A stretch of DNA of 64,000 bases, from NCBI GenBank assembly GCA_030748415.1, contig JASMMA010000005.1:129434-193433 (forward strand). Reading direction: 5' to 3'. Source of the DNA: Planctomycetota bacterium. Its GTDB lineage: Bacteria > Planctomycetota > UBA1135. Below the pieces are notes generated by a model. That model had not been told where the DNA came from and ran no database searches. It was given only the letters and a program-made list of their open reading frames with translations. Within the stretch, counting starts at the first letter, position 1. Each line of letters begins with the position of its first letter. Below, piece after piece: positions 1 to 64,000 of the stretch. A program made the position numbers and the translations under genes.

Positions 1-708
1 ACCCGAACCAATAACTTTATTTCTTGGATTTGGTCTTTGGATTCCTCTCAGGCCTCTCTCTTTGAAGGGCTGAAAGCTGGGCGCCTCTTCTTTGGAGACC
101 CCACCTTGTTTGATGGCACCGTTGACATCAAGCTGGGTAACGACTTCGAAATGGGTCAAATTGTTGTGAATGATTTAACCACCCACGACATTTCCATTTC
201 CATTACTGGGCTTAACTCTGGAGATATTGTCCGCATCATTCAATCTGGCGATGTTGTGTTTCAAAACGCTGTGACCGGAACCAGCTTTCTGCACAATCAG
301 GCATTCGCTGTCCCTAAAACCGAAGACTCCTTCTACCGGGTGGAAGTTTGGGAGCCCGGGGGAATTGCCAAGGTGTTTAGTAATCCCATATGGCTTCCCC
401 GGCTCAGCACCAAACGAGCCATCCGCGCCGAACAAGCTGGAATTCACTTAGATGGAATTGTTAGCAAGGAGTTTGAGAACTTCCAGATGACAAAAGCTCG
501 AATTTCTAGGCCACCCAACGGCAGCGACAAACTGCTTCTTTATGGTGAGGCTCAAAATGGTCGCGTCGTTCTGGACTTCAATTCAGCACCTAGCTTGCCG
601 GCACAAGTTTCTTTCCGCGGAAGTATGACTGGGTCCTGGAGCATTCAAAACAATCTGCTCACCTTTGAAAATATCAATGGTGATGGGTGGCTAGAAATGC
701 GTTTCTAG
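1..708 (+). CDS. C-terminal part of a truncated protein; possibly a PHP/metallophosphoesterase-type protein (ALKAGR-like 'GLKAGRLFFGD')
   Basis: Frame 1 is open from base 1 (TRTNNFISWIWSLDSSQ...) into the listed ORF, whose start is only an internal TTG; stop at 708. Confidence 0.6.
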   Translation, partial: TRTNNFISWIWSLDSSQASLFEGLKAGRLFFGDPTLFDGTVDIKLGNDFEMGQIVVNDLTTHDISISITGLNSGDIVRIIQSGDVVFQNAVTGTSFLHNQAFAVPKTEDSFYRVEVWEPGGIAKVFSNPIWLPRLSTKRAIRAEQAGIHLDGIVSKEFENFQMTKARISRPPNGSDKLLLYGEAQNGRVVLDFNSAPSLPAQVSFRGSMTGSWSIQNNLLTFENINGDGWLEMRF

Positions 709-1317
709 CATTCGGTTGCAACAGTTTTGCTCGGAGCACTTTCGTTGCATGGAAGGTAGGTTGCCTAAGGGGCAGATGTTTTTGCAAAAAAGGCGCGGAT
801 AAAACCAATCCAGGAGAATCGCTAGGGCTGGGAGAATCAGGTAAAGCTGGAGCCCGAATACGAGGCCCAAAATGAGGCTATTGATTGGGGAGAGTATTTG
901 AAAAACAGGGAGTCCAGAAGTGAAAGAGATAATTAAGATGAGGCTCAGAGCCCAAAGATTGGGTTTGGAGTAGTGACAAACCGGTTCCACTGGCTTGCTG
1001 TGGGAACGAAAGGAGCGGAGGGTGGAAAACAAAAAGCCAAGAGGGCAGAACCACCGACAAAAAGAGCGTTGAGAGAATAGAGCAAGCAAAAATAACGGGG
1101 AAGCCGCAAGCCATAACTTGGCTGGCCATTGCCCACTTGCAAACCCAACCTCAATCGCGGCTAAAGGATCGGCAAGTTGCAAGTATTCAAACCACCGTGC
1201 AGAAGTAAAAGACCCTTTAACCCAAAAGGAATCACTCCAACCCCCTATTAAAAAAGAAGCGAAAACGACAAACGCAGTTCCGCGGCGGAGCCAAGTTTTC
1301 ATTTCAAGTTTCCCCAA
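691..1317 (-). CDS. napH: NapH-like quinol dehydrogenase membrane component
   Basis: Several TM segments, two CX3CP motifs (CRWFCPLGFL, CKNICPLGNL), adjacent to napG/B/A. Confidence 0.7.
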   Translation of the reverse strand: MGKLEMKTWLRRGTAFVVFASFLIGGWSDSFWVKGSFTSARWFEYLQLADPLAAIEVGFASGQWPAKLWLAASPLFLLALFSQRSFCRWFCPLGFLFSTLRSFRSHSKPVEPVCHYSKPNLWALSLILIISFTSGLPVFQILSPINSLILGLVFGLQLYLILPALAILLDWFYPRLFCKNICPLGNLPSMQRKCSEQNCCNRMLETHF

Positions 1318-1903
1318 CCGGCACCATTCGAATAGAGCTCGGTTCCGTTAAACATGCCCAATCGCATATTCCACAGCCAACGCAAATGTCGGCAACAATC
1401 ACGGGCCGGTTCCTTTTCAATTGAATTGCTTCATCTAAAAAAGGGCACGCGTGCCAGCAAGCCCTGCAGATTTGCTTATTGAAAGCCAAACACCGCTCTT
1501 CATCAATGACGGCCGTTCCCATTCGAATACTGCGGCGGTCTTGAACTTCGGCCAAAGCTCCACTGGGACAAATCTCGATGCAAAGAAGCTCGTCAAGGCC
1601 CTCGCATAATCGGCATGGGTTATTACGGCTATCGACTTCTGGGCTTCCCGCCGAGGGCCCCGACCACAAGTCCTGCAAGCTCAAACTTTCATGAGGGCAA
1701 ACCTGCACACACTGTCCGCAGCGTATGCAGGCCGCCAAGAAATCCAACTCGTTGCTAGCGCCAGGAGGCCGAAGACTTCCAGCGCGCTTGGAGGCCCAAA
1801 CCCCCAAGGCCTTTCCGCCGGCAGCAGCGCAGGCGGTCCAGGCAGCGCCTGCGAGCAACCGACGGCGGGTTATTTTCCTGCCGTCGGCCACCCTTTCAAC
1901 CAA
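1304..1903 (-). CDS. napG: NapG/MauM-type Tat-exported ferredoxin
   Basis: TRRRLLAGAAW Tat-like signal; Fe-S motifs CIRCGQCVQVCP, CIEICP, CRACWHACP, CVGCGICDWAC. Confidence 0.8.
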   Translation of the reverse strand: MVERVADGRKITRRRLLAGAAWTACAAAGGKALGVWASKRAGSLRPPGASNELDFLAACIRCGQCVQVCPHESLSLQDLWSGPSAGSPEVDSRNNPCRLCEGLDELLCIEICPSGALAEVQDRRSIRMGTAVIDEERCLAFNKQICRACWHACPFLDEAIQLKRNRPVIVADICVGCGICDWACLTEPSSIRMVPVGET

Positions 1904-1904
1904 C

Positions 1905-2213
1905 TCAGGGATTGGATGTATGACAAGTCCGGCACTTTGCCTGCACCAGAATGTCTGCCATCCCTTCGTGTTTCGTAATCGGGGCGTCGTTCTTCCCGTT
2001 TTCGTGGCAAGTCAGACAGTTGTCCTTCATCCACGAATCCCGCGAATCCATTTTGTGATCCTCATCGTTTGGAAGGATCGGTGGAAACGCACCCGAGTAG
2101 AACTCAACCGGGTAAACCGTGTCGTCGGGGTTTGCGGCGTGTACTGCGTTGTCCACACCTCCCGAACATGCAACAGTCAAAAACAAGGTGAGTGTTGTGA
2201 GCAAAAGTTTCAT
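1905..2213 (-). CDS. napB: NapB-type diheme cytochrome c, small subunit of periplasmic nitrate reductase
   Basis: 102 aa, signal peptide, two CXXCH (CLTCH, CRTCH), between napA and napG. Confidence 0.8.
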   Translation of the reverse strand: MKLLLTTLTLFLTVACSGGVDNAVHAANPDDTVYPVEFYSGAFPPILPNDEDHKMDSRDSWMKDNCLTCHENGKNDAPITKHEGMADILVQAKCRTCHTSNP

Positions 2214-2215
2214 GC

Positions 2216-4549
2216 CTATGCCTCCCCTCCGACTTTCTCAAGTTTGACCGCACAGATTTTGAACTCAGGCTGTTTGGAGCCCGGGTCAATCGCATCAATG
2301 GTCACTTTGTTAATCAAGCTTGCTTCATCCGCCCAGTGCCAAGGAACGAAGACCGTTCCGGGTAGTGGGTGGCTGACAACACGCGCTTTAATGGTGGACA
2401 CTCCGCGACGCGAAATGATGCGCACCTTATTCCCCGTTCGAATGCCCATCTTGGCGGCATCTTGCGGGTGCATTTCTACATAGCACTCAGGGTAAGAACG
2501 GCGAAGTTCGTCCGCCTTCATGGTCATTGTTCCTGTGTGCCAGTGTTCCATAACCCTCCCTGTAGAAAGAACAAATGGGTACTCGCTATCGGCAGGCTCA
2601 GCGGGCCCAACAACGGGTCGTAGCCAAACGATGGCCTTTTGATCCTTCGCGCAGTAGAACTTTGTCTCGCCAGGTTTCAGGGTGTCATCCTTGTAAGTTG
2701 GGTTAATGTCCAGAACAGGGTCATCGCCCTTCACAAAGCGGCGCGTCGTTCCGGGGTGGTTCTCAGTTGGGCAAGGCCAGCGGAGGCCCCGCTCTTTGTG
2801 CAATCGTTCGCGAGTAATCCCCATGAAGTCATAAGACGTTCCCTTCGATGCGAGGCGAATTTCATCCCAAACATCGTCGGTCGTATGGAACTTTCCGCCG
2901 ATGTATCCCTTCTTCACAACGCCACGGTCTTCGAGACCTTGGGCGAAGTCCAAAAGAATGTCGAAGTCCGAGCGCGCTTCGCCTGGTGCTTCTTTAACCT
3001 TGGGGTGAATCTGGTATCTGCGTTCAGACATTCCAAACACGCCCGTTTTCTCTGACCACATGGCGGCCGGAAGGACAACATCTGCCATGTCCACCGTTCG
3101 GCTTGGGTAAGAATCCAAAACCACAATGAAGGGTTTGTTCGGGCGGGCTTTTCCAATGGCATCTCCATGCTTATTCACATTGGGGAGTGAATGAGCAGGG
3201 TTTGTCGTTAGCATGAACATGGCTTGGATTTCATCCCGTCCAAGAGCTTCAAACATGGCAATGGTGTGAAGCCCTGGCTTGGGTTGAATTTTTCCAGGTT
3301 CGGAATTCCAAAGTTTTTCCATTGCGGCGCGATGCTCGGGTTTTTTGACCAAGCGACCGTAAGGAAGAATGTGGCACAAGGAACCGGTGTCGCGAACACC
3401 ACCACACGCATTAGGTTGGCCGGTCAGGCTGAATGGAGTCATTCCTGGTTTTCCAATCTGGCCCGTGATGAGGTGCAAGTTGTGCATGAGGTTGTTTGCC
3501 CAAACCCCTTTCACGCGTTGATTGAGTCCCATGGTCCAGAAGGACATGGTTGGGCCCTCGGCAAACGAACGGGCAGCGCGCCGAATATCGCCGGCTTTTA
3601 CGCCTGCAATCTTTTCAGCTTTCTCTGGTGAGTAATCTTCAAGAAATGCTTTGTATCCCTCAAAATCCACGCCTACCGGTGCGCCATCTTTCACAGCTTT
3701 GAACTGGACATTCTTCGCCATGAACTTTTTGTCGTACAAACCCTCATTCACAATGACATGAGCCATCGCATGGAAAATTGCGAGGTCGAAACCTGGCTTG
3801 GGCTGTAAGTACAAATCAGATGCGGTGCTTATCGGGGATTTGCGAGGGTCAATCGAAATGACCTGAATCGCACGACCTGATGCACGCTCAGCTAGGATTT
3901 GGTCAAAGATGACTGGGTGGCACTCGGCGGTGTTGGAGCCAACAAGGAAGAAAACACGAGCGCTACGAATGTCGTCATAGCAGCCCATGGGTTCATCCTT
4001 TCCGAAAGTACTCACATAGCCCCCCACGGCAGATGCCATGCATAGGCGTGGGTTTCCTTCAACATTGTTCGTGCCGATTCCGCCCTTGAAGAGGCGATTT
4101 GCGAGATAGGACTCTTCGGTCATCGCCTGGCCAGAGCCGTAGTAAGCGGTTGCGTTGGGTCCCTTCTCTTTGATGACCTTGGCGAACTTGTCACACACAA
4201 GGTTCATGGCTTCATCCCAACTCGTACGCTCCAACTTGCCGTTCTTGCGCACCATGGGGTACTTCAAACGGTCGGGGCTATTTACGATCTTGGGAAGGAA
4301 TAGTGCTTTGGCGCAAACGAGACCTCGGGTGGTTGGGTGTTCGTTATCACCGCGAAGTGCGACCAGTTGGCCACCCTTCACGCCGAGCATCACACCACAG
4401 CCGGTTCCGCAAAAACGGCATACTGACTTCACCCATCGATCTGGCTTGTTCTTCGCTTCCAAAACACCCGACGGCTTGGCGCATCCTGCGGCACCTGCCA
4501 CAGCTGCAACCGCGCTCGCCTTAATGAATTCGCGACGATTAGCTTTCAT
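2216..4549 (-). CDS. napA: Periplasmic nitrate reductase catalytic subunit NapA (Mo-bisMGD)
   Basis: Tat signal NRREFIKAS; N-terminal CRFCGTGC...C 4Fe-4S motif; NPRLCMASAVGGY Mo-Cys region; C-terminal MopB domain. Start at the internal ATG (MKANRREF), overlapping the napD end. Confidence 0.93.
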   Translation of the reverse strand: MKANRREFIKASAVAAVAGAAGCAKPSGVLEAKNKPDRWVKSVCRFCGTGCGVMLGVKGGQLVALRGDNEHPTTRGLVCAKALFLPKIVNSPDRLKYPMVRKNGKLERTSWDEAMNLVCDKFAKVIKEKGPNATAYYGSGQAMTEESYLANRLFKGGIGTNNVEGNPRLCMASAVGGYVSTFGKDEPMGCYDDIRSARVFFLVGSNTAECHPVIFDQILAERASGRAIQVISIDPRKSPISTASDLYLQPKPGFDLAIFHAMAHVIVNEGLYDKKFMAKNVQFKAVKDGAPVGVDFEGYKAFLEDYSPEKAEKIAGVKAGDIRRAARSFAEGPTMSFWTMGLNQRVKGVWANNLMHNLHLITGQIGKPGMTPFSLTGQPNACGGVRDTGSLCHILPYGRLVKKPEHRAAMEKLWNSEPGKIQPKPGLHTIAMFEALGRDEIQAMFMLTTNPAHSLPNVNKHGDAIGKARPNKPFIVVLDSYPSRTVDMADVVLPAAMWSEKTGVFGMSERRYQIHPKVKEAPGEARSDFDILLDFAQGLEDRGVVKKGYIGGKFHTTDDVWDEIRLASKGTSYDFMGITRERLHKERGLRWPCPTENHPGTTRRFVKGDDPVLDINPTYKDDTLKPGETKFYCAKDQKAIVWLRPVVGPAEPADSEYPFVLSTGRVMEHWHTGTMTMKADELRRSYPECYVEMHPQDAAKMGIRTGNKVRIISRRGVSTIKARVVSHPLPGTVFVPWHWADEASLINKVTIDAIDPGSKQPEFKICAVKLEKVGGEA

Positions 4550-4811
4550 GATTGTTGGTTGGTTGGACTTCTTCGACTTCGTCTTCAATGTTGGCGTATG
4601 AAGGCCAAACCCCTAAGACTCCATCTATGGACTCAATTTGGTAGCGGATTATTTCGTGAGCAGATTCAAGAGAATCCGTCTCGACAAGGATCCCCAACTT
4701 GCTGGAATCCTCGAGCTCAAAGGTGCTCACGCCCTGAATGGCTGTAAGAGCCACCTCAGCCCTCTTTTGGAGGCCGGGCTCAATGCGTGCAAATGCTCCG
4801 ACAATGGCCAT
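4539..4811 (-). CDS. napD: NapD-like chaperone
   Basis: MAIVGAFARIEPGLQKRAEVALTAIQGVSTFELED...GVLGVWPSY, small ferredoxin-like fold, directly upstream of napA. Confidence 0.8.
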   Translation of the reverse strand: MAIVGAFARIEPGLQKRAEVALTAIQGVSTFELEDSSKLGILVETDSLESAHEIIRYQIESIDGVLGVWPSYANIEDEVEEVQPTNNHES

Positions 4812-4857
4812 AGTATTTCTTAGCCTTTTTGTGTGAAATGAAAAGGGTGAAATAAAG

Positions 4858-4893
4858 AAAAAGGGCGTTTCCCCGAAGAGAAACACCCTTTTT
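4858..4893 (-). terminator. Intrinsic terminator/attenuator between octaheme gene and napD
   Basis: On the minus strand AAAAAGGGTGTTTCTC-TTCG-GGGAAACGCCCTTTTT: 16-bp stem with two G.U pairs, UUCG loop and flanking T tract; the plus strand would have C.A mismatches at those positions. Confidence 0.75.
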
Positions 4894-4907
4894 TTGCTCG
4901 CCTCGAA

Positions 4908-6527
4908 TTATTTATCGAATTCGAAAACCTCCACACTCTTGTCATCGGTAAACCATTGGTGCTCTGGGCGCTCAAGGATTGCATCGATAACAGCCCTAAC
5001 CGCGTCTGCACCCTCTTTATTGCCGTGGTGTTCCGCCTCTTCGGCCATCTCGCGCGCTTGCGGTATGAGTTCGAGGTAGAAGCGTTCCGCGACTTCGTAG
5101 AGGCCATGCCAGTGCGTGTAATCCGGTGCCATCATGGCCGCCCCGTGGCGAGCACGGCGACCTTCATGGTGCCAAAGGTAGAACCAAGTCCATTCAATTT
5201 CCTCATCAAACATGGGCACAGTTCGCACATTGTTCGACTTGAGAGCTCCCATAATCTTGAGACCCGGCTTAGCGAACTTCTCGTTGTAGAGAGTGATGAG
5301 ATCGTCGTACTGCTCGTAGAACCCGCCGACATAACCTTTCGAGTGGCAGTTACGGCAGACATCCTTCATGCGGTTCCGCTTATTCTGCCAAGAGTCTCCA
5401 CCATCGGCCAGCAAGTTACGCCGCTCGATAGGATCGGTGGTCTTGATTCGCTTGTTGTTCTTATCGGTATCCATGACAGCAGAAACCGGTGGACGGTTGG
5501 TCCATGAAATCCGAAGGCCAGGGTCGTGGGTGATTTTCCCACCGTTGTTCTTGTTTCCAGACATGTGGCAAGTTGCACAAGTTGGAGCGGCGTTGTAATC
5601 CTCGCCCAAGACCCAAGTTTCGCTATCCAAGTTGAGTTCGTCCTTCATGTCGCGGTAGGCGATACCGTGCTTGGACTCTTCGTACACCTCTTTCTGTGGG
5701 TGGTCAGGGCCGAGGTGACACTTGCCACAGTTTTCTGGTTGGCGAGCGCGGCGCGGCGAGAAGTCATGCCGGCTGTGGCACGCTGAACAAGAGCCCTTGG
5801 AACCATCTAGGTTAAAGCGACCAATACCTGTGTTGGGCCAGCCATCTTTCGCAAGCAAGGGCATGCCTTCGCCGTCGCGGGCAATCATGGCAACTGCGGC
5901 AGCATTCGTTGGCTTCCCGTTAGCGTCAGGCTTCAATTCATCCATAGTGATGAGGCTTCCGTCGGTGCCTTCCAGGGCAACCTTGGAGCCGTGGCATTGC
6001 TTACAACCAAGGTTGACAAGGCCGTATCCGTAAACCATGTCGCGGTCGGAGCGACCTGGAGTTGGAGAGTGTGGGCTAAACTCACCTCTCATTCCTTCAG
6101 CAACTTCGGCAAGCCGGTTATCGAGAGAAGCCAGAATGTGACCCGCAGTGGAGTGGTGACTCGCCTGGAACTCTTCGGCTTCGTCGGGGTGACACCGAGC
6201 ACAATCCAATGGAGTGACAATCGTGGCAATGAGTGAACCTTCATGGTGGAAGGCATCCACATCGCCTTCTTCGGCTTCGTGGCACTCAAAACAGCTGACA
6301 CCTTTTTCGGCGTGGGTGGAACCCGTCCAGTGGTCAACAATACCTGGGGTCTCGTTGAGGTGGCACTCGACACAGCGTTCGCTGCTTGCGGGTGTAGCGA
6401 TGTGTGCCGAACTCATGCCGGCTTCTTCTTGTTTGCGAGCAATCTCCATTTTCTGAACGAAGAGAAGAGATGCAAGGAAAGCGGCGCCAAGTACGGCGAT
6501 GATGAACTTCTTAGCGGTGAGGCTCAT
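4908..6527 (-). CDS. Octaheme hydroxylamine oxidoreductase-family cytochrome c, N-terminally anchored
   Basis: Eight CXXCH (CVECH, CFECH, CARCH, CKQCH, CSACH, CGKCH, CATCH, CRNCH); C-terminal DYTHWHGLYEVAERFY; N-terminal hydrophobic FIIAVLGAAFLASLLFV. Confidence 0.85.
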   Translation of the reverse strand: MSLTAKKFIIAVLGAAFLASLLFVQKMEIARKQEEAGMSSAHIATPASSERCVECHLNETPGIVDHWTGSTHAEKGVSCFECHEAEEGDVDAFHHEGSLIATIVTPLDCARCHPDEAEEFQASHHSTAGHILASLDNRLAEVAEGMRGEFSPHSPTPGRSDRDMVYGYGLVNLGCKQCHGSKVALEGTDGSLITMDELKPDANGKPTNAAAVAMIARDGEGMPLLAKDGWPNTGIGRFNLDGSKGSCSACHSRHDFSPRRARQPENCGKCHLGPDHPQKEVYEESKHGIAYRDMKDELNLDSETWVLGEDYNAAPTCATCHMSGNKNNGGKITHDPGLRISWTNRPPVSAVMDTDKNNKRIKTTDPIERRNLLADGGDSWQNKRNRMKDVCRNCHSKGYVGGFYEQYDDLITLYNEKFAKPGLKIMGALKSNNVRTVPMFDEEIEWTWFYLWHHEGRRARHGAAMMAPDYTHWHGLYEVAERFYLELIPQAREMAEEAEHHGNKEGADAVRAVIDAILERPEHQWFTDDKSVEVFEFDK

Positions 6528-6562
6528 GGTATTTCTTATTGAGTGTTCAGGAAGGCGGGAGG

Positions 6563-7609
6563 TTAATGTGCGACGACCGCCTCCCAGACGGTCATTCCAA
6601 TGATTGCGAGGACACCGAAAATCCCAACCCAGACGCTAAATTCACTTGCGGGACGCGTTTTGCGCACTTTCGCATCAATGAAAGGCCAAAAGATCATCAC
6701 AAAGAGAATGAAGCCGGTGCTAATGATTGCGGTGGTTTCCGGGAACATTTTCAGCCACCGGAAAGCGACGTAGAACCACCATTCAGGTTTGATGACTTCA
6801 GGTGTCACCAATGGATTGGCCTTGGGTCCCATTTCGGCAGGGAAGACAATCGCAAGAGTGCAAAGGAGAATCATCAGCGAAAGCCCAAGAATGAGCTCCG
6901 TGAAGAAGTGGTCTGGGAAAAAATTAAAGTGCTTGGGTTTGTCTTCGGGCTCGTCTTCGAAACTTAATTCGCTAACACCCTGAAGGCGAATGATGGTGAT
7001 GTGTAAGAACACCAAACCCAAAATGGCGGCGGGTAGTACTGCGCCATGAAGCACGAAGAAACGGGAAAGAGTGTTTGCGTTGTACGCGTCACCCCCGAGC
7101 AACATGTTCTTCATAAAGCCGCCGATGAAGGGAACATTATCCGTAATGTTTGCTCCCACGGTTGCGCCCCAGAAAGAAAGTTGTTCGTAAACCAAGCTGT
7201 ATCCGGTAAATCCGGTCATCAAAACACAGATGAGCAGCATCATGCCGACCATCCAGTTTATTTCGCGAGGCTTGCGGTATGCGCCAGTGAAGTACACGCG
7301 CATCTGGTGCAAAACCACAGCAGCTATCATCAAGGTTGCGGCCCACTTGTGCAGGCTTCGAATGAACCAACCAAAGGCGGCCTCATCAGAAATGTACGCA
7401 ACCGATTCCCAAGCGGCGTCGGGCGCGGCTTTGTAGTAAAAAGCCAGCATGATGCCGGTAATGATTTGGACGACAAAAAGATAGGCAGGAGTTCCGCCCA
7501 AGGCGAACCACCAGCGCTTCATGTGGTTGGGGACCGGTTCGTTTGAAAGTTCGCGGAGTTCGTCGCCGTCAACCGGGAGTCGTTCTTTTAGCCAGTTAGT
7601 GATGCCCAT
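6563..7609 (-). CDS. Cytochrome b (b6/subunit IV-like, 7 TM) of a Rieske/cyt b complex
   Basis: His pairs LHKWAATLMIAAVVLH (x13) and LHGAVLPAAILGLVFLH (x14); KPEWWF motif; fused C-terminal helices. Confidence 0.9.
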   Translation of the reverse strand: MGITNWLKERLPVDGDELRELSNEPVPNHMKRWWFALGGTPAYLFVVQIITGIMLAFYYKAAPDAAWESVAYISDEAAFGWFIRSLHKWAATLMIAAVVLHQMRVYFTGAYRKPREINWMVGMMLLICVLMTGFTGYSLVYEQLSFWGATVGANITDNVPFIGGFMKNMLLGGDAYNANTLSRFFVLHGAVLPAAILGLVFLHITIIRLQGVSELSFEDEPEDKPKHFNFFPDHFFTELILGLSLMILLCTLAIVFPAEMGPKANPLVTPEVIKPEWWFYVAFRWLKMFPETTAIISTGFILFVMIFWPFIDAKVRKTRPASEFSVWVGIFGVLAIIGMTVWEAVVAH

Positions 7610-7618
7610 TTTTATTTC

Positions 7619-8131
7619 CTAGGCCAGGCCCTCTAAGGCAACCTCGATGAAAAGAAGGCCGTTCTTGACCATGAGTGGGTAGCGCGAAAGCGATTGGCCC
7701 GCATCGGCGGGTGGCCCGGAAACGCCCGTGCCATCTGGGGCAAAAACGCCGTTGTGGCATGGGCAGAAAAACCGGTTGTTGTGTGCTTCCCAGGCGACCT
7801 TGCAACCTAAGTGCGGGCATGTGCTGGAAAGGGCGATGAAATTATCCGCAGTTGTTCCGCTTCCCTGGCGAGCGACCACGATGGTCTCGCCATTGGGGGC
7901 GCGGTAATTCATAGCCTCACCACGACCCAGCCGGGTCACTTGAAGAACGAACTGCCAACGCTTGCTCGGCGGCTTTGCTGGGTAAAGAAAACGGCCTGCA
8001 GCAGCGCCGCAAGAGCCGTAGCCAGCAATCAGCCCGCCTAGCATCGCCAGCGAGGAGACACGGCTTAAAAAGCTGCGACGATGTGTCCCGTCCGCAGCAG
8101 GGTTCTCGGGTTCCCTGGTTGGTTCCGTCAT
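7619..8131 (-). CDS. Rieske 2Fe-2S protein of the cyt b complex
   Basis: CPHLGC and CPCHNG motifs; Tat-like RRSFLSRVSSLAMLGG N-terminus. Confidence 0.92.
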   Translation of the reverse strand: MTEPTREPENPAADGTHRRSFLSRVSSLAMLGGLIAGYGSCGAAAGRFLYPAKPPSKRWQFVLQVTRLGRGEAMNYRAPNGETIVVARQGSGTTADNFIALSSTCPHLGCKVAWEAHNNRFFCPCHNGVFAPDGTGVSGPPADAGQSLSRYPLMVKNGLLFIEVALEGLA

Positions 8132-8219
8132 GGCATTGAGTTGGTTGGTGCCCAGGTGACCCTGGACATTACTGATTAGCCCGTGACGAAGTTATGACAA
8201 GGTGAGATATTGGGACTTT

Positions 8220-9686
8220 TTACTCTTCTTCGAAGCCGGTGTAGCCCAGTTCGGAGAGCTCAGCTTGAAGTTGTTGGTCCACGGCGCCCTGAATCTGAGC
8301 GGGGGCCAGTTTTTCGTCCAGTTCACGACCCGCCTCGCGCCAAGCTTTCCATTCGGCAAGCAAGCCATCTAGGACCTCTCGGTATTTTTGGGCTTGTTGG
8401 GGGTCCTTAAGGAGGTTGCGGGCCTCTTTGGGGTCGCGAGACAAGTCGTAGAGCTTGACTTTTGCTTGACCGTCCTCCATTTGCTTCACAATGACCTTCC
8501 ACTGCTCATCCACGCGAAAGCTCATCAAGTCTTGATGCATTGCCATCCGAAAGCGCTCCCCTCCAAAGCTGGCCGTGCCACGGGCAAGATCCATGAGGCT
8601 GGTTCCCTGCACCCCTTCCGGTGCGGGGAGTTCGAGGGCATCCAGCAGGGTTGGGAGGACATCCACCAACATGACGGGGTCTGGAATCCGGGTGCCGCCC
8701 CACTCTCCGCCTGGAAACCGAATCATGAGTGGCACATGGAGCTGCTCCTCCCACATTTGGTTGTGCCCAATGTAGCGGTGTTCGCCCAAAGTCTCTCCGT
8801 GGTCGGAGGTGATTATCAAAATGGATTTGTCCAGCACCCCATCCTTGCGGAGCATTTCCAAAAAGCGGCCCGTGAGTTCATCGGTCATGGCCACGCCAGC
8901 GTCGTACATGGCGTTGAGATAGTTGATGTCCTCATTTTTAACGCCGCCATCTAGGAAGGCTTGGAAATCCTCCTGCCCGCACATGCTCTGAAGGTCGGCC
9001 GAGCCCTCGTACCAGCTTCCGTAACGGTTCCGATAACCTTCCCCGGGCCAGTAAGGACAGTGAATGTCGTAGGTGTGTAAGAAGAGGAAGAATGGGTTTC
9101 CCGTGGTGCCATTTGCCCAATTTGGGGATTCTTTCCGCCACCAGCTTGCGGCCTGGGGCAAAATCGAGCTCAAGCCACGCCGGTACTGCATGCTTTCTTC
9201 ATAGCCTTCATCTTTGTCCACATAAATATCGAAGCCATCGGCAAAACCAAGCTTTCCGGCGAGAAAGCCGCCCCCAGTAAAAGCGGCGGTTTGGTAGCCA
9301 ACATCTTTGAGGAGCCCGCTCAGCATAAACGGGGACTCCACATAACTCCCCATCGCGTGCTTGTGCCGAGTGGGAAACATCCCTGTGAAAAGGCTCCGGT
9401 GGCTGGGGCCCGTATTGCTGGATTGGGAAATGCAGTTTGTGAACACGACCGACTCGCTTGCGAGCTTGTCCAGCGATGGGCTGTTCGGGTTGCGTGCGCC
9501 CATAAAACCCAAACGGTCGGCGCGGCAGGTGTCGAGGCTCACCAAAATAATGGGGGGCATTCCCGCGGCCTGCGCGGCAGATGCTCTTTTTTCAGCAGAG
9601 GAGCCCTCGCCGGAATCTGCCCCACCGCAAGCAGGGAGAAAGGAAGCGAGAAGGGCAAGAATGAGGGCGCTCAAACGATGAATCAT
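8220..9686 (-). CDS. Secreted sulfatase/alkaline-phosphatase-superfamily hydrolase
   Basis: Lipoprotein-like signal; IILVSLDTCRADRLG metal site; NTGPSHRSLFTGMFPTRH; TSDHGETLGEH. Confidence 0.88.
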   Translation of the reverse strand: MIHRLSALILALLASFLPACGGADSGEGSSAEKRASAAQAAGMPPIILVSLDTCRADRLGFMGARNPNSPSLDKLASESVVFTNCISQSSNTGPSHRSLFTGMFPTRHKHAMGSYVESPFMLSGLLKDVGYQTAAFTGGGFLAGKLGFADGFDIYVDKDEGYEESMQYRRGLSSILPQAASWWRKESPNWANGTTGNPFFLFLHTYDIHCPYWPGEGYRNRYGSWYEGSADLQSMCGQEDFQAFLDGGVKNEDINYLNAMYDAGVAMTDELTGRFLEMLRKDGVLDKSILIITSDHGETLGEHRYIGHNQMWEEQLHVPLMIRFPGGEWGGTRIPDPVMLVDVLPTLLDALELPAPEGVQGTSLMDLARGTASFGGERFRMAMHQDLMSFRVDEQWKVIVKQMEDGQAKVKLYDLSRDPKEARNLLKDPQQAQKYREVLDGLLAEWKAWREAGRELDEKLAPAQIQGAVDQQLQAELSELGYTGFEEE

Positions 9687-9768
9687 TCGCACATCCTAAC
9701 TTGGCGTTATTTGGAGCCCCGAAAGAAGGCCGCTGGAATATTTACCTCAACTGCCCTACAACAAAAAC

Positions 9769-10008
9769 ATGACCCAACCCAAAAAGGCCCGAAGTGACCA
9801 CCCCCTAGTTCAAAAAGTCCAGCCTGGCCGCTACGCCTGGTGCACATGCAGCCTTTCAGACAAACTTCCGTTCTGTGACGGCAATCACCGTGGCACAGAA
9901 TTCTCTCCTCTTAAAGTAGAGATTGAAGAAAAGAAAACTGTCGCCTGGTGCGACTGCGACAAAACTTGCAACGCCCCTTGGTGTGATGGTGCGCATTCAA
10001 AAGAATAA
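9769..10008 (+). CDS. CDGSH iron-sulfur protein with two CDGSH motifs
   Basis: CTCSLSDKLPFCDGNH and CDCDKTCNAPWCDGAH in 79 aa. Confidence 0.9.
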   Translation: MTQPKKARSDHPLVQKVQPGRYAWCTCSLSDKLPFCDGNHRGTEFSPLKVEIEEKKTVAWCDCDKTCNAPWCDGAHSKE

Positions 10009-10036
10009 AGTGTGGATGGAGACAGGGCTCCGTAAA

Positions 10037-11266
10037 TCAATCGAGCCGCACTTCACCAAACGGCATGTAAGTTTCTAGTTCGGGTTCAGTTGGTGCAATT
10101 GCGCGGTCTTCAGCAGCTGACTTGTAAGCTGCCATAAGAAGGCGCATCACTTCAACACCATCACTGAAGTCGAGCTTGGGCTTTGTTCCGCTGAGAAAGG
10201 ACTGAACAAAGTAGCGGTCTTCGCCGGCGTACCCGTAGTGGGCAGGTTCATTGGGAGAAATGGGCATGAGGCCCTGTTCGGCGTTTTGTTTTTCAACTAG
10301 ATCCTCGCCGGCCTCACCGGTCACTTCGCGGGAAAAGAAAACACTTGCGCCACATTGAGCCATGTTGACTTCCATTGCGTATTCAGGTCCCAACAGCTCA
10401 AATGTGTGGCGAATGCCCGCACTCACAAAACACCAAGAGGATGTCGTTTCCGTCAACAATTCCTGACCATCATCCGTGCGCCAATGAACCGTTGCGCGTG
10501 AAAAATCATCGGCAGGGTTTTTGCTCCAATCCACGGCATCGCCGTAGCGATTCTTCAGCTCTTGGACATAGTGGGGCCTGTCCCACTTCAAAGTTCCCAC
10601 GGTGGCGCTTACTTTTTCTGGTGTAAGGCTTGACCGAGGTGCGCCAGGCTCGGTGAGCAACCAACGCGCGGCCTCAATACTGTGGCACATCATGTCCAAG
10701 AGGGAGCCGCCTCCTGCGAGCTCTCGTTGCCAAAACCAAGCCGAATGTGGGCCCGCATGCTCTTCGGCAGCCCTTGCAAGGTAGGGGCGACCGGACAACT
10801 TTGCACCTCGCCGCCACAAAACTTCTCGGGCGCGAACAACGGAAGGTGCCCAGAGCATGTTTTCTAAATAGCCCGTAGGCACGCCGATTTCATCGGCAAT
10901 GCTTTTGACTTGAAGTGCTTCTTGAAGGGTTCGGGCGAGAGGCTTTTCTAAACAAATACCCTTCAGAGGCGTTTCGCGCCTTTGGGAGCCGGCAAGCACT
11001 TCTTCCATGACAGGGATGCGCGTGTGGTTTGGATTGCTTAACCAAAGTGCGTCCACACTTGGGTCGGCAGTCATTTCTTCAACAGAATCAAAAGCGCGGG
11101 CTGACAGACCGACGCCCAACTCTTTTGCGAGTTTGGCAGCCGAGTCCGCGGAGGCCTTCGTATGGCTTACGATTCCAACGACCTCACAGTCGCGAACTTC
11201 AGTAAGAGCCTGAATGTGAAAGCGGGTATTAAAACCCGCGCCAACAAATCCGATGCGTAGTGTCAT
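10037..11266 (-). CDS. Gfo/Idh/MocA family oxidoreductase
   Basis: MTLRIGFVGAGFNTRFHIQAL Rossmann start; CLEKPLARTLQEA motif. Confidence 0.9.
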   Translation of the reverse strand: MTLRIGFVGAGFNTRFHIQALTEVRDCEVVGIVSHTKASADSAAKLAKELGVGLSARAFDSVEEMTADPSVDALWLSNPNHTRIPVMEEVLAGSQRRETPLKGICLEKPLARTLQEALQVKSIADEIGVPTGYLENMLWAPSVVRAREVLWRRGAKLSGRPYLARAAEEHAGPHSAWFWQRELAGGGSLLDMMCHSIEAARWLLTEPGAPRSSLTPEKVSATVGTLKWDRPHYVQELKNRYGDAVDWSKNPADDFSRATVHWRTDDGQELLTETTSSWCFVSAGIRHTFELLGPEYAMEVNMAQCGASVFFSREVTGEAGEDLVEKQNAEQGLMPISPNEPAHYGYAGEDRYFVQSFLSGTKPKLDFSDGVEVMRLLMAAYKSAAEDRAIAPTEPELETYMPFGEVRLD

Positions 11267-12531
11267 GCGTTTTGAGTTTCTTTCCGGCCGCCCGGATAAA
11301 AGAAGAGGAGGAGTGCCAAACAAACAAGAGATGCCCGCATGGGGTAACTAAACAAGTCACGATAACTGAGTTGGTCGTCACTTGTTGCCCAAGTTGCAGC
11401 ACTGGATGCGATTTTTGAACCCACAATGATTCCGATTCCCACAATCACAAGATTGAATAGTGATTGGGCAGATGCGCGAATATCAACCGTTGTTTCTTCA
11501 TCCACAATCATAAATGCTACGAAGATGAAACACCCGAAACAAAGACCATGGAGGGCAACGCCAGCAAGCACCCACGGCAAACCAACGACATCCGCATAAG
11601 CAAAGAGGGCCATTCGGCCAGCGTAAGCAAGGAGACCTACGGCTAGGAGTTGTTTCCGGGTGAATGCTTTTGCAAAGAGTGGCATAAAAGCAAGAACCAC
11701 AATTTCAGACATTTGCCCGATGGTCATGAGTCCCCCGCCACCAATGCCAAAGACTTTGTTCACGAGCTCCACAAAGCCCTTTGCTTGTTCCTGGATTCCG
11801 CTCAGGAACTCAGATGTATGCACAAAGTAAAACTGGTGAATACAGGACACCGGAACGGCGAGCATGAAAAGAGTGAGGAGGGGCTGTTTCTTAATTGTTC
11901 CAAGTGCTTCAGCAGTTGCACTTGCCTGCTCGCCTTTGCTTGGAGGTGTGTGAGGTAAAAAGAAGCAAAACAAACCCATTGTCGCACCCAGCACTGCGGA
12001 AAGGCGGAAAGCGTCAGCCCGACCTGCATCGACATCAAGGGAATGTTGCAGGCTAAGCCATTGGCCCACAGCGATTCCGGCGGCAATCCAGCCCACAGTA
12101 CCCCAGACTCGGACTCGACCAAAGTCGCGGTCACGGTCGGGAAGGTGGTGGAAGGCTAAGCTGTTTGTTAAAGAAAGAGTGGGTGAATAAATAATGGAAT
12201 ACCCCAATGAAAACCAAAGAAAGCCCGAGTAGCTTTCAATATTGGCCAGCTGCCAAATAAGAACCGCGCCCAAAAGGTGGCTCATGCCAAGAAACTTTTC
12301 GGTGGAGAACCAACGATCTGCAACTTGTCCTGCAATGAATGGAGCGACGATTGCTCCCACAGCGCCAATGGCAAAAATGTTTCCGACCTCGGCGGGTGTC
12401 ATGCCACGATGCCCAATCAAGAACGGCCAAAGGAGCGGAAGCCATGCGCCCCAAATTGCATATTGGAGAAACATCATGCTGGAAAGCCGGATGTTCAAGG
12501 TGGTGGAAAGCGGCTGAGTCATTCGAGGCAT
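11263..12531 (-). CDS. MFS transporter, nucleoside:H+ symporter (NupG/XapB)-like
   Basis: 12-TM MFS; MMFLQYAIWGAWLPLLWPFL; start overlaps the divergent gap. Confidence 0.8.
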   Translation of the reverse strand: MPRMTQPLSTTLNIRLSSMMFLQYAIWGAWLPLLWPFLIGHRGMTPAEVGNIFAIGAVGAIVAPFIAGQVADRWFSTEKFLGMSHLLGAVLIWQLANIESYSGFLWFSLGYSIIYSPTLSLTNSLAFHHLPDRDRDFGRVRVWGTVGWIAAGIAVGQWLSLQHSLDVDAGRADAFRLSAVLGATMGLFCFFLPHTPPSKGEQASATAEALGTIKKQPLLTLFMLAVPVSCIHQFYFVHTSEFLSGIQEQAKGFVELVNKVFGIGGGGLMTIGQMSEIVVLAFMPLFAKAFTRKQLLAVGLLAYAGRMALFAYADVVGLPWVLAGVALHGLCFGCFIFVAFMIVDEETTVDIRASAQSLFNLVIVGIGIIVGSKIASSAATWATSDDQLSYRDLFSYPMRASLVCLALLLFFYPGGRKETQNA

Positions 12532-12558
12532 GATAAGGCCGTGCCGCGCCGTTAGATT

Positions 12559-14793
12559 ATGCGCATGGCACTGTTCCAAAAAGCCCCCAAAACTCCTGAA
12601 GAAGCCAAATCATTCGAGCCGCTCGAAATTAGCCCCGACCAAGTCCTCGAAATGTCTGAAGAGGAGTGGTACGAAACAATATATCGGGGTGATAGCGTTC
12701 CTCAGCTCACTGTTCGAGCCACCATCATGGGCTCCATTTTGGGCTTCTTGCTTGCCTTTACCAATCTTTATGTCGGCCTAAAAACTGGCTGGGGATTGGG
12801 CGTAGCCATCACGGCGTGCATCTTGTCCTACGCCGTTTGGAACTTTTTCCTTCAAAGCGGGGTTGCGAAATCTCCTATGACTGTTCTGGAAAACAACTGC
12901 ATGCAGTCAACAGCTTCGGCGGCCGGTTATTCCACCGGCGGCACCATGGTTTCGGCGATTGCGGCCATGTTGCTGATGACCTCCACCGTGGAGAACCCCG
13001 GTGGAGAACACATGAAGACATGGATCCTTGTGTTGTGGACCGCCTTCCTTGCAGTTTTTGGAACCTGTCTTGCTGTTCCCATGAAACGAAACATGATTAA
13101 CAAAGAGCGGTTGAAGTTTCCTTCTGGAACTGCCGCTGCTGTTACTCTTCAGGGACTTTATTCCCATGGCGAAAACGCGATTCGTAAAGCACGCGCCTTG
13201 TTTTGGACAATGGGCATCGGTGCAATTTTCCCTGCCCTGATTGAGCTCAAAGTTCGAACTGTAGAAGGTGTAAAGTCTGCCCTGCTTCCTGCAGAGCTTC
13301 ATATTTTTGATTGGTTTTCCGCACCCGGAACTCATGTTGTGCCCGACACTGAAGCAGGCGGCTCCATGACCAAAACGGTAGCCTACAAGCCATCCGATTG
13401 GACTTGGGTCTGGGATGTCAACCCCGTCATGATTGCAGCGGGTGCGCTCGTAGGGCTTCGAATTGGCCTCTATATGCTGTTTGGTGGCATTTTGTTGGTT
13501 TACGGAATTGGCCTAGACGCCCTTCGCGATATTTGGCTTTCCCCATTGGGAGAGGCTTGGTCTGGCATTCTTTCTGCCGCCGAACAAGGCGCAGATGTTG
13601 CTGCTCTCGGCGGTATGGCCGACGAACTCGCTACTCAGTTTGCTGGGGCGTCCGATTCTGTTGCGAAAATAAAAGCGCTTGGAACAGGGACCGAGTGGGC
13701 CGATATGGCAGAGGGCTTTGTTTCCGAAGAAACACGGGGTGCAATTACAAAACCTGGCAAGGCTTGGAAAGAGGCGGGGCTTTGGTTGGGTGTTCCCATC
13801 ATGCTTTCTTATGGCTTGCTTCAATTTGCAACGCAATGGAAAACCATTCTTCGTGCCTTTACTTCCTTTAAGGATTCTTCCTCTAGTGAAAGTGGTAATG
13901 CTGCTTACGAAACAAAAGTTGCCGAAACCGAAGTTCCTGGAAGTTGGTTTGGTCTTGGCACCGCCCTCGCTGGCAGCGGCCTCGTCTGGTTGGCTTGGTA
14001 TGCATTCAGCATCCCCCCTCACTTCGCTCTTCTTGCCATTGTGATGACCTTCTTCTTGGCTTTGGTTGCTGCCCGAGCAACCGGGGAATCGGACATTACT
14101 CCGGTTGGAGCCATGGGAAAAATCATGCAGTTGACCTTCGGTACCATCATGCCGCAGTCGGCGACTGCAAACTTAATGTCTGCCTCGATTACCGCTAACG
14201 GAGCGGGTTGCACGGCTGACCTGCTCAACGATCTCAAGTCTGGCTATCTCCTTGGCGCTGACCCGCGCCGGCAATTCATGGCCCAATTATTGGGGATTCT
14301 TGCAGGAACAGCTGCGACGGTTACTGGTTTCTACCTTATGGTTCCCGATGCCTCGGTCATGACTGGAGACATCATCGTTAATGGAGTCGTAACCGGAACC
14401 GAACCTCCGGACTTTCCAGCTCCCTCCGCTCAAGTGTGGCTAGCCGTTGCGAAGTTGATGACCGGGGGCGGCATTTCCGCCATGCACCCCATGCACCGGG
14501 TTTTGGTGGGTTGGGGCCTTGGGATTGGAATGCTGTGCTTGATTCTTGAAATGGCGTCACCTAAGAAATGGAAAGCTTGGATGCCCTCCGCAACCGGCAT
14601 TGGCCTTGGTTTGATTCTTCCCTTCCAGTACCCCCTCTCTATGGCTCTTGGAGCCATCATCGCTTACTGCTGGACCAAAAAGAACAAAGAGTCTGCAGAT
14701 GAGTACATGATTCCAGCCGCCGCTGGGCTCATTGCGGGAATCTCCATCATGGGCGTGGTTGTTGCCAGTCTCAACACTGTTCTCGCTGCTTAA
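12559..14793 (+). CDS. OPT-family oligopeptide transporter
   Basis: SVPQLTVRATIMGSILGFLLAFTNLYVGLKTGWGLG; many TM segments, ATGESDITPVGAMGKIMQ. Confidence 0.92.
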   Translation: MRMALFQKAPKTPEEAKSFEPLEISPDQVLEMSEEEWYETIYRGDSVPQLTVRATIMGSILGFLLAFTNLYVGLKTGWGLGVAITACILSYAVWNFFLQSGVAKSPMTVLENNCMQSTASAAGYSTGGTMVSAIAAMLLMTSTVENPGGEHMKTWILVLWTAFLAVFGTCLAVPMKRNMINKERLKFPSGTAAAVTLQGLYSHGENAIRKARALFWTMGIGAIFPALIELKVRTVEGVKSALLPAELHIFDWFSAPGTHVVPDTEAGGSMTKTVAYKPSDWTWVWDVNPVMIAAGALVGLRIGLYMLFGGILLVYGIGLDALRDIWLSPLGEAWSGILSAAEQGADVAALGGMADELATQFAGASDSVAKIKALGTGTEWADMAEGFVSEETRGAITKPGKAWKEAGLWLGVPIMLSYGLLQFATQWKTILRAFTSFKDSSSSESGNAAYETKVAETEVPGSWFGLGTALAGSGLVWLAWYAFSIPPHFALLAIVMTFFLALVAARATGESDITPVGAMGKIMQLTFGTIMPQSATANLMSASITANGAGCTADLLNDLKSGYLLGADPRRQFMAQLLGILAGTAATVTGFYLMVPDASVMTGDIIVNGVVTGTEPPDFPAPSAQVWLAVAKLMTGGGISAMHPMHRVLVGWGLGIGMLCLILEMASPKKWKAWMPSATGIGLGLILPFQYPLSMALGAIIAYCWTKKNKESADEYMIPAAAGLIAGISIMGVVVASLNTVLAA

Positions 14794-14823
14794 GTTCGAC
14801 CCCTTACCCCAAAAACAAAAACA

Positions 14824-15858
14824 ATGAAATCCTTTCGTCGTGGTCTTTTGACCCTGGGAGTGCTCACCGTCGTGGCCTCCGTTCCTTCAACAGTCTCCGC
14901 CCAAGAAGGCGACTCCGCCTGGAGTTTCTTCGGCGATGCCCGTGTTCGCGCGGAATTCAACGATAGTGCGGCCAACCCGGACCGGCACCGCCAGCGCTTG
15001 CGGTTCCGCTTTGGCGGCAACTTCAAGGTGGCCGATAATGTGACAGTGGGCACTCGGATGCGCACTGAAAGTGGCGACCAAAACAACCCACACTGGGACA
15101 TCGGAAACAACTTCGACAATATGGATGTTTCCCTAGACCGCATGTTTGTGGATTACAGCCCTACTTGGGCCGATGTGCGCATGAAGATGGGCAAGTTTGG
15201 GCACGGCTTCAAAACCAACCCCGTTTACGGTGAACTTGTCTGGGATGGCGATGTCCAACCCGAGGGTATTGCTGTTTCTGGATCCTCCGGTGACTTTGAT
15301 TGGATTCTTGGTCAATACGCCATCACCGAGAACGGTGGTCTAACTAGTGAAGACAGCTGGATGACCGTTGGTCAGGTCAACACTTCCATGAACGACCTGA
15401 ACTTCTCAGTTGGCTACTACTTCTACGGCGACCCTGATGCCGCTGGGACTGAAGCCTACTCCGGCACTGATGCCGGCAACTGGGGCATTTTGAACCCCAT
15501 CGTCAGCTGGAAAAAAGATGGCCTTACTGTCTCAGGCGAGTACATCGAAAACATGCGCGCCGATGATGCCCTCGACGCCACGGGATGGGCTTTGGGCGTG
15601 TCTAACGGCTCTTCCTCCGATGCTGGTGGCAAGTTCTACGCCCAATATCAGCTTGTTGAGGCGGGTGCCGTGTTCACTTCTTTCGCCCAAGATGACTTCC
15701 CAGGCGGCCGCGATGATTGGAAAGGTCTCATGGGTGGCTGGAAACGCCAACTTTCTGACAAGGTCGGCCTGAATGTCTGGGCCCTTGCCCACGAACAAGA
15801 GAGTATTAATGATGAAACCGACTACCGTTTTCGGATAGACTTCAACATCAAGTTTTAG
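14824..15858 (+). CDS. Putative outer-membrane porin
   Basis: Signal peptide, alternating beta-strand pattern, C-terminal Phe (FNIKF). Confidence 0.7.
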   Translation: MKSFRRGLLTLGVLTVVASVPSTVSAQEGDSAWSFFGDARVRAEFNDSAANPDRHRQRLRFRFGGNFKVADNVTVGTRMRTESGDQNNPHWDIGNNFDNMDVSLDRMFVDYSPTWADVRMKMGKFGHGFKTNPVYGELVWDGDVQPEGIAVSGSSGDFDWILGQYAITENGGLTSEDSWMTVGQVNTSMNDLNFSVGYYFYGDPDAAGTEAYSGTDAGNWGILNPIVSWKKDGLTVSGEYIENMRADDALDATGWALGVSNGSSSDAGGKFYAQYQLVEAGAVFTSFAQDDFPGGRDDWKGLMGGWKRQLSDKVGLNVWALAHEQESINDETDYRFRIDFNIKF

Positions 15859-15888
15859 GGACAGCAAGCACTCCCTTTGAGCTTGAGG

Positions 15889-15928
15889 TGGGCAGCCAGA
15901 ATTCTGGCTGCCCATTCTTTTTTGCCTT
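15889..15928 (+). terminator. Rho-independent terminator downstream of the porin
   Basis: Perfect palindrome TGGGCAGCCAGAATTCTGGCTGCCCA followed by TTCTTTTTTGCCTTTT. Confidence 0.8.
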
Positions 15929-15986
15929 TTCGAATCCTGCCGCCCATTTCCACACCTCTTTGGCTGGGCTAAAATCCGGTTTGAGC

Positions 15987-16562
15987 ATGCGACCTACCCT
16001 CCTCAGCCTGGCCCTTCTTGCAGCTTCTTGCGGAAACGGTGAAAACCCAGAATTCCGCCAGCCCGATGATTATGGTCAGGTTGCCCCATTTGAACTACAA
16101 GACCAGTCCGGTAAGACCTTCTCCGGCGACACCCTTAAAGGCAAAGTATGGGTTGTGGATTTCTTTTTCACACGATGCCCCTCCGTTTGTCCACGGATGA
16201 CCCTTGAAATGAAGAAACTTTACGAGCGCATGCCCAATCGCGAAGATTTGCAATTCGTATCTATGACGATTGATTCGGAATTTGATAAGCCAGATATTCT
16301 GGCAAAATATATTTCCACAAAACAACTCCCGAAAGAACGGTGGACTTTTCTAACAGGCGACAAAAAAGCAATTGCTGACTTGAGTAGAAAATCATTTGCT
16401 CTTGCCCTAGGAGATGAGATGAAGCCAAATGGAGACATCATTCACTCTACAAAGTTTGTGGTTGTGGATCGGGAAGGGAAAATCCGGAAGTATTTCAACA
16501 GCCTTGATGATGAACAAGATGCCGAAATGGAGGCTCTAATTCTTCAGCTCTTGGACGAATGA
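15987..16562 (+). CDS. SCO1/SenC-type copper chaperone (copy 1)
   Basis: FFFTRCPSVCPRMT Cu motif, distal His (DIIHST). Confidence 0.9.
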   Translation: MRPTLLSLALLAASCGNGENPEFRQPDDYGQVAPFELQDQSGKTFSGDTLKGKVWVVDFFFTRCPSVCPRMTLEMKKLYERMPNREDLQFVSMTIDSEFDKPDILAKYISTKQLPKERWTFLTGDKKAIADLSRKSFALALGDEMKPNGDIIHSTKFVVVDREGKIRKYFNSLDDEQDAEMEALILQLLDE

Positions 16563-17011
16563 ACCTTCCAGCGCTCAACGCCACCCTCAACGGGATAGCA
16601 GGCTTATTCCTTGTCTCGGGCTTCATTGCAATTCGCGCAGGGAATGAAAAGTTGCACAAGTCGCTCATGTTGAGTGCTTTTTTATCCTCCATCGCGTTTT
16701 TGTGTTCCTATCTTTTACATCATCTCACCGGCCCTGAGCTAAGCGTGAAATATGCAGGTCCTGACTGGGGCAAGATTCCCTATCTGGTCATGCTTCTCGC
16801 CCACACAGTGTTGGCGGCCGCTGTCCCATTCCTCGCAATGAGAACCATTTTTCTGGGCTTCAAAGGGCCACAGGAAAAGCATCGCAAGCTTGCACGCATC
16901 ACTTTTCCCATTTGGGTTTTTGTTTCCATCACTGGAGTTTTGATTTACTTCATCCTCTATCAATGGACTCCTTCCTGGGCTCAAGCCCTCTCGCAACTTC
17001 CTTCATCATGA
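16559..17011 (+). CDS. DUF420 membrane protein (CtaM-like)
   Basis: LNGIAGLFLVSGF...HKSLMLSAFLSSIAFLCSYLLHH; next to ctaA/ctaB. Confidence 0.8.
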   Translation: MNLPALNATLNGIAGLFLVSGFIAIRAGNEKLHKSLMLSAFLSSIAFLCSYLLHHLTGPELSVKYAGPDWGKIPYLVMLLAHTVLAAAVPFLAMRTIFLGFKGPQEKHRKLARITFPIWVFVSITGVLIYFILYQWTPSWAQALSQLPSS

Positions 17012-18030
17012 ACCGCTCTGATTGGATAGGACTCATTCTTGTTGCCGTTGGCTCGGCGGCGGGCATTGCTCACACCTTCACCGGCCCTGCAAGCCCTCCT
17101 CCGGACATCCGCAGCACCTCGGCGCTTTCTCCTACTACTCGTGGACTAGGTCTCGGAGAATCTACAGAACAACAACTTGCAAATGAGTTGGCTTCTCTTT
17201 TCGGCTCATGGGACTCCCCTTCCCTTGAAAACACTCCTTTCGCCTGGGCTGAAAAAGATGCTGAAGCTTGGGAGGGTGCGCCTTCGCTTTACGCTCGAAA
17301 GTGTGCCCACTGCCATGGGAATACAGGCGCGGCCGATACCACTACCGCCTCAATGCTGGCCCCAAAACCGAGGGATTTGAGCCTGGGGGTGATGAAGTTC
17401 ACTAGCACTCCTATGAATCAGGCACCTCTATTAAGTGATATCGAAGATGTCACCCGCGACGGTATCCCCTCCACTGCGATGGCAGGGTTCTCCGCTCTTT
17501 CAAAAAGCGACCTTCGCGCTGTTTCTCTTTACACAGCTTGGCTTTTGTTTCGAGGAGACACTGAACAGCGGGCGGCCAAGGTTCTAAAGGAACACCTCAA
17601 TGGTATTCCAAACATCGTTGCCCAAGCTTTAGCGGATGCTCAAATATCTTGGTCTTCGGAAGCCATTCCCATTCCTAAAGACCTTCTTAATCCAAACTCT
17701 AGTTCTGCATCCCGTGGGGCGCAATTAATCCAAGACCCCAAAGCAGGCTGTACTGCTTGCCACGGACCCGACTTGAAGGGGAAAGGTCCCGCGAGTTGGA
17801 GTCCAACAGAATCCAAGTGGCTCCTTCAAGATATCTGGGGAAATCAAAGTCGGCCCCGAGGACTTTTCCGCGAGACTCTTGCTGGCGGCGATTCTGCTGA
17901 GGACCTTTTCCGACAAATTGCAATTGGTATCAAAGGGACCCCCATGCCTGGAGCCATTAAACACTTGAGCACCCAGGAAATCGCAGACATCGTTCAATAC
18001 ATTCTTCAAGAAAGGAGAAAAGTACAATGA
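17008..18030 (+). CDS. Diheme c-type cytochrome
   Basis: CAHCH and CTACH, N-terminal TM anchor. Confidence 0.85.
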   Translation: MNRSDWIGLILVAVGSAAGIAHTFTGPASPPPDIRSTSALSPTTRGLGLGESTEQQLANELASLFGSWDSPSLENTPFAWAEKDAEAWEGAPSLYARKCAHCHGNTGAADTTTASMLAPKPRDLSLGVMKFTSTPMNQAPLLSDIEDVTRDGIPSTAMAGFSALSKSDLRAVSLYTAWLLFRGDTEQRAAKVLKEHLNGIPNIVAQALADAQISWSSEAIPIPKDLLNPNSSSASRGAQLIQDPKAGCTACHGPDLKGKGPASWSPTESKWLLQDIWGNQSRPRGLFRETLAGGDSAEDLFRQIAIGIKGTPMPGAIKHLSTQEIADIVQYILQERRKVQ

Positions 18031-18947
18031 GTTCGAACTCGTTTCACCCCTGGGTTTACCGCCTTTCTGTCGCAGCTATTTTTGTTGCAGTGGTCATGAC
18101 TTCTGGCCTGGGCGGCGCAGTTACAAGTACTGATGTGGGGATGGCCTACCCAACTTGGCCCGACATCAACGGTTGGAGTTTGTTCAATTTCTTCTATGGG
18201 GAAATTGCGGCAGAGTTTGGTGCCGGCGCCAGCATTGAGCACACACATCGGCAGGCCGGAACTCTGATTGGGTTATTGGTGATTGCTTTGGTCTTCGCAT
18301 GTTTTCTTGGGAAGAATGTTCCAGCCCACTGGAAGCGCCTATCGGTTCTGATTCTCCTACTTGTGGTAGCCCAGGGCCTACTTGGAGCGGTTCGTGTATT
18401 GGACAACGATCAGCTCGTTGCCATTATTCACGCAATTGGCGCACAACTTTGTGTGGTTGCTTTAGTCGCCATGGCGAAGCTTAGTTCACAAGCGTGGGTA
18501 AAAGATTCCACAAGCCCAATTAACCCCGTCACCACAAGGCTCCGCCTTTGGACCCGAACGGGAATCTGGGTTTTGTTTTTGAATTTAATTTCTGCCGCAA
18601 GCCTTCGCCATAAAGCTGGAGCTTTTATGGGCCACTTCATTTTGGCATTAGTTGCCTCTGGGATCTTGCTTGGGGTTATTCGTTTATCGCTTACTGCATT
18701 CCGCGATCATGCCCGCATTCCAAAAGCTGGGAAACGGCTTGCGCAGTTGCTTGGGGTTCAACTTGGATTAGGCGTTGGTACATGGGCTTGCTTATTTGGT
18801 CCTCTTCTAGGTTACTTTGCAACGGAACAGATGCGCTTTCTTGCACAGACAAGTTTTGCGACTGCCCATCTAGTTGTGGGCGTTGGGGTACTGGCCCAAC
18901 TGGTTGCCCTTGACATGGAAGCACGGCACAGGTCCAAGCCCTCATAG
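18027..18947 (+). CDS. ctaA: COX15/CtaA-type heme A synthase
   Basis: VTSGLGGAVTSTDVGMAYPTWP, EHTHRQAGTLIG. Confidence 0.9.
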   Translation: MSSNSFHPWVYRLSVAAIFVAVVMTSGLGGAVTSTDVGMAYPTWPDINGWSLFNFFYGEIAAEFGAGASIEHTHRQAGTLIGLLVIALVFACFLGKNVPAHWKRLSVLILLLVVAQGLLGAVRVLDNDQLVAIIHAIGAQLCVVALVAMAKLSSQAWVKDSTSPINPVTTRLRLWTRTGIWVLFLNLISAASLRHKAGAFMGHFILALVASGILLGVIRLSLTAFRDHARIPKAGKRLAQLLGVQLGLGVGTWACLFGPLLGYFATEQMRFLAQTSFATAHLVVGVGVLAQLVALDMEARHRSKPS

Positions 18948-18956
18948 GTTCGATAA

Positions 18957-19808
18957 ATGCGGACCAATTTTTATAGCGACTGGATTCAGCTTGGAAAGCT
19001 AAGAATCCAAGCGCTCTCCACGCCCGCCGCTCTTCTTTGTTGTTGGCTTGCTGATGGCATGAGATTGGAATGGACAACCGGTATCCACTTGGCGATTGGG
19101 TTGACCTTGATGAGCTTTGCTTCCGCTGTTCTAAATCAAGTCGTTGAAGTGGAGTTGGACAAAAAAATGGTCCGGACGGCCAACCGCCCTTTACCTGCGG
19201 GCCGTGTTTCTCTTGAAGTAGCTCAAAAAGCTGGGTGGGTGAGCGCTGTGCTGGGCGCTCTTTGGCTTTGGTTTGCCCTCAATCCCCTTACCGCATGGCT
19301 TGGCATCATCATGTTCGGCCTTTATGTTTTCGTGTACACCCCACTCAAAGGTGTAACTGAACTCAACACAATTGTGGGCGCAATCCCTGGCGCCTTGCCG
19401 CTCTTGGTTGGCTGGGCTGCTGCCGGCAATGGCCTAGATGTTTTTGCAGGCACTCTTTTTGCCGTTCTTTTTCTTTGGCAACTCCCCCACTTCATGGCAA
19501 TTGCGTGGCTTTACCGCGAGGACTACGCTCGCGCTGGGATGAAAATGCTTCCGTCTGCGGACAAAAGTGGCGCCCTTTCCGCTCGACAAGCAGCCTATTG
19601 GGCACTCACTCTTTTGGTTGCCAGCCTTCTTCCTACTATTTTTGGTTTTGCGGACCGAGTTTACTTTTTTGCTGCCTTAACCCTTGGCGTTGGTTTCCTC
19701 GCCGCAGTTCTTCACTTTGGCATCAAGCGCACTGACAAGCGCGCCCGTGCCCTGCTTTGGGCTTCGCTCATCTACCTGCCACTACTTTTGCTCGCGCTGG
19801 CCCTTTGA
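18957..19808 (+). CDS. ctaB: Protoheme IX farnesyltransferase
   Basis: NQVVEVELDKKMVRTANRPLPAG; UbiA-family TM protein after ctaA. Confidence 0.93.
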   Translation: MRTNFYSDWIQLGKLRIQALSTPAALLCCWLADGMRLEWTTGIHLAIGLTLMSFASAVLNQVVEVELDKKMVRTANRPLPAGRVSLEVAQKAGWVSAVLGALWLWFALNPLTAWLGIIMFGLYVFVYTPLKGVTELNTIVGAIPGALPLLVGWAAAGNGLDVFAGTLFAVLFLWQLPHFMAIAWLYREDYARAGMKMLPSADKSGALSARQAAYWALTLLVASLLPTIFGFADRVYFFAALTLGVGFLAAVLHFGIKRTDKRARALLWASLIYLPLLLLALAL

Positions 19809-19882
19809 TGATTCGAGGGCGAGCTGCTTTCTGCAACAACCATCCTCTAATATTCCTTGCCGGAATGCCGAAAAGGGGCCTT

Positions 19883-20737
19883 CTAGCGCATCAAAATAGC
19901 CAAAGCAACTGAAGTGCTGGCAAGAATGACGCCAAACCAAATCACCCACCAATAAAGGGTGCGCCGCATTTTCATTTCATCGGCTTTCATAAATGCACGC
20001 AAGAAAGCAACCATAGGAATGATGGCCACTGCGGCTAGCATAATGCTTTCATGTTTGGCGATGGCTGAAATCGCTTTCAACCAACAGGCTATAAACATAA
20101 GTGCGCCAAAGCCAGTGATATACCAACATACTCGGATAATGTCCTCACCCTGGACGCTTGCGTTGGCACCAAAAATCAAGCTTGCGAAAAGTGCTACCCA
20201 GCAAACGCCAAGAAAATGCCAATAGACTGCCGTGTTGTGGATGGTTTCTTCGTTAGCAGAGCCTTTGTTCCATTTGCGAAGGGCAATCCAATGCCACACG
20301 AGTCCGCCTAAAACATGAAGCACATGCAAGCCAGTAAGCATGTAGAAGCTAAAGGCGTAAAGGGACTTAGCGTTCGGAGCCAAGTGCGCCGAGGTCAGTT
20401 CGCTCCAATTCAAGTATTGGCTAGCCACAAATCCAGCGGCTAAGAAAAATCCGAGCTTGAACATTCTGCCACAAGCGTCTTTGTGACCTGCTCGAAATAA
20501 GTTTGTCGCTGTTTGTGAACTTCCAGACAAAAGCACCAGAAGGGCGGTGCTCAACCATAGGCCCCTTGGGATTCCGGGAAGACCTTCAGACCAAAAGCCC
20601 GCCTGACCACGAACAATCCAATAAGCGCACAGAGTGCTCACAAACAAAATTGAAATGGACGCAAGAAAGGCGTGTAGCCCAAGGGCGCCCGTACCGGGGG
20701 GAAGTGTTTGCTGCGGCCCCCCGGTGGATTGGCTCAT
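19883..20737 (-). CDS. Second cytochrome c oxidase subunit III-like protein with C-terminal extension
   Basis: SFYMLTGLHVLHVLGGLVWH and NTAVYWHFLGVCWVALF COX III motifs, then about 80 aa extra with further TM helices. Confidence 0.8.
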   Translation of the reverse strand: MSQSTGGPQQTLPPGTGALGLHAFLASISILFVSTLCAYWIVRGQAGFWSEGLPGIPRGLWLSTALLVLLSGSSQTATNLFRAGHKDACGRMFKLGFFLAAGFVASQYLNWSELTSAHLAPNAKSLYAFSFYMLTGLHVLHVLGGLVWHWIALRKWNKGSANEETIHNTAVYWHFLGVCWVALFASLIFGANASVQGEDIIRVCWYITGFGALMFIACWLKAISAIAKHESIMLAAVAIIPMVAFLRAFMKADEMKMRRTLYWWVIWFGVILASTSVALAILMR

Positions 20738-21087
20738 TCGGTGGCGGAATTCGAGATATTATCTTTGGTCCAGCCCTTAATGTCGCTTTGGTAGGTCTTG
20801 GTGTCCACCACGACATAGGCCAGGAACATCCCGACAAACAAAATGGCAATGAGGAAGGCATAGCCATTAAAGGGACGATCCCATTTCAAGTGCATGAAGA
20901 TGAGCGCAACAAGGGTGGCTTTCACAGTAGCGATAATCATCGCTACACCCAAGTCGAAGCCATGAAGATCCATCTTGCCTGTCAGCACGGTCAATGCGGT
21001 CAAAACAAGCAGTGCAATGAATGTGCCTGTCAGCAACTTCATCGAAAGAACATGGCCGGTGGTGGAGTGTTCGTTGGTATTGCTCAT
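20734..21087 (-). CDS. Cytochrome c oxidase subunit IV (prokaryotic caa3 type)
   Basis: 3 TM, IIATVKATLVALIFMHLKWD. Confidence 0.85.
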   Translation of the reverse strand: MSNTNEHSTTGHVLSMKLLTGTFIALLVLTALTVLTGKMDLHGFDLGVAMIIATVKATLVALIFMHLKWDRPFNGYAFLIAILFVGMFLAYVVVDTKTYQSDIKGWTKDNISNSATE

Positions 21088-21089
21088 GA

Positions 21090-21812
21090 TTAGCTAATCA
21101 GGTAGAGGAGCGGGAAGAGGAAAATCCAAATGAGGTCAACGAGGTGCCAGTAAAGGGCACCGCAATCGACTGCGTCGTACTTGTCAGGGGTAAAGTCCCC
21201 TCGCATGTTTCGCCTCATCAGCCAAAGCATCAGGATGATTCCGATGAGAACGTGGATGCCGTGAAGCCCGGTCAAGCAAAAGTAGATTCCGAAGAAAATA
21301 CCGGTTTGACGGCGGAACTCGGGGTCAAGCTCTTTAACATCATCCCAGTGGTGGCCATGCTCTTGCACAGATGCTGCAACATCTGAAGGGTCTTCCTTGA
21401 ACATGGTGTGTTCGGCATTTCCCCACAAAAGACCTTCGTGGTATTTGTGGGAGTATTCCATGTACTTGATGGCCATAAAGCCACAGGCACAAAGAACCGT
21501 AATGCCGAGTAGCATTGTCACGAGGCTCTTTTGTCCAAGCTGAACGGCGCGAACAGCCCAGGCGGCAGTAAACGAGCTCAGCAGAAGGACCGCTGTGTTG
21601 ATGGCCCCCAAGTTGGTGTCCAGAAACTGGCTCGCAAATTGAAAGACTTCAGGGTGATTCGCGCGGTATGTTGCGTACGCAACAAAAAGACCACTGAAGA
21701 AAAGGATTTCCGTGAGGAGGAAAACCCACATCCCGAACTTGTTGGTATCAAACTGTTGTCCAAGGTCGTCGAAATGATGGGCAAGTTTGCTGTCGTGGTG
21801 GTCAGAACTCAT
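21090..21812 (-). CDS. ctaE: Cytochrome c oxidase subunit III
   Basis: KFGMWVFLLTEILFFSGLF; LTGLHGIHVLIGI; ALYWHLVDLIWIFLFPLLYL. Confidence 0.92.
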   Translation of the reverse strand: MSSDHHDSKLAHHFDDLGQQFDTNKFGMWVFLLTEILFFSGLFVAYATYRANHPEVFQFASQFLDTNLGAINTAVLLLSSFTAAWAVRAVQLGQKSLVTMLLGITVLCACGFMAIKYMEYSHKYHEGLLWGNAEHTMFKEDPSDVAASVQEHGHHWDDVKELDPEFRRQTGIFFGIYFCLTGLHGIHVLIGIILMLWLMRRNMRGDFTPDKYDAVDCGALYWHLVDLIWIFLFPLLYLIS

Positions 21813-21814
21813 TT

Positions 21815-23491
21815 TCAGGCCTCCGAGGTTTCGACTTTGCAGATGAGAGGATTGTCCTGGCGAGGATTTACGGGCAGGTAGCCTTCTTCATCGGATTTGA
21901 ATTGAATCTGGGTCATGTCGTATGGGTCACCAACCGCAGGAGCTTCATCAAAATTATGAGGTGAAGGGGGCGATTCGCATTGCCATTCAAGCGTTGCTGC
22001 GCCCCAGGGGTTCGGCGGTGCTTTCTTTCCAGTTTTAAGGGACTTCAAAAGGTTCCAGAAAATCATCACGACAGCAAGGCCAATCAAGGCAGCGCCAACG
22101 GTGGAGATTTGGTTCAAGTACTGGTATTGCGGGTGGTAATCAAAGTACCGACGGGGCATTCCACGGGTGCCCATTAGGAACTGAGGAAGGAAAGTTAAGT
22201 TGAAGCCTAGGAAGGAGATAATCGTCCAAAAGCGACCCTTCGCTTCGTTGTACATAACTCCAAACATTTTCGGCCACCAGTGATGAACGCCTCCGAGATA
22301 GGAGAACAAAGCCGAACCCACCATCACAAAGTGGAAGTGAGAAACAACGAAATAGGTGTCGTGAAGGTGCATGTCTGTGGATAGGTTTGCCATCCACAAG
22401 CCTGTAAGTCCACCAATCCCGAACAACCAAATCACAGAGAGGGCAGAAACCATTCCTGTCGTAAAGCTGATGGAGCCTTTGTACATCGTGGCAACCCAGT
22501 TAAAGACTTTGATTGCCGAAGGAATGGCCACCGTGTAGGTCAACGCCGAGAAAATGATGGAAACCAAAGCGGATTGGCCACTCACATACAGGTGGTGGCC
22601 CCAAACAATAAAGCTCACGATGGCAATAGCAATCGAACTGTAAGCGATAAAGTTGTATCCAAAAATGTGCTTCCGGCTGTAAGTTGAAAAGAGCTCAGAA
22701 AGAACTCCCATCGCTGGAAGAATCATGACATACACGGCTGGGTGACTGTAGAACCAGAACAGGTGCTGGAACAAAACGGGGTCACCGCCCAAGGCGGGAT
22801 CAAAAATTCCAACGCCCATGATGCGTTCCACAGCAATCAGAAGAAGGGCAATACCCAAAACTGGTGTTGCCAAAATTTGAATGACTGATGTTGCGTAAAG
22901 AGCCCAGCAAAGGAGGGGCATCTTGAACCAGGTCATGCCTGGCGGGCGCATCTTGTGAATGGTGGCAATAAAGTTCAGGCCAGTAAAAATGGAACTAAAT
23001 CCAATGACAAAACCACCAAAGACCGCAATGACAACCGATGTGTCTGTACTTGTGCTGTATGGAGTGTAAAAAGTCCAGCCAGTGTCCAAGCCGCCTGTCA
23101 AAATGGCCAGAACAAGAAGAAGCGCGCCAATCAGGTAAAGGTGGTAAGAGAGTCGATTAATTTTCGGGAAGGCGACATCCTTTGCCCCCAGCATCATTGG
23201 GAGGACAAAGTTTCCTAAGGCCGCCGGAATACTCGGAATGATGACGAGGAAAATCATCACCGCACCGTGCAAAGTGAACAGATGGTTGTAAATGTCCTTG
23301 CTCACAAAGTCCTGTCCAGTAGTGAACAATTCAAGGCGAAGGAGAAGTGCAAAGGCTCCACCAAGCAGCATGGCTGCAAAGGTGGACCACATGTACATCA
23401 AGCCAAGTCGCTTGTGGTCAAGGGTCATGAACCAGGACTTAAAGCCCGACTCGTGATTGAGGTAATTAATGGAGGAATCGTGGGTATTCAT
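21815..23491 (-). CDS. ctaD: Cytochrome c oxidase subunit I, A2-type heme-copper oxidase
   Basis: [19 protein letters not shown] (YSHP instead of Glu), [18 protein letters not shown]. Confidence 0.97.
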
Positions 23492-23500
23492 GGTTCTCTC

Positions 23501-24484
23501 CTACTGAACAGTTTTTATGTATTCGATGATTGCGTCCATTTCCTCGGCCTTAAGTTGGCCCTGGAATGTCGGCATGGAAGGTGCAAAACCTTCAACCACT
23601 TTAGCCAGAGGTTCGAGCAGGGATTCGCGAATGTAATTTTCATCAGCAATGGCGGTCGTGCCATCGGTGAACTTGCGCTCGGCTCCAAACATGCCCTTCA
23701 CTGTTGGGCCAACGAGCGGGGTTCCATTTGTGGTGTGGCAAGCGACACAACCTTTCATAGAGAATAGTTTTTCACCAGCTTCCACAGGGGAGAGGTTGGC
23801 AAGAAAATCGCTGTTTTCCATCATCCACTTGTCAAATCCAGGACGGTCATGAATTACAACTTTAGCGAACATGGATGAATGCTCCGTTCCGCAATACTCA
23901 GCACACTTGAGCGGATATTCGCCGGTGCGTGTAGCGTTGAACCAAGTTTCTGTGTAACGGCCAGGAACAACATCCATCTTGATTCGGAACTCCGGAATCC
24001 AAACGCTATGAATGACATCGCGAGAATCCATAATCAAACGAACATTCTCCCCCATCGGTGCGTGCAGTTCGTTGTGTTGAACCCCGTTTGGATAGGTAAA
24101 GTTCCAGCTCCACTTCTGACCTGTTACTTTAATCTCGTAAGAGTCTTCTGGAGCGTATCGCCTTTGAACATAACCATCCATTCCAATGTAGAACAACCAA
24201 GCAACCAATATGGTTGGAATAATGGTCCAAACAATTTCAAGTGAGTTGTTGTGATTGGAAGATGGCTGAGGTTCAGGACTTTTCGATTTCCGAAACTTCA
24301 CCGAAAAGTAAATGGCGGCGGCATTAATCAGAAGAAAGAAGAAGCCGGCCACATACATCAAAATCATGAAAACATGGTCGTGCTGTGCGGCGGCCTCGGA
24401 ACCCTGCACCGGGAAGAGGAACCCATCTAGGGTTGTCTCTACCTTTTCGGCTTGCTGAAGGAGTGGAAGGAATGAAAGGGTCAT
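23501..24484 (-). CDS. ctaC: Cytochrome c oxidase subunit II fused to cytochrome c domain (caa3 type)
   Basis: CuA motif CAEYCGTEHSSM; C-terminal CVACH. Confidence 0.96.
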   Translation of the reverse strand: MTLSFLPLLQQAEKVETTLDGFLFPVQGSEAAAQHDHVFMILMYVAGFFFLLINAAAIYFSVKFRKSKSPEPQPSSNHNNSLEIVWTIIPTILVAWLFYIGMDGYVQRRYAPEDSYEIKVTGQKWSWNFTYPNGVQHNELHAPMGENVRLIMDSRDVIHSVWIPEFRIKMDVVPGRYTETWFNATRTGEYPLKCAEYCGTEHSSMFAKVVIHDRPGFDKWMMENSDFLANLSPVEAGEKLFSMKGCVACHTTNGTPLVGPTVKGMFGAERKFTDGTTAIADENYIRESLLEPLAKVVEGFAPSMPTFQGQLKAEEMDAIIEYIKTVQ

Positions 24485-25329
24485 GCTGAGTAGTTCTCGG
24501 TTTTTACTCCAGAGCGACGAAGAAGGCGCAAAATGAAAGCGCCAAGGACTGCGATGGTGAGAGCGCCTGCAATACGAGTGATGTTCAAAATTGCGGGCGC
24601 GTACCGACCTTTCGTTGCGTCGTACTGGAAACAGAAGAGAATCAATCGGTCAATGGAAGACCGGACTTCGCCTTTTGCGGTCTCAAGCAAAGAAAGGCGA
24701 AGAGTTTCGGGGTCATATTCAATCCCGTAAAGATAGCGGGAAATTTTGCCGTCGGGCGAAAGAAGTACCAAGGCGGCGGTATGCGCAAATTCATCCTCAT
24801 CGGGGAGGAAGCGATATCCAAAGCCAATGCTTTCGGCTAAGGCAGTAATCGCTTCTTGTTTGCCTACGAGGAAATTCCAATCACCATTTTTGTGATTGTA
24901 GGCTTCGAGGTATCGAAAGCGAACATCTGCGGCCGCAGAGGGCTTTTCTTCAGGGTCGATACTAACCGTGGCAATATTGAAATCTTGGCCGGCGAGTTCA
25001 TCTAACTGGTTAATCGCATTAACAAGACCGGTAAGTTGCAGGTTGCACAGCATGGGGCAACTTGCATAGTTCAAAGTCAAAATAACAGGCTTTCCACTTT
25101 CAAAAAGTGAACCAAATGAACGCTGTTCGCCATCGTGGTTCTGGAACTGAAGCTCCATTGGGACACTCTGCCCAAGTTGCTCAGTAATCCCAACTTCGTT
25201 CAGCGCAGGTACAGGCCGTAGTTCTTGGGCATGAACAGGAAGACCGCCGAATCCCATTGCTGTGACCAGCACAAGGAATGAGGATGGCCGCGAGAGGCGG
25301 CTTTGGGCGGAAAAGAGAGAAATTTTCAA
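24481..25329 (-). CDS. SCO1/SenC-type copper chaperone (copy 2) with C-terminal TM
   Basis: LNYASCPMLCNLQL motif. Confidence 0.9.
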   Translation of the reverse strand: MKISLFSAQSRLSRPSSFLVLVTAMGFGGLPVHAQELRPVPALNEVGITEQLGQSVPMELQFQNHDGEQRSFGSLFESGKPVILTLNYASCPMLCNLQLTGLVNAINQLDELAGQDFNIATVSIDPEEKPSAAADVRFRYLEAYNHKNGDWNFLVGKQEAITALAESIGFGYRFLPDEDEFAHTAALVLLSPDGKISRYLYGIEYDPETLRLSLLETAKGEVRSSIDRLILFCFQYDATKGRYAPAILNITRIAGALTIAVLGAFILRLLRRSGVKTENYSA

Positions 25330-25343
25330 GCGGGCGTCTGTGT

Positions 25344-25580
25344 TTATTCGTCAGCAACCTCGGACATGGCGGACTGAATGTCGCCAAGATCGGACTTTTG
25401 CGATTGCTCCATAGCCGCACTCTCAGCGCCCAGATTCTTCGTGTTCTCGGCGGCGTACTGGCTCTCTAGGTCATGGAAGGCGCCGATCACAAGGTAAACC
25501 AATGCCAGGGTTAAGAAAGTACCAACCACCGTGATGGTGAACAGTTTGCTCATTGGGAGGTCGTCGTTTTGGTATGCCAT
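25344..25580 (-). CDS. Small single-TM protein at the head of the cox operon
   Basis: 78 aa, one TM (LFTITVVGTFLTLALVYLVIGAF), same strand and tight spacing. Confidence 0.6.
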   Translation of the reverse strand: MAYQNDDLPMSKLFTITVVGTFLTLALVYLVIGAFHDLESQYAAENTKNLGAESAAMEQSQKSDLGDIQSAMSEVADE

Positions 25581-25619
25581 GGGGTGGTATTTTAACGGGG
25601 AGAAAAAGGCGAATCTAAA

Positions 25620-25641
25620 TTCCGATTATATAATTGCGGAG
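25620..25641. promoter_or_regulatory. Palindromic bidirectional -10 element ATTATATAAT
   Basis: TATAAT on + (25629-25634) and on - (25625-25630) between divergent starts 25580(-) and 25641(+). Confidence 0.55.
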
Positions 25642-26093
25642 TGCTCCCACTCTGCTCTAGCGCTGCTGAGTATGCCCTTTGTGTGCTCGGCCACATGTCC
25701 AACCAACCGGAGGCTCTTTTCCGAGCGGCTTCGTTGGCGCGGGACATTGGTTTGCCCCAGGACTTCGTGGCGAAGATCTTGGTTCAGCTGAGGCAGGGCG
25801 AGTTTGTAACTTCTCGCCGTGGCCGAAATGGCGGTTACCTGCTGGCCTGCGACCCAGCTCAAACCAGCATCATTGAGATTGTGTCCTTTATGGACCGTTC
25901 TCAAGAAGAGCCTGATTGTGCTTCCACAACAGGTGAAAAGAAAACTGGACATGGGGTTAACTGCTTGCTTCATGACTACTGGAAATCGGTCCACTCATTG
26001 CGGCAAGAGGTTTTGGGTGGCCACACCATCGCAGATTTGTCCAAGTCCTGTTCTCGCCACAACAAACTCAAAGAGTCGAGTCTGTCTGTTTAA
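25641..26093 (+). CDS. Rrf2-family transcriptional regulator
   Basis: SSAAEYALCVLGHMS..., LRQGEFVTSRRGRNGGYLLA winged helix; GTG start. Confidence 0.85.
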   Translation: MLPLCSSAAEYALCVLGHMSNQPEALFRAASLARDIGLPQDFVAKILVQLRQGEFVTSRRGRNGGYLLACDPAQTSIIEIVSFMDRSQEEPDCASTTGEKKTGHGVNCLLHDYWKSVHSLRQEVLGGHTIADLSKSCSRHNKLKESSLSV

Positions 26094-26118
26094 GGCTCGG
26101 CCCTTCGGCGCCCCGAAA

Positions 26119-27354
26119 TTAGATGTTCCTGAAGGCAATCGAGTCGCCAAGAAGTGCGTCGTTGCGAGGAATCAACGACTTGTCCCCCGCCGTGCGAGCT
26201 ACAGCCCAGATGAAAATCCCAAACAGGCCAACAGCAGAGGCAATCTCCATAAGGCCGAGAGGAAGGGTTTCGTTGGCGTACTGAGGCATAATGAGCCAGG
26301 CGATATCAATCCAATGAAGGACGAGTAGATAGCCTGCCCAAAAACTAATCGCGCCGCTGTTTCGCTTGGGGTGGCGCGAAAGTAGTCCAAGGAATGGAAC
26401 TGCAAAGTGGAAAATCACCAAAACCCAGGTGATGGGCATCCATGCGTCGGTTCGACGAATCATGAACCACCCGGTTTCTTCTGGGATGTTTGCGTACCAG
26501 ATGAGCATGAACTGGCTGAAGGCGATGTAAGCCCAAAAGAAAACAAAGGCAAACATGAACTTACCCAAGTCGTGGTAGTGCTCAGAAGTAATCGCGCTGG
26601 TTAATACACCACCTTTCTGCAGGCGACGACTGGCCAAAATCAACCAAGCCATAATGACCATTGTTGCACCCGAGAAGTAGTAAACACCAAAGATGGTGCT
26701 GAACCATTCGGGCGCCGTGGACATAATGATGTCAAAGGCGGCAAAAGAAGTGGAAAGCGCAAAAACAATAACTGCAAGAGCCGACCACTTTTTAGCTTTC
26801 AGGGTAGGTTTGTAATCAGAGCAGTCGTCTTGAATCAGAGATTGCTTCAAGAAGAAACGGCTCATTCCTGACCACAAAACTATGTAAAAAGCCAAGCGGA
26901 GCGCAAAAGAGTTTGCGTTCAGCCAGGAAACTTTCTTTGCAACCAGCGCTGCGTGCTCACCGTGCGGATGAATCCAAGGCCACAAAAGACCACCAAACTC
27001 TTCTACGCCATGGTGTGTAAACAATGGATAGAACAACGGAACGGCCATCAAGCCAATCCAGGGGAATGCGCCAATCGTGAATTCAGCAATGCGGCGGACG
27101 GTCACGCTCCAGTGGGCATTGGTGAGGTGTTGAATGATGACAAAGAAAAGTCCACCAAGCGCGATGGAAAGAACCCAACTGAAAGCAGTTAGGTAACCGA
27201 AGAAAAATCGGCGCATGTGGTCGCCCTCGAGAGCGCCGAGGGCGCAAGCAACAAGGAGTCCAAGAACTCCTAGAGCAAGTCCGTTGCGGCCGATACGGCT
27301 CGTTAGAGCGCCGTCGCTAATCTTGTCGTGAATTTGAGCTGTTTGATGTGCCAT
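26119..27354 (-). CDS. actF: Alternative complex III subunit ActF
   Basis: Multi-TM, ends an actABC(DE)F order. Confidence 0.88.
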   Translation of the reverse strand: MAHQTAQIHDKISDGALTSRIGRNGLALGVLGLLVACALGALEGDHMRRFFFGYLTAFSWVLSIALGGLFFVIIQHLTNAHWSVTVRRIAEFTIGAFPWIGLMAVPLFYPLFTHHGVEEFGGLLWPWIHPHGEHAALVAKKVSWLNANSFALRLAFYIVLWSGMSRFFLKQSLIQDDCSDYKPTLKAKKWSALAVIVFALSTSFAAFDIIMSTAPEWFSTIFGVYYFSGATMVIMAWLILASRRLQKGGVLTSAITSEHYHDLGKFMFAFVFFWAYIAFSQFMLIWYANIPEETGWFMIRRTDAWMPITWVLVIFHFAVPFLGLLSRHPKRNSGAISFWAGYLLVLHWIDIAWLIMPQYANETLPLGLMEIASAVGLFGIFIWAVARTAGDKSLIPRNDALLGDSIAFRNI

Positions 27355-27366
27355 GAAAAGCCTCCT

Positions 27367-28530
27367 TTACTTCTGTGCGTGCTGGAGGGCCTTGAGGTAG
27401 TAAGCAATCGCCCAGCGATCCTTCGCAGGAATCTGCTGGCGGTAGCCAGGCATGGTGTTAATGCCTTCCGTAATTGAGTTCACGATTTGACCGTAAGGTT
27501 GGTCAACTATGCGCTGTTCGGTCAAGTTTGTGGGCTGAACCCATACAGCCTGACCAGAAATTGCGAGGTTTGAGGCTCGCTTATGAATCGGGCCATCGCC
27601 CTGACCTGCAAAGCCATGGCAAGTTGCGCAGTAAATGTCGTAGCGTTCCCGCCCGCGCTCCAAGGTGGCCATCGTTGCCGGAACTGGAAGGTCGTTCATC
27701 CACAAACCATCCTTCTTCTTGCCCGTCATAAACGAAGAATCAAATTCCAATTCTCCGCGCGCAACTGTTCCTTGTGGATCCAGGCGCATGGCGCGACCAT
27801 CTTCAAAGAGTGGGCTCGCGGTTTGCGTTCTGTATTTTGCCTGGAAGTCCATATTTGGAACTAGGTGAACGCGTGGAGTAGAAGAAGTGCTGTGACGCGC
27901 CGCATAAAGAAGGGCCGGTGGCAAAAGAACCAAACTTGTAAACACCCAAGCGAACCGAACAACACCGGCCGGAAGCTTGTCGCTTTCGTCTGGTAGAGGA
28001 ACCGTTTCGACAGCAGTCGCCCCCAAGGACTCAAGGAATGCAGGCGTTTCTTTTGCGCTGAAACAGCCGTCTGTCCCTTCTATCACAATGTAGAACCTGT
28101 CGTTGGTGGCTCGGCTAAATCGCTTCACTCGGAAAAGAGGATTAAACCACTTTGGCAAACCGTTTAAAGCAAGCATTCCAAAGACAGCCGTCAGTGAGGC
28201 AATAAGAACGGTGAGTTCAAATGCAACCGGAGTCGCGGCGGGCAAACCGAAGAATGGCTTACCGGAAATCATGAACGCATAGTCCACCGCATTCATCCAC
28301 CACTGCATAAGGAAGGCAATTATGAGGCCAACAAAGCCGCCAATCAAAACCAGCCACGGAAGAATCGTTGGGCGAACGCCCATCGCACCGTCCATGCCGT
28401 GAATTGGAAATGGAGTATGGACATCCCATTTACGGAATCCCTTATCACGGCATTCCTTTGCGGCGGCCATGATGGTGTCCACATTGTCGAACTCGGCAAG
28501 CGCGCCGTAGAGTTTTTGGTTGTCGCTCAT
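27367..28530 (-). CDS. Fused ActD (DUF3341) + ActE (monoheme cyt c)
   Basis: N-term LYGALAEFDNVDTIMAAAKECRDKGFRKWDVHTPFPIHGMD; C-term YCATCHGFAGQGDG, one continuous ORF. Confidence 0.88.
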   Translation of the reverse strand: MSDNQKLYGALAEFDNVDTIMAAAKECRDKGFRKWDVHTPFPIHGMDGAMGVRPTILPWLVLIGGFVGLIIAFLMQWWMNAVDYAFMISGKPFFGLPAATPVAFELTVLIASLTAVFGMLALNGLPKWFNPLFRVKRFSRATNDRFYIVIEGTDGCFSAKETPAFLESLGATAVETVPLPDESDKLPAGVVRFAWVFTSLVLLPPALLYAARHSTSSTPRVHLVPNMDFQAKYRTQTASPLFEDGRAMRLDPQGTVARGELEFDSSFMTGKKKDGLWMNDLPVPATMATLERGRERYDIYCATCHGFAGQGDGPIHKRASNLAISGQAVWVQPTNLTEQRIVDQPYGQIVNSITEGINTMPGYRQQIPAKDRWAIAYYLKALQHAQK

Positions 28531-28531
28531 A

Positions 28532-29935
28532 TCACTCGCCCTCCTCTTCATTGTGGTCCCCATGGCCCGGATGGGCTTGGGGCATCACATTTTTGATTTC
28601 GCTAATGGCAACAACTGGGAGGTAGCGGCAGAACAACAAGAACATCGTGAAGAACAAACCAAAGCTTCCGGCGAAGGTCAAGATGTCAATGATGGTCGGC
28701 TTAAAGTAATGCCAAGAGCCAGGAAGGAAATCGCGGGAAAGAGATGTGACAGTAATCACAAATCTTTCGAACCACATTCCAACATTCACCAATACAGCAA
28801 TGATCCACATAATCAAAACATTGCGGCGAATCTTCTTGAACCAGAACAGCTGAGGAATAATCACATTGCAGCTGACCATAATCCAGTATGCCCAGGAGTA
28901 GTTACCGAGGGCGCGGTTAATGAACACAAAGCCTTCGTAGGGATTTCCTGAGTACCACGAGATGAAAAACTCCATTCCGTAGGCGTAACCCACCATCATG
29001 CCTGTGGCCATGATGACTTTGCACATGTTCTCGAGGTGACGCATCGTTACCAAATCCTTCAACCCGAAAAGTTGGCGGGCAGGAACCATGAGGGTAATCA
29101 CCATTCCAAATCCGGAGAAAATCGCACCCGCAACAAAGTATGGAGGGAAGATGGTGGTGTGCCAACCAGGGAGTTGAGATGTCGCGAAGTCAAACGAAAC
29201 CACCGAGTGCACTGAGAGAACCAGCGGAGTGGCAAGTGCCGCAAGCAAAAGGTATGCCTTTTCGTAGCGGTGCCAAGCCCGGTTGGAGCCAGTCCAACCC
29301 AAGGAAAAAATTCCATACATCAGCTTTCGGACTTTCGTAACTGAACGGTCACGGAAAGTCGCAAGGTCGGGAATCATTCCGATGTACCAAAACAACAGCG
29401 AAACCGTTGCATAAGTGCCTACAGCAAAGACATCCCAAAGTAGTGGGCTTCGGAAGTTAGGCCACATATCCATTTGGTTTGGAAGCGGGAACAACCAATA
29501 AGCAAACCAAGGGCGGCCAACGTGAATGCCGGGAAACAAGCCCGCACACATCACCGCAAAGATGGTCATCGCCTCGGCAAACCGGTTAATACTGGTCCGC
29601 CAGTTTTGTCGGAACAAGAACAGAACCGCAGAAATCAGTGTCCCTGCGTGGCCAATCCCAACCCAAAACACAAAGTTCACAATGGGCCAACCCCAGGCAA
29701 CGGGTTGGTTGTTACCCCAAACACCTACACCTTCCCAAAAGAGGTATGCCAAACAACAACCTAAGGTGCCAAGAAGTGCCAAGGCAATGGTGAAAGCGAT
29801 GTACCAAGCGCGAGGGGGCTTGCGGTCAGCGACGCCGCTGACAATTTCGGTAACAGAGTTGAAATCATTCTCCCCCTGCACAAGGGCGGGGGGGCTGATT
29901 TCCTCGGGCATCGAAGTCGTGGTGAGATTAACCAT
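28532..29935 (-). CDS. actC: Alternative complex III subunit ActC (NrfD/PsrC family)
   Basis: NrfD-type TM protein; [30 protein letters not shown]. Confidence 0.92.
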
Positions 29936-32900
29936 GGGAAGCAGCCTCCTGGTGTTCACCATGACCTGCGCTTGTTGAGTGCTCAGTAGAAGCCTCTACA
30001 AGTGATGGGTGTGGGTTTCGGATGGGCGCCATGTAACGGGTGCGGGTATCCAGATTGAGTTCCCCAAGCAACTCGTAGGTGCGAGGGTTATCGAAGGCTT
30101 TACGAACAGCACTTCCTTCTAGGTTTAGGTCGCCAAAGGTGATGGCTTGGGTTGGACAAACTTGAGCACAAGCCGGAGCAATTTCGCCATCGCGAATTTC
30201 GCGCTCCTCGTTTTTCGATTCAACCCGCGCAATCTGAATGCGCTGTACGCAGTAAGTGCACTTCTCCATTACACCGCGACTTCGCACGGTTACTTCAGGG
30301 TTGTTCACCATCTTGAGAACTTCGTTGCCCTCTTCTTGGAACGCTTCTGAGTAAAGGTGGTAGTTGTAACGACGAACCTTGTAAGGACAGTTGTTTGCGC
30401 AGTATCGGGTGCCAACGCAACGATTGTAAATCATGTCGTTGAGCCCCTCACTGGTATGCGTAGTGGCTGCAACGGGGCAAACCTGTTCGCATGGGGCCAT
30501 TTCACAATGGTGACACGCAATGGGTTGGCTAGTAACTTGTGGGTCTTCGATTGGACCTCGGAAGTAGCGGTCCATCCGAATCCAGTGAAGCTCGCGACCC
30601 ATAGAAACCTGTTTCTTTCCAACAACTGCGATATTGTTTTCGGATTGGCAGGCAATCGTGCAACCGGCACAGCCCGTGCAAGCAGCAAGGTCAATGCTGA
30701 GTCCCCACTTGTGTACATTTTCGTACTTCCGCTCTTCCCACATGGAGTTTAGCGGTGGATGGTGCACACGATGTTGAGCAAAGTCTGGGTGGCTTTCGTA
30801 CTCAGAAAGATCACCCTCGCGAATTAAGTCCTTCAAGCGCTCATCGCGACCATGGGCACCAATTTCATCAATGATGTGGTGGTCTTGAGTAGAAACAAGA
30901 GAGTAGGTGTTTCCGGTGGCGCTTACTTTTGCCTCGGACGCGTGATACTGGGCGTTCATAGGGCGGATTTTGTAAGTATCAAATCCAACCGAATCTACAT
31001 TTTGTTCTGCCATGTCATTGGCAATGCCAGCAATCCCTGCAATTTGACCCGCCGCCGTGCGGCCATATCCAAGGGGCAAGGTTACTGAACCAGGAGCGTG
31101 GCCTGGCATGACATAAACAGGAAGTTCAAGACTATTACCTTCAACTTCGACGCGCACCATGGACTCGTGGGAAACGCCAAGCTCGGTTGCCGTTGCAGCG
31201 CCCATAATCGCTGCGTTATCCCAAACGATTTTGGTCATTGGGTCAGGTAATTCCTGAAGCCAGCCGCTGTTTGCGAAACGACCATCGTAAACAGAACCGT
31301 CGGCGGTAAAGTTCACTTCTAGCTTTCCGGGGTGAACGGAGAGCTGACTTTCTTCGAAACTGACGGCGGGGAGCTTCAATGAAGAAACCCTCATCGCAGG
31401 CCAGGCAGAGCCCGACGCGAAGCCATCGTGAACCATCTTGCGCCAATCACCACGGCCAGCATTTGCTTTGCGAACAAGCTCTTCGCCATTTCGCCATTTA
31501 CCACTGGTGACAAATTCAGCAACTTCCAAATCTGATTTGGCGCCCCAGATGGAGTCCATCAATGGTTGGCGCAATGAAACAACGCCCTCCCAGGTTCGAC
31601 TATCGCCCCAAGATTCGAGCCAATGGGCGCGAGGAAGATGCCAGTTACACGAGAGAGAGGTCTCATCTCGGTAAAGCGAAAGGTGAACGGAATTCCCGGC
31701 TTTGGCAAGCGCATCTGCAAACTTCAATTCTGCGGGTGCGTTGTAAACCGGATTACCACCCAAGATAATCAACTGCTTTACAGTTCCTCGGTTTAGCAGT
31801 TCAACTAAGCCACGAATATCGCCAACATTGTTGGACTTGCCAGCGGGAACAAAACGAACGGTTTTGCCCGAATTACCAAGTGCAACATTCAAGCGCTGGG
31901 CGCGAGCATGCACCCCTTTGGGTTGTGCGGCACCAACAGTAATCGCACTCTTGCCGTGGTTGTTTGCTAAATCAGAGGCGAGCGCTTTCAAGAATTTAGC
32001 GGGCTTCTCCTCGGCAAGGAAGCCACCGTGTGGGGCGCGCTTCGCATCTTCTTCGCCACCAGGAACCTGAAGGCCGTGGTGCTGAATGAGTTCAGCCTCT
32101 AGAGCCGCCAGGAATGGGCCCACCTGCCCCGAGCGAATCGGAAGGCGATGGTCCGCATTGGCACCGGTCAAACTATGGTTTGATTCAACGGCATAAAGGC
32201 GGTTCATTGGGCCATCTTCTGGGCGACGACCTTTTCCAAATCCAAGCGAGTGGCGCAACCGATCCGGATGGCTTTGAAGTGGGTCACCACCAAGCGAAAG
32301 GATGATGCGCGCGTTTTCGAGATTGAAAACCGGACGCACCGTTGAACCAAAGGCAAGCTGGCAACCAAACAGCTCGTTATCGCGGTTGATAGGCTCCCAT
32401 GTGTGCCAAGTTGCGTTCGGCATGGATGCCTTCAGGCGCGAGCGCACCTCTTTCATTGCGGGCGAGGATGTTGCCTCGGAAAGAATGGCTAGGCCTTTAC
32501 CCTGTGTTTTTCGAATCTTGCGGAAGATAGGACGAGCCCAGTCAGTGAAGGTTGTCCAATCACTTTCGCTTTCGATTCCGTCAGCGTACGAAGCAACTCC
32601 GCGGCTCCGGTCGGGGTCGTACATTTCCAAAGTCGCCGATTGGGCGTATTGGGTCGAAGCGCCGCCGGGGTTAGAGGGGTGGTCAGGGTTGCCTTCAACT
32701 TTGATGGGGCGACCGTCGTAGCTCGAAACCACCGTTGGTTGAGCAACGCCGCCGATTTCAAAGGAGGATGCGAAGAAGCGCGGCTTTCCAGGAATTCGCC
32801 CTTCGGGGCGCTCGGTAAAAGGAACAATTGTTTCTTCTTTCCAGTAACAGCTGGAAGCACTCGCTAGAGCAACCGAAGCTCCTGCAAGTTGAAGAAAGCG

Positions 32901-33053
32901 GCGGCGACTTGATGAAGACCAATCTTCTTCAATCCCAGATGGAAATTCCTTAGAGGCCATTTCCTGAAACTCGGGCGTTTGCTCGAGATCGTTCAAGCTA
33001 CGCCAATACTTTTTTGTTTCTTCTGATCTTTTTAGCGGTGGCATGCCGAGCAA
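29928..33053 (-). CDS. actB: Alternative complex III subunit ActB (molybdopterin-oxidoreductase-like + Fe-S domains)
   Basis: Tat [54 protein letters not shown]. Confidence 0.94.
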
Positions 33054-33682
33054 TCCTCTCGCGGGTTGATGTCGTGCGCCTTTCGAAGTTGGGCGCCAAG
33101 TTCTTCTCGATTTTCGTCAGTTTCCCAATCTAATTTCGTGACCAAGTCTTTCGGGCGAAGTTGAGGTTCCGGGTGGCGGTGACAATCTAGACACCAACCC
33201 ATTGACATCGGTTCAACTTGCTTCACTTGGTCCATGGTGTCCACGCGGCCATGGCATTCCACACAAGAAACACCCTTATTCACATGAGCACTGTGGTCAA
33301 AGTAAACATAGTCAGGCAAGTCGTGCACACGCATCCATTCAATTGGGTTACCTGTTTCAACACTTTGCCTGAGTGGCTCCAACGCAATGCTTTCAACATG
33401 AATGCGTTCATGGCAATTCATGCAAACACTCGATGGTGGAATCGATGCGGTAGCTGACTCTTCAACAGTGATATGGCAGTAACGGCAATCCATGCCAAGT
33501 TCACCTGCATGAAGAGCGTGACTAAAGGGAATGGGTTGCTCGGGCGAGTAACCGGTGTTCATGGTTTCAGGGGAAGCCCCATACCACAACAAACCAATGA
33601 CATAAACCGGCGCAACCGCAAGCGTGAGGCCCATCATGGGCCGGATCTTGTCAGTCCAGCGGGGGAATTCGAACACACTCAT
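33032..33682 (-). CDS. actA: Alternative complex III subunit ActA, pentaheme cyt c
   Basis: Five CXXCH (CRYCH, CMNCH, CVECH, CLDCH, CSACH), N-terminal TM. Confidence 0.92.
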   Translation of the reverse strand: MSVFEFPRWTDKIRPMMGLTLAVAPVYVIGLLWYGASPETMNTGYSPEQPIPFSHALHAGELGMDCRYCHITVEESATASIPPSSVCMNCHERIHVESIALEPLRQSVETGNPIEWMRVHDLPDYVYFDHSAHVNKGVSCVECHGRVDTMDQVKQVEPMSMGWCLDCHRHPEPQLRPKDLVTKLDWETDENREELGAQLRKAHDINPREDCSACHR

Positions 33683-33842
33683 GTGTAGCGTCCTTTTGGG
33701 GGTACACCCTGACCATGGCAAAAGGGGTGGAAGGGGGGGATGCCGCGGCCTCGGGCTGGGTAATTTACAAACTGCTGCCTACTTAGGGGAGTCCAAATCG
33801 GAGGGACTCACAGAATCTGTCCTTAATGAAACTGTGTATCAG

Positions 33843-34229
33843 TTACTCGCCAAATCCGCGGATGATTTGAACGAGGCCCGCAACCACATCTGGCTTATCC
33901 TTCAAATCGGCGCGAGGGGGCATAGCTGAGCTAAGGCCAACAGCTGGGCCGCCTTCAACAATGGTCTTTGCGAGCTGTTCATCAGAAACGGAGGCCTGCC
34001 AAGCTTTGTCTTGGTAATTCCGAGGCTTCGGATCTAGAGCTACAGCAGCTGCACCATCGCCAACACCCGTTTTTCCGTGACAAGTTGTGCAAAAAGTGTC
34101 ATAGATTTGCGTCGCTTCTGCGGGAATTGGGGCAGGAGCATCAGGTGTGGAACTAGCCGAAACTTGAGCTTCCTCCCCCCCACAAGCTGTGAGCAAAAGG
34201 ACGAAAAAGGGGATTGCGGTGGTCTTCAT
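33843..34229 (-). CDS. Monoheme cytochrome c lipoprotein
   Basis: Lipobox LLLTAC, CTTCHGKTGVGDG. Confidence 0.85.
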   Translation of the reverse strand: MKTTAIPFFVLLLTACGGEEAQVSASSTPDAPAPIPAEATQIYDTFCTTCHGKTGVGDGAAAVALDPKPRNYQDKAWQASVSDEQLAKTIVEGGPAVGLSSAMPPRADLKDKPDVVAGLVQIIRGFGE

Positions 34230-34328
34230 GCCGGGATTGTGCCATCTCGTTGGGTTAGCGATTGCTAAACTTCCGCCCAATTGGCCATACCCCCCACTCC
34301 GGGAGTGACCAACCCCCAAGAACTGGCA

Positions 34329-34994
34329 ATGAGCCTGAGAAAAACACTACTAACCTCTATAGGAGCCAAAAGCGTCATGGCGGGCACCGGGATTGCGCTC
34401 ATGCTTTTCCTGGTCGGCCACATGATTGGCAACCTTCAAATCTTCCTAGGTGCTGACCAACTAAACAGTTATGCCGCCAAACTTCAGGGCCTCGGGAGTG
34501 CCCTATGGGTTATTCGCCTTGGCTTATTAGCAATTCTGTTAGCGCACCTGGGGTCTGCTATCCGCGTTTGGCGCCAAAACCAAGATGCTCGCCCGGTTCC
34601 CTACCAATTCCCGGGCAATGTTCAAACCAGCTTCGCTGGGCGAACCATGATGATGAGCGGTGGAATAATTCTTGCCTTTTTGATTTACCACCTGCTTCAC
34701 TTCACTGCCACGGTGACTGACCCCCACCTTGCCCAACTTCGCGCAGACCACGATGTTTATGGAATGGTGATTGCGGGCTTCTCAAACAAGCTTACAAGCT
34801 TGTCTTACGTCGCTGCGCAGGTTCTTTTAGGGCTTCACCTCTCCCATGGCGCAAAATCCTTGTTTCAAACTCTGGGCTTCAGTCGCCCAGAGACCTGCAG
34901 TTGTTACGACAACTTCGCACGGGCTTTTGCACTCGTTATCACCCTCGGCAACCTCTCCATTCCTATCGCTGTCATGGCGGGAATGATTCACTAA
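34329..34994 (+). CDS. sdhC: Succinate dehydrogenase cytochrome b subunit (b558 family)
   Basis: 5 TM, conserved His, followed by sdhA, sdhB. Confidence 0.88.
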   Translation: MSLRKTLLTSIGAKSVMAGTGIALMLFLVGHMIGNLQIFLGADQLNSYAAKLQGLGSALWVIRLGLLAILLAHLGSAIRVWRQNQDARPVPYQFPGNVQTSFAGRTMMMSGGIILAFLIYHLLHFTATVTDPHLAQLRADHDVYGMVIAGFSNKLTSLSYVAAQVLLGLHLSHGAKSLFQTLGFSRPETCSCYDNFARAFALVITLGNLSIPIAVMAGMIH

Positions 34995-35006
34995 GGAGAG
35001 CAACAA

Positions 35007-36926
35007 ATGGCATTCCAACTCAATTCGAAAATCCCCGAGGGTCCGATTCAGGAAAAGTGGACTAACCACAAATTCAACCTGAAGCTGGTCAACCCTGCAA
35101 ACAAACGAAAGTTCAACATCATTGTTGTCGGTTCTGGTCTTGCCGGCGGAGCGGCAGCATCGAGCTTGGGTGAGCTGGGCTACAACGTTGATTGCTTCTG
35201 TTATCAGGACAGCCCTCGGCGGGCGCACTCCATCGCTGCACAAGGTGGAATCAATGCCGCCAAAAATTATCCCAACGATGGCGACTCGGTTTGGCGTTTG
35301 TTTTACGACACCGTCAAGGGTGGCGACTACCGCGCACGCGAGGCCAATGTTTACCGCCTTGCTGAGATTAGCAACAGCATCATTGACCAATGCACTGCAC
35401 AGGGTGTCCCCTTCGCGCGCGAGTACGGCGGCCTTTTGGACAACCGCTCTTTTGGGGGCGCCCAAGTAAGCCGAACTTTTTACGCACGGGGCCAGACCGG
35501 CCAGCAGTTATTGCTTGGTGCTTATCAATCTCTTTCTCGGCAAATCGCGAAGGGTACTGTCACGATGCACAATCGAGCCGAAATGCTGGATTTGGTCATG
35601 GTTGATGGCCACGCCCGAGGAATCATTGTTCGAGACATGGTGACTGGTGAAATTCAACGGCATTCCGCTGATGCCGTAGTTCTGGCAACGGGCGGATATG
35701 GCAATGTGTTCTACCTTTCAACAAACGCCATGGGCTGTAATGTGACGGCGGCTTACCGATGCCATAAACGGGGCGCTGGTTTCGCAAACCCCTGCTACAC
35801 CCAAATCCATCCAACCTGCATTCCGGTAAGTTCGGATCACCAATCCAAACTTACTTTAATGTCTGAATCCCTTCGAAATGATGGACGCGTTTGGGTTCCC
35901 AAAAAATCTGGAGACATTCGTTCCGCAAACGATATCCCTGAAGACGAACGGGATTACTACCTCGAACGACGCTACCCCAGCTTTGGAAACTTAGTTCCGC
36001 GAGATGTTGCGTCTCGAGCAGCAAAAGAGCGCTGTGATGCTGGATTTGGGGTAAACCAAGGAGATGCAGTTTACCTTGACTTTGCCGATTCAATTAGCCG
36101 CCTTGGTGAAGATGTCGTCCGCGCTCGTTACGGAAACTTGTTTGATATGTACGAGCAAATTACTGCCGACAACCCATATAAGGTTCCCATGAAGATTTAC
36201 CCTGCAGTCCACTACACAATGGGCGGTCTTTGGGTGGACTACAACTTAGAGTCCACAATTCCTGGACTCTTTGTTTTAGGCGAGGCCAATTTCTCAGATC
36301 ATGGGGCAAATCGTTTAGGTGCAAGCGCGCTCATGCAAGGTCTTGCTGATGGTTACTTTGTCATTCCTTCCACAGTTGGCGACTACTTAGCCAACCACGC
36401 TGATATGGATATTAAAGTCGGAACGGACCACGATTCTTTCAGCTCTGTTGAAGCGACTGTCAAAGAAAGGCAAGGCGCATTGAAAGCCGTTCAAGGAAAA
36501 CGCACTGTGGACTCCTTCCACAAAGAACTTGGCCTCACTATGTGGAACAAGTGCGGCATGGGCAGAACAAAGGAAGGCCTTGAAGAAGCTATCGCTTCAA
36601 TTCCAAAACTCCGCGAAGAGTTCTGGAGCGATGTTCGTGTACCCGGAGGGGATGACTTCAACCCTGAACTGGAAAAGGCCGGGCGCGTTGCAGACTTCCT
36701 TGAGTTTGGAGAGCTCATGTGCCGTGACGCCCTTCATCGGGAAGAATCCTGTGGCGGCCATTTCCGCGAGGAGCACCGCACCGAAGAGGGCGAGGCCAAA
36801 CGAAACGACAAAGACTTCGCATACGCTGGAGTTTGGGAGCACAAAGGTGAAGGCGTTGAGCCAGAACTTTCAAAAGAGCTGCTCGAATTTGAACATGTCA
36901 AACTTGCCACCCGAAGCTACAAGTAG
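35007..36926 (+). CDS. sdhA: Succinate dehydrogenase flavoprotein subunit
   Basis: [35 protein letters not shown] (His-FAD region); [16 protein letters not shown]. Confidence 0.97.
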
Positions 36927-36936
36927 GTACTAAACC

Positions 36937-37680
36937 ATGGAAATAACTCTTCACGTTTGGCGCCAAAACGGCTGCAAAGACCCTGGGCGAATGGAAGTCA
37001 TTCAGGCATCCGACATATCTGAGGACATGTCCTTCCTTGAAATGATTGACAAGGTCAATGAGGACATCGTGGTTGCTGGTGGTGAGCCCATCTCGTTTGA
37101 CCACGATTGTCGCGAGGGGATTTGCGGCATGTGTTCCATGACTATCAACGGAATCGCGCATGGCCCGGAAGGCGGAACCACCGTTTGCCAATTACACATG
37201 CGCTCCTTTAAAGATGGGGATTCGATTTATGTCGAGCCTTGGCGCGCCCGCGCCTTCCCTGTCATTAAAGATTTGGTTGTAGATCGCACAGCTTTTGATC
37301 GCATTATTCAGGCCGGGGGCTTTGTCAGCATCAATGCTGGAAATTCCCAGGATGCGAACGCTATACCCATTCCCAAGGAAGAAGCAGACACTGCGATGGA
37401 CGCTGCTGCCTGTATCGGTTGTGGGGCGTGTGTTGCATCTTGCCCTAACGCATCCGCAATGCTCTTTGTTTCTGCAAAACTTGGTCACCTCGGCCATCTC
37501 CCGCAGGGCAAAGTTGAACACAAAACTCGAGTTCAAAACATGGTCGCCCAAATGGAAGCCGAAGGGTTTGGCGCATGCACAAACCACTTTGAATGCGAAG
37601 CAGTTTGTCCGAAAGAGGTTTCTGTAAATTTCATTGCAGAAATGAATCGGGACTTCATAAAAGCAAGCTTGACCTCTTAG
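36937..37680 (+). CDS. sdhB: Succinate dehydrogenase iron-sulfur subunit
   Basis: [42 protein letters not shown]. Confidence 0.96.
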
Positions 37681-37704
37681 TCGTCAACAAAATCGGAGTT
37701 TGCC

Positions 37705-38292
37705 ACGAAGAACATCGAAGCAGAAATCAAATTTGAAGCGCCCGGCCCAGAAGCTTTGGCGCAGCTGCCCAAAGTCCTCCATGACCTTGGGCTTTCTGTT
37801 TTAGACTGCGGACATCGAACTCTTGTTGACCGTTACCTTGACACACCTAAAGCATCAGTCCAGGCTTCGGGCTGGGCTCTCCGTTTTCGAAGTGGCGAAT
37901 CCGAAGATGGAAAACTCTTGCGCACTCTGAAAGCCCTTTCGCCTTCAGACGGTGATGGGCTCTCTGAAAGAGAAGAAATAGAGTCCTGGGTTGAGAGCAT
38001 TGACAAAGAGTGGAAAGGTGATGCTCTTTCTGAATCCTTCAAAATCTTTCAGGATCGCTGGTGGTGGCGCGCCTGCAATGGAGATTGTGAAATCGAAGCC
38101 TCCTACGACTTGGTGCAGTGGCGAAAAAGTCTAGACGGCCAAACCCTATGCGACGAGGCATTTGCTATTGAGCTGGAGCTTAAGCTTGGAACCCCCAGCA
38201 ACCTGACCCAGCTTGCTTCCGAGCTATCAGGCAAAACTGGCTGGCACCCTGCACAGTGGTCCAAGTTTTCAAGAGGACTGGATTTAAAATGA
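37705..38292 (+). CDS. CYTH-domain protein (class IV adenylate cyclase / triphosphatase type), apparent ACG start
   Basis: KNIEAEIKFEAP contains ExExK CYTH signature upstream of the first TTG; GGAG at 37695-37698, 6 nt before ACG at 37705. Confidence 0.7.
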   Translation, partial: TKNIEAEIKFEAPGPEALAQLPKVLHDLGLSVLDCGHRTLVDRYLDTPKASVQASGWALRFRSGESEDGKLLRTLKALSPSDGDGLSEREEIESWVESIDKEWKGDALSESFKIFQDRWWWRACNGDCEIEASYDLVQWRKSLDGQTLCDEAFAIELELKLGTPSNLTQLASELSGKTGWHPAQWSKFSRGLDLK

Positions 38293-38663
38293 AACTCGCC
38301 CACACCATGATTCGGGTTCGTAATTTAGAAAAGTCCCTTGAGTTCTATTGTGGCTTTCTGGGTCTCCAAGAAATTCGCAGAAAAGCCTTAGGAGATGAAG
38401 CCACTCTTGTTTTTCTCTCTGACGAAAACAAAAACTACTTTATTGAACTCACCTTCAACCACGACCAGCGCGACTATGAGCTAGGCTCCCAATTTGGCCA
38501 CCTTGCCTTTGTCGTTTCTGATTTAGCCCCTCTGATTAAGACCATCGAAGCCAAAGGTTGGTGGTACCGCCAATCAAAACCAGAAGCCACCACTCCCTAT
38601 ATTTTTATCCGCGACCCAGATGGCTACGACATCGAGATTCTGGGAATGGCAAAACTAAGCTAG
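38289..38663 (+). CDS. Glyoxalase I-like (VOC family) protein
   Basis: MKLAHTMIRVRNLEKSLEFYCGFLGL...DPDGYDIEIL. Confidence 0.9.
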   Translation: MKLAHTMIRVRNLEKSLEFYCGFLGLQEIRRKALGDEATLVFLSDENKNYFIELTFNHDQRDYELGSQFGHLAFVVSDLAPLIKTIEAKGWWYRQSKPEATTPYIFIRDPDGYDIEILGMAKLS

Positions 38664-38682
38664 GGCCAACTATGCTTGAGGA

Positions 38683-40830
38683 ATGATAAGAAAGCTTCTC
38701 CCTCTCGGTCCGCTTCTTTTGTTTGTTTCCACCCTCTCGGCACAAGAATCGGACCGAGATTTTCTTTTAAAAGGGATTGATGTTCTGCCCCGCAACGGGG
38801 TTCCGGGCACCGTATCTGTCTTTGGCCCCAAAGCATTCGCAATTTTAACCGGAGGAGGCAAGCAGGCTCTCCCAATGACTGGAGCTTCGCGGTTCGGAAA
38901 AGGGCGTGTGGTCATTGCCGCTCACGGATATGTTGGGCCTGCTAATACCCCACGTGACGAGCAAGACCCGCGCTCTATTTTTGCTCACAATGTTCTCGAG
39001 TGGCTCACAGTTGGGAAAAAGAAACCCAAGGTGGGGACCCTCCGCTCTTCTCCAGAGGAGTGGAAAAATTTTGATGTCCTTCTTTGGCTCGGTGCCCCCG
39101 ATTGGCCAGATAACGATTGGATTGAGAACTTACAAAATTATGTTCACGCTGGAGGCAGCCTATTTGCGGGTAGTTGCCCATGGGGTTGGAAGCAGGTTAC
39201 GGGCCGTGATCTAAGAGAAGATCACCCAATCAATCGCGTTGTTGCCCCGATGGGGCTTGCGCTGGGCGACGGCTACAACGATGCGAATCAAGGTGGTGGT
39301 TTTTCCGTTTCAAAAAATCGCGCAGACCGGGTTCATGCAGGAAATGTATTTGCATACTATTCTGCAATCACAACTGGCAAGGGGGAAAGGGACAATCAGC
39401 CTCCTTTTTATCCACTGATTCATGCCGTGGATTCTCTTCCAAAAGAGGACCCCATTCTATTACCTAAACTCCGGGAATTTGCAGACCGAATGCCCAACCC
39501 CAAGGCACCCACACCGGACAACCCGCTCTCAGAAAAGGATGGGGTTCATCGTCTTTGGGTTGCTCTTCAGTCTCGGTTTTGGAAAGACACTCCCATCGAA
39601 AGCCGAACAGCTTTCTTGGGGTCAGACAAATTCCCTGGAGCTGTCCCCAGCGATGCTGAGCGAAACAAACGGTCTCTTACTCTCATATCCAGTCGGCCCG
39701 GCTGGCAGTCCACCGGCCTATACCTTCCCGCTGGAGAAATACTTGAAGTCAATCGTATCTTGGGGAGCGCAAAGGATTGGTCGCTTCGAGTTGGGTGCCA
39801 CCGTGACACTCTTTGGCACAAACCTTCTTGGCCAAGGTGGCCCGAAATCACTCAAGAGCTTCCTCTTACTGAAGGGATGTTAGTGGTCTCGCCTTGGGGC
39901 GGCCCAGTTTATTTTGTTGCAAAACCTAGTGCGGAAAAAATAAAAGTCTCCATTTCTGGAACAGTTTCCGCCCCGTTATTTGTGCTCGGAGAAACCACGA
40001 ACAAGGAATGGCAACAACAACGGCTTGCGCCCGGCCCTTGGGCTGAACTTGTTGGCAAAGAGTGTGTCCTAACTGTGCCGTCAGAGTCTGTTCGAGAGCT
40101 TCATGACCCAAGCGAAGTCATGGAGTTTTGGGATGGTGTCATCACCGCTCATTGCAAGCTTGGCTCCGAGCCCATTCCCCTCCAAAAGGAACGCTTTGTT
40201 GCAGATGTTCTCATTTCAGCTGGCTATATGCACTCTGGCTATCCGGTCATGACTCACCTAGATGTTGCTGAATCGCGCAACGGGAAGATGGCCCGCGTTT
40301 TAGATGCAAAAGACCTAAAAAAGAGAGGGTCGTGGGGGCATTTCCACGAATGGGGGCATAACCGTCAGAAAGGGTGGTGGACTTTTAGTGGGACCGGTGA
40401 AGTCACTTGTAACCTCTTCTCTCTCCACGCTGGTGAGAAGCTTTGCGGAATCACACCTTGGGAGAACCCTTGGCTGGAAGGGCAAAAGAAAGCAGCAGCA
40501 AAGTATTTGCAATCGCCTGACTTTTCAAAATGGCGGGCAAGTCCAGGAATCGGCCTCGTTATCTACGCCATGCTCCAACGAGAGTTTGGCTGGGATGCCT
40601 TTGAGAATGTTTTCTCACAGTACCATCTTATTGACAAAGCAAAGCTCCCCAAAAATGACCAAGAGAAACAAGATACCTTCCTTCGTATTTTCTCACTCAC
40701 CGTTGAGCGTGACCTGCGGCCGATGTTTTCTCGGTGGGCGTGGCCGATGAGCCCTGCAATTCTCCAAGACAAATCTCTCGGCAGGCTAAAAGAGTGGGGT
40801 GGCGACTTCCGTTGGGCTGAGGAGCTTTAA
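38683..40830 (+). CDS. Secreted M60-like zinc metallopeptidase
   Basis: Signal peptide; HEWGH (HExxH) followed by GTGEVTCNLF; M60-like domain layout. Confidence 0.75.
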   Translation: MIRKLLPLGPLLLFVSTLSAQESDRDFLLKGIDVLPRNGVPGTVSVFGPKAFAILTGGGKQALPMTGASRFGKGRVVIAAHGYVGPANTPRDEQDPRSIFAHNVLEWLTVGKKKPKVGTLRSSPEEWKNFDVLLWLGAPDWPDNDWIENLQNYVHAGGSLFAGSCPWGWKQVTGRDLREDHPINRVVAPMGLALGDGYNDANQGGGFSVSKNRADRVHAGNVFAYYSAITTGKGERDNQPPFYPLIHAVDSLPKEDPILLPKLREFADRMPNPKAPTPDNPLSEKDGVHRLWVALQSRFWKDTPIESRTAFLGSDKFPGAVPSDAERNKRSLTLISSRPGWQSTGLYLPAGEILEVNRILGSAKDWSLRVGCHRDTLWHKPSWPRWPEITQELPLTEGMLVVSPWGGPVYFVAKPSAEKIKVSISGTVSAPLFVLGETTNKEWQQQRLAPGPWAELVGKECVLTVPSESVRELHDPSEVMEFWDGVITAHCKLGSEPIPLQKERFVADVLISAGYMHSGYPVMTHLDVAESRNGKMARVLDAKDLKKRGSWGHFHEWGHNRQKGWWTFSGTGEVTCNLFSLHAGEKLCGITPWENPWLEGQKKAAAKYLQSPDFSKWRASPGIGLVIYAMLQREFGWDAFENVFSQYHLIDKAKLPKNDQEKQDTFLRIFSLTVERDLRPMFSRWAWPMSPAILQDKSLGRLKEWGGDFRWAEEL

Positions 40831-40844
40831 GGAAAAGCTGGTTT

Positions 40845-41750
40845 ATGGAGCTCCCCCCTCTTTGGCTCGCGCCAATGGAAGGAATTACTGATCGTTCCTT
40901 TCGAAAGTTGGTTGTGGAAACGAATCCAAGCTTTATTGGTGCTGTTTGCACAGAGTTCGTGCGCATAACACAACCCCCCTTGAGTGTTGAAAAGCTGAAG
41001 TTGGAGTTAGGCGAAAAATTTGAGGGCCCCGTTCATGGCATTCAGCTAATGGGGAACAACTCCCAAATGCTCGCCGAATCCGCGCGCAACGCTGCGGAAG
41101 CGGGCGCCGATTTCGTGGACCTTAACTTTGGATGCCCTGCCCCTCGCGTACTTCAACACTGCGCAGGGTCTGCTCTTTTGGATGACCCTCCAGGAATGGA
41201 AAAAATCATTTCTGCCGTCGTTCAATCTTGCCCTGTCCCTGTTACAGCCAAAATCCGGGCCGGGGGTGACGATGATTCCAACCTGGAGGATATCGCTCAA
41301 CGCGTTGAGCAAGCAGGAGCCACAGCCCTTTGCGTGCATGGTCGATTACGAAAAGAAAAGTACACCGACCCGTGTGCTTGGAATCGAATCCAGCGTGCCG
41401 TCGAAGCGGTCACCATTCCGGTAATTGGCAATGGTGGCGTAGATACTCACGCCGACATCGAGCGAATGAGGTCAGAAACCGGTTGCCCAGCGGTCATGAT
41501 TGGCAGAGCCGCTCTTTCGAATCCTTGGATTTTTTCTGGTGAGAACCCTAAACGCGAAACTCGAATCGAGTGGCTTAAATCCTATGCCAATCGCATGGAA
41601 GAAGGTAGTGCCAACCCGACCCAAGCACTTGGCCGCTTAAAACAAGCGGTTAAATATATGGCAAACGCCAGACAGCTTGTCTTGGCAAACGGTCTGGCGT
41701 TTTCGTTGCGCTCCCCAACAAAGGAAGCGCTATTTGAAAGCCTCTCCTAA
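40845..41750 (+). CDS. tRNA-dihydrouridine synthase
   Basis: LAPMEGITDRSFR; DLNFGCPAP; VIGNGGVDTHADIERM. Confidence 0.93.
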   Translation: MELPPLWLAPMEGITDRSFRKLVVETNPSFIGAVCTEFVRITQPPLSVEKLKLELGEKFEGPVHGIQLMGNNSQMLAESARNAAEAGADFVDLNFGCPAPRVLQHCAGSALLDDPPGMEKIISAVVQSCPVPVTAKIRAGGDDDSNLEDIAQRVEQAGATALCVHGRLRKEKYTDPCAWNRIQRAVEAVTIPVIGNGGVDTHADIERMRSETGCPAVMIGRAALSNPWIFSGENPKRETRIEWLKSYANRMEEGSANPTQALGRLKQAVKYMANARQLVLANGLAFSLRSPTKEALFESLS

Positions 41751-43090
41751 AAGGCTTCTTCTTGTTCGGGCATGGCACCTTGATTCATTTGCATCATGAG
41801 CTGCGAAAGCCCCATGCGTCCAAACATATCCAACATCGGGACCACCTCGATTACCGTCCGATCGGTCGGTACCTCAAAGGAAAAGTAGCCCGGTTCAAAT
41901 GTAGTTTTTTCGGGTCGAGAGGCCGTCATTCCAAACCGCATTTCTTCTCCAAGGAACATTTCAATGACTGGGTTTTCGGACAGCGCCTTATCCAGAACAT
42001 CTAGCCCATCTGTAAATGCACCGTTAATCTTATCTTTGTAGCTGGACTCCACAATAGCGGTTTCGGTTTTTGGAATCAGGTGCCCACTATCACGAGCAAA
42101 GGAAAGCAACATCTCTCCCATCGAAATCCCCTCGTTGATGGCAGACCGAGTATTCACTTCAAGTTGGGCCCTGGTTGGTAGCGTCATTGCGAGCCAAGCT
42201 TCGGCGGGGAAAAACCAACCATCGTTCATGGAGTGCACTCGCCAGTCAATGCTTGCCGGAAGCAGCTGGCTTAAGTAAGAAAGCATAAACTGGGTATAGT
42301 CCAATTCATAGTCCCAAGTATCTTTGCCTTCGTTTACGGTCCAATTCTCTAGGCTGGAATCTGCAGGCTTAGTCTTCCACCCTCCACCGAATTCAAATCC
42401 CCCTTCCACATCTGGATGTTTGGGGAATGAGGCGGTGGCAATGAAGCGAAACCCTCCCATATTTTCGGAATTCCATATGGAGTGCTTTTGGAGTTCGTAA
42501 CTCCCAGAGCTATCACAGCAGGCATTCGTTGGGCAAGCATTTGAGCTGCCCGCGGTGGCAATTTGATAAAGGCAAGATGATATAGAGTAGTTTTCTTCAA
42601 GGATTCCCTCAGCGAGACGCATCATCATTTCCATTCCCACCTTTTGGGGTTCCTCGCCACCAGCAACGCGGTCTTCCATTTCTATGCGAAGGCCCTCAAT
42701 AAAAACTTGAACCTCTTCATTTTGCAAGCCTTCAATGTGCTCAGGGCGAACAAGCAATGCAAACTTCTGGAACTCGCCGGAATCATCCGTAGGAATATCC
42801 CCCTTCAACAAGATCCCTTGCTCGCGGTTCCAGGTTAGGGACATAAAGGGATGGGCAACACGAAAGCCCGCAAAACTTTGCTCATACTCAAAAGGAACAA
42901 AGAAATCGGCAACTGCAGTCGTTGCCCCAAACTGGAGCCTTGACCGATAACTTGCCGCTACGACTTGGGATTCTGGGGCAGGAGCGGCGGCAGAGTCCTG
43001 TGCTTGGGCTTGGGCTTGGGCTTGGGCATCCGATTGGGGAGTGGCGCAAGCCATAAAGAAAAGAAAAAAGGTGCTCAGGAGGTATTTCAC
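41747..43090 (-). CDS. Hypothetical exported lipoprotein
   Basis: Lipobox FFMACATP, low-complexity QAQAQAQAQ after it. Confidence 0.65.
   Translation of the reverse strand: MKYLLSTFFLFFMACATPQSDAQAQAQAQAQDSAAAPAPESQVVAASYRSRLQFGATTAVADFFVPFEYEQSFAGFRVAHPFMSLTWNREQGILLKGDIPTDDSGEFQKFALLVRPEHIEGLQNEEVQVFIEGLRIEMEDRVAGGEEPQKVGMEMMMRLAEGILEENYSISSCLYQIATAGSSNACPTNACCDSSGSYELQKHSIWNSENMGGFRFIATASFPKHPDVEGGFEFGGGWKTKPADSSLENWTVNEGKDTWDYELDYTQFMLSYLSQLLPASIDWRVHSMNDGWFFPAEAWLAMTLPTRAQLEVNTRSAINEGISMGEMLLSFARDSGHLIPKTETAIVESSYKDKINGAFTDGLDVLDKALSENPVIEMFLGEEMRFGMTASRPEKTTFEPGYFSFEVPTDRTVIEVVPMLDMFGRMGLSQLMMQMNQGAMPEQEEAF
43002..43027. repeat. Hexanucleotide tandem repeat (GCTTGG)x4 encoding Gln-Ala on the minus strand
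   Basis: gcttgggcttgggcttgggcttgggc. Confidence 0.85.
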
Positions 43091-43130
43091 CCCACAATTA
43101 GAGCACCTTTTCTGGATTTGGGTAAACGAA

Positions 43131-43334
43131 TTACTCAGTTTTTGGTGCTAGCGGCAGCTCGGCGTGGCTTCCACCGCAGGTGCCATCGGCGCAACAGGTG
43201 CCCTCAGGGGCGTCGCACATCCCGCCACAGCAAACAACGGCAGCTTCCGTGGAAGAATCCTCTTCGGCGCCACCACATGCAGGAAGCAAAAAGGCGGAAA
43301 AGGCAAGAATTATGGTAGAGGTCAGAGTTCTCAT
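43131..43334 (-). CDS. Small Cys-rich lipoprotein
   Basis: Lipobox LLPAC; VVCCGGMCDAPEGTCCADGTCGGSH. Confidence 0.55.
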   Translation of the reverse strand: MRTLTSTIILAFSAFLLPACGGAEEDSSTEAAVVCCGGMCDAPEGTCCADGTCGGSHAELPLAPKTE

Positions 43335-43370
43335 GGAAGTCATCATAGCTTTCTGGATAGGATAAAGACC

Positions 43371-44024
43371 ATGACCTCCGGCCCCCGCATCGCAGTCGCC
43401 GCCTCCCCGCGGAACTCTCGCCAAAACCTGGAAGCTTCGTCAAAATTCCAGGAAGCGGCAAACTCCCTTCGTGAGCGCTTTCCGGATCTTTTGGCCACTC
43501 CCCTTCAAATCGGCGAGGCCACCTTCTCTGCTGTCCTTACCGATGCAACCCAAGGATTTGATTTCGCTACTGCCCTAGCAGAGGCGGTGTGGCCCATGCA
43601 GCTCCGGGTTGCCATGATTACGGTCGGCCACCAGGTCGGTGCTGCGGCTGACACCCAAGCCCACTCACGGGCCCTTGCTCTTCTCGGCGAGGCCATTCGT
43701 CACCGCGCGACATTCCGCTTCCAGGTGAGTGGCCGAAAGGAAATGGAAATCCACCTTGCTGAAGCTGCTGCCCTCCTCCACTCAACTTTGATGGCTGAAT
43801 GGACTCAAACCCGCGCCGAAGCCGTTTGCGCCTATCGAGCCCTGGGCCGTCAGCGCGATGCCGCGCAAAAGTTGGGTATTACCCAGCAAGCTGTTTCTCA
43901 AATGCTCCGAGGAGCTCGCCTCAAAGAAATGGGTGCCCTCGAAACTGCTATGCGGGAGTGGTTCACCGAAGAAGCCCGCCCCGGTCTCTGGCCCCTCCGC
44001 AACTTCGAAAAAGAAGCCAGCTAG
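43371..44024 (+). CDS. SatD-like/HTH-domain protein
   Basis: C-terminal HTH AAQKLGITQQAVSQMLRGARLKE. Confidence 0.6.
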   Translation: MTSGPRIAVAASPRNSRQNLEASSKFQEAANSLRERFPDLLATPLQIGEATFSAVLTDATQGFDFATALAEAVWPMQLRVAMITVGHQVGAAADTQAHSRALALLGEAIRHRATFRFQVSGRKEMEIHLAEAAALLHSTLMAEWTQTRAEAVCAYRALGRQRDAAQKLGITQQAVSQMLRGARLKEMGALETAMREWFTEEARPGLWPLRNFEKEAS

Positions 44025-44041
44025 CCTTATGCTCGGAGTCA

Positions 44042-44064
44042 AATCGTTGCATTCTGCAACGATT
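44042..44064. repeat. Inverted repeat AATCGTTGCA-TTC-TGCAACGATT
   Basis: 10-bp perfect arms, 3-nt spacer, between HTH gene and aconitase. Confidence 0.8.
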
Positions 44065-44172
44065 ATTAGCAGGCCTTCGTGGGTTCGACCCAAGCGCCCT
44101 TGAAGTTGCTATCCGGAAGGAACTCGAAAACAACGCCGGAACGACCCAGAAAAGTCAATAAAATGTGGGGCC

Positions 44173-46455
44173 ATGGGCTCCATTGCATCCACTCCAGAAC
44201 TCGTCGCGGGGGTTTATTCCCGCACCCGCCAAAATCTTGAAATCGTCCGCGGCCGCCTCGGCAGGCCCCTGACCCTTTCTGAAAAAATCCTCCTCGGGCA
44301 CGCCGACGATGCCTCTGGACAAGAAATCGAGCGGGGAAAAGCATATCTCAACCTGCGCCCTGATCGCGTGGCCATGCAAGATGCCACCGCTCAAATGGCA
44401 CTTTTGCAATTTATGATGGCCGGGAAAGACGAGGCCGCAGTTCCAAGCACGGTTCATTGCGACCATCTTCTACGCGGCCACAAGGGTGCCGAAAATGACC
44501 TCGCAGTTGCCCAAGAAGAAAACGCTGAAGTTTATTCCTTTTTGGAATCTGTTGCTGCACGATACAGCTTGGGGTTTTGGAAGCCAGGCTCGGGAATTAT
44601 TCACCAAATCGTTTTGGAAAACTACGCCTTCCCCGGCGGTCTCATGGTTGGTACTGATTCTCACACCCCAAACGCTGGTGGCCTCGGGATGTGTGCGGTT
44701 GGAGTTGGCGGCGCCGATGCCGTTGATGTCATGGCCGGTTTCCCTTGGGAAGTTCTTCAGCCTGAAGTCGTAGGCGTAAAACTCACCGGAAAACTTACCG
44801 GCTGGGCCGCCCCAAAAGATGTCATCTTAAAACTCCTCGGCATGCTCACTGTTAAGGGCGGAACAAACCGAGTGATGGAATACTTTGGCGAAGGTTGCGA
44901 ATCTCTTTCCTGCACTGGTAAAGCCACCATTTGCAACATGGGTGCAGAACTTGGCGCAACTTGTTCCGTTTTTGCATGGGACAATTCCATGGCTCGTTAC
45001 TTAAACGCAACTGGTCGCTCAGAACTTGCAGAACTTGCGGAGCAAAATGCTGACCTTCTCGGCCCAGATGCGGAAGTCTTGGCTGACCCAACTGCCCACT
45101 ACGACAAGGTGATAGAGATTAACCTCTCCACACTCGAGCCACACCTTGTTGGCCCTCACACGCCTGACAATGCACATGCCCTTTCTGACATGGCTTCCGA
45201 TGTTGAAACAGAAAACTACCCCAACGCAGTTTCTGTTGCACTGATTGGATCCTGCACAAACTCCTCCTACGAGGACATGGTTCGTGCTGTGGACATCGCA
45301 AAGCAAGCCGTCGCGCACGGTACTTCTTTGAGGGCCCAACTTTTTATTAGCCCCGGCTCAGAGCAAGTTTATGACACTATCAAGCGCGATGGGGTTCTGA
45401 GTGTGCTCGAAGAATGCGGGGCGACTGTGCTCACCAACGCTTGCGGCCCCTGCATTGGACAATGGCAACGTGAAGATGTTGAAAAGGGAACCCGTAATTC
45501 CATTGTGACTTCCTTCAATCGAAACTTCCGGGCGCGAGCAGACGGGAACACCGAAACTCAGGCCTTTATTGGTTCTCCTGAAACTGTCATGGTGATGGGG
45601 TTGAGTGGAAGTTTGAGTTTTCATCCCGAGCAGGATGATCTAATCTCCGATGATGGTTCCACTTGGAAGCTAGAAGCGCCTGCTCAAGCGCCCGACATTC
45701 CACCCAATGGTTTTGAACTTGACAATGACGGCTACCAAAGCCCACCTGTTTCATCAGCTGGCATTGAGGTCAAAGTTGCCGAAAACTCTGACCGCCTTCA
45801 GTTGCTTTACCCTTTCGAGCCGCTCTCATCCGATCAGTATCAAAAGATGCCTCTTCTTTTGAAAACAAAAGCGAAGACTACGACTGACCATATTTCTCCC
45901 GCCGGCCCTTGGCTCAAGTTCCGCGGTCACTTGGACAACATTTCAAACAACATGTTCACAGGTGCGACGAATGCTTTCACTGATGGCATTGGAACCACCC
46001 GCAACCTTTTGTCTGGCGAAGGTAACTGCACAGTTCCTGATGTTGCCCGAGATTACAAAGCCAACGGCTTAAATTGGGTTGTGGTTGGCGATGAAAACTA
46101 CGGTGAGGGATCCAGTCGAGAACATGCCGCAATGTGCCCACGCCACCTTGGCGCCGCTGCCGTCATTGTTCGTTCCTTTGCGCGCATCCACGAAACAAAC
46201 CTCAAAAAGCAGGGGGTGCTTCCCCTTGTCTTCCAAAACTCCACCGACTGGGAAAAGGTCCAAGAAACAGATCGCGTAAGCTTAGAAGGATTAGATAGGC
46301 TCGCTCCAGGGTCAGAGTTAACCGCTGTCTTCCACCACGAAGATGGCTCAAAAGATCACGCTTCTCTTCGTCACACCTTGAATGAAGAACAAATCGTTTG
46401 GTGGCGCGCAGGCTCAGCCCTGAACTCCTTGCGGGATGAGGGTGCAACTGTTTAG
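44173..46455 (+). CDS. Aconitate hydratase
   Basis: VGTDSHTPNAGGLGMCAVGVGGADAVDVMAG; GSCTNSSYEDM; GPCIGQW; YGEGSSREHAA. Confidence 0.96.
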   Translation: MGSIASTPELVAGVYSRTRQNLEIVRGRLGRPLTLSEKILLGHADDASGQEIERGKAYLNLRPDRVAMQDATAQMALLQFMMAGKDEAAVPSTVHCDHLLRGHKGAENDLAVAQEENAEVYSFLESVAARYSLGFWKPGSGIIHQIVLENYAFPGGLMVGTDSHTPNAGGLGMCAVGVGGADAVDVMAGFPWEVLQPEVVGVKLTGKLTGWAAPKDVILKLLGMLTVKGGTNRVMEYFGEGCESLSCTGKATICNMGAELGATCSVFAWDNSMARYLNATGRSELAELAEQNADLLGPDAEVLADPTAHYDKVIEINLSTLEPHLVGPHTPDNAHALSDMASDVETENYPNAVSVALIGSCTNSSYEDMVRAVDIAKQAVAHGTSLRAQLFISPGSEQVYDTIKRDGVLSVLEECGATVLTNACGPCIGQWQREDVEKGTRNSIVTSFNRNFRARADGNTETQAFIGSPETVMVMGLSGSLSFHPEQDDLISDDGSTWKLEAPAQAPDIPPNGFELDNDGYQSPPVSSAGIEVKVAENSDRLQLLYPFEPLSSDQYQKMPLLLKTKAKTTTDHISPAGPWLKFRGHLDNISNNMFTGATNAFTDGIGTTRNLLSGEGNCTVPDVARDYKANGLNWVVVGDENYGEGSSREHAAMCPRHLGAAAVIVRSFARIHETNLKKQGVLPLVFQNSTDWEKVQETDRVSLEGLDRLAPGSELTAVFHHEDGSKDHASLRHTLNEEQIVWWRAGSALNSLRDEGATV

Positions 46456-46469
46456 AAATTAAAACTGAC

Positions 46470-47246
46470 ATGTCTTCCCTCCCACCCCTTCGAACTGTTC
46501 TAACAGGAGCGGGCACGGGAATTGGTCGCGCAACTGCGCATCGGTTTTCCCGCGAAGGTGCCACACTTCTTTTGATAGGCCGGCGAGCCGAACCCCTTCA
46601 AGAAGTCGCCGCTGAAACGGGGGCAGAGTTTGAAACATTGGATGTTTCTGAAGAAGGTGCCATGCGAAAAGCCGTAGCCGCTTTCGCTGAAAAGCATGGT
46701 GGCCTAGATGCACTCGTTGCAAACGCCGGGGTAAACCCCCAACGCGAAAACGCTCTCGATACTCACGATGATGCTTGGCTTGAGGCCATGCGCATCAACC
46801 TTCAGGGAACTCACCGTTCTTGTCAGGCCGCGTTGGAAATTATGTTGAAGCAAGAACCGATTGGAGAATGGGACATCCCCATCCCCATCCGAGGCTCTAT
46901 CGTGACAGTTGGCTCCATTGCTGGCCTGGCGGGCATGAAAAATCGCGCCGCCTATGGACCAAGCAAAGCTGGCATCATTAATTACACCCAAGCTCTTGCG
47001 ATTGACTACGGCCCTCAAGGAATCCGCGCGAATTGTGTTTGCCCAGGATTTGTAAAAACCGATATTAATCGCGGTTGGATTGAAAATTTACCTAGTGAAG
47101 AGCTCAGCACGATTACCAATCGCCACGCCCTCGGCATGGGAACCCCCGAAGCGGTCGCCGATGCGATCTATTTTTTGGCAACCCGTGAATCTCGCTGGAT
47201 TACCGGAGTTGCATTGCCGGTTGACGGTGGCTGGCGTGCGTCTTAA
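46470..47246 (+). CDS. SDR-family oxidoreductase
   Basis: TGAGTGIGRATAH; YGPSKAGIINYTQ; PVDGGWRAS. Confidence 0.94.
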   Translation: MSSLPPLRTVLTGAGTGIGRATAHRFSREGATLLLIGRRAEPLQEVAAETGAEFETLDVSEEGAMRKAVAAFAEKHGGLDALVANAGVNPQRENALDTHDDAWLEAMRINLQGTHRSCQAALEIMLKQEPIGEWDIPIPIRGSIVTVGSIAGLAGMKNRAAYGPSKAGIINYTQALAIDYGPQGIRANCVCPGFVKTDINRGWIENLPSEELSTITNRHALGMGTPEAVADAIYFLATRESRWITGVALPVDGGWRAS

Positions 47247-47254
47247 TAAGAGCC

Positions 47255-47662
47255 ATGGATAACCCAATCATTACTGTTGAAACTTCCCTCTCGGTGGATG
47301 AAGCCGCCGAAGCCATTCAATCCGCAACTCCGGAAGAAGGATTTGGCGTTGTTGGCTTTCACAACCTAAACGAGACCATGGCGAAGAAAGGGGTTGAGTG
47401 TCCTTACCAGGTTCGCATTGTGGAAGTGTGCCAGCCAAAAATTGCTGCTGGCATGATTGGTATGGAACCCACCATTGCAGGGGCGATGCCTTGCCGCATT
47501 GCCATCTTTGACCGTGAAGGAAAAACCTACCTCACCACTATCGCAGCCTCCGCGCTTCTTGGCATTTTCTCGGTGCCTGAAGACCAACGAGAGCTTGCCG
47601 GAAGCTTCGCCAAAGATATTCAAGAAACTCTGGGAAGAATCATGACCCGAGCGCAAGGCTAA
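47255..47662 (+). CDS. DUF302-domain protein
   Basis: SVDEAAEAIQSATPEEGFGVVGFHNLNETMAKKG. Confidence 0.85.
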   Translation: MDNPIITVETSLSVDEAAEAIQSATPEEGFGVVGFHNLNETMAKKGVECPYQVRIVEVCQPKIAAGMIGMEPTIAGAMPCRIAIFDREGKTYLTTIAASALLGIFSVPEDQRELAGSFAKDIQETLGRIMTRAQG

Positions 47663-47702
47663 CAAGCGACCGACTAGCCGCGAAGGTAGAATCTGCGGCT
47701 TC

Positions 47703-48716
47703 ATGAGTGCTGAAATAGACCTAGTTCTTGAAACCGCGTGCCGCGCGGGCATCACCGCTGCCAAGATTTGCCGTGCGGTGCTTTCTGAAACCCCCGAGTC
47801 CCTGGAAAAGGGCGACAAATCCCCTGTAACCTTGGCGGATTATGGTTGCCAGGCCGCCATTTTGAAAGAGCTCGCCGCCGCCTTTCCAGAACATGGCATC
47901 ATCGCCGAAGAGGGCTCTGAGCATTTGCGCGAAAGCGCCGGCGAAGAGGGTGCAGAGAAAATTGTTCGCCTTGTAAATGATGCAACAGGTTCGAGCGCCG
48001 ACTTTGAACAAGTCTGTGCTTGGATTGACCATAAAGGGGGCTCTGTTCCCGATGAAGAGGGCGCCGTTTGGACTTGGGCCATTGACCCTATTGATGGCAC
48101 CAAGGGTTTTCTTCGCCGTGATCAATACGCCGTCGCGATTGGTTTAATGAAAGATGGCATTCCATTTGCCGGGGTTCTTGTTTGCCCTAACCTGCCCATA
48201 GACCTCGACAATCCCGATGGCCAGCGTGGTGTGCTTTTCTGCGCGGCTGAGGGTTGCGGCGCAACCGCTGTTCCTGTGGACGGCGGCGAAACCAGAACCA
48301 TCAAGTCCTCCGGTCTGGACAATGCCGGTGAATGGCGCGTACTAGGCTCAGTGGAATCCGCTCACGGCGACCCCACCCTCGTTGTTTCAATGATGGAAGC
48401 CGGCGGCGTTGGCGGAGGCTTTGTCCGATACGACAGCCAGGTCAAATACGGAATCGTCGCCAGCGGCGAAGCTGAAATTTATGTCCGGCCTCGCTCGCGC
48501 CCCGATTATCGTGAAAACATTTGGGACCACGCCGCTGGCACCATTGTCGCCCAGGAAGCGGGCGCCATCGTTACCGACCTCGACGGCCGGCCTCTGGACT
48601 TCTCGCTCGGCCCGAAACTTACCGAAAACCGTGGGGTATTAGTGACCGCCTCTCCCGCCGTTCACCAAAAAGTTCTTGAAGGTTTACGCGTTGCCGAAGA
48701 AGCCCTGGTGGATTAA
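47703..48716 (+). CDS. 3'(2'),5'-bisphosphate nucleotidase / inositol monophosphatase family (CysQ/HAL2-like)
   Basis: DKSPVTLADYG; WAIDPIDGTKGFLR; IWDHAAGTIVAQEAG. Confidence 0.9.
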   Translation: MSAEIDLVLETACRAGITAAKICRAVLSETPESLEKGDKSPVTLADYGCQAAILKELAAAFPEHGIIAEEGSEHLRESAGEEGAEKIVRLVNDATGSSADFEQVCAWIDHKGGSVPDEEGAVWTWAIDPIDGTKGFLRRDQYAVAIGLMKDGIPFAGVLVCPNLPIDLDNPDGQRGVLFCAAEGCGATAVPVDGGETRTIKSSGLDNAGEWRVLGSVESAHGDPTLVVSMMEAGGVGGGFVRYDSQVKYGIVASGEAEIYVRPRSRPDYRENIWDHAAGTIVAQEAGAIVTDLDGRPLDFSLGPKLTENRGVLVTASPAVHQKVLEGLRVAEEALVD

Positions 48717-48726
48717 ATAAACCGCT

Positions 48727-51012
48727 ATGTCTGAACTCACTACTCGCAAGGAAGCTCTCGACTACCACAGCAGTGGTCGCCCTGGAAAATGTGAGGTTGT
48801 TCCGACCAAACCTTGCCTGACTCAAATTGATTTATCGCTTGCCTATTCTCCGGGGGTTGCCGAGCCTTGCCGAGAAATCGCTGAGGATGTCTCCAAGGTT
48901 TACGACTACACAGCAAAAGGGAACCTTGTTGCAGTCGTCACTGATGGAACCGCTGTCTTGGGCTTAGGCGATATCGGTCCCGAGGCCGGAAAACCTGTTA
49001 TGGAGGGTAAAGGTGTCCTCTTCAAACGGTTTGCCGACATTGATGTCTTTGATATTGAACTTGCTACCACAGATGTGGATGAAATTGTTCAAACAGTAAA
49101 AAACATTTCACCAACGGTTGCGGGAATCAACTTGGAAGACATTTCTGCGCCCCGCTGTTTCGAAATTGAGAAAAGACTCAAAAAGGAATTGGATATTCCT
49201 GTGTTCCATGATGACCAACATGGCACCGCTCTTATCACAGGTGCTGCCCTCATCAACGCAGTAGAACTTTCTGGCAAAGAACTAAAAGATGTCCGCCTCG
49301 TTGTTAACGGGGCTGGTGCCTCTGCCGCAGCGTGCACCAACTTTGCAATATCTTTGGGTGTTCAGCGGGAAAATGTTCTTCTGTGCGATTCAAAAGGTGT
49401 GATTTACAAAGGTCGCACAGAGGGAATGAATCAATACAAAGAGCACTATGTCGTTGAAACGGAGTGCCGCACTCTTTCCGATGCCCTTGTTGGTGCCGAT
49501 GTATTCTATGGCTTGTCCATTGGAAATGTTGTCACACAAGACATGCTAAATACCATGGCAGACAATCCGGTGGTCTTTGCAATGGCAAATCCGGATCCTG
49601 AAATACCCTACCCCGATGCCATCGCCGCCCGCAGTGATGTAATTATGGCAACAGGCCGCTCGGACTATCCTAATCAGGTCAATAATGTTCTAGGCTTTCC
49701 GTTTATTTTTCGTGGCGCCCTTGATGTGCGCGCCACCACCATTAATACCGAAATGATGCATGCGGCCGCGCGAGCACTGGCTGATTTGGCCAAAGAGCCT
49801 GTTCCAGATGTGGTTGCACAAGCCTATGGATTAGATGCGCTTGAGTACGGACGCGATTATTTTATCCCCAAAGCTCTTGATCATCGTGTAATCCGACGCG
49901 TTGCATCTGCAGTTGCCATTTCTGCAATGGAAACTGGTGTTGCAAAAAAAATCATTGACCCAGATGCTTATGTTCGCATTCTTGGCGAACGCATTGGTGA
50001 AGAGCGCAACTTGATGCGCCGCGTTATCTCTCGAGCTCGACGAGCACAAAAAACAATCGTTTACCCAGAGGGTGAGGCAGACCGAATAATCATCGCAGCA
50101 GAGGCAGTGGTTCAAGAGGGCATCGCCCGACCCATCTTGGTTGGAAGCCAAAGCAAAATCCAGGCCTTGGCTGAAGAGCACGGTGTCTCTTTGGACGACA
50201 TTGAAATTGCCGACCCCGCGGATTGGTCTCGTACCGACCTTTATGCAGAAGAACTTCGCTCGATTCGCCAACACCGCGGCTGCACTCTTGAAGAAGCAAA
50301 AGAGCGAATTTTGGACCCCATGTGGTTTGGCCCCATGATGCTTCGCATGGGCGATGCTGATGGTCTTGTATGTGGTGTAACTCGCCGCGTTCGCAAGACC
50401 ATGTCCCCTATGTTGAAAATCATCCCACTGCGCGACGGCATTCGGCGTGCCTGTGGAATGACCATGGTGTTCACAAAGGACGATGTCCTTTTCTTGGCCG
50501 ACACTGCAATCAACATCGTTCCCACCGAAGAAGATTTAGCGGAAATCGCCCTTCTCGTTGCCGAAGAAGTTCAACGCTTCGGTATTGAGCCGCGCGTCGC
50601 CATGTTGTCCTTCTCAAGTTATGGCGGAACACCACATCCTCGCTCGGATGCTGTTCGCCGAGCGGTGGCCATCGCCAAGGAAGAGGCTCCAAACCTTGTC
50701 ATTGATGGCGAAATGAGAGTCGATGCCGCCCTCGACCCAACCGTGCAAACTCGTTATCCAGATTGCAAACTCGACGGGAAGAAAGCAAATATTTTGGTCT
50801 TCCCCAACCTAGGTGCCGCCAATATTAGCTTCAATCTTCTTCACAACTTGGCAGAAACCCCTACCGTGGGCCCCATCATGCTGGGTTTAGAAAAACCCGC
50901 CCACATGTTGCAACCGCATAGCGCTGGGGTTTCTGATGTTGTTCGATTGACCGCAATCGCCTGTATGGATGCTGCGTCTCCCCGAGCTGCCACCGTAGGC
51001 GCCCTTTCATAA
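48727..51012 (+). CDS. maeB: NADP-dependent malic enzyme with C-terminal phosphotransacetylase-like domain
   Basis: [17 protein letters not shown]-terminal PTA-like [12 protein letters not shown]... Confidence 0.95.
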
Positions 51013-51060
51013 ACAAACTTATTTGAACTAGGGCGGCTTGCGTCATAAAAAACCACCACA

Positions 51061-52803
51061 ATGATTGAATCCTGTACTCTTCGGCTTTCCGCTGCCGACA
51101 ACCCAACTACTCTAGAAATAGAATCCCTTTACGAGATTCTTGCTGACCACCTAGGTGTTTCGCCCGAAGAAATAACTTATGCAAAGCTCGTACGATACAG
51201 CTTTGACGCTCGAGTTCGGCAGATGCAATGGAATGCTGCTTACAAAGTTTGGATTAATGAAGAACCCAGCGAAGAGGACTCCGCATTTGTCGCGGAACCA
51301 GAACTTCCTTCTCCGCCTAGCGATTCCGCTCCTCATGCGGTGATTGTCGGTGCTGGCCCCGCTGGGCTGTTTTGCGCTCTTGAGCTTCTGCGCGCCGGAG
51401 TACAGGTTACTTTGTGCGAACGCGGCCTCGCTGTCCAAGAGCGGCGAAAAGATATCGCAAACCTCAACAAGGGGATGTCCGTCAACCCTGACAGTAACTA
51501 TTGCTTTGGCGAAGGTGGCGCTGGAACTTTCTCCGACGGCAAATTATTCACTCGAAGTGGTCGCAAGTCTGACGTGCGAACTCTACTCGAAGAGTTTGTG
51601 GCATTCGGTGCTCCTGCGGACATCCTTTCAAATTGGCGACCTCATGTAGGGAGCAATTTGCTTCCTAAAGTAGTTGCGAACATCCGAGAGAGCCTACAAA
51701 AAGCGGGTGCCAATATCCGTTTCGGAACAAGGGTCGTTGAAATCCTAACTAAAAATGATTCCATTACGGGCGTACGGGTTGCAACCGATGGTGGCGAAGA
51801 AGAAATCCCCACAAGTGCGCTCATTATGGCTCATGGCCACTCGTCTTTGGACACTCTGCTGATGCTCAAAAAAGCTGGAGCGGAAATGGAAGCTAAAGGA
51901 TTTGCGATGGGTGTTCGTGTGGAGCATCCTCAATCCTGGGTGGATGATCTTCAATATCAAGGGTTGAAAAAAAGTGCGGACTTGCCTGCCGCTTTTTATG
52001 AGCTGGCTTCAAAGGCTCATGAGCGGGGTGTTTACAGCTTTTGCATGTGTCCCGGCGGCTGGATTGTTCCCTCCCACACTGGAGAGGGTCGCCTTTCCGT
52101 AAACGGTATGAGTCTCGCTAAACGAGATTCCCCCTTTGCAAATTCTGGCTGTGTTGTTTCAATCGAGCCAAAAGATTGGTGCGGTAAAAGAGGGTCCCGC
52201 TGGGGTTGGGACGACCTACTTCGCCGTGCGGCCGCCGTTAGTGATGCACCGATTCTTCATGAGGTCATTAAAGACCCCAAGGGCGGAAATGATTTTCCTG
52301 TCGCGGAGGGGCGGTTACCCATCCACCCTGATATTGATCCTCTCTTTGGGATTCGTTTGCAGTGGGCAATGGAGGTTTTGGCCGCCCATGCCGGTGGCGG
52401 AAAAAACAAAGCCCCGGTGCAATCCTGCTTTGACTTTATAAACAACCCGACCCAGTCGCGCGAACCCGAAAAAACTTCTTACTTACCTGGCCTGACCCCT
52501 GTGAACATGAGCTCTCTTTTGCCAAAAGGAATTGCGAATCGACTTTTGGTTGGGATGATGGAGTTTGACAAAAAAATGGAGGGCTACATTCAATTTGGCC
52601 AGATGATTGGTGCCGAAACTCGCACATCCTCTCCGGTGCGGGTTCTCCGTGAACGCGAAACTCAAGAAAACACAACGCTAAAAGGATTGTTCCCTTGCGG
52701 TGAGGGCGCAGGTTATGCCGGCGGAATCATGAGTGCTGCCCTCGACGGAAAACGGGTTGCTTCAAGCGTCGCAAATATTTTGAAGGGGCTTCCCCTTTCC
52801 TAG
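51061..52803 (+). CDS. Uncharacterised FAD-dependent dehydrogenase
   Basis: AVIVGAGPAGLFCALELLRAG; GEGGAGTFSDGKL; GEGAGYAGGIMSAALDG. Confidence 0.88.
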   Translation: MIESCTLRLSAADNPTTLEIESLYEILADHLGVSPEEITYAKLVRYSFDARVRQMQWNAAYKVWINEEPSEEDSAFVAEPELPSPPSDSAPHAVIVGAGPAGLFCALELLRAGVQVTLCERGLAVQERRKDIANLNKGMSVNPDSNYCFGEGGAGTFSDGKLFTRSGRKSDVRTLLEEFVAFGAPADILSNWRPHVGSNLLPKVVANIRESLQKAGANIRFGTRVVEILTKNDSITGVRVATDGGEEEIPTSALIMAHGHSSLDTLLMLKKAGAEMEAKGFAMGVRVEHPQSWVDDLQYQGLKKSADLPAAFYELASKAHERGVYSFCMCPGGWIVPSHTGEGRLSVNGMSLAKRDSPFANSGCVVSIEPKDWCGKRGSRWGWDDLLRRAAAVSDAPILHEVIKDPKGGNDFPVAEGRLPIHPDIDPLFGIRLQWAMEVLAAHAGGGKNKAPVQSCFDFINNPTQSREPEKTSYLPGLTPVNMSSLLPKGIANRLLVGMMEFDKKMEGYIQFGQMIGAETRTSSPVRVLRERETQENTTLKGLFPCGEGAGYAGGIMSAALDGKRVASSVANILKGLPLS

Positions 52804-53480
52804 AAGGGCGCTGGCTCGGTCACTAAAACTCGCTCTTCTTTCGTGGGATGTGGGACTTCAAGTTCCCCCGCGTGGAGGGCGATTGAGCGGTTCGGTAATG
52901 CGCGCTCGGCCCCGTACTTCAAGTCGCCCTCAAGGGGAGCGCCCAAGGACGCAGCCGCAAGACGGAGTTGGTGCGCGCGGCCTGTAACTGGAATGAGCTC
53001 AAGCAAAACTTTTCCCGTTTTGCGCCGGAGAACCTTCCATTCAGTTTCTGCTTTTTTTGCGCCATCCGTTTCGGGCTCAACGACTCGGACAATGTTCCGG
53101 TCTCGGTCTTTAAGCAACCATTGGGTCAGGCTCCCGGAGTCTTCCAGAACCGCGCCCAAGCCCAAACCCGTATAAACTTTTCGGACATTGTTGTTTCTCC
53201 AGGATTCGGAAAGGCGTGACGCCGCTTTACTTGTTCGAGCAAAGCATACGACTCCTGAAACAGGTCGATCCAAGCGATGGACAACTCCTAAAAATACATT
53301 TCCTGGTTTGTTGTATTTTTCTTTAACCCATGCCTTCGCTTGGTCAAGCAGGGATTCATCTCCGCTTGAATCGGGAACCACTGGGAGGCACGCCGGTTTG
53401 GCTACCATCAAAATATGATTGTCCACAAATAAAACTTTCAACTCACTCACGAACGCAACCAACGGAAACAATAGCCACAC
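52800..53480 (-). CDS. RluA-family pseudouridine synthase
   Basis: LGVVHRLDRPVSGVVCFARTSKAAS; GRAHQLR; start possibly at the GTG near 53450. Confidence 0.9.
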   Translation of the reverse strand: MWLLFPLVAFVSELKVLFVDNHILMVAKPACLPVVPDSSGDESLLDQAKAWVKEKYNKPGNVFLGVVHRLDRPVSGVVCFARTSKAASRLSESWRNNNVRKVYTGLGLGAVLEDSGSLTQWLLKDRDRNIVRVVEPETDGAKKAETEWKVLRRKTGKVLLELIPVTGRAHQLRLAAASLGAPLEGDLKYGAERALPNRSIALHAGELEVPHPTKEERVLVTEPAPF

Positions 53481-54319
53481 GGCAAGTACCGCTCTTCAGA
53501 TTCTTCGGGCAAGGCCAGTTCGCCAGCTTCCAACTCTCCGCCCCACTCCGCAAACATGTTGCTAAGAGCAAGAGCGGAAAACTCAATCGCATAAGCAGAA
53601 AGCACCAACCCAACCGTTCCCTGGGTTTCTAACAAAGCGCGGCAATCTTCTAAAAGTCTTGCGATGCCATTTGAAAATTCCCACTTCTCGCCCTTTACCC
53701 CTCTGCCATATGCTGGAGGGTCCAGCAAAACTAAGTGATAATGTTTCTCCCTTCGTACTTCACGGGCTGCATACTTTGCAGCATCTTCCAGCATCCAACG
53801 AATCGAATCATCAGGCAAGCCAGAACGCCGCGCATTCTCTGCAGCCCAGTCCATGGATGCACGAGAACTGTCCACATGAGTAACCTCCCATCCCGAATGG
53901 GCCGCCATAATTGTGGCGGCGCCGGTGTAGCCAAACAGGTTCAACATTCGGGGCCGCTCCACGCCTTGGCTCGATAATTTCTGGCGCAAGGCCTCTGCCC
54001 AGCTCCAATTGCTGGCTTGTTCAGGGAAAAGGCCAACATGCTTGAAGGGGGTTGGGCGTACCAAAACCTTGCAAGGGCCCACTTCCATTTCCCACTCCTT
54101 TGGAGCGTCGCCCGCCCATCGCCCGCCGCGGTCCGACTCCCGCTCGAAGCTCAAGTTCGCCTTGCCCCACTCCCATGGGGCTAACTTGGGTGCCCAAATA
54201 GCTTGAGGGTCCGGCCGTCGGAGCACCCAATCTCCAAATCGCTCAAGCTTTTCGCCATTCCCTGAATCGAGGAGCTGGTATCCCGGCAAACCGGGAAAAG
54301 GGAGGGGAGCAGGTCTCAT
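53447..54319 (-). CDS. Class I SAM methyltransferase (RlmI-like)
   Basis: LNLFGYTGAATIMAAHSGWEVTHVDSS; LVLLDPPAYGRG; start at MRPAPL. Confidence 0.85.
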   Translation of the reverse strand: MRPAPLPFPGLPGYQLLDSGNGEKLERFGDWVLRRPDPQAIWAPKLAPWEWGKANLSFERESDRGGRWAGDAPKEWEMEVGPCKVLVRPTPFKHVGLFPEQASNWSWAEALRQKLSSQGVERPRMLNLFGYTGAATIMAAHSGWEVTHVDSSRASMDWAAENARRSGLPDDSIRWMLEDAAKYAAREVRREKHYHLVLLDPPAYGRGVKGEKWEFSNGIARLLEDCRALLETQGTVGLVLSAYAIEFSALALSNMFAEWGGELEAGELALPEESEERYLPCGYCFRWLRS

Positions 54320-54409
54320 TGAAAACAGAATAACCCTGTATCCCAGCTCGATTCCCCGAAACCACACCGCGCGGCTAAAGTTGCGATTCGTTTTCATCAA
54401 AAACAACCC

Positions 54410-55600
54410 ATGACTGTAGTCTTCATACCTAAAGAAACCGCTGCTGGGGAGACCCGTGTTGCGGCCACTCCCGAAACCGTGGCCAAAATGGTCAAGAATG
54501 GTCTCGAAATCCTTGTCGAGAAGGGTGCTGGGGCGGCTTCCTTTTTCCCCGATTCCTCCTTTCAAGAAGAGGGTGCAACCATTGTTGAAACGGCGGATGG
54601 TTTTTCTCGCGGCGACCTTGTCCTGAAAGTGGCCCCCCCTTCTGTTGAGGATGTGGGGCGGTTCAAAAGGGGGGCGGTTTTGGTTTCCTTCCTGATGGCC
54701 AGCCAAAACCAAGATGCTGCACGCGCTATGTTGGATACCGGCACGACTGCCTTCGGAATGGAACTCGTTCCCCGAATCACGCGCGCGCAAAAAATGGATG
54801 CCTTGTCTTCCCAGGCAAACATTGGTGGGTATAAGGCGGTACTGAATGGAGCCGCTGCACTTGGGAAATACTTCCCCCTCCTTATGACAGCTGCGGGAAC
54901 TGTCAAACCAGCCAAAGTAATTATCTTCGGGGTTGGGGTTGCAGGCCTTCAAGCAATCGCAACAGCCAAGCGATTAGGGGCCCAAGTTTGGGCCACGGAC
55001 ATTCGACCCGAGGTAAAAGAACAAGTCGAATCTCTTGGTGCAAAATATATTGAGGTCGCGGCCGATGAGGAGCAAGCCGAGCCAAGCGTTTATGCCAAGG
55101 AGGCCTCCGATGATTACAAAAAACGACAAGCGGAAGCGGTTGCGGCCCATGTTTCAGAAGCCGATGTTGTCATTACGACTGCACTCATTCCTGGGCGCCC
55201 TGCACCGATGCTAATTCCTGCGGCAATGGTTGAATCCATGAAGGCTGGGTCCGTGATTGTGGATCTTGCTGTTTCCCAAGGGGGCAACTGCGAACTTTCA
55301 AAGTGCGGCGAGGACATCGTTGCCCACGGGGTCACCATTCTTGGTCATCCAAACTTACCGGCAACCGTTCCTGTGAATGCCAGTGAACTTTACTCCAGGA
55401 ATGTTCTTCAAGTTGTAGAGCACCTCGTGCCTGTAAAGGAAAATGAAAAACATGACCTCATCTTGGATTTTGAAGATGAGATTACTGCAGGATCGGTTGC
55501 CATTCATGATGGCGGCGTTCGACATAAACCCACAGCTTCTGCCCTTGGTGTAGAAGTTTCCTCAACAACCACACCCCAGGAAGCTGAAGCCTCATCATGA
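54410..55600 (+). CDS. pntAA: NAD(P) transhydrogenase subunit alpha part 1
   Basis: PKETAAGETRVAATPETVAKM; VGVAGLQAIATAKRLGAQVWATDIRPEV. Confidence 0.95.
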   Translation: MTVVFIPKETAAGETRVAATPETVAKMVKNGLEILVEKGAGAASFFPDSSFQEEGATIVETADGFSRGDLVLKVAPPSVEDVGRFKRGAVLVSFLMASQNQDAARAMLDTGTTAFGMELVPRITRAQKMDALSSQANIGGYKAVLNGAAALGKYFPLLMTAAGTVKPAKVIIFGVGVAGLQAIATAKRLGAQVWATDIRPEVKEQVESLGAKYIEVAADEEQAEPSVYAKEASDDYKKRQAEAVAAHVSEADVVITTALIPGRPAPMLIPAAMVESMKAGSVIVDLAVSQGGNCELSKCGEDIVAHGVTILGHPNLPATVPVNASELYSRNVLQVVEHLVPVKENEKHDLILDFEDEITAGSVAIHDGGVRHKPTASALGVEVSSTTTPQEAEASS

Positions 55601-55899
55601 TTTTCCTCCTCATGCTTTTCGTTTTCGTGCTGGCAATTTTTGCCGGAAACGAGTTGATTTCCAAAGTTCCACCAACTTTGCACACCCCACTTATGTCGGG
55701 CGCAAACGCAATTTCTGGAATTACGATTGTTGGCGCTTTAATGTGCGCGCAGTTCGGCAAAGATGGAGGTATTGGCGAATCGGCTGCCGCCATTCTCGGT
55801 GTCTGTGCAATCGCATTCGCCATGATTAATGTTGTGGGCGGATTCATGGTGACCGACCGCATGCTTGCGATGTTCAGTAGTAAGAAAAAGAAGAAGTAG
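55597..55899 (+). CDS. pntAB: NAD(P) transhydrogenase subunit alpha part 2
   Basis: TLHTPLMSGANAISGITIVGAL. Confidence 0.93.
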   Translation: MIFLLMLFVFVLAIFAGNELISKVPPTLHTPLMSGANAISGITIVGALMCAQFGKDGGIGESAAAILGVCAIAFAMINVVGGFMVTDRMLAMFSSKKKKK

Positions 55900-55911
55900 A
55901 GGAATATAAAA

Positions 55912-57345
55912 ATGGAAAACTTCAGCATTTCTCAACTTCTTTACCTTGTTTCCACCGGATTTTTCATCATTGGAATAAAACAATTGTCCAAAGTAAAAAC
56001 TGCGCGAAGAGGAAACTTGCTCGCATCAGTTGGCATGGCACTCGCCATCGCCGTTACTTTGATTGCCCCTGGTGCCGGAATTCAGCTTGATTGGCAAGTT
56101 GTTGCCATTGGTGCAATTGCTGGCTCATTAATTGGCGGAATCATGGCCAAAAAGGTGGCAATGACAGGAATGCCAGAAATGGTTGCTCTGTTCAATGGCT
56201 TTGGGGGGCTGGCCTCCACAATGGTTGCCCTTTCTGAATTTTGGGGTCGCGGTTTTGGCGCAAGTATTACCCCAGAAAATGTCATTCTTGGCAGCGAGGT
56301 TTGGGCTATTGCGATTGCTTTGTCAGTTTTAGTGGGAACCGTGACCTTCACCGGTTCACTCATTGCGATGGGGAAACTGTCAGGAAAAATCAGTGGTAAT
56401 CCTGTACTTCTTCCAGGTCGGCACCTCATTGTTGCCACACTTCTAATTGGCGGAATTGCAATGGGTGTCATGGCCGGTTTCATGCAAGACTCTTATGACC
56501 CAGCCATGATGATTCTTGGTTTAACCGTTTGCGCCGCCCTCTTTGGGATTGTCTCTGTGCTCCCCATTGGTGGCGCAGATATGCCTGTTGTCGTTTCTCT
56601 TTTAAATTCTTACTCGGGAATCGCCGCCTCGATGGCGGGTTTCGTGATTGGCAACTCATTACTCATCGTCGCAGGCGCCCTTGTCGGTGCGGCTGGAATG
56701 ATATTGACCATCATCATGTGCAAGGCCATGAACCGCTCCCTTGGCAATGTCCTCGTGGGCGACTTTGGTGGGGACACCCCTTCTGGAGACGGGGGTGGTT
56801 CAGATGAATACATCGGAGTGAAGCAGGCCGGACCTGAAGAAGCTGCGATGATTCTCGAGGCGGCCGAGTCCGTCATCTTTATTCCGGGATACGGAATGGC
56901 TGTTGCCCAAGCACAGCATGTTGTGAAAGAACTCGGCGAAGAGCTTGAAAAGAGAGGGTCCGATGTCCGCTATGCAATCCATCCTGTTGCAGGTCGCATG
57001 CCTGGTCATATGAATGTTTTGTTGGCCGAGGCCGATGTTCCGTATGAACAGCTTCTTGAACTAGAGCGCATCAATAGCGATTTCAAAACAACCGATGTTT
57101 GTGTCATTGTTGGTGCAAACGATGTTGTTAATCCTTCGGCAATTGAGGATCCGCAATCCCCCATTGCAGGCATGCCAATCTTAAATGCCCACGAGTCGGG
57201 AACATCCTTGATGATTAAGCGCTCCCTTTCTCCTGGCTACGCCGGAATCAAAAACCCGCTCTTCGAACGCGAAAACAACTACATGTGCTTTGGTGACGGG
57301 AAAGCATTCCTGCAAGGCGTGCTAGACGAGTTGAAAGAATCTTAA
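55912..57345 (+). CDS. pntB: NAD(P) transhydrogenase subunit beta
   Basis: IPGYGMAVAQAQHVVKEL; HPVAGRMPGHMNVLLAEADVPY. Confidence 0.97.
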   Translation: MENFSISQLLYLVSTGFFIIGIKQLSKVKTARRGNLLASVGMALAIAVTLIAPGAGIQLDWQVVAIGAIAGSLIGGIMAKKVAMTGMPEMVALFNGFGGLASTMVALSEFWGRGFGASITPENVILGSEVWAIAIALSVLVGTVTFTGSLIAMGKLSGKISGNPVLLPGRHLIVATLLIGGIAMGVMAGFMQDSYDPAMMILGLTVCAALFGIVSVLPIGGADMPVVVSLLNSYSGIAASMAGFVIGNSLLIVAGALVGAAGMILTIIMCKAMNRSLGNVLVGDFGGDTPSGDGGGSDEYIGVKQAGPEEAAMILEAAESVIFIPGYGMAVAQAQHVVKELGEELEKRGSDVRYAIHPVAGRMPGHMNVLLAEADVPYEQLLELERINSDFKTTDVCVIVGANDVVNPSAIEDPQSPIAGMPILNAHESGTSLMIKRSLSPGYAGIKNPLFERENNYMCFGDGKAFLQGVLDELKES

Positions 57346-60300
57346 ACCGCAGTAAGGACTTCCCGCACATCCTCAGGCAATCCCTTAAGGGACTCGAACA
57401 AGGCTGGGTCCTCCTTTAGTTCTGCTTGGAGGGCATTGTTTGCCTCGGTGAGGGCGGAATCATTCCCCATTTTCTTAAGGATGCCAAGTTTGCAAGCAGC
57501 AGCATAAAGGTAGTCCAATCGGTAATTCCTTGAGCGAGCAATTTCTAAGCTCTCGTCACACGCTTGACGCGCCTCATCGAAACAACTAATGAACTCGTAA
57601 ACGCGGGCCTGGCATGAAAGGCCACGAGCAACTCCTTGCCAATGCCCAATGCTTCGGTTGATTTCTGTGTTACGCTGAAATGCCTTTAGTGCAGTTTCAC
57701 TATTCCTGTGAAGAGATTCTGGAACGGAATAGAGGTAGTGGCAGCCAATTCCAAAGTGAGTCATTGCCTGACCTGCAAGATCGCCTTCCTTGAGGGCTAA
57801 GCTTCGGTCAAAAAGGTCGAGAGCAGAATCAGAGCCTAGCCCGGAACGGTAACTCGCGGCAGAGTTAAGAAGCTGAGCGCCAACAGATTGAAGCCCAACA
57901 CACGATTCCCCACAAGAATCGAGCTCTTGGAGTGCGGATTCAAATGCCAAGCCTGCTCCTTCAGAATCGCCTTTTGCTTGTAAAGAAAGGGCTTTGTAGT
58001 GCAGTGCCTCGACGCGCCAAACAGGCTCTACATCGGGCGCGGCAAGAGTTTGGTCCGCCAACTTCACCGCCTTTTCAGGGTTGGCCGAGTGTTCAAACAA
58101 AACCAATTGGTTTCGCAACATCGCCGACAAAGATGTTGGTGCGCCATGGACTTCAGCATAGTCCAACAGTTCTTGGGCTTGGCGAACGGAGTCCTGAATA
58201 TCAGTTCGCAGCTCCTCGGGAGCTTCGGACAGGATTCTCAATTGAAGAACATGTTGTCGTATGCGACTCTGAAGCCCTTGCTCTTCCCCACGATTGGTCC
58301 ACCGGATTGCGTCGCCTACAAAGCAAAGACCGTCAGCATAAGAAGCGGTTGAGAATGCATGCTCTGCGGCGCGATACGAAAGCGTGGCGGCTTTTTCGCG
58401 AAAGCGCGGCCCGGCCTGACCCGCATGCTGAGCCGCCCTATATAAAAGATTTGGATTGTCTTGGTTTTCTTGTAGCCTTGCGGAAAGCAACCCTGCAATT
58501 TCTTTGTGATAATCAACTGCAACCTGTTTTAATGAGTCGGGTGCGGCTGACTCGGAAGGGTGGCGCAAGCGGTCCTGGAGCCCTTGAACAAAAACAGAAG
58601 ATGTAAAGGCATAAGTTCCGTCTTGCCCTGGAACATCTCGCAACACGCCGGCGGATTCAGCCGCACGAAGTTGGACAAAAAGTTCCTGACTGCTGAGGGT
58701 TAAGACTTCTGCCAACAAATAAATATCAAAATTTCGTCCAATACATGAAGCGCACTCCAAAACTCGAAGTGTTTCGAAATCCAAATCTGCCAATAAAGCG
58801 CGAGTAGAATCTCGAAGGGATGTTGGTGTTCCAAAAGGCAAACCGGAACCGCCGCGGGTCAACGAAAAAACACCTTTCTTGCGATCAACAGAAATATGCC
58901 CATCGCGAAGAGCATCTTGGGTCCAATCCACGAGCAATCTTGGAGTCCTCGCAGTTTCGTGGTCGCCCAAGCGCTCAATCATTGCTTTGGCAAGCTGAAG
59001 GTTTAAGCCAATTCCGTCAGGGCCAAGGAACTGGGTTGCCATGTTGGAATCCATCTGTAAATAACAATGGCGGAAACCTTGATCCTCCAGTTGTTGTGGC
59101 AAATTGCCAGCGTCAGCACGAGTAAAGCAAACCATAACAAGCACGGGCGCAGGAGTTCCTTGGTTCAACTCTTCAACCATGGCATCTAGTGCTTGGCGAG
59201 AAGAAGAATCTATGGATTCGGCATCATCAACAATGATTGCTATTGGTGTCCCACTCGTTCCTTCCCCCTGTGCCGACTTCAACATGCGTGCGACGGCACA
59301 GCCAACTGCTGAAGGACTCGTAGATAATTGCTCTGACTCTGGAATTTTTATCATTCCAGTAAGGAGGTCCGGCACCGGAAGCACGCGAATAAGAGCATTG
59401 CCGACATGGCGGAGGACATCGCTATGGTCTCCAGAGCTGCCATCAAGAGGGATGGTCCCGAGGAAGTCATCAAAAGCCTCTGCGAATGGGGCAAAGGGCC
59501 GGTTGCCGGCTCCTTCCGCCGGGCATGTGCCGCGCAAAATACGGCAGGGGCCGAATTCGGCGCGGACTCGGGCGGCAACTTCAGTGGCGGCCCGCGTTTT
59601 TCCTGAGCCGACCTCGCCATAAATTGCGAGAAAAGATGGCCGGCCACGAGAAAGATTGTCCGTCACTTCCGACGCGCGCTCACTGAATCCCGGCCACGCT
59701 AAAAACGGGAGCTGTTCCGCGCCGGCCAAGATTTGATCTAAGCTCTCTTTAGACTGGTTCTTTGTTTCTACTGTGGATTCGTGGGGCTCGGAAGTTTCTT
59801 TCTCGGAAACACGGCCTTTCATTAAACGAAAACCAACAAAGCAAAATGAAAAGAGCCCCGGAACTGCGGGGCCAAGCATGAGCCTGGGTTCGGCGGCTAG
59901 AACACAAAACCCTGAAAGAAGTAGAAGCATCAAGCCCCCAAAAACTCCGCTAAGCTTAAAGTTCGTTGAGGTTCGAAGCGAAAGAACGGCCCAAAACAGG
60001 CCAATAATCATTGTGGCTGTAAGAACAGCTTGGACAGGCTTATCTAAGAGGTCATGGTCTTCGCTTGGGATTAAAAACCAAGCAAGAGCACCGACGCTCG
60101 CCCATGCCAATCCTGGCATTGCCGCAGCGACGCGAAGGCTGAATGGAACTTTGGGACTTCGCCAATAGAAGCCTGCCGAGCATAAGGCCACACCGCCCAC
60201 GCCGCCTAGAATCAGAAAAATGGCACTAAGAAGGGCAGAAGTTGAATCCAAGTAAAAAACAGAACCCAGCACTGGAAAGACACAAGCACCTAGAAATACC

Positions 60301-61451
60301 GACCCCAAAAGGGTCAATGCGTTGCGGGCGTTGCTGGTTCCATCCAAGTCAACGCCTTGAAGTATGCCTCGCCCGAGATAAGCAGCTGCAAGGATAGGGA
60401 CCACACCAATTGATGCACCCATTGCGGTGGGGAACCACCAATCACTTTTCACCAGCATTTCTGGCAGAGGGGCAATCCCGTTAAGAAGCCGTGTCGAAAA
60501 GGCTGTAACAATACCGCCACAAACCAAGGCTGCTGTAATCCAAGTTGTTCGGTGGAAGGCGGGCCGAAAGAGAAGGCCCAATAGGGCGGCCAGGACAAGA
60601 AGCCCCCCAATCGCCCCAGCAAGCACCGACCCCTTCTTGCGAACATCCTTTGTGAAACCCAGAGATGTATAACTATTATTTGTTTTCCCAGTCTTGGCAT
60701 CGAACATCTGGCCGAATAGTTGGTAAACAGAGTAGGGTTTATCTACAGAATAATCCCGAAGTTCTACCTCCAAAATTTGGTCCAACTTCAGCGCACGGCA
60801 AAGGGACGACGCAATCTCTTGGTCCATTCCTTTTTTTTGAAACCTTTCAAAAAGGGCCGGAGTTAATATCGACTTAACTTCGCCAAAATTATGGGCGTAA
60901 AACTTTGGGAAAGAGTTAAGAACATAGGAAGCCTCATTGCGAAGTGTTGCAGAACGATTGGCGCGTTCGGATTGGAGATTTGAACGAACAACAACATCTA
61001 TCTGAAGGTTCCTCCTCCATGTAGGGATTAAGGTTGTCGCAAGAGATCGGGCAGCCCGAGTCACTGCCATCACATCTGGCTCGTCAATTAGCTCGTATTG
61101 AACAGCAGATGTCGGAATAAATCTAAGCAGTGGGAAAACTCCATAAAGGGTATCTTGGGAAATCCCAATCTGTTCATTTAGGTCAGCTCTCAATCCTTCA
61201 ATCTGCCGAGCGTAGTCCTTCTTCCTTTCTCCAGAATTCTTCAGTAGGGCCTCTGCTTCTTCGAGAGAATCAAGGCCCTGGTTGAACAGCTCAGGGTCAC
61301 CATGGACATTGATACCGAACCAGTAAAAGCTGTCCGCCGCAAGCAAGAGTGCTTCAATTTGCTCGCTTGAATCTATGGACACTTCATTTTCCTGTCCTGA
61401 GGCTTGTGGGGCCACAAGGAGGAAAAAAATCAGGAGGAAAGTTCGAGACAT
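57342..61451 (-). CDS. Membrane protein: exported N-domain, about 8-9 TM helices, AAA/STAND-type ATPase, C-terminal TPR-like region
   Basis: Signal peptide MSRTFLLIFFLLVAPQASG; Walker A GEVGSGKTRAA; Walker B IAIIVDDAESID; repeated helical C-terminus. Confidence 0.75.
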   Translation of the reverse strand: MSRTFLLIFFLLVAPQASGQENEVSIDSSEQIEALLLAADSFYWFGINVHGDPELFNQGLDSLEEAEALLKNSGERKKDYARQIEGLRADLNEQIGISQDTLYGVFPLLRFIPTSAVQYELIDEPDVMAVTRAARSLATTLIPTWRRNLQIDVVVRSNLQSERANRSATLRNEASYVLNSFPKFYAHNFGEVKSILTPALFERFQKKGMDQEIASSLCRALKLDQILEVELRDYSVDKPYSVYQLFGQMFDAKTGKTNNSYTSLGFTKDVRKKGSVLAGAIGGLLVLAALLGLLFRPAFHRTTWITAALVCGGIVTAFSTRLLNGIAPLPEMLVKSDWWFPTAMGASIGVVPILAAAYLGRGILQGVDLDGTSNARNALTLLGSVFLGACVFPVLGSVFYLDSTSALLSAIFLILGGVGGVALCSAGFYWRSPKVPFSLRVAAAMPGLAWASVGALAWFLIPSEDHDLLDKPVQAVLTATMIIGLFWAVLSLRTSTNFKLSGVFGGLMLLLLSGFCVLAAEPRLMLGPAVPGLFSFCFVGFRLMKGRVSEKETSEPHESTVETKNQSKESLDQILAGAEQLPFLAWPGFSERASEVTDNLSRGRPSFLAIYGEVGSGKTRAATEVAARVRAEFGPCRILRGTCPAEGAGNRPFAPFAEAFDDFLGTIPLDGSSGDHSDVLRHVGNALIRVLPVPDLLTGMIKIPESEQLSTSPSAVGCAVARMLKSAQGEGTSGTPIAIIVDDAESIDSSSRQALDAMVEELNQGTPAPVLVMVCFTRADAGNLPQQLEDQGFRHCYLQMDSNMATQFLGPDGIGLNLQLAKAMIERLGDHETARTPRLLVDWTQDALRDGHISVDRKKGVFSLTRGGSGLPFGTPTSLRDSTRALLADLDFETLRVLECASCIGRNFDIYLLAEVLTLSSQELFVQLRAAESAGVLRDVPGQDGTYAFTSSVFVQGLQDRLRHPSESAAPDSLKQVAVDYHKEIAGLLSARLQENQDNPNLLYRAAQHAGQAGPRFREKAATLSYRAAEHAFSTASYADGLCFVGDAIRWTNRGEEQGLQSRIRQHVLQLRILSEAPEELRTDIQDSVRQAQELLDYAEVHGAPTSLSAMLRNQLVLFEHSANPEKAVKLADQTLAAPDVEPVWRVEALHYKALSLQAKGDSEGAGLAFESALQELDSCGESCVGLQSVGAQLLNSAASYRSGLGSDSALDLFDRSLALKEGDLAGQAMTHFGIGCHYLYSVPESLHRNSETALKAFQRNTEINRSIGHWQGVARGLSCQARVYEFISCFDEARQACDESLEIARSRNYRLDYLYAAACKLGILKKMGNDSALTEANNALQAELKEDPALFESLKGLPEDVREVLTAV

Positions 61452-61459
61452 GTTTATCG

Positions 61460-64000
61460 TTACGCTTTCAGAATGGAGGCCGCCATTTCTTTGCATTCGG
61501 TGGCTTTTTCAAAATTACCCAAGGCCTTGTGGACTCGAGAAAGGGATTTCCAGGTTTGCCCAACAGACCGGTGACTATCGCCCAAAAGTTTTCGACGAAC
61601 GGAAAGGGCGCTTTCCAAATGCTGGAGAGCCTCTTCTCTTTCGCCTTGCTTATGAAACAAACCGGCAAGGTTGTAATGAGCTGTTGCAACATGGGTATGC
61701 ACTTCACCATAGATTTCTCGGAAGATCTCAAGTGCACGGACGAAACACTCCCGTGCCTCTTCTAGATTGCCAAGCTTCCGCTCTAATAAACCAAGGCTGC
61801 TATAGCCAGCAGCTACCTGCGGGTGCGGGTCATCAAAATGTTTGCGGCGAATTTTCAACGCTTTAGAAAAGCACTCTTGCGCCTTTTCTTCTTCTCCAAT
61901 TCTTGCACAAACACCACCGAGGCTGTGCCAACTTGAGGCAGTTTGGGGGTGGTTGTCTCCAAAGGTTCGGCGACGCACTTGAAGGGCGCGCTCGTGAAAG
62001 TCTTTGGCTAACTCTGTTTCTTCGGCACCCGCCAATAGATTCCCAAGGTTGTTGCAACTGGTTGCCACATGGGGGTGATTCTCGCCATAAACTTCGAGAA
62101 AAATCTCAAGAGCTTCCTCGTAACAGATTCGAGCTTTATCAATATTTCCAGAGCTCGCGTGGAGGCCGCCCAAGTTGTTAAGGCCACTGGCGATTGTTGG
62201 GTGAGAGTCCCCCCACAACTTTCGGAAAATCGAGAGCGATTTTTCGTAATGAGCTCGGGCAGACTCGATATTTCCCCAACGACGCTCAACCAAGCCTAAG
62301 TTGTTGTGGCTTGCCGCAACGTCTGGGTGGTGGTTCCCCAAAATTTCCTGGCGAACCGAGAGGGCTCGCTCATATAAATCCTTTGCGGCTGCAAACTCCC
62401 CAAGGTCTGCGTGTAAAGAGGCCAGGTTATTGAGACAAGTAGCGGTTGCAGGATGTTCCTCGCCATGAATGCCTTGCCGGATTTCTAAAGCTTTTTCGCA
62501 ATAGGTTCGGGCGTCCTCTAGTTTCCCAAGCTTTCGAGACAATGTTCCAAGGTTGCCATTGAGAGTTGCAATGGAGGCATGTTTTTCGCCGTATAGATTT
62601 TTAAACAAAGCAAGAGCTTCTAGATAGCACGGGCCAGCGGATTCCAAGTCCCCCATTTTTCTATGGAGGTTGCCTAGATTATTCCAGCTGGTTGCCACAC
62701 TTGGGTGGTCATTGCCAAGGCACCCCCTTCGAATGTCCAAAGACCGCTGGCTCCACCGACGGCAAGATTCGTAATCTCCAAGGTCATATGTGGCAGAAGC
62801 CACAGCACCAAATAGGTCGCCCAATATTTCTGAGTCAGGAAATCCAATTTCCTCCACCCTATTCGATAGTTTTTCCAAAAATTCTTTTCGGACTTCAAAG
62901 GCGAACTCCTCTTCCAGCAAAGCGCTCGCTGCAAGGCCTGCATGGAGGTCGTTTACTGATGGAAGTTGCATAAGGCCCTCAGTAATCAGGCCCAGGTCTT
63001 CGCCTTCTCGAAGAATCTTGCCCAGCAGTTCTCCTGCGCATGTTGCCGCGCGTGGGCTTCCTTCTTCAATAAACTCCCACAAAAAACCATCCCCATCGGT
63101 GGAAAGTTTCGCCGACAAGGCTGACTGGATGGCACCAACGAGGAGTGGATGGCTGGCATTTTTTTCAAAAACTTCCAGAAGTTCTTTGGAAGTATCGGCT
63201 TGGCCACTTTCAACCAAATATTGCCCAAGGACGTGCTCTAGTAAAAGATCTGCCGTAAAAACAACTTGGCGACCATCATCGGAAGGTTCCTCCGAAAGGA
63301 CACCCTCTTGACGGCTAAGTCGATGATACGGAGATGCAATGTCGGTGCGTTGCAAATCTTCTGATGTTCGCTCGTCTTGAATCAAATCGTCATAGTCAAA
63401 GCGAGGGCTTGATGTTTCCCAAGAAATCTCCGCCAGTTGGCGAAGAAAGCGGCCCCTATCGCCAGATCGGGCGGCAAGGTTTTCAAAAAATGCCTCAAAG
63501 ATTCCATAACGATCTAGCTCCCTGGGGAGCTTTTCCCCAGAAAATGTTCGGAGAAATATCCGGAGAATCTGGGGGTTCGACAAAAGCGAGAGCACGCGAC
63601 GGCTTTGGCTTGTAAGTTCTTGATAATCGAATTTCGGCGCAAACAGTTCGCCCCCTGCATTCGAATATTTTGACCACATTGTTTCTATCTCGCGGTGCGA
63701 AAGTGGAGGCAGGGAAGTGGTTGGAATTCCGCCCACATTTCGCTTTTCTCCTTGCTCCGCCGGGAAAAAGAGTCGCTCCGCTTCTTCAGCGTCCACGCTC
63801 ATCCAATCACTTCCTCCCGGCCTCAAGGAAAATAAAGTCCGGAGGCCGGGTTGACCAAAAGATGCACGACCAAGGCGAAGGATAGAGCGCAAAAGTTCTT
63901 CACGGCCAGCATGGCCCCCAACGCCATCAAGCAGGATGACGAGGGGTTGTTCTTTCGTGCCACACTTATTAACAAAACTGGATATGTCAACAGAGGGGTT
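61460..64000 (-). CDS. STAND/NACHT-like NTPase with ten 42-residue kinesin-light-chain TPRs, N-terminus outside the window
   Basis: Frame stays open to the right edge (NPSVDISSFVNKCGTKEQPLVILLDGVGGHAGREELLRS, Walker B-like LVILLDGVGG); ten LGxxHPxxA...NNLGxLxxxxG units. Confidence 0.75.
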   Translation of the reverse strand, partial: NPSVDISSFVNKCGTKEQPLVILLDGVGGHAGREELLRSILRLGRASFGQPGLRTLFSLRPGGSDWMSVDAEEAERLFFPAEQGEKRNVGGIPTTSLPPLSHREIETMWSKYSNAGGELFAPKFDYQELTSQSRRVLSLLSNPQILRIFLRTFSGEKLPRELDRYGIFEAFFENLAARSGDRGRFLRQLAEISWETSSPRFDYDDLIQDERTSEDLQRTDIASPYHRLSRQEGVLSEEPSDDGRQVVFTADLLLEHVLGQYLVESGQADTSKELLEVFEKNASHPLLVGAIQSALSAKLSTDGDGFLWEFIEEGSPRAATCAGELLGKILREGEDLGLITEGLMQLPSVNDLHAGLAASALLEEEFAFEVRKEFLEKLSNRVEEIGFPDSEILGDLFGAVASATYDLGDYESCRRWSQRSLDIRRGCLGNDHPSVATSWNNLGNLHRKMGDLESAGPCYLEALALFKNLYGEKHASIATLNGNLGTLSRKLGKLEDARTYCEKALEIRQGIHGEEHPATATCLNNLASLHADLGEFAAAKDLYERALSVRQEILGNHHPDVAASHNNLGLVERRWGNIESARAHYEKSLSIFRKLWGDSHPTIASGLNNLGGLHASSGNIDKARICYEEALEIFLEVYGENHPHVATSCNNLGNLLAGAEETELAKDFHERALQVRRRTFGDNHPQTASSWHSLGGVCARIGEEEKAQECFSKALKIRRKHFDDPHPQVAAGYSSLGLLERKLGNLEEARECFVRALEIFREIYGEVHTHVATAHYNLAGLFHKQGEREEALQHLESALSVRRKLLGDSHRSVGQTWKSLSRVHKALGNFEKATECKEMAASILKA
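61463..62722 (-). repeat. Ten tandem 42-aa (about 126-bp) TPR-coding units
   Basis: Units aligned by eye from LGNDHPSVATSWNNLG to LGDSHRSVGQTWKSLS. Confidence 0.85.

Follow-up and report, generated by a model that had tools for sequence, protein, structure and literature searches.

NLR-like STAND proteins are known in bacteria as anti-phage proteins. The gene pair described here, consisting of a soluble protein (A) and a membrane protein (B) from a Planctomycetota bacterium, is similar to Avs/AVAST and bNACHT in that A joins an effector-like domain, a STAND NTPase and a repeat array, but differs from them in its context without defence genes, its different N-terminal module, its conserved TPRs and its membrane STAND partner. 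A logic leading from surface sensing to RNA cleavage is known from Ire1 in eukaryotes. By analogy only, the pair is comparable to Ire1 and RNase L, where a HEPN (KEN) RNase responds to surface or stress sensing through oligomerisation; unlike these eukaryotic kinase-KEN fusions, A and B are two STAND proteins with no kinase in the pair. Among bacterial HEPN proteins, HEPN-STAND-TPR fusions are a listed kind, represented by Npun_F6454, MED222_16016 and Desac_1927 (Anantharaman et al. 2013, PMC3710099), and membrane-linked HEPN proteins have been proposed to convert signals from the cell surface into RNA breakdown (PMC3710099). Like these three proteins, A combines a predicted HEPN-type domain with a STAND NTPase and TPRs in a single chain, and it keeps the Rx4-6H motif; unlike them, its module comes from a Planctomycetota family outside Pfam, and it has a Cys4 start, a beta-rich insert and a membrane STAND partner, with no S1/OB domain seen. 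B resembles the Planctomycetota kinase-AAA_16-TPR proteins (PknK/MalT-like), which its cytoplasmic AAA_16 and TPR-like half matches in searches, but in place of a kinase it carries an exported domain and roughly nine TM helices. According to the account cited in PMC11032199, the actinobacterial PknG-TPR protein is signalled by a membrane protein, GlnX (GlnH-GlnX-PknG). As far as that account goes, the proposed role of A as a soluble TPR signalling protein signalled by its membrane partner B would be similar. The differences are that PknG, unlike the HEPN-like STAND protein A, is a kinase, and that B is itself an NTPase.

On the whole, what appears to be new here, as judged from sequence, is the pairing of a HEPN-like STAND-TPR protein with a membrane STAND receptor, the HEPN-STAND-TPR kind itself being already known. 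The best explanation, to which we give a little less than an even chance, is an envelope-to-cytoplasm relay in which B, a membrane STAND protein, controls A, a soluble one, and in which the output is probably RNA cleavage.

Anatomy of the two genes

The window analysed is a 64-kb stretch (C55:129434-193433) of a 2.46-Mb assembly (genome G000). A and B are both found as long ORFs on the minus strand, and the part of A beyond the window was taken from the same contig (full length 1296 aa, L002:894-4784), its 5' end being the equivalent of window position 65350. The features are as follows, in window positions.

61460..64000, minus strand: gene A (ORF), the C-terminal two thirds in the window, 846 of 1296 codons
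Beyond the window, same contig: P-loop GAGKT of A, aa 406-410, sequence motif
63923..63943, minus strand: Walker B LVILLDG of A, aa 470-476; column hhhhDG in most distant homologues
63815..63829, minus strand: putative sensor-1-like SLRPG of A, aa 508-512, from STAND anatomy
61481..62803, minus strand: ten 42-residue kinesin-light-chain-type TPRs of A, aa ~850-1290 (Pfam TPR_12, KLC structures)
61452-61459, minus strand: gap between the A stop and the B start, 8 nt (9 nt in UBA7888)
57342..61451, minus strand: gene B, 1369 aa, membrane STAND/AAA_16 protein
61386..61451, minus strand: putative signal-peptide-like N-terminus of B, aa 1-22, from hydropathy
60627..61385, minus strand: putative exported (periplasmic) domain of B, aa 23-275 (~250 aa), no Pfam family
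59829..60626, minus strand: about nine TM helices of B, aa 276-541, from hydropathy
59595..59618, minus strand: Walker A GEVGSGKT of B, aa 612-619 (AAA_16, E 4e-13)
59217..59243, minus strand: Walker B IAIIVDDAE of B, aa 737-745, sequence motif
57345..58571, minus strand: C-terminal helical, degenerate TPR-like region of B, aa 961-1369, sub-threshold TPR matches only

The stop codon of A ends at 61460 and the ATG of B is located at 61451, in accordance with the first-pass annotation, which had described two large co-directional genes 8 nt apart. Chance ORFs are excluded by the length of the frames together with a pN of about 0.12 against a saturated pS of about 0.78. An alternative ATG for B at 61496 was rejected, since it would overlap A, while the MSR start at 61451 with its signal-peptide-like sequence is the one conserved in UBA7888. 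At the other end, the 3' end of B and the stop of the convergent pntB gene overlap tail to tail by 4 nt (57342-57345), leaving no space for a terminator between them; the start of A is separated from a divergent acyltransferase gene by 68 bp.

Protein A begins with a zinc-ribbon-like Cys4 segment at 8-35 (C8, C13, C32 and C35, kept in UBA7888), followed by the HEPN-like helical module (~46-240), a beta-rich segment (~241-345), the STAND NTPase and the ten TPRs. The sequence PLVILLDGVGG at the right edge of the window had been taken for a NACHT/STAND Walker B, a reading borne out by the P-loop GAGKT (406-410) before it and the sensor-1-like SLRP (508-511) after it. With P-loop, hhhhD Walker B, sensor-1 Arg and C-terminal repeat array all present, A is a STAND NTPase; in Pfam the NTPase has a weak nSTAND_NTPase5 match (E 0.002, below the cut-off). 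The ten kinesin-light-chain TPRs reported earlier are likewise found, as ten 42-residue units at 850-1290 (TPR_12, E 6.5e-112), and in a PDB sequence search, where A matches TPR structures only, they are most similar to kinesin light chain (KLC structures, E 4.7e-34).

As for B, its description as a membrane AAA-TPR protein stands for the membrane and AAA_16 parts (PF13191, 50.6 bits vs a cut-off of 32.6), while the TPR part draws only sub-threshold matches. With an AAA_16 domain and intact Walker A and B motifs, B is a STAND/AAA_16 protein whose C-terminal repeats are only weakly TPR. The K/R distribution of the loops fits an N-out, C-in topology; the number of nine TM helices is a hydropathy estimate, since in the UBA7888 protein eight are called and one stretch falls below the cut. 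A PDB sequence search with B gave no match, and AlphaFold (single- and two-sequence) modelled the exported domain with a pLDDT of about 44. A CsgG/LpoB/FlgO-like fold, considered for this domain from its strand-helix pattern, was dropped, as no profile supports it. Homologues of the exported domain are found only in UBA7888 and in genome G166, where the exported-TM part is 33% identical and the locus is rearranged or broken. This locus (L033:2484-15923) contains a CHAT-TPR protein, a kinase-WD40 ORF with frame breaks, a truncated B-like receptor gene and a Trans_reg_C-AAA_16 protein, with a 7-nt tandem repeat (ACCAGCG) at one frame break, reflecting decay, rearrangement or misassembly. The B-like ORF there runs into a kinase without an N-lobe, with a second frame break at the 7-nt tandem repeat; as these three causes are indistinguishable, the link between B and kinases was dropped and is not used as evidence.

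The HEPN-like module and its family

Beyond the right edge of the window, where the effector domain of A had been expected, lies the HEPN-like N-terminal module, a plausible effector. It carries RNKFAH at 193-198 (R193, N194, H198), that is, an Rx4-6H motif with a polar residue after R, the pattern defining catalytic HEPN domains (PMC3710099), and this motif is conserved across the module family. Among 25 diverse sequences, 24 keep R193, 24 keep N194 and 23 keep H198, counts that are if anything low because the set includes G449e, a sequence cut from wrong coordinates that accounts for one mismatch at most columns. The three residues are among the seven best conserved columns of this alignment. 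In Pfam, the module matches PF18735 (E 0.0011 for A, best 0.00029) and PF18737 (E 0.094), two HEPN families whose matches both centre on RNKFAH, and weakly DUF4080, all below gathering score. An hhalign comparison with the RiboL-PSP-HEPN alignment, from which G449e was left out, gives a score of 32.2 (E 4.6e-4, probability only 33%), and the motifs align in register; the best of 60 shuffled decoys scores 13.5. AlphaFold (single- and two-sequence) models the N-terminus as helical with a pLDDT of only about 44 (44.8), and Foldseek with this low-pLDDT model returns an unrelated coiled coil as the best match (E 0.086) and a HEPN toxin only at E ~1. Based on the R-N-H conservation, the sub-threshold Pfam matches and the profile match above all 60 decoys, we consider that the module is quite probably a HEPN domain.

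A profile search detects the module in 28 of 314 sampled Planctomycetota genomes at E up to 1e-6. When 21 of the homologues and A itself were scanned, the domain behind the module was a protein kinase in 15 of the 22 and AAA_16 in five, which points to a signalling part used by different proteins and not to an effector reserved for defence. In many Planctomycetota the module (PLPLAR ... YRNxxxGHGA), for which there is no Pfam family, is located N-terminal to Ser/Thr kinases with R-N-H conserved, at L100, L102, L124, L125, L098, L042, L046, L054 and other loci. A lineage-specific expansion is seen in genome G449 (L025), with 13 matches.

Distant A-like proteins of 1150-1400 aa and 20-29% identity are present in seven further planctomycete genomes. 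R-N-H is gone in six of the seven; G449 keeps it, but its protein is a kinase. R-N-H has been lost from the A-like STAND-TPR proteins that come nearest to A in their overall layout, among them those encoded in chemosensory operons. In two genera of one family, an A-like gene is located 1-3 nt upstream of cheA in an operon with CheA-REC, MCP, CheW and further genes, and the operon in G222 has an additional second MCP gene. The chemosensory operons led by A-like genes without R-N-H are found at L023:8761-19134 and L026:8647-18745.

These relatives bear on the alternative that A and B are a pure signalling pair, in which the HEPN-like module would serve RNA binding or dimerisation without catalysis and the STAND proteins would act as a scaffold or regulator, as in the chemosensory A-like proteins or in PknG-GlnX. 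The many A-like relatives without R-N-H, the fusions to kinases and AAA_16 and the chemosensory operons are in accordance with it, as is the existence of non-catalytic HEPN domains (PMC3710099), but A itself retains R, N and H, which rank with the most strongly conserved columns in the wider family, and within A the HEPN-like part belongs to the best conserved stretches. We take this alternative to be unlikely.

Distribution, selection and neighbourhood

That the two genes form a unit, as first annotated, agrees with their distribution, although the joint conservation covers only two genomes of one genus. A and B occur together in G000 and in the same-genus G119 (UBA7888), with 78-80% identity, the spacing of 8 or 9 nt kept and a single insertion site; full-length A or B is found in none of the other genomes among the 154 searched in the order, and 24 other genomes of the family lack the pair. 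One scan of genome contigs gave UBA7888 as the sole match. In at least 12 of these family genomes, from seven genera, pntB is immediately followed by a plsC-like gene, while in this genus (two genomes) the A-B pair occupies the pntB-plsC junction, inverted. The pntB-plsC adjacency is taken as the ancestral arrangement, split by the pair as an acquired cassette would split it. The comparison of occupied and empty sites supports joint acquisition, loss everywhere else being less parsimonious.

Between G000 and UBA7888 both genes have a pN of 0.12-0.13 and a pS of 0.77-0.79 (dN ~0.13, dS saturated). The low pN against the near-saturated pS shows strong purifying selection on A and B. Within A, the HEPN-like and beta-rich parts are best conserved (85%), followed by the TPR array (83%); the linker/NTPase is the least conserved larger domain (72%), and the 45-residue Cys4 start is lower (69%). 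In this two-genome comparison, no faster evolution of the TPR array than of the rest of A is seen.

The neighbours are housekeeping genes, namely pntAB, the acyltransferase gene, UPF0014 and ABC-ATPase genes, a phosphatase-like protein and a CitMHS transporter, and no defence genes or defence island are found in the neighbourhood. PADLOC returned only generic TPR models and other very weak ones, with no significant match to known defence families (Avs/bNACHT). Viral contigs and plasmids searched with the N-terminus of A, and plasmids searched with one module homologue, yielded no relatives. In the first-pass annotation, a soluble sensor with a membrane partner had been proposed as a defence or stress system; the stress or signalling part of this proposal fits better, and the defence part is not borne out by island context, PADLOC, viral and plasmid searches, TPR evolution or the chemosensory setting of A-like genes.

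In an anti-phage system, A would act as a STAND immune receptor of the NLR-like type: its TPRs would bind a phage product and its HEPN module would abort infection by RNA cutting, with B as a membrane sensor or a second effector (pore or depolariser). NLR-like STAND proteins are known as anti-phage systems, and the patchy, cassette-like occurrence of the pair would fit this role, but the single-copy locus in its housekeeping surroundings and the other negative results above speak against it. The listing of HEPN-STAND-TPR fusions as a bacterial HEPN kind predicted to be mostly active (PMC3710099) also favours defence, which we nevertheless hold to be improbable. It is very improbable that A and B are functionally independent neighbours transferred together by chance, for although the B exported-TM part occurs without A in G166 and A-like proteins occur without B elsewhere, the two genes share strand, 8-9 nt spacing, joint presence or absence at one site and similar constraint.

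A possible relay from envelope to cytoplasm

In the relay we prefer, the exported domain of B would sense an extracytoplasmic cue, as suggested by the topology, and the change would travel through the roughly nine TM helices to the cytoplasmic AAA_16/STAND-TPR part. B would then contact the TPR superhelix of A, a physical contact assumed only from the adjacency of the genes, and A would shift, as known for the STAND family, from an ADP-like closed to an ATP-like oligomeric state. Oligomerisation may pair the HEPN-like modules of A, with predicted RNA cutting, judging from the motif, and a shift or arrest of gene expression following the logic of Ire1 and RNase L. What the sequences establish is the order of the domains, intact NTPase motifs, an R-N-H motif kept in A, the conserved pairing and purifying selection, while sensing, contact, oligomerisation and cleavage are predicted from the protein families. 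The architecture, the joint conservation, the purifying selection on both genes, the HEPN-like signature of A, the use of the module as a signalling part, the A-like genes in chemosensory operons and the precedents of membrane-linked HEPN signalling (PMC3710099) and of GlnX-PknG (PMC11032199) speak for this relay. Against it stand the AlphaFold pLDDT of about 44 for A and the lack of a usable Foldseek match, the Pfam matches below gathering score, the hhalign probability of 33%, the loss of R-N-H in the architecturally closest A-like proteins and the restriction to two genomes of one genus. A more specific version, a bacterial Ire1-like system in which B, a 9-TM receptor STAND with an exported sensor, controls A as a soluble HEPN-RNase STAND, and which would have derived from a broader Planctomycetota class with the module N-terminal to Ser/Thr kinases, is doubtful.

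The predicted role of R193, N194 and H198 makes the HEPN reading directly testable. If true, the relay would link cell-surface sensing to RNA cleavage in bacteria via paired STAND NTPases, and would give a function to a planctomycete module that is absent from Pfam and most often fused to protein kinases. A bacterial kinase-HEPN class could be of wider interest than the A-B pair itself.
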